NCBI GenBank assembly: GCA_022360055.1
Contig: JAKSDO010000035.1
Span: forward strand, 1 to 41,829
Direction of reading: 5' to 3'
Origin: Cytophagales bacterium
Lineage (GTDB): Bacteria; Bacteroidota; Bacteroidia; Cytophagales; Cyclobacteriaceae
Length of the DNA stretch: 41,829 bases
Shown here: piece by piece, positions 1 through 41,829 of the stretch
Layout: each line of letters begins with the position of its first letter
Position numbering within the stretch: position 1 is the first letter of the stretch
The notes under the pieces: model-generated
Database searches by the model: none
What the model was told of the DNA's origin: nothing
The model's input: only the letters and a program-made list of their open reading frames with translations
Program-made: the position numbers and the translations under genes

Positions 1-746
1 ATATAATAGTTCCCGGATTTCCAAGCATTATCACCTTGTATGGGTGCGGGGGTCATGTTGTTGTCATTAACAGCACCAACCTTGATAGATGCGGTAAACG
101 AGTGGGAATTCTCGCTATCGAAAGTATGTGTGTGAAGCATCACTATTACTTTCTTGTTGCCTCCAGTCACTTCGGTATCGGCAATATTGTCAGATTCATA
201 AACCAAAGCCACCAGCATTCCAGCCAACGAGGTATTGTCAGTTACCTTACCTGAAATAGAAATCTCCTCTCCATTAGCATAGGTTTGCCCGTTTGTCGGA
301 GCTGATGAAATATTTAATATTGGAGCTTCTTCATCAGCCAGTTCTTCAAGAGTTATTTCCTCTTCGACCGATGTGGAGTTTCCTTCCTGATCGATTACTG
401 TCAGATGAAAATGATATTCACCGGCTACCGCGGTTGCAGGAATATCAATGTGCTTGTGGAAGGTGGCATTTTTTTGCCCGGTATAGTCGGTATATTCAGC
501 CTCAATTTCATCGCCCGAACCGTCTTCTTTATGGATTTCAACAGTGATCACATCTATTCTTCCATCGGCAATAATTTCCGCTTCCATGTGCATATCACTA
601 CCGATATATGCTATTCGGCTATTGCCTATGCCTAATTCTAGTTCACCAATAACTGGTTTCGGAACAACGTCTTCTTTTTCGCAGGAGGTAAAAAATAATC
701 CTGCGGTAATTATTGCAGCAAACAATACTCTTCTTGTTTTCTTCAT
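1..746 (-). CDS. DUF4625-type lipoprotein, 3' end outside window
   Basis: The frame runs without a stop from an ATG at 746 to the left edge, so about 248 residues are visible and the C-terminus is missing. The start reads MKKTRRVLFAAIITAGLFFT followed by SCEKED, a lipoprotein signal with the lipid-bearing Cys after residue 20. Residues of about 55-135 match the DUF4625 pattern: MHMEAEI, DVITVEIH, then HKHIDIPATAVAGEYHFHLT. A second Ig-like segment begins near APILNISSAPTNGQTY. It lies 37 bp downstream of the TonB receptor on the same strand, so the two are probably co-transcribed. Its many His residues would suit a metal-binding surface lipoprotein, but that role is inferred. Confidence 0.75.
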   Translation of the reverse strand, partial: MKKTRRVLFAAIITAGLFFTSCEKEDVVPKPVIGELELGIGNSRIAYIGSDMHMEAEIIADGRIDVITVEIHKEDGSGDEIEAEYTDYTGQKNATFHKHIDIPATAVAGEYHFHLTVIDQEGNSTSVEEEITLEELADEEAPILNISSAPTNGQTYANGEEISISGKVTDNTSLAGMLVALVYESDNIADTEVTGGNKKVIVMLHTHTFDSENSHSFTASIKVGAVNDNNMTPAPIQGDNAWKSGNYY

Positions 747-783
747 TTTAAAATTTAAATAGTTATACATAAAATCGTTTTAG

Positions 784-3228
784 TTATATTTTTATTGAAA
801 ACGGTATGGCAATGTTCAGAATGAAATTCCGTCCCGCCTCTGGTACATTGATCAATCGATAAAAGCTGGTGTGGTTAAAGTATTTGGTGTTAAACAGGTT
901 TTGCACCTGCAGCGAAATGCTAAGGTTGCGATCTTGCATCTTCACATCCCCCCCTAGTCCAAGGTTTACTACCTGGTATCCTTCAGTAACCTCTTCGGGA
1001 GGCACAATGCGCGTCTGAGAAGCGGCTATCTTATAGTCCAAAGACATATAGATATTTTCCAGAAATTTCCATTTATTCTTTTCATACCTCAGGTTGAAAA
1101 TGACAGACGCAGGAGGTGAAAAGGGGAGCGTAAATCCCTTCTTTTTGCCTGACAGCTGCTCTGCATAAACATACTCACCCACCAGGCCAAACCTTAATGG
1201 ATCGATGATCCGGTAGTGAGCATGTATTTCGCCTCCATAGCGCAGTACCTTGGTCTGGGAATAGTAGAACACCTGATTGCCGTTGCCATATAAGCGGTCG
1301 TGTTCCGAAGTTGGGTTGAGGTAGATATAGTTGGGAAAATAATTTGCAAAAGGAGTAAGCCCAAAGGCGAGCCTTTCAGCGCTATATTCCAGCCCAGCAT
1401 CTAATTGGTAGGCAACTTCCGGAGAGAGATCCGGGTCGCCTACTTCAAAGCTAAAACGATGATAGTTCACGCCATTGGCACCGAGCTCCTGAGCAATGGG
1501 CATACGGAAGCTCTTCCCAATATTGGTTTTGAAAGACCAATTTTTATGATTGTAGTTGTACCCGACAGACCAAGATACATTAGAAAAGTCCCTATCCAGG
1601 TCATCAGCTCGTTGCAAGTACTGGTAAGTAGTGTCTGTTCCTGAAACAACCGGTGAAGTAAACCAATCATGGTACCTTTCTATTTGGATGTTTCCATAAT
1701 CGTATCGTAAGCCGACTTGCAAGGTGCTTTTTTCTGTGATGCCATGTTTGACCAAGGCAAAACTGCCCAAATTGAATTGACGAAATGCCGGGATGATAAA
1801 ACCATGACCATTGATTGCATTGTCCTGATATGCGCTGTTAATGCCAAAAGTAAAGGATGTCTTGTTGGTTTTGAAGTATGCGCCTTCTACATTGGCAGAA
1901 AACACATATTTGTCAAATTGTCTGTCTAAATCAGGAGCGAAGTTTGCTTCACCCTGATAAGTAGCCGGCATATAACCATGAGCAACATATTGGCTCAGTT
2001 CTTGCCGGAAATTTCGTTGAAAACCTAATTCACTTTTCAATTCATACTTGCTCCAATTGCGTTGTGTTCTATTGATTATCTTGAAGTGGTTGACTTGTTG
2101 GTAGGGATACTGTATGTCCCTGTCAGATCGGTCATGAAGATCTGTATCTACATTTCTGGGCTCTAGTCCATAAGCATTGGCAAAAAAACCGCTTTTAACC
2201 CTGATGTTACTGACGTAGAACCTACTTTGAAATGCAGGTTTTACATATCCAAATGAAAAGTGCAGGTCATGTTCGTTGCCGGCTGTATTGCGCAACTGAT
2301 TGTTATAGAGAGGTGCCCGGTAAGAATAAATATCCACGCTATCAGTCGGCACTTTATAGTCACCATAGTCCAGTAGTGTGGCACGAAAAGTAGTAAAAAG
2401 ATGACCCTTTCTGCCAGCCAGAGCAATGGATGTTCCCAACAGATTATTGTTGGTTTTTCCTGTGAGATCAACTGTTCCTGTGAAAGTGTTTTGCTCGGGC
2501 AACCGGTTTTGTTTAACATCTATCACTCCGCCAATGGCATCTGATCCATACCTAAGCGAAGAAGGTCCTTTGATTACTTCTACATTGTCCACGGCATATT
2601 GATCGATCTCCAGTCCATGCTCTACGCCCCACTGCTGGCCTTCGTGCTTGATACCGTTTTCCACTACCACCACCCTGTTGAACCCCAATCCCCGAATCAC
2701 AGGTTTCGACTGCCCAGAGCCTATGTCTATAGTTGTGACACCGGCCAACCTGTCAAGTGACTGCATCAGGCTGCCGCCTTGGTTCTGTATGAGGAAGTCG
2801 CTGTCCACAATTTCCATGCTGAGCGGCACTTCATTTTTACGCTGCTCCACATGATCATCTGAAACCACTACTTCGCTGAGGGTCATCATCTTTCGAGTCA
2901 TCAGAATGTTCATCTCCACATCCTCTTGCAGGGAAATGTGCTTATGGTAATCTTCATAGCCGACACTAGAAAAAACCAGGGTGTATTCCTTTTTACAAAG
3001 CTTATCCAGCAAAAATTTTCCATGTTCATCGGCCACAACTCCATTCTTTGTGTTTTTAATCATTACTGTGGCAAACGAGATGGGCTGCTTGGTTTCCGCG
3101 TCCAGGATACTGCCGTGGATTTTATAGATGCAGGAGTTTGAAAATTGCCTGGCTTCGGTAGAATGGGCATAACAACATCCCCAAAAAAGAATCCAGCTAA
3201 ACAGAGCATATATCTTCATGCTGTTCAT
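784..3228 (-). CDS. TonB-dependent outer-membrane receptor (probable zinc/metal uptake)
   Basis: This 814-residue protein has a signal peptide, then a CarboxypepD_reg-like domain at about residues 35-110 (IHGSILDAETKQPISFATVM). A plug domain follows at about 125-245, with IRGLGFNRVVVVENGIKHEG and VEVIKGPSSLRYGSDAIGGV, and then a beta-barrel to the C-terminus. The ending SFYRLINVPEAGRNFILNIA is typical of TonB receptors. Length fits the family. The plug resembles the ZnuD-like receptor group more than siderophore receptors. It lies leftward of the two Fur-family-like boxes at 3964-4016 and opposite a COG0523 operon, so zinc is the best guess for substrate. The substrate is inferred; the receptor assignment is secure. 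The second Met (MKIYALF, 3219) is an alternative start. Confidence 0.88.
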   Translation of the reverse strand: MNSMKIYALFSWILFWGCCYAHSTEARQFSNSCIYKIHGSILDAETKQPISFATVMIKNTKNGVVADEHGKFLLDKLCKKEYTLVFSSVGYEDYHKHISLQEDVEMNILMTRKMMTLSEVVVSDDHVEQRKNEVPLSMEIVDSDFLIQNQGGSLMQSLDRLAGVTTIDIGSGQSKPVIRGLGFNRVVVVENGIKHEGQQWGVEHGLEIDQYAVDNVEVIKGPSSLRYGSDAIGGVIDVKQNRLPEQNTFTGTVDLTGKTNNNLLGTSIALAGRKGHLFTTFRATLLDYGDYKVPTDSVDIYSYRAPLYNNQLRNTAGNEHDLHFSFGYVKPAFQSRFYVSNIRVKSGFFANAYGLEPRNVDTDLHDRSDRDIQYPYQQVNHFKIINRTQRNWSKYELKSELGFQRNFRQELSQYVAHGYMPATYQGEANFAPDLDRQFDKYVFSANVEGAYFKTNKTSFTFGINSAYQDNAINGHGFIIPAFRQFNLGSFALVKHGITEKSTLQVGLRYDYGNIQIERYHDWFTSPVVSGTDTTYQYLQRADDLDRDFSNVSWSVGYNYNHKNWSFKTNIGKSFRMPIAQELGANGVNYHRFSFEVGDPDLSPEVAYQLDAGLEYSAERLAFGLTPFANYFPNYIYLNPTSEHDRLYGNGNQVFYYSQTKVLRYGGEIHAHYRIIDPLRFGLVGEYVYAEQLSGKKKGFTLPFSPPASVIFNLRYEKNKWKFLENIYMSLDYKIAASQTRIVPPEEVTEGYQVVNLGLGGDVKMQDRNLSISLQVQNLFNTKYFNHTSFYRLINVPEAGRNFILNIAIPFSIKI

Positions 3229-3406
3229 TCAATATTTTTCTCATTGTTTCTATTACAATCTGACTTTTCAGCCGCATATCTGTATTCATTTTCCTGTAAG
3301 TTCTGGTTGTAAAATTCATATTATTCTCGGGAAACCTCCGGGCATATTGCGCGATGATGAATACATCTGACAATAGTATTAGGCACTGCACAACAGCAAA
3401 AACCAT
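3197..3406 (-). CDS. possible small membrane protein between two operon genes
   Basis: A 69-residue frame, unrecognised. It starts MVFAVVQCLILLSDVFIIAQ and ends in a basic, polar tail, overlapping the receptor start by 32 bases. The same frame stays open upstream to a stop near 3484 and encodes another hydrophobic stretch (LYGFQAVGLLYIFN), but no ATG is available there. It fits the gap between the 138-residue protein and the receptor on the same strand. The composition looks coding-like, yet the lack of a good start and of any known family makes it doubtful. Confidence 0.25.
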   Translation of the reverse strand: MVFAVVQCLILLSDVFIIAQYARRFPENNMNFTTRTYRKMNTDMRLKSQIVIETMRKILNEQHEDICSV

Positions 3407-3516
3407 GTTGAAAATGTATAGGAGGCCTACAGCCTGAAAGCCATAAAGCTTTAGCCAACCTTGCTTTGGAAACAGGTGTGCTTACCTATCGGTATGAAAG
3501 GTAGACTTATTGGGAA

Positions 3517-3933
3517 TCAGCCTAGTTTGGGAGGGGGTAAATACATCTCCAAATCTGGCGGAGAATAGAGCATGAGATAGTGGGAAAAGCGGTTCAGTGT
3601 AGAAACCGCACTTAATAGAACTGTCTGAATCGAATGATCGTCTTGAAAAAATAACGCTGGGAAAAAGTAAACGAAGCCCATCATCCTTTCTAGTATCGCT
3701 TCCTGCTGCTCGGGCATCATTTCTTCAAGTAAGCAACTTGCCTGACAAGATTTAGCATGGAGCAGAACTTGTTGGCACTCCTCTATATGTTTGTCAAAAT
3801 TTAATTGGAACATCATCAAAGTGATGAACGGACCGAAGACATTCAAAAGCACAGTTACGACTAATGGTACAATATACCATTTGGTTCGGCTTGTCTTATT
3901 TGAATAAAAATCTGCTTTTGACAAGGTTATCAT
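3517..3933 (-). CDS. small membrane-anchored protein of zinc-type locus
   Basis: A 138-residue protein of no family I can name. Residues 19-42 form a transmembrane segment (WYIVPLVVTVLLNVFGPFIT). A Cys-rich helical region follows (ECQQVLLHAKSCQASC), then a second hydrophobic patch (MMGFVYFFPALFF) and a proline-rich end (SPPDLEMYLPPPKLG). Small proteins with an N-terminal membrane anchor, Cys residues and a C-terminal PPP motif are common just upstream of Bacteroidota metal-type TonB receptors. That is context, not proof of homology. Its start lies 31 bp from the first Fur-family-like box, so it is the first gene of the leftward operon. The Cys cluster could bind metal in the periplasm (inference). 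Confidence 0.6.
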   Translation of the reverse strand: MITLSKADFYSNKTSRTKWYIVPLVVTVLLNVFGPFITLMMFQLNFDKHIEECQQVLLHAKSCQASCLLEEMMPEQQEAILERMMGFVYFFPALFFQDDHSIQTVLLSAVSTLNRFSHYLMLYSPPDLEMYLPPPKLG

Positions 3934-3963
3934 GCCGCAAAATTAATCCACTTAGTTTTTAGA

Positions 3964-3978
3964 TGCAACAGTGTTGCA
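3964..3978. promoter_or_regulatory. Fur-family (Zur-like) operator box 1
   Basis: The 15 bases TGCAACAGTGTTGCA are a perfect 7-1-7 palindrome (TGCAACA-G-TGTTGCA), the geometry typical of Fur-family operators. The box overlaps the -33 element of the rightward promoter and the -7 element of the leftward promoter. The content of the flanking genes (COG0523 GTPase, DUF1826, receptor) makes Zur the most likely ligand; this is inferred. Confidence 0.65.
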
Positions 3979-4006
3979 AATATAGTTGAAGTCTTTATAT
4001 TTGCAA
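3974..4006. promoter_or_regulatory. mirror-image divergent Bacteroidota-type promoters
   Basis: On the plus strand TTG at 3974-3976 is followed, after 19 bases, by TATATTTG at 3996-4003, an exact match to TAnnTTTG. On the minus strand TTG at 4006-4004 is followed, after 19 bases, by TATATTTG at 3984-3977. The two promoters face across each other through a perfect 11-bp inverted repeat (TTGCAAATATA, 11-base spacer, TATATTTGCAA). Transcription starts would fall near 4010 rightward and near 3970 leftward, inside or beside the operator boxes. Confidence 0.65.
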
Positions 4007-4016
4007 CTGTGTTGCG
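4002..4016. promoter_or_regulatory. Fur-family (Zur-like) operator box 2
   Basis: TGCAACTGTGTTGCG matches box 1 at 13 of 15 positions and keeps 5 of 7 paired positions of the 7-1-7 palindrome. It starts 38 bp from the start of box 1. It overlaps the rightward -7 element and the leftward -33 element, so occupancy of both boxes would block both promoters. Confidence 0.55.
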
Positions 4017-4035
4017 TTTATTAATAACCTATACC

Positions 4036-4101
4036 ATGAAAAACCACTGCCCTATGGGCAATTCCCAAAATGAATTCTCCATTACGTATTATTTAAAATA
4101 G
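4036..4101 (+). CDS. 21-codon leader ORF with His and Cys
   Basis: An ATG at 4036 opens a 21-residue frame starting MKNHCPMGNSQNEFS and ending at TAG, 14 bases before the GTPase start. It lies in the predicted 5' leader of the rightward operon. The first residues include His4 and Cys5. It could be a leader peptide, a very small metal-binding protein, a remnant or chance; the sequence alone does not decide. Confidence 0.3.
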   Translation: MKNHCPMGNSQNEFSITYYLK

Positions 4102-4115
4102 AAAATCTGTGTAGA

Positions 4116-5330
4116 ATGTTTGGAAAAAAGAAGTTACCTGTAACAGTACTAAGCGGATTTCTAGGAGCCGGAAAAACCACCTTACTCAATCATGTGCTGA
4201 ATAATCGGGAAGGCCTGAAGGTAGCAGTCATCGTGAACGATATGAGCGAAGTCAACATTGACGAAAAGTTGATTGCCCATGGAGCACAGCTATCCAGAAC
4301 GGATGAGAAATTGGTAGAAATGAGTAATGGCTGTATTTGCTGCACCTTGCGAGAAGACCTAATGATTGAGGTAGAAAAACTGGCCAAAATGAACAAGTTT
4401 GATTACCTGCTCATAGAAAGCACGGGAATCTCGGAGCCTGTTCCAGTTGCACAAACTTTCTCATTTGCCACCGGTGATGAGCTATATGACCTTACCAAGG
4501 TGAGTAAACTGGACACAATGGTAACTGTAGTGGATGCATTCAATTTTTTCAAGGATTTTGGAAGCGCAGATACCATTGTTGATCGCAATATGGCAAGCGA
4601 TAAGGTAGATAATAGATCTATTGTGAACTTATTGACCGATCAGGTAGAGTTTGCCAATGTCATTATTCTCAATAAATCTGATTTAGTTACCAATGAGCAA
4701 TTAGGATTGCTGGAAAAAACCTTGCACAAGCTAAATCCCACGGCAAAGATCATTCGCACCACACACAGTAAAGTTAACCCAAAAGAAATCCTTAATACGG
4801 GACTATTTGATTATGAGATTGCAGCACAGGCGGCTGGTTGGCAAAAAGAGTTGGAGTTAGCACAAAAAGGAATAGCCCACAGTCCGGAAACAGAAGAGTA
4901 TGGGATCAGCTCATTTGTTTATCAAAACTCAAGGCCGTTCCACCCACAGCGATTTCTGGAATATGTCAGTAGGAATTTTCCCACCACCATCATCCGAAGC
5001 AAAGGCATATTCTGGATTGCCTCGCGTCCAGACAAAGCCATCTTATGGAGTCAAGCAGGTGGCTCTCTTAAAGCAGAGATTTATGGCCGCTGGTGGGCAA
5101 GCGTATCCATAAAGCAACGCGCAATGCGTCAGGATTACCTTGAAAATCAGGAATACATTCAAGCCAAATGGGATAAGCAATGGGGCGATCGGATGAATGA
5201 GTTGGTGTTCATTGGCCAGGACATGGATAAAGGGAAAATTAGTACCGATCTAAATAGGTGCTTATTGACAGACCTCGAGATTGCCGGTATGGAAGCTGGA
5301 AATAGATTTCTAGATGAATGGCCGATATGA
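4116..5330 (+). CDS. COG0523-family GTPase, candidate zinc metallochaperone
   Basis: This 404-residue G3E GTPase has Walker A GFLGAGKTT at residues 14-22, the metal-site motif CICC at 73-76, ESTGISEP, the NKSD specificity motif, and a C-terminal CobW_C-type domain (FHPQRFLEYV, IFWIASRPD, QAGG). Length is normal for the family. COG0523 members of the ZigA/YeiR/ZNG1 type deliver zinc to client proteins and are often under Zur control; others serve cobalamin or nitrile hydratase maturation. No such genes are nearby, while zinc-type boxes and a DUF1826 gene are. It starts 100 bp after box 2 and its stop overlaps the next start as ATGA, implying translational coupling. The family is clear; the zinc role is inferred from context. 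Confidence 0.9.
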   Translation: MFGKKKLPVTVLSGFLGAGKTTLLNHVLNNREGLKVAVIVNDMSEVNIDEKLIAHGAQLSRTDEKLVEMSNGCICCTLREDLMIEVEKLAKMNKFDYLLIESTGISEPVPVAQTFSFATGDELYDLTKVSKLDTMVTVVDAFNFFKDFGSADTIVDRNMASDKVDNRSIVNLLTDQVEFANVIILNKSDLVTNEQLGLLEKTLHKLNPTAKIIRTTHSKVNPKEILNTGLFDYEIAAQAAGWQKELELAQKGIAHSPETEEYGISSFVYQNSRPFHPQRFLEYVSRNFPTTIIRSKGIFWIASRPDKAILWSQAGGSLKAEIYGRWWASVSIKQRAMRQDYLENQEYIQAKWDKQWGDRMNELVFIGQDMDKGKISTDLNRCLLTDLEIAGMEAGNRFLDEWPI

Positions 5331-5995
5331 GTTTGTTTACATCCATTCCTTTTCTAAAGAACAGGCGAAGAATTCCCCGGCAAATAATCAGTGATTCATG
5401 GGCTGATCGAGATAAGATTCTGAATAATGATGTGAATTTGTTTTGCTGGAAGAGGCCAGTCAATCCGGAGATTCAGGACTTTCTGGCACAACTAATTGAC
5501 CATCAGCCTGCACCCATTTCATTTCGCGCATCTGTTCAAAACCTGAGGCAACAAATCGACCACACAAAACAACCATGGTATCTAGAGACTTTTGGAGATG
5601 GATTTCATGCTTTTTGGGCAGATATAGAGCTGCTTGCAGGAGATTTTATCGCCTTTTCCCAAACAGGACAGGGTACTGTTCATCTCAAAATGGTAACTGA
5701 CGATGCCTGTGCCAAATTCCATATAGACGCATACAAACTGCGGCTCTTTACTACTTACAATGGGAAGGGAACGGAATGGATTCCGGAAATAGTCACTAAT
5801 AGGAGGTCATTGGGAAGAACCAATGATTTAATTGTCAAAGACCCATCACAGATTCAACGAATGGAGTCCTTCGAAGTCGGTATTTTAAAAGGCGAACCAC
5901 ACGGAGGCAATATGAATGTAAAAGGAATTGTCCACCGGTCGCCGGAGATCTCTTCTACAGGAGCAAATCGAATCATTTTAAGAATAGATATATGA
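5327..5995 (+). CDS. DUF1826 family protein
   Basis: About 222 residues from ATG 5327 (MSLFTSIPF). I prefer this start to the ATG nine bases upstream because it makes an ATGA overlap with the GTPase stop, exactly like the next junction. The conserved DUF1826 core is visible as KFHIDAYKLRLFTTYNGKG followed by TEWIPE, and later GEPHGGNMNVKGIVHRSP. DUF1826 genes are known companions of zinc-linked COG0523 genes in several phyla; the biochemical role is unknown. The paired His/Asp and the late His residues could be metal ligands (inference). No signal peptide is seen, so it is probably cytoplasmic and may work with the GTPase. Confidence 0.82.
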   Translation: MSLFTSIPFLKNRRRIPRQIISDSWADRDKILNNDVNLFCWKRPVNPEIQDFLAQLIDHQPAPISFRASVQNLRQQIDHTKQPWYLETFGDGFHAFWADIELLAGDFIAFSQTGQGTVHLKMVTDDACAKFHIDAYKLRLFTTYNGKGTEWIPEIVTNRRSLGRTNDLIVKDPSQIQRMESFEVGILKGEPHGGNMNVKGIVHRSPEISSTGANRIILRIDI

Positions 5996-6261
5996 GCAAA
6001 ATCCCGGTACATATTATAACTGGCTTTCTAGGCGCAGGTAAAACAACATTCCTCAACCATTTTATCAAGGAGCGCCTGCCTGAACGCATTTTCGTAATAG
6101 AAAATGAGTGTGGAGCCACTAGTATAGACGGTGCCCTGGTAATGGATGGAGTAGAAGAGATTGTGGAGCTGGCGGCCGGTTGCCTTTGTTGCTCGCTCGC
6201 AGATGAGTTGCTGGATGTGTTGGAAGAGGTCTCGAAAAAAAGTATTCGAAAAGATGTTTAA
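5992..6261 (+). pseudogene. N-terminal stub of a second COG0523 GTPase
   Basis: Only 89 residues, but they carry an intact Walker A (GFLGAGKTT, residues 11-19), the switch region (IENECGATSIDGAL) and the metal motif CLCC at 64-67. The family needs 300 or more residues for the rest of the G domain and the C-terminal domain. Only 83 bases separate this stop from the next gene, so the remainder has been deleted rather than merely frameshifted. It differs from the full-length GTPase at 4116 and is not a local copy of it. It is still joined to DUF1826 by an ATGA overlap and has no internal stop, so it may be expressed as a short protein. Pseudogene is the default reading. Confidence 0.75.
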
Positions 6262-6344
6262 TCGCCACTTAATGGATGAGTATGCTTGAAGGTTGTGGCA
6301 CACATCACCTTTTTCAGGTTTCAAATTAATATAATTATAGAACT

Positions 6345-6806
6345 ATGATCACAACAAAAGAAGTAGAAAATGCCCAGAATGCCTGGGGAGAAGGAGTCGT
6401 TAAAATTGGCGGGCTCAAAGATCAACGGGGACAGTGCGAATCGTACTCAAAGGAGTTTATTGATAAGCACTATGATTTCCAAAATAAGGAGGTACTATTT
6501 AAACCTACCAAGACGTCTGTTCGTCAATTCAGACCCACGAAAGAAGGAGCTTTGTCTTATTTTATCGGTGGAAATGCAGAGTATCCTGAAGATAAAGGAT
6601 TTGCCCTACAACCATGGACAAAAGTCCGGTTCGAAAATGCAGCACTTATCTTGGAGGAAAATCGAGCTTTGGCAATGGGTAACTATTTCTTTACCGATTT
6701 GAATGGAGGGGAAACAAAAGTTGAGTTCACATTTGGATATACCAAAGATGAGAATGGGAAACTTCGAATAGATCTCCATCATTCATCATTACCGTTTAAT
6801 CCGTAG
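6345..6806 (+). CDS. COG4337 / iota-class carbonic anhydrase homologue
   Basis: A 153-residue protein that I recognise as one COG4337 domain (NTF2/SnoaL-like fold). Visible signatures are VLFKPTKTSVRQF, the core ALSYFIGG (to residue 76), EDKGFALQPWTKVRFENA (82-99), AMGNYFFTD (110-118) and the terminal KLRIDLHHSSLPFNP with HHSS at 145-148. Iota carbonic anhydrases, described in diatoms, cyanobacteria and proteobacteria, hydrate CO2. Members have been reported active with manganese or with no metal. The eukaryotic proteins carry several copies of the domain; this one has one, as in bacteria. No signal peptide is seen. It is the last gene of the rightward operon, 83 bp after the truncated GTPase. 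Replacement of zinc-dependent carbonic anhydrases during zinc shortage is the inferred role. Activity cannot be judged from sequence. Confidence 0.75.
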   Translation: MITTKEVENAQNAWGEGVVKIGGLKDQRGQCESYSKEFIDKHYDFQNKEVLFKPTKTSVRQFRPTKEGALSYFIGGNAEYPEDKGFALQPWTKVRFENAALILEENRALAMGNYFFTDLNGGETKVEFTFGYTKDENGKLRIDLHHSSLPFNP

Positions 6807-6891
6807 CCTTATACATGATAAGTAGTTCTGAAAATTCATCAGGAAAGAGGCTTTACCTGGTATGTCCTACAGGAAATATGAAAATAAGGAT

Positions 6892-6996
6892 CTATAACAG
6901 ATGCTTAAAAGTATTATCAATCTCCGTCTGATCAAACTTATCCAAGTAAGCTTTGGTTGTTGCTTCACTGCTGTAATTCAGTTTGATGATTTTCAG
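6892..6996 (-). pseudogene. tyrosine recombinase C-terminal remnant
   Basis: The last 34 codons of a Bacteroidota phage-type integrase survive, ending at TAG. They include YSSEATTKAYLDKFD, which corresponds to the GHSS-x-x-TT-x-x-YL segment that precedes and contains the catalytic Tyr. The rest of the gene is absent. It is probably a scar of an old integrative element. A second scrap of the same kind lies at 16747-16825. Confidence 0.6.
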
Positions 6997-7017
6997 TAGC
7001 ACTGATTAACTCTTGTA

Positions 7018-7785
7018 TCAGGCGCTGACTTGAGACATAAGAAAAAACATCTCAGTAGCTATCTGCTTGCATCGCTCGTCATATTTGGCGGATTCATAAT
7101 CAGTGCCATCAGCCACCTTAGGATCTTCGTAGGTTATGGGAACTCTTAAACTTGCCCCCGGAATGAACGGACAGTTTTGATCCGCATCTGAACAGGTCAT
7201 AATAGCTGCAAAGTTTTCCTTTGGATTGTATTTGCCATCATATTTTTTCGAGAAGCAATCCATAGCGGGGCCACTGTCACCGAAGGTTACTTTGTAATGT
7301 GGATTTTCTCCTCCTGGATTTTCAACCTTGAATCCAGCCCTTTCTATTGCCGCAACAGCCCTTGGATTGAATGCGGTTGCTTCCGTACCGCCCGAAAATG
7401 TAAATATATTGTCTTCCACATTGTAATAATTTGCAGCGGTGGCAGCCCATATCTGGCTCAGATGGCTTCTGCGACTGTTATGTGTACAAATAAAAATCAG
7501 GTTGGCCGATTCATTGGAGTTCTTTTTTGTGTCGATGTACAATGCAACTTTTTTAAGCTGATTTTTGCGCTCTTCCGGTATTTGATCAACCTGAGACTTA
7601 ATATCTTCGATATATTTTTCTAGCGATGTGTATAATTCCATATTTGACTCTTTTTTTATTTCTTCTGTTTTCGATTCGGATGTTGATTTAACCTCTGCTT
7701 TTAATTGACCTGGATTACTCTTATTGTTTGAACATGACCATCCAATTAGGAGGATAAGTACCACAATGAAATTTGTTGTTTTCAT
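7018..7785 (-). CDS. lipoprotein-anchored ArsC/LMW-phosphatase-type protein
   Basis: 255 residues. Residues 1-18 form a lipoprotein-type signal (MKTTNFIVVLILLIGWSC), followed by a low-complexity K/E/S linker to about residue 48. From Met49 the sequence is a complete thioredoxin-coupled arsenate-reductase/low-molecular-weight phosphatase domain. The P-loop is CTHNSRRS, with C100 and R106 (CX5R). The resolving pair is C198 and C205 in TCSDADQNC, spaced as in plasmid pI258 ArsC. Such enzymes reduce arsenate to arsenite in the cytoplasm, so a predicted export signal is odd. Met49 could be a second, cytoplasmic start. An ArsR regulator lies 52 bp upstream on the same strand, so the pair is probably an operon. 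Confidence 0.82.
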   Translation of the reverse strand: MKTTNFIVVLILLIGWSCSNNKSNPGQLKAEVKSTSESKTEEIKKESNMELYTSLEKYIEDIKSQVDQIPEERKNQLKKVALYIDTKKNSNESANLIFICTHNSRRSHLSQIWAATAANYYNVEDNIFTFSGGTEATAFNPRAVAAIERAGFKVENPGGENPHYKVTFGDSGPAMDCFSKKYDGKYNPKENFAAIMTCSDADQNCPFIPGASLRVPITYEDPKVADGTDYESAKYDERCKQIATEMFFLMSQVSA

Positions 7786-7837
7786 GATTGTTAAGCTTTA
7801 GAATAATTGATAGTATTTGATATTTGACTTTGAATGT

Positions 7838-8173
7838 TTAACAGCAATCGTTTGTCGGTGGTGGATTATACCGTTCAAACATTTCATTGAATAAAAGTTT
7901 TACTTCTTCCCATTTTTCAGCATTGATACAATAGTTGACGCTTACACCTTCAATAGTGCCTTTCACAATTCCAATTTCCTTTAGTTCTCTTAAGTGCTGA
8001 CTAATCGTAGCCTGAGCCAGGCCCATTTCCTGGACCAAATCACTATTAATGCAGGCATTAATCTTAAGTAAATGAAGAATAATAGCCACTCTGGCCGGAT
8101 GTGAAAACGCCTTTGCTATCTGTGCTATTTCGTTTTGTTGATCAGTAAAAAGTTCTGTTTTAGTAAGACCCAT
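7838..8173 (-). CDS. arsR: ArsR/SmtB-family metalloregulator
   Basis: A 111-residue winged-helix repressor. FSHPARVAIILHLL and the recognition-helix region GLAQATISQHLRELKEIGIV are typical of ArsR/SmtB proteins. It lacks the classic ELCVCDL sensor (the equivalent reads ACINSDLV) but has a C-terminal Cys pair, NDCC, that could bind arsenite or another thiophilic ion. It is followed by the ArsC-like gene, and an imperfect palindrome lies 17 bp upstream of its start, which suggests autoregulation. Confidence 0.85.
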   Translation of the reverse strand: MGLTKTELFTDQQNEIAQIAKAFSHPARVAIILHLLKINACINSDLVQEMGLAQATISQHLRELKEIGIVKGTIEGVSVNYCINAEKWEEVKLLFNEMFERYNPPPTNDCC

Positions 8174-8189
8174 AAGTATCTATAATTAC

Positions 8190-8205
8190 ATTGCAATATT
8201 ACGAT
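8190..8205. promoter_or_regulatory. candidate ArsR operator
   Basis: ATTGCAATATTACGAT is an imperfect palindrome (12 of 16 positions self-complementary) 17 bp upstream of the arsR start, placed for autoregulation of the arsR-arsC pair. No second copy was seen elsewhere. Confidence 0.4.
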
Positions 8206-8238
8206 GAATGAATTTAAAAAATTCTCTGAGACGATTAA

Positions 8239-8415
8239 TTTATTGTTAAGATTGTCTTATATGATGGCATTACCTTCACTTATCTGGACAGATCCAACAA
8301 GAATAAAAAGGAAACCATGAAGCTGCCGGTGAATAAGTTTATTTCACGATTTTTGATGCATGTCTTGCCAAAAGGTTTCTGTAAAATCAGGCACAATGGC
8401 TTACTTTTTAGTTAG
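8239..8415 (+). mobile_element. IS91-family transposase remnant
   Basis: An open stretch of about 58 codons ending at TAG. It contains YDGITFTYLDRSNKNKKETM and then FISRFLMHVLPKGFCKIRHN, the hallmark block of IS91-type Y2 transposases. Neither the zinc-binding N-terminus nor the catalytic tyrosines are present, and no IS ends were recognised. It lies 49 bp from the end of the leftward gene at 8464-8832, and may have truncated it. Confidence 0.7.
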
Positions 8416-8463
8416 CTGCCTTTTTTATTTGCGCAAAACAATGATGGTTTGGCCATGAGCCGT

Positions 8464-8832
8464 CTACTCATATCTATAAGCGCCTCCCCATACTTTCTCG
8501 CGTTTACAGGGCGCTCGTAAATATACCTTGATCGGATATATTTTCGTTTGGATAAATTCAAAATCATTTTTGGGATCTGACGGTGGATTTATGAACAAAT
8601 CCTGCTTCATTGGAACAGCCGTAAAGTATGAAATCTCTTTGTAATTATCCCATTCAGGCCATACTTCATTTGTAATTTTATCAAGAATTGTCCATGATTC
8701 TTCAACAAGATCTAATGAAGGTTCTAATTCCGGAAGTAACTTTTGTGCGTAGCGCGTATATCCCATCAAAAGCATACTTGCCGTAACCATCAATATGCTG
8801 CCGGGTATTTTTTCCATATTATATAATTTCAT
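8464..8832 (-). CDS. unrecognised small exported protein, possibly truncated
   Basis: 122 residues with a hydrophobic N-terminus (IPGSILMVTASMLLMGYTRY) that could be a signal peptide or anchor, then a mixed region with EISYFTAVPMKQDLFINPPS and a short basic end. The motif FTAVPMKQDLFINPPS looks like part of a larger domain I cannot name. The C-terminus stops 49 bp from an IS91 scrap, so the gene may be the 5' part of a longer one. Start choice between 8832 and the internal Met at 8817 is uncertain. No partner genes suggest a role. Confidence 0.45.
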   Translation of the reverse strand: MKLYNMEKIPGSILMVTASMLLMGYTRYAQKLLPELEPSLDLVEESWTILDKITNEVWPEWDNYKEISYFTAVPMKQDLFINPPSDPKNDFEFIQTKIYPIKVYLRAPCKREKVWGGAYRYE

Positions 8833-9076
8833 ATTATAGGTAGTTGCCTATCCTTCGAAGATTATTAATTATTTCCTGTTTATTGTGATTAATGATTATA
8901 ATAACTTATTCTGTCCTCAAAATATCAGCAGATTATGCATGGAATGGTTATCAAACCCGGTTGGCCGGAAAAGCTACCGATTGACAATTTGAGAAAAAAC
9001 ATCGTACAAAGCGATTAAAAAATAAGTTGCTATTCCAATTCCGACATCCACTCCGGGCTTTTCCCTCAAATCCGCA

Positions 9077-9547
9077 TCATTTATAAATTATAAGAGATTG
9101 ATCCTCCTGTGATAACTTCAATATTTTTAGGTTTTTACTTGCAGGCCCCTTCCGGACATTGCCATTTAGATCAAATCTTGAATGGCCAAAACTAGTGCAT
9201 CTCAGTTCCTCAGTGTCCGTTAAATATTTCAACTCCATGCCACCATGGGTACATCTGTTTTCAAATGCCTTGTACCCGCTATTCGAATGGATGATAAGTA
9301 CCTTTAGCTTAGATTTCTTCTTCCCGAGCGTGTAGTTGATTTTAGCAGCAGTATTAACAGATTTTAAAAAATCAGCTTTGTTTAAGTCCACCCTAACAAT
9401 TTCGTTTTTGACAATATACTGACCTTCTGACAATTTTGTTGGGGTGATTTTATTGCCATCCAGTTCTATGGCGAAGTTCTCAAATGGACATAATGAAATT
9501 GTAGTCGTAATTACACCACATTTCCGAAAAAACAATCTTCTTTTCAT
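9077..9547 (-). CDS. Tat-exported Rieske-like [2Fe-2S] protein
   Basis: 156 residues. The N-terminus MKRRLFFRKCGVITTTIS has a twin-arginine motif followed by a hydrophobic stretch, the usual export route for Rieske proteins. The C-terminal half has the first ligand motif CTH (C99, H101), then 15 residues, then CTSFGHSRFDLNG (C117, H122) and KGPASKNLK, in the order and context of a Rieske domain. The second motif is C-x4-H, whereas the classic motif is C-x2-H. It stands alone: no cytochrome b or oxygenase subunit is near. It may be a periplasmic electron carrier; the partner is unknown. The relaxed spacing may define a subfamily or reflect loss of the cluster. Confidence 0.7.
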   Translation of the reverse strand: MKRRLFFRKCGVITTTISLCPFENFAIELDGNKITPTKLSEGQYIVKNEIVRVDLNKADFLKSVNTAAKINYTLGKKKSKLKVLIIHSNSGYKAFENRCTHGGMELKYLTDTEELRCTSFGHSRFDLNGNVRKGPASKNLKILKLSQEDQSLIIYK

Positions 9548-9944
9548 GTCAGGTTTTATTATGAAACATTTATTGCCTCATGAAAATTCCCCGACGTTCG
9601 CAAGAGATTGTACTTTATTTACTATGACCAAAATCCACCTGAAAAATTCCATTTCCGATAAAACTGATTTGGTAAAGAAATGTAACTTCTTTGGAAAAGG
9701 CTTGCTATGAAAGCATGAATTATTCATTTCCAATTGAAACCAAAGTTGAATTTTATCCAATAAAAAAGTGCCTCTATTCAAACCAATCGAACATTTTAAC
9801 ACTGCCTTAATATAGAACCCGTCAAACACGACTAATAGTAGAAATATTTCTCAAAATTCTTACACTTGATCCTTTTACCCCTATTGTATATGGGTGGTAG
9901 AATAAGGGGCTGGGTAGCTTTGCTAAACAAATAAACAACGCATC
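9548..9944. other. intergenic region before the giant secreted protein
   Basis: Divergent spacer of about 400 bp between the leftward Rieske-like gene and the rightward repeat protein. I see no convincing gene. Short frames on both strands lack family motifs. Near 9878-9910 there is a weak dyad (CCCCTATT facing AATAAGGGG) about 35 bp before the start codon; its function is unknown. Confidence 0.5.
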
Positions 9945-12900
9945 ATGAAAACTATTTTTTTTAGCTTGACAGCTTTGCTGTTTACTTTTGCCATATCCTA
10001 CGCACAACCTGTTCTTGATTTTACCGAGCCCGAAGATGATTACTTATGGGTTGATCCCGGGAGAGATAAAATTGAGCTTCAATTCAATCAGGAAGTATTC
10101 AAAGGTAGCGGAAATCTCACTGTCTTTGATGCGGAAACAGACGCGATTGTAGATCAAATTTCAGCAAATAGCAGCGATATAAACATACTGCTCGACAGCC
10201 CTGATGCGGTCTCTGTTACACTTTCTAATTCGCTCGGTGCAGACAGATCATTTTACATCCTGGCAGATCCAGGTTTTCTGAAAGATGCCGGAGATAATGA
10301 TTGGAGCGGCATTTCAAATAAAACCGTCTGGAATTTTAGTACGCGTAGTTATGATCCGTCAGGCCCTATGATCATAAGCATGAATCCGGATGCCGGAAGT
10401 GCGATGGTCGATTACGCTTCGCCTTTACAAGTGACAATTTATTTCGATAAGTTTTTATCCAAAGGATCGGGTTCAATATCCATAAAAAACCTAAATCTTG
10501 GCTCAACTGCCAGTTATGACATCAATCATGTAGATGTTAGTGTCTTAGATCAGGTGATTATAATAAGTAATGTTTCGGTTGCGGCGGACACAGAGTACAG
10601 CATTAAGTTAGATGAAGGCACCGTGGTGGATTATTTTGGAAATCAAAATGATGGAACTTCTGAACCAAATCGATACACTTTTAAAACCATACCTGCTTCA
10701 GGTCACACGCCTCCTGCAAAACTTGCAATAAAATATCCTCGTGACGACAGCCAGGAAGTTCCGGTAAATTTTGACCAGCTTAGATTAAGTTTTGATCAGG
10801 ACGTCAATATCGGTACCGGAAGTATTGATCTGTATGAGCAGTCCGGCGACAACCTTGTATCCTCATTTGATGTGTCCTTTTCGTATGCATGGAATGGAGT
10901 CGCATATGTAAATTTCTATACAAACAATTTTGAGTTGCAACCGAATACATCCTATTACATCTTAATGAATAACGGGGCTTTTAAAACCCAAAGCGATAAT
11001 AGTAATGTTGCCGGAATAAGTGATAAAACCGAATGGAATTTCACAACCGGTGATATTCCCAGACCAAATTTCACAAGTTTTGATCCGGCAGATGAGGAAA
11101 CAGGAGTGAGTATCCTTCTAAACTCATTTGAGCTTAACATTGATACGGATGGAACCTCATATTTTGACTGGGGTGGTGGCGATATTCGATTGTATCGTTC
11201 AAATGATGATCAATTGATTAAAACATTTGCTGTAAGTGACTACTCGGAAGACTTAAATGCATGGACATCCGATTTTTTTCTGCATATTGATTACTATGGC
11301 CCACAGTTATTTGATCCCAGCACTTCATATTATTTCCTGGTTGACGAAAATGTAATTGTGGATCAAAACGGGTATGGAAATATTGCAATTACAGATAAAA
11401 CCATTTGGAACTTCACAACCCAGGATCCGGATACGGACCCTCCCGTCGCTTTGTCCTTTAATCCTGATGTAAATGAAAGCAGTGTGTTCGTCGGCGTAGG
11501 TGAATTAGAGATTGACTTTGATGAACCAATTCGGTTTGGATCGTCCGGAAGCATACGATTGTACAAAGCTGCAAATGATGAACTTATTGTCGAAAGAGAC
11601 CAATATCATCCAAATATTGAGATCGACAATGATTATGGAAATCCACAGCTTGATGCAGAATTTGAAGATCTGCTGTTGGAGCCTTCCACAGCTTACTATG
11701 TTTTAATCGATGAAGGATTTCTAGTAGACGCATTTGGCAATTCTTATCCGGGCTTCAGTGATAAAACGGCATGGGTGTTTACGACGGAAGCTTCTGATCT
11801 GACAGCCCCAATCATTACCCGCTTTAGCCCGGAGGATGAAGAAGCTGATGTGGTAATATTCAATAAGCTCTTTGGGGTTTTGTTCGATGAACTGACTGTC
11901 CCAAGTATAAATGATCCTCACTTAATGCTGTACGCTGCTTCCGATGATCAATTCGTTGCTACGCTCCCGCTTTACACAGGATATGATCAGCCATCATTGG
12001 ATTTTTTTAATGGAGCAACTTCAGGATATCCATTCTTTTTTGAATTAAACGAAGTGCTTCAGGGCACGACAGATTACTACATTTTAATGGATGCGGGCCA
12101 GTTCGAGGACAGGTTTGGAGAATCATTTAGTGGAATTTCCGACAAGACGGCATGGAATTTTACAACGGAAGAACCGGAAACCACTCCGCCTCTTGCAATT
12201 TACTTCAATCCTCGATTGGATGAAACCGGGGTTCCGGTGGATGTAGGAGAATTAGAAATAAACTTTAATGAAGAAATCAAGTTTGGGAGCAGCGGTAGCA
12301 TTCGATTGTACCGGGCATCCGATGATTTACTAATTGTCGAAAGAAGAGTTGATTATCCAAATTTGGAAATAGATAATGATGATTCGAGGCTGGAAGCAAA
12401 ATTTGGGTCTTTATTATTAGAGCCATCAACCGAGTATTATGTACAAATTGATCATGGATTTATTGTGGATCTGTACGGAAATCCATATGCCGGAATAAGT
12501 GATAAAACCACATGGACATTTACGACGGAGGCATCGGACGGAAGCGCTCCAATGATAAGTGACATTATACCAATGGATGATCAAACGGATGTTTCAATTT
12601 TAGCGTCTGCATTTCTACTTGCATTCGATGAAAAAACATTTGTCGAAGTCGACAATCCGAGTATCCGGATTTATAAAAGTGATGGTGATGAATTAGTAAA
12701 AGAGGTAAAGCTTTATGGAAAGCCTGGTCCGCCGGTTGGAATTCCGGAAGGTCCGATCTTCACACCGAGATATTATTCGTTCAATGCCGGTGAAATTTTA
12801 GAGCCTTCAACGGCCTACTATATCCTGGTGGATGGCAGTCAATTTGAGGATAAATTCAAAAATTCATTTGGAGGTATATCAGACAAAGCTATATGGAATT

Positions 12901-15900
12901 TTACAACTGAAAACTCAGATGAGACCGCTCCAATTCCAAATTCATTCTACCCGGACCGGAATAGCCCGGACGTTGCGGTAACCGTTAGAGAGCTTGAAAT
13001 AGATTTCAATGAAATGATAAGGTTTGGAGAAGGTGGTAAGGTTCGTTTACATAGATCCGACAACAATGAATTGGTCGCCTCATGGACTAAGGATAATCCA
13101 AACATTGAGATCGATAATAATTACCGGTTAGATGCGGAATTTTTTGAATTGTTGGAACCTTCAACCGGATATTATGTATTGATTGACGAAGGATTTATAG
13201 TAGATATCTTTGGAAATGCCTTTGGTGGATTTAGCGACAATTCCTCATGGACTTTTACTACAACCGCGTCGGACCACCAGGCTCCGTTAATCACTTCTCT
13301 TGAGCCTACCGATAATGCTGCTGATGTGCCTATAAATCAAAATTACTTGGTAGTTACATTTGATGAACTGGTCTTCCCTGCAACTTATTCACCGGAATTA
13401 AGGCTATTTAGATCTTCAGATGATCTTTTGGTATCAAAATTACGGCTAAACGGAGATATGGCTATTAACATTCCGGACGGAGAACCAATGCCAGAAGGAT
13501 CTTCGTATTTCTTCTATTTAGAGGAGTATCTTGAGCCTTCTACCAGTTATTATATCACTATAGATCAAGATCAATTTACAGACCAATTTGGAATTCCGTT
13601 TGCTGGAATTTCTGAAAAAGACGCCTGGAATTTTGATACGGAAGCCGCTGAAACGGATCCTCCAACAATTTCTCATTACACGCCTTCGATCGGTCAATCA
13701 GGTGTCCCCCTGGTATTTAATGCACTGAATATCCAGTTTAATGAAGCTATTCAATTGACGGACAATGGAAGTCTGCGGCTATACAAAAGTTCAAATGATG
13801 GGTTGATAGTAGAAATAACAAATAGCTCAAATTCATACGTCGACAATGAAAATGAACTACAAATTTGGTTTTCCGATCTGCTGTTAGAGCCGTCCACAGA
13901 ATACTATGTATTGATTGATGATCAATTTGTAGCAGATCGATTCGGCAATGCATACGCTGGAATTCAGGATAAATCAATGTGGACATTTACTTCTCAGGAT
14001 GTAGAAACAGAAGCTCCTTCATTGAAGTACCCGATCTTTTCACCTTTCCCAGGGTCCACAGTCGGTCAGTTATCAAATATTTATGTAGGCATCTTTGGAT
14101 TTGACGAACCCGTAGTATGGGGACAGGGGAATATTTATCTACTTGACAGATCAACCGATGAGATCGTTGACCAGATTGACGTTTCAACGCTAGAATCTAC
14201 TGACATTGACAATGGAATCGGACATTACTTCAAAGTTACTTTAGAACCGGGAAAATCATATTACATTCAATTAGATCCGGGTACAATCACGGATTTGTTC
14301 GGTAATGAGCTCGTGATATTACCATTGTCGGAACAGGGAGACGAATGGTATTTCTTTACTCCTGTAGACGACGAAACCGGGCCACGTATAAGCTATGCAT
14401 ATCCGGAATTCAATGCAAAAGGAGTTGGTCTGTCCCCGGAATTTAAAATAAGTTTTGACGAAGCGATATTTCCGGGGAATGGAAAGTTAAGGATTGTAAA
14501 TGCAGGAACGCTCGAGGTGATTGAAGAATTGAGTGTGTTTGACGATAAGGTGTATGTAGATGAATATGAAATTCAAATTTATCCTCAACAATACCTTCAA
14601 GTAAATACGGATTACTATGTTGAAATTGATCGGGGTTTTACAGTGGATATGTTTGGCAATGTGTTCGGTGGAATTGCTTCTAATGTCTGGAATTTTGAAA
14701 CGGTAGAGGAAGATAATAACGCTCCGGAGGTACTTGAATTCATTCCGGAAATTGGCGAATCCAATGTATCTTTGATAACTCCTATCGGAATGGACTTTGA
14801 TGAACCTGTCAAAATTGGATCCGGGTCAATCTCCATCTTTGATGCCGGCGATGATTCCTTGGTTGGAGAATTCGATGTCACTGCAAATGGTATAATTAAT
14901 TTTGATAATGTGATTGGTACGTTACTCCCAACTGCGCTTGAGCAAGGAAAAACGTATTATGTGCTTGTTGATGAAGGTGCTGTTACAGATATCTCAGGAA
15001 ATAGCTTCGCGGGAATCAGCGACAAATCGACCTGGACATTTACAACAGAATCCGGTGTAAGTGATCATGAACCTCCCACGATTTCTTCTGTAAATCCGAC
15101 AATGATGCAAGGCGAAATATCGGTAAATACCACGGACATGGATATTGAGTTTAGTGAATACGTAGTAAAAGGAGAAGGCACCATATCAATTTATGATATT
15201 CAAGACAACCTTGTTGCAAATATAGATGTCGCCGGCGATAAGGTTTTTGCGGCTACTTCTTTCGTCAACGTAAGTATTGACGGAGTTATTGATTTCGGGA
15301 CGACGTATTATGTACTGATCTCACCGGGAGCGTTTGAAGATGCATATGGTAATGATTTCGAAGGATTGAGTAATAAGGAATCATGGACATTTGCAACCGA
15401 ATCATACAGCGGGTCAAAATCAGAGGTTATGTTTACATCTGCAAGTGCCGCTCTGGACGAAAACAATGGCACCTATCGGGTTGAATTAACATTGAATGAA
15501 GCGACCTTTGAACAAACTATTCAAATCGGTTATACTGCAAGTTCAAGTTTCTCCATGCCTGATGATTTCACTACTGATCCGTCAGAAAACCAGGATGGAA
15601 TTTTGTACATCTCTATTCCGGCCGGAACAACAAATACCGGTTTCGATTTTGATATTGTCGATGACCAAATAGCGGAGAACGGTCAGGAGATAACTTTTTC
15701 AATTCTATCCGTAGGTCAGGCATTGGAAATTGGAAGTTTTGACAAAATGGTGATTACCATCGATGACAATGATTTCATAAGAACACTGTCTTTCGAGCAA
15801 ACTTCGGCTAACATTATTGAGAATGAAGGTAGCTACACGGTAAATATTAATACGGATGACGCAGTTAGCTCGGATCAGCAATTTACTGTTTTAATAAATC

Positions 15901-16388
15901 CCGACAGTGAATTCACAAGCCCTGATGATTATGCATTAAGTCCGCCTGCTACCGGGAATGAGCTAATTATCACCATTCCAGCCGGGTCATCAACAGCATC
16001 ATTTGATATAGAAATTGAAGATGATGAGATTCATGAAAACGACGAGTCCGTTGAATTTACCCTTATAAATCCGGACGACTTGCTTACGCTAGGTCAAAAT
16101 GATTCATTCACCCTAACAGTTGTTGACAATGACGATGCTATGATAACTGCTTTGGCGGATGAATTAGTTCGATGGCAGGTATATCCAAATCCCGCTTCAA
16201 CTGTAATCAATCTGGAGGATGTCGATGAAGTTTTGATTTATAATATAAATGGAAAATTCATTGAGAGAAAAGATGTGCTGTTCAATCAGATATCTGTAAA
16301 CAATTTAAAGGACGGTCAATACATCCTTAAACTCCTTCGGGATAAAGTTGAAATCGGAAATCATAAAATATTGATATCAAAAAACTAA
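9945..16388 (+). CDS. giant secreted Ig-like repeat protein with T9SS sorting domain
   Basis: 2147 residues. A signal peptide (FTFAISYAQP near residue 22) is followed by about 15 tandem SbsA/Big_5-type Ig-like domains of about 110-130 residues. Each has the frame D/E-x-x-x-P-P near its start, ELEIDFDEPIRFGSGSI in the middle, EPSTxYYVLID, then GISDKTxWxFTTE at its end. Two Calx-beta-like domains follow (about residues 1826-1945 and 1947-2065, ending ITIDDND and VVDNDD). The C-terminus is a type IX secretion sorting domain: WQVYPNPASTVINLEDVDE, INGK, and the end GNHKILISKN. It is acidic and rich in Asp, fitting calcium binding and a surface or matrix adhesin. No enzymatic domain is seen. A strong terminator lies 22 bp downstream, so it is probably monocistronic. 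Confidence 0.9.
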   Translation: MKTIFFSLTALLFTFAISYAQPVLDFTEPEDDYLWVDPGRDKIELQFNQEVFKGSGNLTVFDAETDAIVDQISANSSDINILLDSPDAVSVTLSNSLGADRSFYILADPGFLKDAGDNDWSGISNKTVWNFSTRSYDPSGPMIISMNPDAGSAMVDYASPLQVTIYFDKFLSKGSGSISIKNLNLGSTASYDINHVDVSVLDQVIIISNVSVAADTEYSIKLDEGTVVDYFGNQNDGTSEPNRYTFKTIPASGHTPPAKLAIKYPRDDSQEVPVNFDQLRLSFDQDVNIGTGSIDLYEQSGDNLVSSFDVSFSYAWNGVAYVNFYTNNFELQPNTSYYILMNNGAFKTQSDNSNVAGISDKTEWNFTTGDIPRPNFTSFDPADEETGVSILLNSFELNIDTDGTSYFDWGGGDIRLYRSNDDQLIKTFAVSDYSEDLNAWTSDFFLHIDYYGPQLFDPSTSYYFLVDENVIVDQNGYGNIAITDKTIWNFTTQDPDTDPPVALSFNPDVNESSVFVGVGELEIDFDEPIRFGSSGSIRLYKAANDELIVERDQYHPNIEIDNDYGNPQLDAEFEDLLLEPSTAYYVLIDEGFLVDAFGNSYPGFSDKTAWVFTTEASDLTAPIITRFSPEDEEADVVIFNKLFGVLFDELTVPSINDPHLMLYAASDDQFVATLPLYTGYDQPSLDFFNGATSGYPFFFELNEVLQGTTDYYILMDAGQFEDRFGESFSGISDKTAWNFTTEEPETTPPLAIYFNPRLDETGVPVDVGELEINFNEEIKFGSSGSIRLYRASDDLLIVERRVDYPNLEIDNDDSRLEAKFGSLLLEPSTEYYVQIDHGFIVDLYGNPYAGISDKTTWTFTTEASDGSAPMISDIIPMDDQTDVSILASAFLLAFDEKTFVEVDNPSIRIYKSDGDELVKEVKLYGKPGPPVGIPEGPIFTPRYYSFNAGEILEPSTAYYILVDGSQFEDKFKNSFGGISDKAIWNFTTENSDETAPIPNSFYPDRNSPDVAVTVRELEIDFNEMIRFGEGGKVRLHRSDNNELVASWTKDNPNIEIDNNYRLDAEFFELLEPSTGYYVLIDEGFIVDIFGNAFGGFSDNSSWTFTTTASDHQAPLITSLEPTDNAADVPINQNYLVVTFDELVFPATYSPELRLFRSSDDLLVSKLRLNGDMAINIPDGEPMPEGSSYFFYLEEYLEPSTSYYITIDQDQFTDQFGIPFAGISEKDAWNFDTEAAETDPPTISHYTPSIGQSGVPLVFNALNIQFNEAIQLTDNGSLRLYKSSNDGLIVEITNSSNSYVDNENELQIWFSDLLLEPSTEYYVLIDDQFVADRFGNAYAGIQDKSMWTFTSQDVETEAPSLKYPIFSPFPGSTVGQLSNIYVGIFGFDEPVVWGQGNIYLLDRSTDEIVDQIDVSTLESTDIDNGIGHYFKVTLEPGKSYYIQLDPGTITDLFGNELVILPLSEQGDEWYFFTPVDDETGPRISYAYPEFNAKGVGLSPEFKISFDEAIFPGNGKLRIVNAGTLEVIEELSVFDDKVYVDEYEIQIYPQQYLQVNTDYYVEIDRGFTVDMFGNVFGGIASNVWNFETVEEDNNAPEVLEFIPEIGESNVSLITPIGMDFDEPVKIGSGSISIFDAGDDSLVGEFDVTANGIINFDNVIGTLLPTALEQGKTYYVLVDEGAVTDISGNSFAGISDKSTWTFTTESGVSDHEPPTISSVNPTMMQGEISVNTTDMDIEFSEYVVKGEGTISIYDIQDNLVANIDVAGDKVFAATSFVNVSIDGVIDFGTTYYVLISPGAFEDAYGNDFEGLSNKESWTFATESYSGSKSEVMFTSASAALDENNGTYRVELTLNEATFEQTIQIGYTASSSFSMPDDFTTDPSENQDGILYISIPAGTTNTGFDFDIVDDQIAENGQEITFSILSVGQALEIGSFDKMVITIDDNDFIRTLSFEQTSANIIENEGSYTVNINTDDAVSSDQQFTVLINPDSEFTSPDDYALSPPATGNELIITIPAGSSTASFDIEIEDDEIHENDESVEFTLINPDDLLTLGQNDSFTLTVVDNDDAMITALADELVRWQVYPNPASTVINLEDVDEVLIYNINGKFIERKDVLFNQISVNNLKDGQYILKLLRDKVEIGNHKILISKN
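11424..14000 (+). repeat. two-domain super-repeat inside the Ig-like protein
   Basis: Domains 5-11 of the giant protein alternate between two subtypes. Equivalent junction codons fall at 11424, 12171, 12912 and 13644, giving units of 747, 741 and 732 bp plus a final half unit. Odd domains share ELEIDF-x-E-x-IRFG and NIEIDN; even domains share AFDE/TFDEL cores and the D-Q-F-x-D-x-F segment. The pattern indicates growth by tandem duplication of a domain pair. Confidence 0.7.
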
Positions 16389-16410
16389 ACGAAATTGTGA
16401 CAGATCTTCT

Positions 16411-16448
16411 AAAAAAGGGATTGAGTACCAAAACTCAATCCCTTTTTT
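16411..16448. terminator. bidirectional intrinsic terminator
   Basis: A perfect 16-bp stem (AAAAAAGGGATTGAGT facing ACTCAATCCCTTTTTT) with a six-base loop, 22 bp after the stop of the giant protein. The A and T tracts on both arms suit termination in both directions. On the other side the leftward HigA-like remnant and response-regulator genes converge on it. Confidence 0.85.
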
Positions 16449-16534
16449 ATGTTTTTGGATTATACGCCTCCCCGGCCATAAGCTTAACTTATTCAATCGG
16501 TTTCAATCATCGGGCAGAAATTGGAACAATGCTG

Positions 16535-16747
16535 TCAATTTATTTCCTTTATTTCTGCTCTGGTTTTTCCAAGATCATATTCACTTTGAAGATTCTTCCA
16601 AAATTCGGGTGATGTTCCAAAGTATTTTGCCAAACGCATAGCGGTATCAGCCGTTATGCCCCTTTTTCCTCTCAAAATCAAACTTATTCTGGTTTGTTGA
16701 ACTCCTGTCAATTTCGATAATTTATATTCGGAGATATCTAATGGCAC
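16535..16747 (-). pseudogene. HigA-type antitoxin lacking its N-terminus
   Basis: 70 codons from a GTG at 16747 encode the HTH core of HigA-family antitoxins: LSKLTGVQQTRISLILRGKR, GITADTAMRLAKYFGTSPEF and WKNLQSEYDL. The homologous frame continues upstream of the GTG as IYEEFLVPLDIS, which matches the normal family N-terminus. A stop soon follows and an integrase tail occupies the other frame, so the usual start is gone. No HigB toxin gene is next to it. Either a GTG-started short antitoxin or a broken gene; the latter is more likely. Confidence 0.65.
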
Positions 16748-16825
16748 TAAGAATTCTTCATAAATTCTCTTCCAGTCTTATCCTCAAAACCATCAAGATA
16801 AGCTTCAGTTGTTTTAAGGGATGAG
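16747..16825 (-). pseudogene. second tyrosine recombinase C-terminal remnant
   Basis: The minus-strand frame reads SSSLKTTEAYLDGFEDKTGR and ends at TAG (16749-16747). It matches the Ser-Ser-x-x-TT-x-x-YL end of Bacteroidota integrases. It is squeezed between the response-regulator stop and the antitoxin remnant, and its last codons overlap the antitoxin frame. It is too short to function. Confidence 0.5.
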
Positions 16826-17233
16826 CTAAATTTCCGGTTGTCCCTTTTTATGCGGAAACGCCTGGAATATTTTGTGTATTTTCTCCTCTGTCAGCGGCTT
16901 TTCGATGTAACATATCACATCTGAAAATTGATTGGCCTGTTCCCGATCCTCCATTCGGATGGAAGTAGAATAAATTGAAAATTTACATTGGCCTTTGAAT
17001 TTACTATGCTCAAACCAATCCAAAAATTCAAATCCGGTCATGATTGGCATGTTGATATCTACCAACGCCAATGGCGGAAGGTCAACACAATTCAAAACAT
17101 AATTCTTTGCTTCAAGTCCATTTAATACCGTAATGATTTCATTCGATACGTTCAGCCTTTTCAACTGTTTTTCGGTAATGAAGTTACTGGTTTCATCATC
17201 ATCAATGAGTAGTATTTTCGATATCATTGTCAT
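16826..17233 (-). CDS. single-domain response regulator
   Basis: 135 residues forming one REC domain: acidic pair in LLIDDDET, phosphoacceptor Asp in LALVDINMPIMTGFEFL, Ser/Thr in IYSTS, and Lys in IEKPL. There is no output domain, as in CheY-like or Rcp1-like regulators that act by protein contact or phosphorelay. Its ATG overlaps the kinase stop (ATGA), so it is the probable partner of the upstream CheB-CheR kinase. Typical members regulate protein partners rather than DNA; the target is unknown. Confidence 0.88.
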   Translation of the reverse strand: MTMISKILLIDDDETSNFITEKQLKRLNVSNEIITVLNGLEAKNYVLNCVDLPPLALVDINMPIMTGFEFLDWFEHSKFKGQCKFSIYSTSIRMEDREQANQFSDVICYIEKPLTEEKIHKIFQAFPHKKGQPEI

Positions 17234-20200
17234 TCGATAAATGGTTCTTGTGGAAAATATAATTTGAAAGTAGTCCCGGAACCTAAAGAACTTTCAACCT
17301 CTATTTTTCCATGATAATTCTCCATTATGGATTTGGTGATATAGAGACCGATTCCTTTTCCTTCTGTATGGAGATGAAAACGCTTAAACAAACCAAATAG
17401 CTTTTTCCCATGCTGCTTAAGATCAATTCCTGAGCCGTTATCCTTAACAGTTAACAGAATAAACTCTTCATTTTTCTGAGATGTAATTTCTACGATTGGG
17501 GGCACATCCTGCTTTTTATATTTAATGGCATTGGTAATTAAATTTTGAAGAATATTTTGAAGGTGAAGTGCTGGAAACTTCACTGTTCTACATGTTGTAA
17601 AATCACTATTAATAGTAGCGGATGTTTCTTTAATCTGTTCCCCAATCCCCGATTTCACTAATACGAGTATTGTTTCAAATTCAATTTGTTTGGCCTCCAG
17701 GCTAAAATTTTGTTTGAGGCTCAATACTTCATTGAGCGTCTTGATGGTATGATTCATCTGTTCAATCGAGGCAACAGCTTTGTCATAGATCAATCTTCCA
17801 TCCTCATTGATGCCCTTTTCAATATCGAGCAGGAACAGTAAACTGCTCAAATTGGCTATGGGGGCCTTCAAATCATGGGAGGCCACGTAGGCAAATTGCT
17901 CAAGTTCTTTATTTGTTCGGCCAAGCTTTGCCAATGTTTTTTCAAGATCTTGCCTTGCTTGTTTTAATGCCGATATGTCTCTCCAACTCACTCTAACCTG
18001 GAGTATGTTGCCTTTTTCATCTACGATGGTCCTGGCATTTAACAGCACATCAATAGTACGCATGTCCTTTTTGCGCAGAATCAACTCTACCTGGCTTAAT
18101 TCCTTTCCGCTAAATATTTCCGAATGACTGGCTTTGGCCAATTCCATGCAATCCTTGTGGTATAAATTAAATACATGATTCCCGATGATTTCATCCTTCT
18201 TATACCCCGTATTCTTCACGGTAGTTTCATTGCAATCGATAATATTGCCTGTTGTAGGATCTATGGAAATCAACATATCCGGCGACCTTTCATAAAGATC
18301 CATGTATTTAGCTTCCGATGCTTTTATCATTTGCTCTGCCTCCTTCCTGTGCGTAATATCAACTATAGATGCAAGGAAATATGTCCGGTTTTTAAAAGTC
18401 ATTTTATTCAATCCTACTTCTACGGGAACGACAGACCCATCTTTTCTCTCAGCCATGTATTCCCCGCGGAGCATAATATCCCTCTTGGGTCTACCGGCAT
18501 CTTTGTTATCTACATTTTTTAGCAGTTTATCAGATCTCACATCCAAAAAACGATCAATGTTTTTGTTGATCAGCTCACCTCGTTCGTATTGAAAGATTTC
18601 TTCTATTTGTTCGTTGATCTGTTGAATATTGCCCTCGCTATTTGTCAACACAATCCCGGTAGGCGCGGCTTCAAGTATGGAGCTCATCCATTCCTCCGAT
18701 TCCTTAAGAAGCAGTAGCTGTTCGCCATATTTCCGATGAAGAATGCTGCCAATTTGAGAAGTTATTATATCTGTGAGCTTGATAAGGTTTTCGTCTTTTT
18801 CTATACGAGTGTTGTTGTAAAATACAAAGATACCGAGTATCCCCATCCCGGGATCAACCGGAAATCCGAAGGCCGATTCAAATTTCATTTTAATTCCCAA
18901 CTCCCTTTCAAGGTATCTTTTCTTGGATAATCTTCTCAACTCCGGGAAAAAAATGGGCTTATTCTTAGACATTATTTTGCCGGGCAGACTCTGATCTATT
19001 TCAATTGGCCCCGATACTAAATGGTTTTTTTGATACTCCTGATACTTCTTCAGCTTACTGTAATAGATATGGGAGCATTCTATTTTTGTGCCACCTTCCA
19101 GAGGCATCCAGACTTCACCGTACTCCCAATCATTGTATTTGCATATTTTATTAAGAAGCAGATCGAGTGCATCATCGAAATCTTTGGCATTGCCTATTCC
19201 CAGGGCTAATTCATTAATCAGGGTTATTTCATTTTGTATTTGTTTTATCTGCGTAATGTTTTGGATCAGGCCAATCAGTTTTGTCGGTTTGTCGCTTTCA
19301 TCATACTGCAGGTATCCGTGGTTTCGAACATAAATCAATTGTTTATTATTGGTTACGATGCGATATTCCAGTTCAAAGTTTCGCTTTTCAGCAATTGATT
19401 GTTTAAATGCATTGATATAGTCGCTATGATCTTCTTTATGGACGAATTTATGGTATTTATTTAGCGAAATATGCTTTTCCCTGAGTCCAAACATATTCCT
19501 GAAGTTTTCCGATGTCTCACATGTATTGGAACGCAGATTGAGGTCATAATAACCCATGTGAGCCATTTTCTGAGCCAACTCAAGATTTGAGATCAACCTT
19601 TCTCGTTCTTGTTCAACGCTTCTTCGGTAACTTATATCCGTGGCTTCGCAAACCAGCCCAACACGTTCATTATTGACATATTGAGGGGATATATTTAAAT
19701 TATAATACTTATCGTCAACGGATCCGGTTACCTCTACCTGCATTGATTTATTTTCGAAAAGCGCCTTTTTTACAGTTTCTTTCAACTTTTGTTGGTCTTT
19801 CTCAATCGCAAATAAATATGCATCGGTTCCCATTAATGCTCCAACTCCCCGGTTATCCGGCGCCCTGTTGATATATGCATAACGCCCCTTATTGTCGGTA
19901 GTAAAGACAAAATTGGGAGATTGAACGAGAATAGAGCGCCACTTCTTTTCCAACAACTCAATGTCTTTTTTGGCTTTTTTTAGTTCGGTGATATTGGTAA
20001 ATGTAATTACAACGCCATCAATGTTTCCAAGCTCATCGACAAAAGGGTGTACCCGTTTAAGGTACCAACTGCCGTCTTTCATTTGAGCTTCTCTGGTAGC
20101 AGGCATCCCTTTTTGCATCACTTCCAGAGCATCGCCAATGATGTTTTGGTTACTTACGTCTTGCAATTTATTGGTAAAATTCTCTATTGGTCGGCCTATA

Positions 20201-22503
20201 TCACTTTCGATGAGGTTAAACTGTTCAATAATGGATGGTGTGAATTTCCGTATGCGCATCTCGCGATTAAGGAAAATTGTGCCGATGTTTGTACTTTTAA
20301 GCAGGTTCTCTATATCATTATTCAGCTCCGTTAATTCGCGAATTTTACTTTGATATTCGGCATTGACCGTATGCAATTCTTCATTCAGGCTTTGTAATTC
20401 TTCATTGGTACTCTGCAGTTCCTCATTCGATGCCAAAAGTTCTTCATTTGCCGCCTGGAGCTCCTCATTCGATGTTTCTACCTCCTCCAAGGTTGCCTGT
20501 AAGTTTTCCTTGGTATCTTTTAGTTCCGCTTCCAGATCCGAGATTCTGGTATCATAAATAGTAGATGTTTCATCTGTGTTTAATACAATTTCTTCATGAT
20601 GCTGAACACCTTTTTCGAAAAATACAATAAGCGAAAGTCCATTCTGACCTTCGCCAAGACCAAAAGGTTGCACCAATATATCAATGTTATGACGCTCCTT
20701 CTCATATTTTAATTCAAAGCCTTTATAATACACTTTTTGCTCCTCCTTACTAGCCTTTCTTACAACAGAACTCAAAACGGTTGCCAGGCTGTTAGGTACC
20801 ATTTTGAGCAAATTCAAGCTAAATTTATCCGAGGGCAGATCGAGGTATTTCTTATAATCTCCCGCACCATTGAGCACTTCAAAAGTTTCATTGACCACCA
20901 CGCTTGCCGCCCCCAACTCTTCATGGAGTACCTCATGCAATACTTCGACGAATCTTTGATCTTTATTAGCAGGTTTTATTGGAAACTGTGAACTCATCAC
21001 CTGACGGTGTCGCAATGAATCCTGATAATTCAAGGCTGAATGATTCAAACGAGAGACCGGTTCTACATTTTTATAAATATGGTTATGCCGGTCAATCTCA
21101 TCAAAGTATCGCTGTAGCTCACCTAATGTTTCACTGGCGCCAAGGAACAGATACCCCCCGGTATTTAAACCATAATGCAGGGAAGCCAAAGCGTGTTTTT
21201 GAGCATCACTTCGTATATAAATCAAAAGATTTCGACAACTGGTAAAATCAACCTTGGTAAAAGGAGGATCTTTCAAAATGTTATGCTGGGAAAAAATTAA
21301 CATTTTCCGGATATCATTCCTGATCTGGAACTGATTGTCTTTGTGGATAAAATATTCCTTGAGCCTTTTCGGGCTTACATCGGCAGCAATGGCTTCAGAA
21401 TATATGCCTTTACTTGCCTTTTCCAGTGATTCTTTAGCAATATCCGTAGCAAATATTTTCACGGGCAGATGCCTGCCCGATTGCTCAAAATGCTCCTTGA
21501 AAAGGATAGCAATAGAATAAGCTTCTTCTCCGGTAGAGCATCCGGATATCCATACCTTTATAGATTCGCTATCGGATTTGTCCTGTGTAATAGCCGGAAT
21601 GACTTGTTGAGCAAGTATTTCAAAAGCTTCGGTATCCCTGAAAAACCGCGTTACCCCGATCAATAGATCCTTATACAGTAAATTGATTTCATTGCTATTT
21701 TCATGTAAATAGTTCAGATAATCATTTACTTTGGGCGTATTTAAAAGCATCATCCTGCGGGTGATTCTTCTGGCAATGGTCGGCAACTTGTATTGACTGA
21801 AATCAATGCCAATATTTCGTTCCATGAGAAAGAGCATTCTTTGAATGGCATCTTCCCTTTTTAGAACTTCCTTCTCTGCGTTTCTCAATCTTGTGTCGGG
21901 GACGCTCAGTATCCTGACCAGTTCATGTGCCAATTCCTCGGCCGGTTTTATGCAATCCGCAAGTCCGGTGGCGATCGCACTCCTTGGCATGCCATCGAAT
22001 TTGGAGGTTTCCGGTGCTTCAACCATCACAAAGCCGTCTTTGTCATTGATATAACGAATACCCTGAGATCCGTCAGAACCGGTTCCGGATAAGATAATGC
22101 CAAAAGAATTGTCTCCCTTGTCGAGCGCTAAAGACTTGAAAAAAATATCAATAGGAAGATTCAACTGATTTCTGGAGGGTTTGTCATCCAACTCCAAAAT
22201 GCCATTTTTTATGGTAAGATTTTTTTTGGGGGGGATTAGATAAATATTGCTCTTTTCAACTCGCATACCATCTTTTGCCTCATGTATGGGCATGCTGGTA
22301 TTGTGTGCTAACAACTCGCTCATTAAACTTTTGTAATCAGGAGATAGATGTTGGATGATGACAAAAGAGTGGCCAAACCCTAATGGAATGTTATTGAAAA
22401 ATTTTCTCAACGTTTCCAAGCCACCTGCCGAAGTACCAATTCCAATTACATAAAAGGATTCATCCGTATCCCTTTTCTCGACATTATTCGTCTTTACAGT
22501 CAT
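17230..22503 (-). CDS. CheB-CheR-coiled coil-PAS/GAF hybrid histidine kinase
   Basis: 1757 residues. Order: CheB methylesterase (about 15-205; catalytic S25 in GTSAGG, H52 in IIQHLSP, D144 in [10 protein letters not shown]); CheR methyltransferase (about 220-480; SAM motif [11 protein letters not shown] at 319-329); an undefined segment; a heptad coiled coil (about 655-735, with repeated NEELQ); PAS domains near 735-840, 855-960, 980-1090; a GAF-like domain near 1095-1255; PAS domains near 1270-1385 and 1395-1515; HisKA with phosphoacceptor H1543 (VASHDLKAP); and HATPase with [15 protein letters not shown] and GKGIGLYI. All key residues are present. No membrane segment is seen, so it is cytoplasmic. 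The usual chemoreceptor partners are absent from the window. It is divergent from an RND efflux operon, which it may regulate (inference). Confidence 0.93.
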
Positions 22504-22961
22504 ATAACCGATTCGGGTTGTCTGTTAAATATTACAATTGCTACCAGTCCGGCAGGCTATTGAATTCGGAATAATAATTGATTCCGTAATTAAGCTTTTA
22601 ACACTTTTAATTGGCGAATGTTTGGAAAAAATAATAACAGGTTCTGAATATCTTAAATCAGGTATGGTCAGAGTAAAATTTAATTGTGACGAATGGTCTG
22701 CCATTTTGTGTTAAGTAAAAAAGTGTGCTTTTTTACTTAAGGGCCAGGGTCTTCGAAAAATACGGAACGGTTACCTCAAATTAAGTCTTTTGATACCTCC
22801 TGGCAATTAGCTCGCAAAATCCCGGGGCGCCTTACCATCAATTGTACAAAAAAACGATTCTCCATTTGAAGTGCTTTCCAGAAATTAATAAAAAATAGAA
22901 TTTCTTCAGAATATCAAACGTAAATTTAGGCATTTGAAATTAACCAAGTCTTTTCGAGAGC
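22504..22961. other. divergent intergenic region between kinase and efflux operon
   Basis: About 460 bp containing the start regions of both divergent units. No gene or clear TAnnTTTG promoter was found. The notable element is the perfect hairpin at 22711-22740. The rest is AT-rich with no family-like reading frame. Confidence 0.5.
22711..22740. promoter_or_regulatory. perfect 13-bp inverted repeat
   Basis: TTAAGTAAAAAAG and CTTTTTTACTTAA form an exact 13-bp stem around the loop TGTG. It lies 208 bp upstream of the kinase start and 221 bp upstream of the efflux operon. It terminates no annotated gene, so an operator, leader hairpin or insulator between divergent units are the options. Confidence 0.5.
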
Positions 22962-24026
22962 ATGAATAAAGTGATCAAGAGTGTGCTTTTTTTTGTTATT
23001 ACCATTGTAATAATAGGCCTTCTGTTATATCCAAAATTAAAGTCTGAGGAAATTGCCCCCCGTGTTTCCGCTCAGAAAGGCAAATCGATTTTGCAGGTAG
23101 AAGCAAAAATCATTAATCCCACGCGAATTGATAACATGATTAAAATTACAGGAGCCATTTTAGCAAATGAGTCAGTTGCCATAAGAAGTGAAATCTCGGG
23201 AAAAATAGAGAAAATCTTTTTTGAGGAAGGGAATCGTGTAAAAAAAGGCGATTTGTTGCTTACAATAAATGATGATGAAATTGTTGCACAGTATGAACGC
23301 CTGAAATATACTCAAAAACTGAATGAGGATATCGAATACAGACTAAGGCAGTTGCTTGAGAAAGAAGCAATAAGCCGGGAGGAATATGACATTGGTCTTA
23401 CAACATTAAACACCACTCTAAGCGACATAAAAGAACGGGAGGCTCGTCTTGCAAAGCATAAATTATACGCTCCTTTTGACGGCATCATCGGACTAAGGCA
23501 AGTGAGTGAAGGCAGCTATTTATCACCTTCGGACTTTGTGGCGAATATCTATAACATCAATCCGATCAAAGTTGAATTTTCTGTCCCGGGCAAGTATAGT
23601 TCCATGATAAATAAAGGAGATTCCATCAGTTTCAGCACTGAAGCCTCGGAAAATATATTTACAGGAGTCATCTATGCCATTGAACCTCGTATTGATCCGC
23701 GGACCAGAACACTTCAGATCAGGGCAATTTGTAAAAATGATAATGAAGCGCTTATGCCGGGCCAGTTCGTGCGTATTAATTACACCCTAAATACATTACA
23801 TGATGCCCTGATGGTTCCTTCTGAAGCCATAATTCCGGAAATAAATAGCCATAAGCTGTTTGTTTATAAAAATGGCATTGTTAACCAGTCCATTGTAAAT
23901 ATTGGTTTACGTACTGATGATGCTGTTCAGGTTACCCGGGGAATAACCCCGGGAGATACGGTGATTACAACGGGGATTCTACAGGTCAGCGACGGTCTGC
24001 CGGTTAATATTACAAGTATTAATTGA
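22962..24026 (+). CDS. RND efflux periplasmic adaptor (membrane fusion protein)
   Basis: 354 residues with an N-terminal membrane anchor (SVLFFVITIVIIGLLLYP). A lipoyl/barrel-sandwich hybrid follows in two halves (VAIRSEISGKIEKIFFEEGN and LYAPFDGIIGLRQVSEGSYL) around a short alpha hairpin, then a beta-barrel (VEFSVPGKYSSMI) and a membrane-proximal domain (MVPSEAIIPE, GDTVITTGILQVSDGLPV). It links the inner-membrane pump to the outer-membrane channel. The pump gene starts 9 bp downstream. Confidence 0.92.
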   Translation: MNKVIKSVLFFVITIVIIGLLLYPKLKSEEIAPRVSAQKGKSILQVEAKIINPTRIDNMIKITGAILANESVAIRSEISGKIEKIFFEEGNRVKKGDLLLTINDDEIVAQYERLKYTQKLNEDIEYRLRQLLEKEAISREEYDIGLTTLNTTLSDIKEREARLAKHKLYAPFDGIIGLRQVSEGSYLSPSDFVANIYNINPIKVEFSVPGKYSSMINKGDSISFSTEASENIFTGVIYAIEPRIDPRTRTLQIRAICKNDNEALMPGQFVRINYTLNTLHDALMVPSEAIIPEINSHKLFVYKNGIVNQSIVNIGLRTDDAVQVTRGITPGDTVITTGILQVSDGLPVNITSIN

Positions 24027-24035
24027 TATTGAAAT

Positions 24036-27000
24036 ATGGCAAGTTTATCACATATAAGTATTGATCGGCCGGTTTTGGCGATCGTATTTTCTATTACGAT
24101 CCTTTTATTTGGAATCATCGGTTTCTTTTTTCTGGGTATCCGGGAATACCCAAGTGTCGATCCGCCCATTATTACTGTTTCTACTACTTATGTCGGAGCC
24201 AATTCGGAAGTAATTGAAACCCAAATAACCGAACCCCTGGAAGAATCCATAAATGGGATTGAAGGGATCAAAAGTCTTTCTTCAGCCAGCAGAGATGGCA
24301 GTAGTACCATAACCGTAGAATTTGGATTGGAATCAAATCTTGAAGCAGCAGCAAATGATGTCAGAGACAGGGTATCGAGGGCTATGCGGCTGTTGCCTCC
24401 GGATGCCGACCCTCCCACCGTAAGAAAAGCAGATGCAAACTCAGATCCAATAATTCTTTTACAGATCTACAGTGAAAAGAGAAATCTCATGGAATTATCC
24501 GAGATCGCCAATAATGTTTTCAAGGAAAGGTTTCAGACGATCCCGGGGGTGAGTCAGGTGATGGTTTGGGGAGAAAAAAAATACTCCATACGATTATGGA
24601 TGGACCCGGACAGACTGGCAGCCTTTGAGCTCACACCCCTCGATGTTTACACCGCAGTCAATGCACAAAATCTGGAATTGCCGACAGGTGTACTGGAAGG
24701 TAATAGTACCGAATTAACTATTCGAACCCTAGGACGTCTATCCAGCCCTGAAGAATTTAATAACCTGATTGTCAAAGAAGAAGGGGATATAATTGTTAAA
24801 TTCAGAGATATTGGCCGGGCCGAGTTTTATCCGGAAAATGAGCGGACATTGCTCAGGAGCAATGGCATTCCGATGGTATTGAATGCGATAGTGCCTCAAC
24901 CTGGTTCCAATAATCTTGAAATAGCTGACGAGTTTTTTCGCAGATGGGAGGCCATTAAAAAAGATCTGCCTGAAGATATACACACAACCTTAGGCTATGA
25001 TACCACCAAATACATCCGGGATTCCATAGCTGAGGTGCAGCAGACCATCTATCTCGCTTTTTCACTGGTGGTATTGATCATTTTCTTCTTTTTACGAGAT
25101 TGGCGCACTACGCTCATCCCGGTAGTTACAATTCCCATATCGCTCATCGGTACATTCTTTGTAATGTACGCAGCGGGTTTTTCTATCAATGTGCTTACCA
25201 TGTTAGGTATAGTTCTGGCAATTGGGTTGGTGGTAGATGATGCAATTGTTGTATTGGAGAATATATACACCAAAATTGAATCCGGCAAATCTCCCGTAGA
25301 TGCTTCTATGAAAGGTGCCAAGGAAATATTTTTTGCCGTGGTATCGACTACGATTGCCCTGGCATCCGTCTTTCTCCCGGTTATTTTTTTACAGGGGCTC
25401 ACGGGACGATTGTTCAGAGAGTTTGGCATTGTGGTATCTTTTGCAGTCATCATATCCTCTTTTGTTGCACTTTCACTCACGCCGATGCTTGCTTCCAGGA
25501 TATTGAAAAGGAGGGAAAAGCACAATGCATTCTATAATCTTACCGAGCCGTTTTTCATATGGCTCAACCAAAAATATGCCGATGCCCTGGAAAGTTTTAT
25601 GCGAAAAAAATGGATGGCTTTTGCCATTATCATCGGGTCGGGAATCGGAATTTACTTTTTCATGAAAGTGATCCCTTCCGAAATGGCTCCGATGGAGGAC
25701 AGGTCCATGTTCAGAGTAGTAGCTTCGGGACCTGAAGGAGCAACTTTTGAGTTTATGGATGTGTTCGTAGATAAAGTATCCGATGTAATTACAGAAGACG
25801 TCCCGGAAAAACGGTTTACAGTCTCCATCACTTCGCCCAGCTTTGGAGGCGCTTCTTCCAACTCAGCCATGTTCTTTGTCCAGCTTGTGGATTCAGAAGC
25901 CAGACAGCGCTCTCAAAGTGAAATAGTCAGGAACTTACGCCCTCAAATAAATCAGGTTACCATGGCAAGAGCGTTTATAGCCGAACCACAATCAATTGGC
26001 ACCAGACGGTCGGGCCTTCCGGTACAATATGTTATTCAGGCGGCGACCCTGGATAAATTAAAAGAAGTATTGCCAGATTTTATCGAAAAAGCCAGTATGG
26101 ACCCATCCTTTGGTTTTGTGGATGTTAATCTAAAATTCACAAAACCTGAAGTTAAAATTGAGATAAACCGGGAAAAAGCAAGAAGCTTGGGTGTTTCAGT
26201 ACGTGATATCGCCCAAACATTACAATTGGGACTCAGCGGCTCGCGGTTTGGGTATTTTATCATGAATGGGAAACAATACTATGTAATCGGACAGGTAACA
26301 AAGGAAAACAGAAACGATCCCCTCGATTTACGATCGCTCTACGTAAGAAGTAACAATGGTGCGCTAATCCAATTGGACAATTTGATTACCATGGAAGAGC
26401 AATCTTCACCTCCTCAGCTTTACAGGTACAATCGTTTTGTTTCGGCAACAGTTTCTGCCAGCCTGGCGGGAAACACAAAGCTGGGCAAGGGCCTGGAATC
26501 CATGGATGCAGTGGCCAAAGAAGTACTGGACGATACTTACTCCACCGCATTGGCAGGTCAATCAAAAGAATTTGAAGAAAGCTCGAGCAACTTATACTTT
26601 GCATTCGCCTTTGCATTAGTTCTGATTTACCTGGTTCTTTCCGCCCAGTTCGAAAGTTTTAGAGATCCGTTAATCATCATGTTTACTGTTCCATTGGCCT
26701 TAGCCGGCACATTACTGTCGTTATGGTATTTTGGTGAAACACTGAATATTTTCAGTCAGATCGGTATTATTATGCTTATTGGTTTGGTATCTAAAAATGG
26801 GATACTGATCGTTGAATTTGCCAACCAGCGTAAAGCAAGTGGTATGAGTATAAATGATTCAATTGTAGGCGCTGCCAAAGCTCGTTTCAGGCCTATTCTC
26901 ATGACCAGCTTATCTACGGTCCTCGGTGTTCTGCCTATTGCGCTTGCTCTTGGTGCAGGATCGGAAAGCCGTGTTTCCATGGGAATCGCCGTTATCGGAG

Positions 27001-27092
27001 GCCTGATATTCTCAACCATTTTAACCCTATTTGTGATCCCAGCGATCTACACATACGTTACAGGGGAAAAAGGTAGGGTATCAAGATTATAG
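24036..27092 (+). CDS. RND inner-membrane transporter, HAE1 (AcrB/MexB) type
   Basis: 1018 residues, normal for AcrB-like pumps. Twelve transmembrane segments can be placed as 1+5 and 1+5 around two large periplasmic loops. The proton-relay pair is present in TM4 (GLVVDDAIVVLENIY) and the Lys of TM10 in SKNGILIVEFAN. Two Asp in TM4 point to the hydrophobe/amphiphile efflux group rather than the heavy-metal CusA group, which has a single Asp there. It exports drugs, bile-salt-like compounds or other small molecules; the substrate cannot be read from sequence. Confidence 0.95.
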   Translation: MASLSHISIDRPVLAIVFSITILLFGIIGFFFLGIREYPSVDPPIITVSTTYVGANSEVIETQITEPLEESINGIEGIKSLSSASRDGSSTITVEFGLESNLEAAANDVRDRVSRAMRLLPPDADPPTVRKADANSDPIILLQIYSEKRNLMELSEIANNVFKERFQTIPGVSQVMVWGEKKYSIRLWMDPDRLAAFELTPLDVYTAVNAQNLELPTGVLEGNSTELTIRTLGRLSSPEEFNNLIVKEEGDIIVKFRDIGRAEFYPENERTLLRSNGIPMVLNAIVPQPGSNNLEIADEFFRRWEAIKKDLPEDIHTTLGYDTTKYIRDSIAEVQQTIYLAFSLVVLIIFFFLRDWRTTLIPVVTIPISLIGTFFVMYAAGFSINVLTMLGIVLAIGLVVDDAIVVLENIYTKIESGKSPVDASMKGAKEIFFAVVSTTIALASVFLPVIFLQGLTGRLFREFGIVVSFAVIISSFVALSLTPMLASRILKRREKHNAFYNLTEPFFIWLNQKYADALESFMRKKWMAFAIIIGSGIGIYFFMKVIPSEMAPMEDRSMFRVVASGPEGATFEFMDVFVDKVSDVITEDVPEKRFTVSITSPSFGGASSNSAMFFVQLVDSEARQRSQSEIVRNLRPQINQVTMARAFIAEPQSIGTRRSGLPVQYVIQAATLDKLKEVLPDFIEKASMDPSFGFVDVNLKFTKPEVKIEINREKARSLGVSVRDIAQTLQLGLSGSRFGYFIMNGKQYYVIGQVTKENRNDPLDLRSLYVRSNNGALIQLDNLITMEEQSSPPQLYRYNRFVSATVSASLAGNTKLGKGLESMDAVAKEVLDDTYSTALAGQSKEFEESSSNLYFAFAFALVLIYLVLSAQFESFRDPLIIMFTVPLALAGTLLSLWYFGETLNIFSQIGIIMLIGLVSKNGILIVEFANQRKASGMSINDSIVGAAKARFRPILMTSLSTVLGVLPIALALGAGSESRVSMGIAVIGGLIFSTILTLFVIPAIYTYVTGEKGRVSRL

Positions 27093-27135
27093 TAATGATA
27101 AATAAAATGTATTCATAAGAAATGGCCGATCAAAA

Positions 27136-28443
27136 ATGAGAAGATTTATCACAATTCTATACCTGGTATTTATAATTGGTGCTGTCGCATCTAAGGCACA
27201 GGATACATTGGAAATTGCAACGGCTATTCAAATCGGATTGGAAAACAACTTTGACATAAAAATATCCGAAGGGCAGAAAACCATAGCTTCCAACAACAAT
27301 ACAATCGGAAATGCCGGATTTTTACCGACACTTGATTTGAGTTCTGCCCAACGATATACAATTGAGAATACAACACAGGTATTTGTAAGTGGAGATGAGC
27401 AGAATAGAGATGGTGCAAAATCGAATAATTTTTCAGCCGGAGCAGTACTAAATTGGACGCTTTTTGATGGTAAAACCATGTTTTATACGAAAGACCGATT
27501 GCAGGAATTGGAAAAACAAGGAATTGCTATTACGGAATCCGTTATCCAAAATATTGTGGCCCGGATCGCCAAAGAGTTTTATACGGTTGCCCTCGAACAA
27601 ATACGGTTGGAATTGCTACAAGAAAACATTGGCTTATCGGAAGATCGATTGGAAATTGCGAAAAACAAGTATGATTTTGGGAAATCCTCTAAAATGGAAT
27701 TCCTGCAGGCTCAGGTCGATCTGAACAGAGATAAATCCAATCACATGATTCAACAAGAAAAGCTTGCATCTTCAAAAACAGCTCTAAACGAGCTCCTCGG
27801 GAGGGATGTGACACTGGATTTTTATGTTTTTTTTGATCCTGAATTAAATAAAGATCTTCAATACGAGGAGTTGAATGCCAATATGGAAAGCAACAATCCC
27901 GAATTGTTGGCGAATCGATATGAAATGAACGCGTCCAGGCTTGTCGAAAAAGAGCTTTTAGGAGAACGAATTCCTGAACTGGGTGTTAATCTTGGATACG
28001 ATTATGCAAAATCCGAATCAGAGGCCGGATTCTTATTGAGCCGTCAATCCAGGGGAATTACTTATGGAGTTTCTGCTACCTGGAACCTGTTTGACGGATT
28101 TAATCTTAACCGGAGAATACAGAATGCAAAAATCTCAGCTCAAAATACGGAGCTTGATTACAAGGCCACAAAGCTAAGTCTTGAAAAAGAATTGTATTCG
28201 ATATTTATTAGTTACCGGAATAACATACAACTCCACAGTATGGAAGAACAAAACAAAAAGGTAGCTAATGAAAATAATGAAATAGCCATTGAACGATATC
28301 GGGTCGGGAATACGTCTCCCCTGGAGTTAAGAGAAGCACAAATAAATCTGCTTGAAGCAAATCTGAGATACCTGAATGCTGCCTATGCTATTAAGACAAG
28401 TGAAATTGATCTTTTACTCCTTTCAGGCACCTTGTTGAAATAG
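27136..28443 (+). CDS. TolC-family outer-membrane efflux channel
   Basis: 435 residues with a signal peptide (IIGAVASKAQ). The two-fold repeated coiled-coil/beta pattern of outer-membrane efflux proteins is present: LNWTLFDGKTMF and, in the second half, SATWNLFDGFNLNRRI. The C-terminal motif IERYRVGNTSPLELREAQIN is typical. It starts 43 bp after the pump gene and completes the tripartite system. Confidence 0.92.
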   Translation: MRRFITILYLVFIIGAVASKAQDTLEIATAIQIGLENNFDIKISEGQKTIASNNNTIGNAGFLPTLDLSSAQRYTIENTTQVFVSGDEQNRDGAKSNNFSAGAVLNWTLFDGKTMFYTKDRLQELEKQGIAITESVIQNIVARIAKEFYTVALEQIRLELLQENIGLSEDRLEIAKNKYDFGKSSKMEFLQAQVDLNRDKSNHMIQQEKLASSKTALNELLGRDVTLDFYVFFDPELNKDLQYEELNANMESNNPELLANRYEMNASRLVEKELLGERIPELGVNLGYDYAKSESEAGFLLSRQSRGITYGVSATWNLFDGFNLNRRIQNAKISAQNTELDYKATKLSLEKELYSIFISYRNNIQLHSMEEQNKKVANENNEIAIERYRVGNTSPLELREAQINLLEANLRYLNAAYAIKTSEIDLLLLSGTLLK

Positions 28444-28514
28444 ACAACCATTTCCTTCCTGATGAAAGATAATTTGCCTGATGAACAGTGAAAAACCAGC
28501 ACTTCTTCCGGGAA

Positions 28515-28805
28515 GCTATGCACATAAGGGAAATATCACCGCAAGGAAAGTTTGAAATCAGGGAATACATTGCTTTTTGCTTCACATGTGTTTCCAAATC
28601 CCTTCCGTTAGAACAGCCAGTGACACTATTTAGAAGAAGTCCGTGAGTTCAAGGTAAAGGATATAGCTCAAATTATTGGCCAGACAGAAGCCACGGTGAA
28701 ATATTACTTGCATATGGATCGCAGCAAAATGGTTGAGGTCTTCGATCGCCGCGCTTCCTGATAAATAAAGAGGGCATTTGCCGTCAATGTACCGAGTTAA
28801 GTAAA
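28515..28805 (+). pseudogene. frameshifted sigma-70/ECF-like sigma factor remnant
   Basis: Three frames in succession give one protein: REYIAFCFTCVSKSLPLEQP, then EEVREFKVKDIAQIIGQTEA with TVKYYLHMDRSKMVEVFDRR, then LINKEGICRQCTEL. The middle block is a sigma region 4 helix-turn-helix and the last carries a CxxC. Two shifts (near 28630 and 28760) separate them, and region 2 is missing. It lies after the efflux operon and before the iron locus, with no clear link to either. Confidence 0.65.
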
Positions 28806-28813
28806 AAGTATCA

Positions 28814-28915
28814 TTTCGAACGGAGTGAGAAATCTGGTTCAATCAACAACGGGCCACCGCTAATAAGCCAGATCTCTCCTGACGTACCGATGACAGGGCA
28901 GGAGCCCACCGATGA
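28814..28915. repeat. intergenic inverted-repeat element
   Basis: GAGAAATCTGG at 28827-28837 pairs with CCAGATCTCTC at 28868-28878 (10 of 11 positions). The preceding TCATTTCGAACGGAGTGAG is of the kind seen scattered between genes in many Bacteroidota genomes. A 9-base direct repeat ACCGATGAC follows (near 28885 and 28908). It is probably a dispersed palindromic element. Confidence 0.5.
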
Positions 28916-29034
28916 CGTGTTTTATAATAATCTGTAAATCAAATAAATACACAAGACTACGTCATTCAGATTTGTGCGTTTTGAAAAAATGTCAGGTCTC
29001 GAAATAACACAAACGTCGTTTTTAATACAATAAT

Positions 29035-29052
29035 ATCCCAACAAGTTGGGAT
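29035..29052. promoter_or_regulatory. perfect palindrome at the -33 element of the iron operon
   Basis: ATCCCAACAAGTTGGGAT is an exact 8-bp inverted repeat with a two-base centre. Its last base is the first T of the TTG -33 element, so a bound protein could activate or block the promoter. No regulator gene is adjacent. Confidence 0.5.
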
Positions 29053-29082
29053 TGACAATTAGCCTGCCCGTACATACATTTG
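29052..29082 (+). promoter_or_regulatory. promoter of the siderophore uptake operon
   Basis: TTG at 29052-29054, a 20-base spacer, then TACATTTG at 29075-29082, an exact TAnnTTTG match. Transcription would start near 29090, giving a leader of about 28 bases. Confidence 0.55.
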
Positions 29083-29087
29083 CCACC

Positions 29088-29110
29088 TTATTTATAATTA
29101 GTCTAAATAA
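29088..29110. promoter_or_regulatory. Fur-box-like palindrome before the first gene
   Basis: TTATTTA and TAAATAA are exact inverted arms in a 23-base AT-rich site (18 of 22 paired positions symmetric) placed at the predicted transcription start and 7 bp before the ATG. The AT-rich TTTAGA/TCTAAA style resembles Bacteroidota Fur sites. Regulation by iron is inferred from this and from the operon content. Confidence 0.5.
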
Positions 29111-29117
29111 ATATAAA

Positions 29118-30173
29118 ATGATATTAAGAAAACATTTACTAGTCATATTCTCTATCCTCCTAACGTTTGGCTGTTCCGACTTTAAGGATGTCGAATATAC
29201 CGTACTTCTGCCAGACGCCGGAGAGGATATGGTATTTTTCACTGAGGGTAGTGGAACAACAATTTCTCTTGACGGCTCTTCTTCCTCGGATGTAAACAAT
29301 TTGGGATTTACGTATTTGTGGGAAATCGTCGAGTCACCCGAAGGCTCACAAATAGCTTTGGAAGGAGCAACTACGGCAACTCCGAAAGTAACTGTGGAGG
29401 AATCTCTTTCCGGTAGAATCACACTTTCAATGATTATAACCAGAGGTAAGCAACGCGCAAGAGATATGGTTAATGTCGATGTTAATCCTCAGTTGGCCGA
29501 TATACTCTTGGTTAATGGCATTGACAGCGATAATTCAGCAATACTTAGCATTCCCTCAGCAAATATCACCGGAAATGCAGTTCCCGGGCTTTCTGCCGAT
29601 GATACCTATTACAGCTTAAATCTTATCCAAAGCGCTGATGGAGATGGAAATGTAAAACTGGATGTCGAATTCAACGGCAGCACGCTTTCGTTGACTCAGA
29701 ACATGACTGCACTGGAAAGTTACACGCTATACCTGGTAGGCACACCAGATGCACCGGAATTAATAATTGTTCCAAAAAGGTATAATCAAAATACAATTCC
29801 TCCCAACCTCGTAGGGCTTGATGCCATCAACTTATCATCAGGTGTAGAAGATGTGATACTCTTGATTGATGCCACAGCTTTTGGATTTGGAATCCTTCCT
29901 GTCGATATCCTCTTCGGCAGTCTTGGAGTAGAAGAGTCATTTGGAGCACTGGACTATAAGGGAAATGCTGAAATACTTTTTCCAACCGGTACGATCGTAC
30001 CTCTGCCAATTTGGGCTACTGCCGGCGGAGAGCGGATTAGCAATGATGTGGCTATTACTTTAAACAATAAGGATAATGGTCAATTTGGGACTTTTATATT
30101 ATTCCCGTATGCATCCTCAGAACTTGGAAACAGGCTCGTCTTTCTGGACAACAGTGATTTGCTGCCCCAATAA
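29118..30173 (+). CDS. PKD-like domain lipoprotein of iron locus
   Basis: 351 residues from the ATG at 29118, chosen because it begins a clean lipoprotein signal (MILRKHLLVIFSILLTFGCS); a longer in-frame start at 29046 would run through the promoter. After the lipid Cys comes a PKD/Ig-like domain (LPDAGEDMVFFTEGSGTTIS, LDGSSSSD, FTYLWEIV, ending VNVDV). The following 220 residues resemble a DUF4397-like repeated beta domain, but I am not certain. It is first in the operon, 33 bp before the siderophore receptor. A surface partner of the receptor is likely (inference). Confidence 0.75.
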   Translation: MILRKHLLVIFSILLTFGCSDFKDVEYTVLLPDAGEDMVFFTEGSGTTISLDGSSSSDVNNLGFTYLWEIVESPEGSQIALEGATTATPKVTVEESLSGRITLSMIITRGKQRARDMVNVDVNPQLADILLVNGIDSDNSAILSIPSANITGNAVPGLSADDTYYSLNLIQSADGDGNVKLDVEFNGSTLSLTQNMTALESYTLYLVGTPDAPELIIVPKRYNQNTIPPNLVGLDAINLSSGVEDVILLIDATAFGFGILPVDILFGSLGVEESFGALDYKGNAEILFPTGTIVPLPIWATAGGERISNDVAITLNNKDNGQFGTFILFPYASSELGNRLVFLDNSDLLPQ

Positions 30174-30206
30174 ACCTTCTTTAATAACCTCAAAGATAAA
30201 TTTAAG

Positions 30207-32582
30207 ATGATTAGAATAATTACCTCATTTATATGGATAGTTGTAGCAACAGAGTTATTCGCTCAAAATGCTACGATAAGTGGAAAAATCACGAACGAAA
30301 AGGAAGGTGAGCCGGTTATTGGTGCAACGGTACTGCTAAAACCTTCATCATTGGGAGCAATTACAGATGTGGACGGGAATTACCGTATTAATCAGGTAAA
30401 AACAGGTAATTACACCATCGAAGTTTCTTCCTTAGGTTACGAGCTATTCGAGAAGGAAGTGTCGATTAGTCGAGGAGAACAAATTGAAGTCAATGCTGAG
30501 CTGGTCGAATCTGATTTCACGCTTCAGGAGGTGGAAATAGTAGGAAGAACAGCCACGGATTATGTTCCGGATATTACATTTTCAGGGACCAGAACAGGGG
30601 CTGCAATCAAGGAAATACCTCAAAGTATTGCCGTGCTCAATAAAGAAATTATGACGGATCAGCAAATTTTCAGGGTCAACGAAATCGGTGACAACGTCGC
30701 CGGGGTCACACAATACCGTCCCGATCAATTTACTTCCAGAGGATTTAGCATCAGGCAGGATTATCTTAATGGCAACCGGGCAATTATGACCGCTGATTTC
30801 TCCACACCTTCAGTGACCAGTCATTATGAAAGAGTGGAGGTTATTAAAGGTCCGGCTGCAGCATTGTTTGGCAATAGCTCGCCGGGTGGAATCATCAACG
30901 CTGTAACCAAAAAGCCTCTAGAAAATCGACGCGCATCAGCAAGCTTTACAGTAGGAAGCTTTAATACCTATCGTTCAACGTTGGATATCACTGGCCCGGT
31001 CCTGGAAGAAGAAAAGCTGCTTTACCGCCTTAATGTTGCCTGGGAGAATGCCGAGACATTTAGAGATTTTCAACACAATCGAGGTCTGCTGATTGCTCCT
31101 TCCGTCTCCTATTTACCTGATGAAAAAACCAGCATTAACATAGACTTGGTGAGTTCTCACACGAATGATCAAGCAGGCGTTGACCGAGGAATGCCGGTTT
31201 TGCAAGGCGATTTATTTGCCTTGCCGATAAGCTTTAATACCGCGGAGCCTTTTGACAATCGACAAAACACAAACACGCTGCTAACCATCAGTGCCAACAG
31301 AAAATTTACTGATTTTCTTTCAATCAATGCCTCTTATTCAAGAACGGATTTCAGTCAAAACTTTTTAGAGACCCGATCTTCCAACCGTTTTACGGATGAT
31401 GGATCAGAGCTGATTCGAAGCGTTAACGATCGGATAACTAATGCCAATTCGAATTTTATTAATGCTTATTTAGTAGGAAAATTCAATACCGGAGCTGCAG
31501 TTAAACATGAGGCCTTATTGGGATTTGATTATTTCAGCGGAGATCAGAAATCTACCACCAGAAGCGCCACCGGTGAAGCTAACGGAGTGCCAAATCTTGT
31601 TTTCAGCGATCGCCTGGTCTTTGACGATCTGGATAAACTGCAAATCAGTTTAAGTGCCGTGCCATCATCTTTTAATATAGATAATAGTTATCGTGCGATT
31701 TACTTACAGGACCTGATCAGAATTGGTGAAAAGCTCAATATTTTGGCGGGTCTGCGGTACGAGGAGCTGGACCAGGATGGATTGCAAGGCGATGGTGTAG
31801 ACTTGTCTGATGCTGTGGACAATAATGTTTACCTGCCAAGATTTGGGATTACCTATAAATTGACAAAAAATGTCAATCTTTTTGCGAGTTATTCCGAATC
31901 ATTTAATCTGCAAAATGTTCCAAGCGCTGTCAACACCGTTGAGCCGGATGAAACGATAAAACCGCTGACAAGTGATCAAATTGAATTTGGCACGAAGACA
32001 AGCTTCTTCAATGATCGATTGCTTGCTCAGGTCTCATTATATCACATCAATCAGAGTGGCCGGTTGATCGAGGACCCTTCGTTTTCCGGAGGCATTATTC
32101 GCTTAATACAACTGGGGGAAGAGTCAAGTCAAGGAATTGAGCTCGATGTAACAGGCAGCATCCTACCTAACCTATCCGTGACCGCAAATTACGCATACAA
32201 CGAAGTTCAAATCATCGATGATAGGGAAGATATTTCGCTTCTCAGCCTTGAAAACAACAACCCTCGGCATACCGCAGGTTTTTGGGGAAAATATACGGTC
32301 GTTGACGGGTTCTTCCAAAATCTGGGATTTGGTCTGGGAGGAGCCTACTCCAGCGAAAGCCAGACGGTTGATTCCTCGCCAAACCTGATTGAAAATACAA
32401 TCGTTTTTCCAAGCTACTTTATAGCTAAAGGGGCTGTATATTATCAATACCGCGGAGCCAAGTTGTCGGTCAATATCAATAACCTCTTTGATGAAAGGTA
32501 TTTTATTGGCGGGTTGAATGCCGGCAGGGTTTTCCCCGGTGCACCTCGTAACTTTCTTGCTACGATTAGCTACACGTTTTAG
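30207..32582 (+). CDS. TonB-dependent siderophore receptor
   Basis: 791 residues. Signal peptide, CarboxypepD_reg-like domain at about 24-100 (ISGKITNEKEGEPVIGATVL), plug with IKEIPQSIAVLNKEIM, FTSRGFSIRQDYLNG and VEVIKGPAAALFGNSSPGGI, then a 22-strand-type barrel ending in ISYTF. The IPQS and SRGF motifs are those of the siderophore-receptor group (FhuA/FpvA type). Its neighbours, two PepSY proteins and small membrane proteins, fit ferric-siderophore import with reductive release at the inner membrane. The siderophore cannot be predicted. Confidence 0.92.
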   Translation: MIRIITSFIWIVVATELFAQNATISGKITNEKEGEPVIGATVLLKPSSLGAITDVDGNYRINQVKTGNYTIEVSSLGYELFEKEVSISRGEQIEVNAELVESDFTLQEVEIVGRTATDYVPDITFSGTRTGAAIKEIPQSIAVLNKEIMTDQQIFRVNEIGDNVAGVTQYRPDQFTSRGFSIRQDYLNGNRAIMTADFSTPSVTSHYERVEVIKGPAAALFGNSSPGGIINAVTKKPLENRRASASFTVGSFNTYRSTLDITGPVLEEEKLLYRLNVAWENAETFRDFQHNRGLLIAPSVSYLPDEKTSINIDLVSSHTNDQAGVDRGMPVLQGDLFALPISFNTAEPFDNRQNTNTLLTISANRKFTDFLSINASYSRTDFSQNFLETRSSNRFTDDGSELIRSVNDRITNANSNFINAYLVGKFNTGAAVKHEALLGFDYFSGDQKSTTRSATGEANGVPNLVFSDRLVFDDLDKLQISLSAVPSSFNIDNSYRAIYLQDLIRIGEKLNILAGLRYEELDQDGLQGDGVDLSDAVDNNVYLPRFGITYKLTKNVNLFASYSESFNLQNVPSAVNTVEPDETIKPLTSDQIEFGTKTSFFNDRLLAQVSLYHINQSGRLIEDPSFSGGIIRLIQLGEESSQGIELDVTGSILPNLSVTANYAYNEVQIIDDREDISLLSLENNNPRHTAGFWGKYTVVDGFFQNLGFGLGGAYSSESQTVDSSPNLIENTIVFPSYFIAKGAVYYQYRGAKLSVNINNLFDERYFIGGLNAGRVFPGAPRNFLATISYTF

Positions 32583-32587
32583 TAGTC

Positions 32588-33940
32588 ATGTCACAGCAGG
32601 CACGGTCTGACAAGGAGCGTACGGCCCACAAAAAAATGTGGGTCGTACATAATTGGGTGGGGCTTTATGCGGGAGTTGTAATTGCCGTGCTGAGTTTGAC
32701 CGGTGTTGTGGCTTTATTTAAGCATGAAATTGATGAAGGGCTAAATCCTTCACTTTACAAAGTAACGCCAGGAGAACACTATACATCGATAATCCCAATC
32801 ATAGATAGCCTCAGGAATGTGTATGGAGCTGAAAATCATTATCAGGTAAAAGTCTCGCCGAGGAGCGACAAAAGCTGGTCGGCAGGTTTTTTAGAGTCAA
32901 GCGGCCCATTGTCCTATAAAGACTGGGAAATCTTTTTTAATCCATATACCGGTAAAATATTAGGAAAGCGTGATTACGCGAAATCCTTAGGATATGCGAT
33001 CCGAAATATCCATGTACGCCTCTACGAAGGTCTATACGGGCGACAAATTGTGGGTTTAGCTGGAATTGCTTTACTCATTTCAACTGTCACCGGATTTTGG
33101 ATCTATGGCGGGTTTATGAAAAAACAACTGTTTGGGGTAATTCGAACAAAGAACCTGCGGATCAAGATGGCCGATTACCATAAGCTGATCGGTATTACCA
33201 CCTTGTTGTTTAACTTGGTGATTGCCATTACCGGGGCATGGCTGGGCTTACAGGCTTATTTGCAACCGGTAGTTGTCGGCGACCGCCCGGGCACTTATAA
33301 ACCCGATGAGCCGGTATTGAGCAAGGAAGAGGATGCCAGCTTTTCAATCGATTTTACAGCAGCTTATAAACAAGCCAGAGTCTTATTTCCGGAATTAAAG
33401 CCCAGGTATATGATGCCATCGACCGACGGAAGCAGAACACTTACCATCATGGGGTCCGTGCCGCGGACTGCTTTTGAAAGAGAAAAATTCTTGCTCACTC
33501 TTGACAAAAAAGACCTTTCCGAGGTTTATCGTTACGATATCCGGAATGCACCCCTGGGAGATAAAGTATTTTACATTCAGGAGTCCATGCATTTTGGCGA
33601 TTACGCTGGGATTTGGCTCAAAATCTTATATGCGTTTTTCGGAATAACATCGGGATTTTTGTCCCTGACCGGTTTTATTATTTATTTGAAAAGGACAGAA
33701 AAGGGCAGAAGAGACAAACCCAAATTTGTCGAATTAAAGCCTCTTTTATTGCGATGGACGGCAGTGATTTTAATAATCTGTACTTTTTTAATCTCATTAA
33801 ATGTAACTTTTGGGGTAGTGGTGCCCAGCCTTATTGTGATTGTCTCCCTGTACGCATCCATTCTATTTCTAGTAATCAGAGCGTTGGTGCTATACACCAA
33901 GCGCAGAAAACTTCGTAATGTTGCCTCCAACCATGAGTAA
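32588..33940 (+). CDS. PepSY-associated membrane protein, probable ferric-siderophore reductase
   Basis: 450 residues, with transmembrane segments near 20-45 (HNWVGLYAGVVIAVLSLTGV), 150-172, 200-225, 350-375 and a C-terminal pair. Between them is a PepSY-like periplasmic part. Conserved His residues (HNWVG, IRNIHVRLYEG, YHKLIG, SMHFGDYAG) fit haem-binding sites of PepSY_TM proteins such as FoxB/PiuB-type siderophore reductases. It starts 5 bp after the receptor stop, and overlaps the next gene by 8 bp, so translation is probably coupled. Confidence 0.85.
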   Translation: MSQQARSDKERTAHKKMWVVHNWVGLYAGVVIAVLSLTGVVALFKHEIDEGLNPSLYKVTPGEHYTSIIPIIDSLRNVYGAENHYQVKVSPRSDKSWSAGFLESSGPLSYKDWEIFFNPYTGKILGKRDYAKSLGYAIRNIHVRLYEGLYGRQIVGLAGIALLISTVTGFWIYGGFMKKQLFGVIRTKNLRIKMADYHKLIGITTLLFNLVIAITGAWLGLQAYLQPVVVGDRPGTYKPDEPVLSKEEDASFSIDFTAAYKQARVLFPELKPRYMMPSTDGSRTLTIMGSVPRTAFEREKFLLTLDKKDLSEVYRYDIRNAPLGDKVFYIQESMHFGDYAGIWLKILYAFFGITSGFLSLTGFIIYLKRTEKGRRDKPKFVELKPLLLRWTAVILIICTFLISLNVTFGVVVPSLIVIVSLYASILFLVIRALVLYTKRRKLRNVASNHE

Positions 33941-34256
33941 ATTAACCTATAGATTTAGCAAGCTGGATGAACATTTTCTTATTCCCGTAGCCTGGATGTT
34001 AATGGTTGCTGTCAACATATGCGGAATCTATCTAGTGAACGAGTACTTGAAGCCTTCCTACTATTTCAAAGAATTTTACGGATGGGATACCGATCAAATG
34101 TTGGCCTACAAAAACAATGTACGCACATTTATTTTGACCTTTATAGGCCTGATTGCCGGATTCTTTGTTTCATTAAGGATCAGGAAAAGATGGTTGTATT
34201 TGACTTTCTTAGTAGTTGAAGTACTTTTTTTATTTCAATTTAGAGTCATACTGTGA
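33933..34256 (+). CDS. small four-helix membrane protein of iron operon
   Basis: 107 residues from the ATG at 33933, which overlaps the previous stop as ATGAGTAA. An ATG 15 bases upstream is possible but adds only MLPPT. Three or four hydrophobic segments are visible (AWMLMVAVNICGIYLVNEYL, TFILTFIGLIAGFFVSL, YLTFLVVEVLFLF). I do not recognise the family. Its place between two PepSY genes suggests an accessory to siderophore reduction. Confidence 0.7.
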   Translation: MSKLTYRFSKLDEHFLIPVAWMLMVAVNICGIYLVNEYLKPSYYFKEFYGWDTDQMLAYKNNVRTFILTFIGLIAGFFVSLRIRKRWLYLTFLVVEVLFLFQFRVIL

Positions 34257-34289
34257 AACGAATTTTCTTGAGCTAAACATATTTACCAT

Positions 34290-34619
34290 ATGATAAGTCT
34301 TGCCTCTCTTTTATTATTACTGTCTGTTTGGTGTTTGTATATCGCGGCCGAACGGTTGGAACTGGAAGTGAAAGGCCCGGCAGCTCGACTGACCGAACAT
34401 CCAAAGCTGACGAGGATACTCAGTGTTTTGTTTTGCATTGGGGGTACTGTACTGCTCATCAGAGTATTTGGGCTTGCAACCGGAGCATTGGCATCCTTGT
34501 CGATTTGGACAAGGATTGCCGGTTTGATTGTGTTGTTTGCACCATTTAATAAAATCAAAATAATTCCAGTAGCAGTTATACTTGTTGCGGTAATTATTGT
34601 TGAACTGATATTCCGATAA
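34290..34619 (+). CDS. small membrane protein, DUF3325-like
   Basis: 109 residues with three transmembrane helices (SLASLLLLLSVWCLYIAAER, ILSVLFCIGGTVLLIRVFG, IIPVAVILVAVIIVELIF). The first helix followed by AAERLELEVKG and the small size resemble the DUF3325 proteins that sit beside PepSY genes in proteobacterial iron loci. The similarity is by pattern only. Confidence 0.65.
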   Translation: MISLASLLLLLSVWCLYIAAERLELEVKGPAARLTEHPKLTRILSVLFCIGGTVLLIRVFGLATGALASLSIWTRIAGLIVLFAPFNKIKIIPVAVILVAVIIVELIFR

Positions 34620-34635
34620 ATCTTAACCGATTGCT

Positions 34636-34923
34636 ATGCCTGCGAATAAGAAATACCTAATCTCCTCTCCATGGACCAAGACTGGCAAGATCATCGCATC
34701 CATACTAGGTGCATGGCTGGTGTCATTGTCATTTCACATGGCTTTGGCGCTTTGGATTGATATGAAAAGTGTGCTGGTGACATCGGCTTATTCGATCTTT
34801 ATCGTTTGGTCATTGTTAATGCTGGTCGTGTACTGGATAAAAAGCCCCTGGAAAGTATGGGGAATATTTTTGTTATCATTGATCATATGCATTCTCGCTA
34901 TATATTTCGGTAAAACCCTCTAA
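34636..34923 (+). CDS. small membrane protein, DUF3649-like iron-uptake protein
   Basis: 95 residues, three transmembrane helices: IIASILGAWLVSLSFHMALA, TSAYSIFIVWSLLMLVVYWI, and WGIFLLSLIICILAIYFG. The pattern and position fit the DUF3649-type iron-uptake proteins that precede a PepSY gene. It ends one codon before the following gene's alternative TTG start, and 13 bp before its ATG. Confidence 0.7.
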   Translation: MPANKKYLISSPWTKTGKIIASILGAWLVSLSFHMALALWIDMKSVLVTSAYSIFIVWSLLMLVVYWIKSPWKVWGIFLLSLIICILAIYFGKTL

Positions 34924-34936
34924 ATTGAAAAACAAG

Positions 34937-36640
34937 ATGTCTAAGGAATCAAAGAGCAACCGGGACTACAATGTCTTTTTCAATACCCATACCGTTAGCG
35001 GTATTGTCATCAGTGTGGGATTGTATATTATTTTCTTCGCCGGGGCATTTGCAATTTTTACTCAAAACATCAACCGCTGGGAGACCAATACGAAGGAAAT
35101 ACCATATCCAACGGATATGGATTATGAAAAAGCGCTGGATATTGCCATCCAAGAAGGATACGAATTAGAAGGACGCTCTATTTTAGTCAGGTATATTAAT
35201 AATCACATGCCACATATCCAGGTGCGCGCGCGGGCCCTCAAAACGGATAAGGATCATCTGCCAGAGGGCCGGAAGCAGCCAGATGTCAAGGCAACCGGCC
35301 CCATCTCATTGAGGCTGGATCCTGTGACTTATGAGAACATGGAGGAAAAGTACAACGCCGAATATGTCCAATTGGGTACGTTCCTATATCAGTTACACTT
35401 TCTTGATCCCATCATTCCAACCTTTGGTATCTACATATCCGGACTAATATCGCTTTTCTTCTTATTCGCAATACTGACCGGTCTGATCATTCATTGGAAC
35501 AAAATTATCAGCAACTTCTTTACCTTTAGGCTCAGGGCTAGTGTCAAAAACCTCTGGACGGATGGACATACGGCACTAGGTGTAATAGGATTTCCGTTTC
35601 AGTTTATGTATGCTGTAACGGGATGCTTCTATGGACTTTCCATTGTTATCCTTCTACCATCTGTACTGGTGCTATTCGATGGAGATCGGGATAAAATGTT
35701 TGGCGCGGTCTCTCCGACCTACAGGCAGTATGAAAGGCAACACGTTCGCCTGGAAAACCGTGCCAATGTTAACGAACTGGTGCAACAAACCATTCAAAAA
35801 AATGGTACCGAAAACCTGGAATTCGTTACGGTCACATTAAGCAATTACCTGGATGAAAATGCCCATGCCTCCGTGGTCCTTAGATATCATAGTGATTCCG
35901 ATTTTTTTTCCAATACCTATTCGATCTATAAATTGAGTGATGGCAGCCTGGTAGAAGAAAAGAAACCAGACGAGAATACCTATCATGAAAGCGTATTGCT
36001 TACCATGGGCAAACTCCATTTTGCAGAATTTGGTGGCTATCTTATCAAGTCCGTGTATTTCATACTGGCGCTACTTACCTGCTTTGTGATTCTTTCCGGA
36101 GTGATGATATGGCTGGCTGCCCGCGACAAAAAAATCTACGAAGACAAGAGGAAGTTCAATCAAAATGTCGGAGCGATATATATAGGTTCAACTCTTGGTT
36201 TATATCCGGCGATAGCCTTGATGTTTTTGATGACCAAAGTGATTCCAATGGATATGTCTGATCGATATTTGATCATCAAAGCAGTCTTCTTTGTGTTTTG
36301 GGCAGGATATACTGTTTATGCCTTTTTTATTAAAAATACTTTCAAAATTAATCGAAACGCCATGTATCTGGCTGGAGCCATGGGAATCCTAATCCCATTT
36401 ATTAACGGTATCAGCACAGGCCTTTGGTTCTGGAGATCATTACCTTTGGGTTACGTCGATTCGTTTTATGTGGATTTCGCCTGGTTGATCATGGGTGTGA
36501 TTACCTTGCTTTCAACGCGAAAATTCAAACCGCTTACAACAAACAATAAGCAAAAGACCACAAAAGGAGTGGTTAAAAGTATGACCAAGAAAAAGATACA
36601 AGAAGGGGAGCCCGTACTTTCAGCCAACACGACAAGGTAA
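34937..36640 (+). CDS. large PepSY-domain membrane protein (iron-uptake reductase type)
   Basis: 567 residues from the ATG at 34937; a TTG twelve bases upstream is in frame but less likely. PepSY_TM architecture: FFNTHTVSGIVISVGLYIIF at the N-terminus, a periplasmic PepSY segment, FGIYISGLISLFFLFAILTG, TDGHTALGVIGFPFQFMYAV, and SVYFILALLTCFVILSGVMI with LHFAEFGGYL before it. Four more helices follow to about residue 545, so this one is longer than the first PepSY protein. Paired His residues suggest haem binding. It ends the iron operon. Confidence 0.85.
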   Translation: MSKESKSNRDYNVFFNTHTVSGIVISVGLYIIFFAGAFAIFTQNINRWETNTKEIPYPTDMDYEKALDIAIQEGYELEGRSILVRYINNHMPHIQVRARALKTDKDHLPEGRKQPDVKATGPISLRLDPVTYENMEEKYNAEYVQLGTFLYQLHFLDPIIPTFGIYISGLISLFFLFAILTGLIIHWNKIISNFFTFRLRASVKNLWTDGHTALGVIGFPFQFMYAVTGCFYGLSIVILLPSVLVLFDGDRDKMFGAVSPTYRQYERQHVRLENRANVNELVQQTIQKNGTENLEFVTVTLSNYLDENAHASVVLRYHSDSDFFSNTYSIYKLSDGSLVEEKKPDENTYHESVLLTMGKLHFAEFGGYLIKSVYFILALLTCFVILSGVMIWLAARDKKIYEDKRKFNQNVGAIYIGSTLGLYPAIALMFLMTKVIPMDMSDRYLIIKAVFFVFWAGYTVYAFFIKNTFKINRNAMYLAGAMGILIPFINGISTGLWFWRSLPLGYVDSFYVDFAWLIMGVITLLSTRKFKPLTTNNKQKTTKGVVKSMTKKKIQEGEPVLSANTTR

Positions 36641-37115
36641 CGGACAACCAGGTTACCATGGATACCCTTTTTGAGAACGAATGGTTTTTGTACTCAGCCA
36701 AATCTTATAATGAATACTTGCATTTGGCCAGGTATAAGGTTTAAAAGCTGGCCATCCAAATTCTTATACACAACCTTCCTGTATATATGAACCATCACTT
36801 GGTATAGCCCATATATTCAATGCCTTCTAATTTTGATACCTTAAGTATATAGGCTGATATCAATTTGCGAAAAGATCTGCACGTATCCTTTTTGCTCATA
36901 GCAGACCTGTTTTTAAAATCCTGGAATTCCATTATAAAAACTTTTTACAATAACTCATTTTTGAAACGATGCCAGCAGCCGTTAAACAGCTACAACAGAT
37001 TAATATTTTACCTACAAAATATATTTTACTGGTAAAGTAAATTATTTTATTTTACTTTTAAAAGTATTTTTAATGGTAAAATAAAATACTATCTTTATGA
37101 TGAGATTTTGAGGTT
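36641..37115. other. intergenic region, no firm gene
   Basis: About 475 bp. A 28-codon frame at 36658-36744 (+) starts MDTLFENEWFLYSAK, and a 34-codon frame at 36795-36899 (-) starts MSKKDTCRSFRKLISAYILK. Both look coding-like in composition but match nothing I know and may be remnants. The last 110 bp form the palindrome cluster described for 37006-37080. Confidence 0.4.
37006..37080. promoter_or_regulatory. cluster of TTTAC/GTAAA palindromes before the CGNR gene
   Basis: Within 75 bp there are TTTTACC (37006-37012), the dyad TTTACTGGTAAA (37025-37036), the perfect palindrome TACTTTTAAAAGTA (37053-37066) and GGTAAA (37075-37080). AGTAAA and TTTACT also pair across 37036-37056. A degenerate -7-like TATCTTTA lies at 37090-37097. 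The cluster is placed for autoregulation by the CGNR protein. Confidence 0.45.
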
Positions 37116-37748
37116 ATGGAGCGGAACATTAGCGATATGTCTCTGGATGGTGGGTGCATCTGTTTTGATTTTACCAATACAGTGCATTCCCGAAAGGAGG
37201 AAATGATGGAAGATTACCTGCACACGTACACAGATTTGTTGCAGTGGTGCAGAAGAACCGGGTCATTACCGGAAGAGAGGATTGAAAGGTTACAAAGTAC
37301 CGCCGACGAACAACCAGCGAAGGCGGAAGGTGTATTAAAACAAGCTAAAAAGATCCGGGAGGTATTGTATGGTGTGTTCTCCGCATTGGCCGCTCGGAAA
37401 CAACCGCAAGCGTCAATGATGGAACAGTACAACAAAGCCATGCGTCAATCATTGATCCATTTAAGGTTTTATTATGAACATGAGGAAAAAAAACTTGACT
37501 GGCAACAAGAGGTAGTCCAATTGGAAGAGCCTCTTTGGCGCATCCTCAAATCCGCTTTTGATATTTGGGTACAGGAAGACCTGAAACGTATCAAAGAATG
37601 TGAAAGCTGTGGCTGGATGTTCCTTGATACCAGCAAAAACAACCGCAGAAGATGGTGCAACATGCAATCCTGCGGCAGTATCGATAAAGCGTTAAGATAT
37701 TACTATCGAAAGAAAAAACAACGGCAACAGATCAACAAAAAACAATGA
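37116..37748 (+). CDS. CGNR zinc-finger (ABATE-type) transcription regulator
   Basis: 210 residues. The N-terminal ABATE-like domain includes DGGCICFDFTNTVHSRKEE and a helical middle. The C-terminal CGNR zinc finger is CESCGWMFLDTSKNNRRRWC followed by NMQSCGSIDKALRYYYRKKK: four Cys in the family spacing, but the name-giving CGNR reads CGSI here. ABATE proteins are thought to sense stress through the N-terminal domain and bind DNA through the finger. It is two bases upstream of the DinB-like gene, so both are co-expressed. Confidence 0.85.
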   Translation: MERNISDMSLDGGCICFDFTNTVHSRKEEMMEDYLHTYTDLLQWCRRTGSLPEERIERLQSTADEQPAKAEGVLKQAKKIREVLYGVFSALAARKQPQASMMEQYNKAMRQSLIHLRFYYEHEEKKLDWQQEVVQLEEPLWRILKSAFDIWVQEDLKRIKECESCGWMFLDTSKNNRRRWCNMQSCGSIDKALRYYYRKKKQRQQINKKQ

Positions 37749-37749
37749 C

Positions 37750-38223
37750 ATGTCACATAATCCATTAATTGTTTCTTATTTAAATCAGTTCAAAGTCCTT
37801 TATGAAGGTACAGCATGGTACGGTGAAAGCTTCCTGGAAAAATTTGAAGGTTTGGAAAGCGATCAGGCTTTCATCCAACCTGCGTCATTACATTCTATTG
37901 CACAAATCGTGTGGCATTGTATTTATTGGCGAATACCTCTCATCAAAAGACTTCAAGGTGATTTTGCTTATAAAAGCAGCGTGAATGCCCCCAAAAACTG
38001 GCTCCCAAACGAATCCTTAAAAAACAAAGGTTGGGAAAACCTGAAAGGTGAGCTGGCAGAAACACAGCAACAGATCATAAACCTTCTCAAGAGTACATCA
38101 GAAGCATTTCTAAAGGCGGAATACAGACCCAATATCACTATTCAGGTAGTTATTGAGGGCGGTATTCATCATGACATTTACCATATCGGTCAGATTGGGT
38201 TAATCAAAAAGTTGATAACTTGA
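37750..38223 (+). CDS. DinB-like metal-binding protein
   Basis: 157 residues forming one DinB/YfiT four-helix bundle. The likely metal ligands are the His of IAQIVWHCIYW and the two in GGIHHDIYHIGQIGLIKKL. Members include thiol-dependent S-transferases and stress proteins; the substrate is not predictable. It is the second gene after the CGNR regulator. Confidence 0.85.
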   Translation: MSHNPLIVSYLNQFKVLYEGTAWYGESFLEKFEGLESDQAFIQPASLHSIAQIVWHCIYWRIPLIKRLQGDFAYKSSVNAPKNWLPNESLKNKGWENLKGELAETQQQIINLLKSTSEAFLKAEYRPNITIQVVIEGGIHHDIYHIGQIGLIKKLIT

Positions 38224-38675
38224 AGAATTTTAGAAAGTTGAAGTGTGGCTGGCCCGTCACACATCAATACTAAGATTTCGCCAACAAGCTCCAAACCGAA
38301 GGATCCGATGAAGGTGGTGAATTTGCGAAAGCCAGAATATCGGGATTTGGGAATAAAAGCAACTGGCAGATGTATGGCTGCCGACTGTCTCAAATCCTTA
38401 TTTCGGTAATAATGCCCCATAGATACACCGGATCAGCGGCATTCATATTGGGCCTATCGGCCACACCTCCTGCCTCGCCGTGGCGGGGAATGCTTGGTTA
38501 TTTGGGCGTCGTAGTTTATAGCATTGTAAATCCAAGCCGCTTTCCTAATCCTTGCTCAAAAATTTTAAACAAGGTCGAAATTTGTATATCAATCTTGCCA
38601 GCATCAAAACAGCAAAAGACTCTATAAATATCACTTCCGGCTTTAATCCGAATCTCGCATAATCCATCCGTGCTT
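38224..38675. other. intergenic region between convergent units
   Basis: About 450 bp with no credible gene. A local GC-rich dyad, CCTCGCCGTGGCGGGG near 38470-38485, could be a terminator stem without a T tract or a dispersed palindrome. The rest shows no family-like reading frame. Confidence 0.4.
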
Positions 38676-41414
38676 TCAATCCTGTCTGAGTGAGTTTACA
38701 GGACTCATCGAACCGGTCTTGATCGTTTGAATACTTACCGTGGTTAAGGCTATAATCAGCAAAATGATGACAGGGATTATAAACATTACCCATCCTATTT
38801 TCACCTGAAAAGCAAAATTATTAAGCCAGCGCTGAACAGCCAAATACACAAGTGGCAAAGCGATTACATTGGCTATGACAATGAGCTTTACAAAATCCCG
38901 GGAGAAAAGATAGACCATACCGGATACTGTAGCTCCCAATACCTTTCTTACGGCGATCTCCTTGATCCGCCGTGAGATCATAAACGTGGAGAGTCCCAGC
39001 AATCCCAGGCAAGCAACAATAAGGGCAAGGCTGGAAAACAATCCAAACACTTTGCCAAATTGCTGATCGGAAGCGTATTGACTGTCGAAGTAGTCATCAA
39101 GGAAAAAATATTCGAATTGATTGCCCGGAAAAGCCTCCTTATACGCCTTTTCAATGAATGAAATGATCGCAGGCGCGTTTTGCATACGTAAATTGATGGT
39201 GAAATATTGTCCGGAGAGACCAGAAACCGGGAAAAAGAGGATCGGATCATAATCCTCTTTCAAAGACCGTTGGTGATGGTTTTTAACAACTCCGACAATC
39301 TCGGCTTTCCAATCCCTGGGGCCCAACCCAAAATGGACCAATTGGCCAATGGCTTCTTCTGCATTTTTGTATCGCAGCGACTCAATGACCTTTTCATTTA
39401 CTATAATTGGCACAGGGATTATTCTTTCATCTCGCGGATACAGACTTTCATCTTCCCTGAAATTTCGCCCCGCTACCAGATCAATACCATATGTTTCAAT
39501 AAAATCCTGATCAATGTAAAAGTGAAAAACCGCCGCATTGGCGTCAACGCCCTCATCGATGTTTCTTATGCCATTCAATTGAGAAATCATCTTCCCCGGG
39601 ATCTCGCTTGAAGGGGCCATACTATAAATATCAGGTTTCCTTTTCAATTCTGTCTTGAATGTCATCAGTCGTTCGCGGAATGTTGAATCCCCGACACTTG
39701 GCGATTTGACCACCAGAAGCTGGTCCTTCACGTATCCAAGCTCTTGATTTCTCATAAAGGAAACCTGCTTGAACACCATGACCGTTCCTGCGATGAGTGC
39801 AACCGAAATCACAAATTGAGACCCCACGAGGGTTTTTCGCAATGCGATACCGGATCTCGATCTGAAAAATTTTCCCTTAAGCACCGAAGCAACCCGAAAC
39901 GAAGAAAGTACAAAGGCGGGATACAAACCCGCTAAGAATGATCCGAAAACAAATGTTCCTGTGAGCATGAACCAAAACCAGGGTTCCTTCAGCAGGATAA
40001 GGTCCAAAATGCCGATACCGATATTTTTCCCTGTGAGCTGATTAAAATAAGGCAACGCAACCACAATCAGGATAAAAGACAATGTAATGGCCAATAAGTT
40101 TACAAGAGCGGATTCGAATAGGAATTGAGAGATCAATTGCTGTCTTGAGGCACCCACCACTTTTCTAAAACCCACCTCCCGGGCCCGCTCAATAGATTTG
40201 GAAGTGGACATGTTGATATAGTTGATCCAGGCAATCACCAGGATCAAAACGGCTATGAGCATCAGGAAATAGACCGTTCGCTCGCTACCATGTGCTTCAC
40301 GTTCCTTCTTGAGATTCGGAGACTTTAGGTGGATATCCGTAAGCGCCTGCAAATGGATGTGATTTTCTATATTGAATTCCTCCATGATGTCCCCCATATA
40401 CTTCGAAACAAATTCAGGGAATTTGGCCTCCAGTTTTTGCGGGTCTGCCTGAGGCACCAATCGAACATAGGTATAGTATTCCGGCCACTTCCAATCCCAT
40501 TCGGGATTCCAGCCATCCCCCCATCCATTGCGAAGAAAGAAGGAAACCAGGATATCGAACTTAATGTGTGAGTTTTCCGGGACATCTTCAAAAACTCCCG
40601 TAATGGTAAATGATCGGTGTCCATTTAAGAGAAGGGTCTTTCCAAGCGGGTTCTCCGATCCAAAAAACTTTTTGGATATCGTCTGAGAAATCACTACCGA
40701 GCTGACATCGGACAGGGCATTTCCCGGATCACCGAAGACAAAAGGAAAAGAAAACAGACTAAGAAACGAGGGATCAACGTTGTACACATGTTCTTCATTA
40801 AACACCATTTCATTACCCTTCGCATCAACATGCGACCATGCCGCAACGTCGCCCATAAATATAGATTGATGAACTGCCCTGGCGTATTCCTCTACTTCGG
40901 GGAAATCTGCTTCTAAGGCAGGTCCCACCCCGGGGTGGTTTGAGGCGTTTGTCACTTGGCTGGTCTTCAAGATTACCCGATAGATCCTGTCGCCGTTTTC
41001 ATGAAATCTATCGTAGCTTAGCTCAAAAAGCACATATTGCATAATGAGAAAACAGGCAGCCATACCAATGGCTAGTCCGACAATGTTGATCATGGCAAAC
41101 ACCTTATCTTTCAAGGTATTTCTGAATGAGGTTTTAAGGTAATTTTGTAAAAGACCTGGCATGTTCGAGAGATTTTTGGTGGATATTGATTTTTTGAAAG
41201 AAGATGGTTTGCAAAATAAGAATACTTCTTTAATGAATAAGTGCCGGGCTTTTTGGAGACCGTGTTTTTCTGCTCTTATGTAAAATGCTTCATATAAGTC
41301 GCCCTGAATTTCGTCCAAAAGTTCGGATGCACAATACCACTCCAAAAACCTGACAGCCCATTGAGGTGGAGTCGCTTCCGGCATATGTGGTTTTTCCTTA
41401 TCCATTTTGCACAT
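38676..41414 (-). CDS. ABC permease, MacB/FtsX type with prefix domain
   Basis: 912 residues (909 from the alternative ATG at 41405). Residues 1-85 are the PadR-coupled 'permease prefix' domain (PPQWAVRFLEWYCASELLDE, IQGDLYEAFYIRAEKHG). Then comes a MacB-type periplasmic domain after the first helix (MINIVGLAIGMAACFLIMQY), a first FtsX module (WINYINMSTSKSIERAREVG, FRKVVGASRQQL), a second periplasmic domain, and a second FtsX module (RIKEIAVRKVLGATVSGMVY). Such permeases act with a separate ATPase, which is not in the window, in export or envelope mechanotransmission. It overlaps the PadR gene, a conserved pairing in Bacteroidota. Confidence 0.9.
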   Translation of the reverse strand: MCKMDKEKPHMPEATPPQWAVRFLEWYCASELLDEIQGDLYEAFYIRAEKHGLQKARHLFIKEVFLFCKPSSFKKSISTKNLSNMPGLLQNYLKTSFRNTLKDKVFAMINIVGLAIGMAACFLIMQYVLFELSYDRFHENGDRIYRVILKTSQVTNASNHPGVGPALEADFPEVEEYARAVHQSIFMGDVAAWSHVDAKGNEMVFNEEHVYNVDPSFLSLFSFPFVFGDPGNALSDVSSVVISQTISKKFFGSENPLGKTLLLNGHRSFTITGVFEDVPENSHIKFDILVSFFLRNGWGDGWNPEWDWKWPEYYTYVRLVPQADPQKLEAKFPEFVSKYMGDIMEEFNIENHIHLQALTDIHLKSPNLKKEREAHGSERTVYFLMLIAVLILVIAWINYINMSTSKSIERAREVGFRKVVGASRQQLISQFLFESALVNLLAITLSFILIVVALPYFNQLTGKNIGIGILDLILLKEPWFWFMLTGTFVFGSFLAGLYPAFVLSSFRVASVLKGKFFRSRSGIALRKTLVGSQFVISVALIAGTVMVFKQVSFMRNQELGYVKDQLLVVKSPSVGDSTFRERLMTFKTELKRKPDIYSMAPSSEIPGKMISQLNGIRNIDEGVDANAAVFHFYIDQDFIETYGIDLVAGRNFREDESLYPRDERIIPVPIIVNEKVIESLRYKNAEEAIGQLVHFGLGPRDWKAEIVGVVKNHHQRSLKEDYDPILFFPVSGLSGQYFTINLRMQNAPAIISFIEKAYKEAFPGNQFEYFFLDDYFDSQYASDQQFGKVFGLFSSLALIVACLGLLGLSTFMISRRIKEIAVRKVLGATVSGMVYLFSRDFVKLIVIANVIALPLVYLAVQRWLNNFAFQVKIGWVMFIIPVIILLIIALTTVSIQTIKTGSMSPVNSLRQD

Positions 41415-41724
41415 TTAGCTTTGGGATCAATGACCATAACTGTAACCTGTTTTCCCGGATATGAGAGATCACTTTGTCACCGTACGGGGTAGCTTCAAAT
41501 ATTCTCTTACGTCGCCCTCCTCGCTCTGCCGTTGCCGCTCCCATCCTGGACTTAACCATTCCTTTCTTTTCTAACCTTTTCAGAACCGTATGGATGGCAG
41601 GGATGGAAATTTTATTACCCGTTTTATCCTCATACGCCTCAGCTACCGAGACTCCGTAAGCTTCTTCTACAATCATCACGATCAGTAATACACTTTCTTC
41701 TAAATGTCCCATGTTATGCTTCAT
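41398..41724 (-). CDS. PadR-family transcription regulator
   Basis: About 108 residues from the ATG at 41724 (MKHNMGHLEE). An upstream ATG at 41736 adds MICV; a third at 41712 is also possible. The winged-helix core reads VEEAYGVSVAEAYEDKTGNK then AIHTVLKRLEKKGMVKSRMG, with the wing GGRRKRIFEATPYG. Its stop lies within the start of the ABC permease gene, so translation is coupled. PadR proteins usually repress their own operon and respond to small molecules. Confidence 0.88.
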   Translation of the reverse strand: MKHNMGHLEESVLLIVMIVEEAYGVSVAEAYEDKTGNKISIPAIHTVLKRLEKKGMVKSRMGAATAERGGRRKRIFEATPYGDKVISHIRENRLQLWSLIPKLNVQNG

Positions 41725-41757
41725 AACACATATCATTAATATTTGTATAACAAATAT
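41712..41757. promoter_or_regulatory. two perfect palindromes at the PadR start
   Basis: ATATTTGT-ATA-ACAAATAT at 41739-41757 and TGTTATG-CTT-CATAACA at 41712-41728 are both exact inverted repeats. The first lies 14 bp upstream of the preferred start; the second covers the start codon. They are good candidates for PadR autoregulatory sites. Confidence 0.55.
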
Positions 41758-41829
41758 AAAACATTTATCGAGATCTTTACAACACGATTACATATGAATG
41801 TCATGCAGTATAAGTTGCACGGCCGCCCA

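Follow-up and report, generated by a model that had tools for sequence, protein, structure and literature searches.

Why should a carbonic anhydrase (CA) gene close an operon that appears to answer to zinc starvation? The question is raised by a divergent locus in the window, the whole 41,829-nucleotide stretch of Cytophagales DNA analysed here. A preliminary description of this DNA had proposed that the enzyme is a zinc-sparing CA within a zinc-limitation operon, and this core inference is well supported by gene identities, catalytic residues, the palindromic boxes of the control region, which also occur at further zinc-type genes, and recurrence in relatives, all as read from sequence. Most probably, the genes make up a Zur-controlled zinc-starvation locus that is predicted to end in a metal-free CA.

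Organization of the locus

The plus-strand unit begins with a COG0523 GTPase gene, continues with a DUF1826 gene and ends with an iota-CA gene (Table 1). The GTPase is termed "ZigA-like" because its score against the ZigA model NF038288, 549.4 bits, falls under the equivalog cut-off of 600. For the TonB receptor of the minus arm the best NCBIfam model is TonB-hemin (161.8 bits, below cut-off); with 148.4 bits against a cut-off of 950, it falls short of the ZnuD model (NF038289). The 138-aa ORF had no match in Pfam or NCBIfam scans.

Every gene named in the preliminary description was recovered through Pfam, NCBIfam or PDB matches; the DUF4625 and TonB genes fall beyond the interval that it assigned to the island (3517-6806). 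Two broken genes had been missed. The second COG0523 gene carries an internal deletion: a remnant of its C-terminal part lies in a different reading frame, at about 6236-6289, and was picked up as the second piece of a BLAST match (E 0.01). An intact 331-aa relative (80%) is present in the related locus L057. The stub of a partner gene, here called CPTD, was recognised by eye from LYLVCPT, which matches the start of the relatives' CPTD alignment; an intact CPTD copy was not found in this genome.

Table 1. Genes and control elements of the divergent locus (window coordinates)
Feature	Position	Strand	Remarks
DUF4625 lipoprotein	3-770	-	PF15418 2.3e-29; cut by window edge; final visible gene of minus arm
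TonB-dependent receptor	784-3228	-	PF00593 4e-29, Plug 1e-18
138-aa ORF	3517-3933	-	C-terminus PPPKLG; first ORF of minus arm
Zur-like box 1	3964-3978		TGCAACAGTGTTGCA; matrix score 24.0
Promoter-like pair TTGCAA-16-TATATT	3974-4001	+	First hexamer overlaps box 1; pair stops just short of box 2
Mirror-image promoter-like pair TTGCAA-16-TATATT	3979-4006	-	Consensus match only
Zur-like box 2	4002-4016		TGCAACTGTGTTGCG; 38 bp from box 1; matrix score 23.5
ZigA-like COG0523 GTPase	4116-5330	+	cobW PF02492 4e-56, CobW_C PF07683 8e-26
DUF1826 protein	5318-5995	+	PF08856 2.5e-44, 152.1 bits (above gathering cut-off of 22)
Second COG0523 GTPase, 89-aa N-terminal stub	5992-6261	+	PF02492 positions 1-83 of 180
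COG4337-type iota carbonic anhydrase, 153 aa	6345-6806	+	No N-terminal leader
Partner gene CPTD, 38-aa stub	6815-6931	+	LYLVCPT near start

Control region and matching boxes in the genome

The single control region that had been suggested for both arms is borne out by two boxes, near-perfect copies of a TGCAACnnnGTTGCA-type palindrome that sit in a 25-nt inverted repeat (84%) and overlap divergent promoter-like hexamers. Scored with a matrix of other boxes from this genome, the runner-up in the window reaches 11.5. When up to 3 mismatches are allowed, the whole window holds 16 copies against 18 expected, no excess over chance, so that the argument for the boxes draws on the pair of near-perfect copies, on the pattern across the genome and on the relatives. 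The promoter-like pairs are consensus matches only (10 found in the region against 7.7 expected in shuffles); the plus-strand pair would drive the plus arm and its mirror image the minus arm. Weak terminator-like sites occur at 6167-6184. Since the 83-bp gap ahead of the iota-CA gene is free of boxes and the gene upstream is broken, iota-CA appears to depend on read-through.

Elsewhere, the palindrome of this promoter is shared with other zinc-type genes, as expected of a Zur regulon. Exact matches occur at 7 places in the 7.5-Mb genome; the 6 outside the window (contigs C54, C246, C249, C285) lie near MerC, ZigA remnants, FolE or TonB genes; on two of these contigs, C54 and C246, the ZigA relatives are fragmentary. 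The pattern is found at 22 places genome-wide, against 7 for a backwards control. Among the 15 one-mismatch places, 4 were examined gene by gene (C170 twice, C222, C269) and 8 were screened with seven window proteins, no relative of which lies within 1.5 kb of those 8; the C269 box is intragenic and was taken as a chance match. On C170 a DUF4625 gene (2.4e-29) stands beside the box and a Fur-family gene. The genome has 5 Fur-family genes, and the box-linked ones, one on C249 (exact box) and one on C170 (near-match box), lie on contigs other than the window's. A search of the open-access literature on Zur boxes of Bacteroidota returned nothing relevant.

Identity of the carbonic anhydrase

The product of ORF 6345-6806 is a predicted COG4337 (iota) carbonic anhydrase, as the preliminary description had held. 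A search gave matches to PDB entries 7c5x (2e-88) and 7c5v (1e-38), both metal-free enzymes of known structure, over residues 2-152, and homology to the characterised members spans the whole domain. Its T55, Y72, H145 and S147 correspond to the catalytic Thr106, Tyr124, His197 and Ser199 of all2909 (the offset in numbering was derived by hand from the PDB-match alignment), and none of the four varies among the 10 sequences aligned; for enzymes of this type the catalytic residues are backed by mutagenesis, according to the accessible sections of PMC8132391. The metal-independent CA model NF047901 matches as well (2e-44, 151 bits, profile positions 51-204 of 205), under its equivalog cut-off of 350 bits. 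None of 395 genomes of the class reaches that value, and the model may therefore be tuned to leader-bearing members. Because enzymes of this type work without metal, iota-CA probably takes the place of the customary zinc-dependent CA. It is scarce, occurring in 13 of the 395 genomes and in 1 of 9 in the family.

Recurrence of the neighbourhood

The relatives were scanned with a matrix of 7 own-genome boxes from outside the window, themselves found with the window's pattern. Among 80 related iota-CA operons, 33 have a box upstream (matrix score at least 16). None of 400 shuffles did so, and among the other gene starts of these loci, a set that can include further zinc genes, the figure was 14 of 322. 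Within 4 kb of iota-CA a box is present in 41 loci, and MerC, FolE, COG0523 or DUF1826 in 32. No box scoring at least 15 was found upstream of the operon, as defined here, in 46 of the 80. The idea that all iota-CA genes are box-regulated was rejected, 28 loci having neither box nor CPTD. Two of the four adverse outcomes that the preliminary description had foreseen, a failed COG4337 match and a neighbourhood that does not recur, are excluded, because both the identity and the recurrence hold.

This genome has 2 zinc beta-CAs, and of 50 relatives tested 43 carry such an enzyme. In 20 genomes, chosen from the beta-CA match list once box status was known and including 19 box carriers, a box lies no more than 4 kb from iota-CA in 19 and from the zinc beta-CA in 1; MerC, FolE, COG0523 or DUF1826 is near iota-CA in 16 and near beta-CA in 0. 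Box-adjacent genes include MerC, COG0523, FolE and DUF1826, joined in the L092 cluster by HisI. As encoded in these clusters, FolE and HisI are paralogues of zinc enzymes, with the FolE zinc residues kept as judged by eye. In locus L043 a SulP-family gene comes after iota-CA.

Across the 395 genomes, iota-CA occurs in 3 of 10 with a strong DUF1826 match (p 0.002), or 2 of 9 when this genome is left out (p 0.023), 9 weak DUF1826 matches and one fragmentary iota-CA match (G240) having been removed beforehand. Counting iota-CA or LCIB-type CA, the figures are 6 of 10 (p 1e-5) and 5 of 9 (p 9e-5). A box is present in 3 of 6 DUF1826 loci scanned. The LCIB-type enzyme (PF18599) lies among MerC, FolE or DUF1826 genes in three genomes (G085, G307, G210), that is, in 3 of the 17 LCIB loci found (1.5-kb flanks). 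These settings resemble the window's in placing a CA among such genes, although the enzyme is non-homologous to iota-CA.

The association extends further than had been stated, to alphaproteobacterial plasmids. Ten loci from 27 plasmid records, which are the sample of Proteobacteria here, were examined: in 6 iota-CA adjoins COG0523, DUF1826, thrS or hisI, and in the other 4 none of these adjoins it. Ahead of the operon, GTTAT-type palindromes occur in 3 of those 6 loci, a count without shuffle control, and two thrS-iota-CA-hisI operons are preceded by a GTTATATTATAAC palindrome. Linkage to zur/znu genes is seen in one relative, a Sagittula stellata plasmid that carries two GTP-binding proteins, iota-CA, DUF1826, a metal ABC permease and ATPase, a repressor and ZnuA.

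Proposed mechanism and alternatives

When zinc is plentiful, a Fur-family repressor would occupy the two boxes over both promoters and hold both arms off. At low zinc the minus arm would supply the outer-membrane TonB receptor and DUF4625 lipoprotein, whose probable task is to take up zinc or a zinc complex, and the plus arm the DUF1826 protein and the ZigA-like GTPase, which, to judge from its family, would pass zinc to chosen clients. The plus arm would end with the cytosolic COG4337 CA; as this enzyme is proposed to hydrate CO2 by Thr/Tyr/Ser/His chemistry with no metal, bicarbonate supply would be kept up while the two zinc beta-CAs of the genome starve. Weighing against this model are the 46 loci with no upstream box, the 4 plasmid loci without zinc-type neighbours, the rarity of iota-CA, the box-free gap ahead of it with the terminator-like sites, the eight one-mismatch places that lack relatives of window proteins, the score under the NF047901 cut-off, the zinc residues kept in FolE and the broken partner gene.

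The locus might instead respond to another metal, iron or manganese, by way of some other member of the Fur family, with the CA present for some reason other than zinc sparing. Each of the five Fur-family genes is without experimental assignment and the best-scoring model for the receptor is that of the haem family, but the genes found by the boxes (with HisI in L092), the ZnuA, repressor and metal transporter genes next to one plasmid iota-CA, and the palindrome before both thrS-iota-CA-hisI operons all speak for zinc, and we regard control by another metal as unlikely. That the locus is a decaying remnant, lost bit by bit in this lineage with iota-CA as a bystander, would fit the broken second COG0523 and partner genes and the fragmentary ZigA relatives on C54 and C246. 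The iota-CA, ZigA-like and DUF1826 ORFs are nevertheless intact, both boxes are near-perfect, and Ka/Ks of iota-CA is 0.05-0.06 in 2 of 4 comparisons, a rough estimate of purifying selection, the other two being saturated; this makes decay the least probable of the explanations weighed here.

Alternatively, the COG4337 protein might act in vivo not as a CA at all but as some other NTF2-like enzyme or binding protein. Such a role is hinted at by the RefSeq label phosphoribosyl-AMP cyclohydrolase, carried by 10 of the 25 plasmid matches listed. We know of no assay of a COG4337 protein from Bacteroidota. The two relatives that have been assayed have modest activity, as given in the accessible sections of PMC8132391. 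Against this, the protein retains each of the four catalytic residues tested, LCIB-type CA takes the same place among MerC, FolE or DUF1826 genes in three genomes, and the gene that follows iota-CA in L043 is of the SulP family. In Thioclava a separate gene annotated hisI adjoins the gene so labelled; this neighbour probably explains the label, which is itself probably wrong. A non-CA function is thus very unlikely, and the zinc-sparing CA is the reading that we prefer.

Relation to known systems

The zinc-sparing role, by position, and Zur-type control stand with the COG4337 identity and the recurrent neighbourhood, but the idea is less novel than the preliminary description had suggested. 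One precedent is a diatom, in which zinc also bears on ZCRP-A, presumably a COG0523 protein. In Phaeodactylum the abundance of iota-CA is inverse to zinc, a response termed "Zn sparing", and ZCRP-A also falls with rising zinc (Kellogg 2022, PMC9010474); in the accessible passages of that paper the enzyme is eukaryotic, of chloroplast type and manganese-preferring, with no Zur operon. In beta- and gammaproteobacteria a gamma-class CA paralogue, Cam, shares with COG0523 a gene cluster for which control by Zur is predicted, and was proposed to replace zinc enzymes, with DUF1826 named in the same figure legend (Haas 2009, PMC2770081). Cam, as presented in the accessible portion of that work, differs from the window's iota-CA in being of an unrelated CA class, a suggested iron user, in another phylum and behind another box. 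The closest characterised enzymes, all2909 (Anabaena) and Bn86287 (Bigelowiella), share with it the family by sequence, the catalytic Thr/Tyr/His/Ser and the HHSS motif; the window's protein differs in lacking an N-terminal leader and in its place in a predicted zinc-starvation operon, whereas for the two enzymes the accessible sections of PMC8132391 report no zinc regulation, and its main text does not contain the word "operon". Among the matches listed in searches of the open-access literature, there was no printed link between iota-CA and Zur in bacteria.

Because the gene is kept under apparent zinc-starvation control in both Bacteroidota and Alphaproteobacteria, these loci offer genetic evidence that zinc independence is the purpose of the enzyme, and they suggest a likely physiological role for iota-CA in non-photosynthetic bacteria.

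The partner protein CPTD

The occurrence of CPTD, an undescribed protein, downstream of iota-CA in 44 of the 80 loci is a new observation, and points to a protein family linked to inorganic carbon. Kinship of CPTD to beta-CA is weakly indicated, the profiles disagreeing. With a 41-row profile the top three matches are beta-CA entries (E 2e-4 to 3.5e-4; next 0.12), which count as one because the chains are near-identical. A 34-row profile gives E 0.04-0.07 against beta-CA, and hhalign against 32 beta-CAs gives 0.3% probability (E 0.19). Three single-sequence searches found no CA, and Pfam and NCBIfam scans of 34 members gave scattered matches with no consistent family. The zinc ligands Cys, His, Cys are not all present: the residues aligned to the GHxxCG stretch include neither the His nor the Cys. 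A single Cys close to the N-terminus does not vary.

A tentative and rather doubtful extension of the model is that zinc starvation switches on a zinc-free bicarbonate module of metal-free iota-CA plus CPTD, the latter being a beta-CA-like protein that has lost two zinc ligands and serves as partner subunit or second metal-free enzyme. CPTD would then be a general inorganic-carbon factor, since in two genomes it comes after an LCIB-type CA, again with the same box, and in two others its remote form stands ahead of SbtA. The operons that carry box and CPTD with the LCIB-type enzyme are those of G085 and G307. Exclusive association of CPTD with iota-CA was rejected: of the 7 class genomes with CPTD, 2 have it close to iota-CA and 2 next to LCIB. 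The other 3 hold the remote form, upstream of an SbtA-like gene in L173 and L175 and of a MoxR-type ATPase gene in L174.

Organization of the iota-CA locus

The iota-class carbonic anhydrase (iota-CA) gene of the window lies in one of two gene arms that diverge from a common control region. The preliminary description had assigned its product to COG4337, and the assignment holds: along its entire length the protein matches the two metal-free iota-CAs whose structures are known (7c5x, 2e-88; 7c5v, 1e-38), and the NCBIfam metal-independent CA model at 2e-44, a value under the model's cut-off. Residues T55, Y72, H145 and S147, none of which varies among the 10 sequences aligned, align with Thr106, Tyr124, His197 and Ser199 of the Anabaena metal-free enzyme all2909, which are reported in PMC8132391 as needed or important. 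Ka/Ks against close relatives is 0.05-0.06 in two of four comparisons, rough values because synonymous change is high there too; in the other two, synonymous change is saturated.

Features of the window locus
Feature	Position	Arm	Remarks
Control region	3934-4115		two gene arms diverge from it
Box 1	3964-3978		TGCAACAGTGTTGCA
Box 2	4002-4016		TGCAACTGTGTTGCG
138-aa ORF		minus
TonB receptor		minus
DUF4625 lipoprotein		minus
ZigA-like COG0523 GTPase		plus
DUF1826		plus	overlaps ZigA-like gene by 13 bp
Second COG0523 gene		plus	89-aa stub; overlaps DUF1826 by 4 bp
COG4337 protein (iota-CA)	6345-6806	plus	153 aa; begins 83 bp past second COG0523 stub
CPTD stub	6815-6931		38 aa; 3' of COG4337 gene
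Arsenate-reductase-like domain protein, next to ArsR-family regulator	7018-7785 and 7838-8173		arsenate-reductase-like protein has a lipoprotein-like start
2147-aa protein	9945-16388		many Ig-like-looking repeat segments, sorting-like C-terminal tail (by eye)

Of the 180 positions in the cobW domain, the second COG0523 stub covers only 1-83. At L057, the locus of a relative, DUF1826 is followed by an intact counterpart of 331 aa, and a C-terminal scrap remains in the window in another frame, which together indicate an internal deletion. CPTD, the protein encoded after iota-CA in many relatives, is likewise reduced to a stub here and intact in many of them.

Zur-like boxes in the genome and in relatives

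The two boxes (Zur-like 15-bp palindromes) are 38 bp apart, and both overlap promoter-like hexamers, consensus matches only, that are mirror images on opposite strands. With at most one mismatch, the pattern occurs at 22 places in the 7.5-Mb genome, versus 7 for the backwards pattern. Six exact matches lie outside the window, on contigs C54, C246, C249 and C285, with MerC, ZigA remnants, FolE or TonB genes as neighbours; on C249 a Fur-family gene belongs to the same gene run. Contig C170 has one near-match 5' of a TonB gene and a second between that gene and a DUF4625 gene, which is followed by another Fur-family gene. Near eight of the remaining one-mismatch places, relatives of seven window proteins were not found. 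We read the pattern as a putative zinc (Zur) regulon.

The box-led units of C54 and C246 hold fragments of ZigA relatives together with a MerC-type gene, which on C54 is truncated; intact relatives occur at loci L055 and L084. A small protein with SCFFCG/ACFFC motifs recurs beside zinc-type genes (L057:4212-4625, without a Pfam match found; L171:6341-6769; C54 stretch L030:2073-2516).

A scan of GTDB 220, one genome per species, gave 244 relatives, of which the best 80 were retained. A matrix trained on seven boxes of this genome outside the window, themselves found via the window's pattern, placed a site (score >=16) upstream of 33 of these 80 iota-CA operons versus 0 of 400 shuffles; elsewhere in those loci, 14 of 322 gene starts had one. 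Upstream scores are bimodal (34 loci >=15.6, the remaining 46 <=7.9). Over the 1.34 Mb that these loci span, the core palindrome was counted 57 times and its reversed-half control not once. In 41 of the 80 loci, iota-CA has a box within 4 kb, and in 32 it has MerC, FolE, COG0523 or DUF1826 at that distance. The neighbourhood recurs in relatives; examples are box-MerC-FolE-iota-CA and box-MerC-FolE-COG0523-DUF1826-iota-CA. Among 20 genomes chosen after the loci had been seen, 19 of them with the box at the operon, 19 have a box within 4 kb of iota-CA and one within 4 kb of the zinc beta-CA; none has one within 400 bp upstream of beta-CA. In a tree, the window's iota-CA falls into one group with four MAG sequences from Cyclobacteriaceae/Saprospiraceae (support 94/85, from a bootstrap that had not settled); a CPTD gene accompanies all four of these, and a box three of them.

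The predicted Zur-type iota-CA operon is thus well supported by comparative evidence. The preliminary description knew of no zinc-sparing iota-CA in a Bacteroidota operon. Three papers bear on this: Zur control of a gamma-class CA paralogue was proposed in 2009 (PMC2770081), a zinc-repressed diatom iota-CA was termed zinc sparing in 2022 (PMC9010474), and PMC8132391 suggests that COG4337 enzymes are fit for metal-poor water. No paper linking bacterial iota-CA to Zur was found in the open-access literature searched. The zinc-sparing idea in itself is known.

CPTD and other carbonic anhydrases

CPTD, mostly of 164-190 aa, is encoded downstream of iota-CA in 44 of the 80 loci; in 42 of the 44 its start is no more than 40 bp from where iota-CA is called to end. 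Box and CPTD are associated (both 26, box only 8, CPTD only 18, neither 28; Fisher p 0.0013, relatedness not corrected). None of the family models searched fits. Three near-identical beta-CA chains rank first against a 41-row profile (E 2e-4 to 3.5e-4), hhalign against 32 beta-CAs gave nothing convincing, and the His and second Cys of the beta-CA zinc site are absent. CPTD appears to be an undescribed family with weak beta-CA similarity, without two zinc ligands. In two genomes (G085, G307) it follows an LCIB-type CA (PF18599) with a box ahead; in a third (G210) LCIB stands with FolE and DUF1826, no box being seen in the stretch scanned, and the remaining 14 of 17 LCIB loci have no such setting within 1.5 kb. 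That different CA classes occupy this kind of operon supports an enzymatic reading of the iota protein. Remote CPTD relatives lie 5' of an SbtA-like gene (PF05982) in two genomes and of a MoxR-type gene in a third.

As for zinc enzymes that might be spared, the window's genome has two beta-CA genes (no alpha-CA match was found), and among 50 relatives' genomes chosen out of the 80, 43 have beta-CA and 13 alpha-CA. Neither was found in seven, which genome incompleteness could explain: L085, where a box is present, Desulfofustis L119, and L091, L111, L127, L132 and L118, whose iota-CA loci are box-less and whose genomes measure 1.4-1.8 Mb. In these last five iota-CA may be the sole such enzyme, beta- and alpha-CA being the classes searched.

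Plasmid loci outside Bacteroidota

Ten of 27 plasmid records were examined, gene names being those of the record annotation. In six, all alphaproteobacterial, iota-CA stands among zinc-type genes: thrS-iota-CA-hisI at two Thioclava loci; GTP-binding protein-thrS-iota-CA-DUF1826 in Phaeobacter; two GTP-binding proteins-iota-CA-DUF1826 in Sagittula, with genes for a metal ABC transporter, a repressor and ZnuA alongside; iota-CA preceded by a GTP-binding protein and followed by DUF1826 in Paracoccus seriniphilus; and MerC-GTP-binding protein-repressor-iota-CA in Sphingomonas. It does not in Agarilytica, Asticcacaulis, Stutzerimonas and Paracoccus aestuarii. GTTAT-type palindromes, scored without a shuffle control, precede both Thioclava operons and that of Sagittula, with a weaker match in Phaeobacter, and were not found before the Paracoccus and Sphingomonas operons; they resemble Caulobacter Zur sites given in PMC4176598. 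The label phosphoribosyl-AMP cyclohydrolase, carried by 10 of the 25 plasmid iota-CA matches listed, probably arose because hisI is a frequent neighbour; RefSeq gives it to the COG4337 genes of plasmid records L213, L214, L216-L219 and L222.
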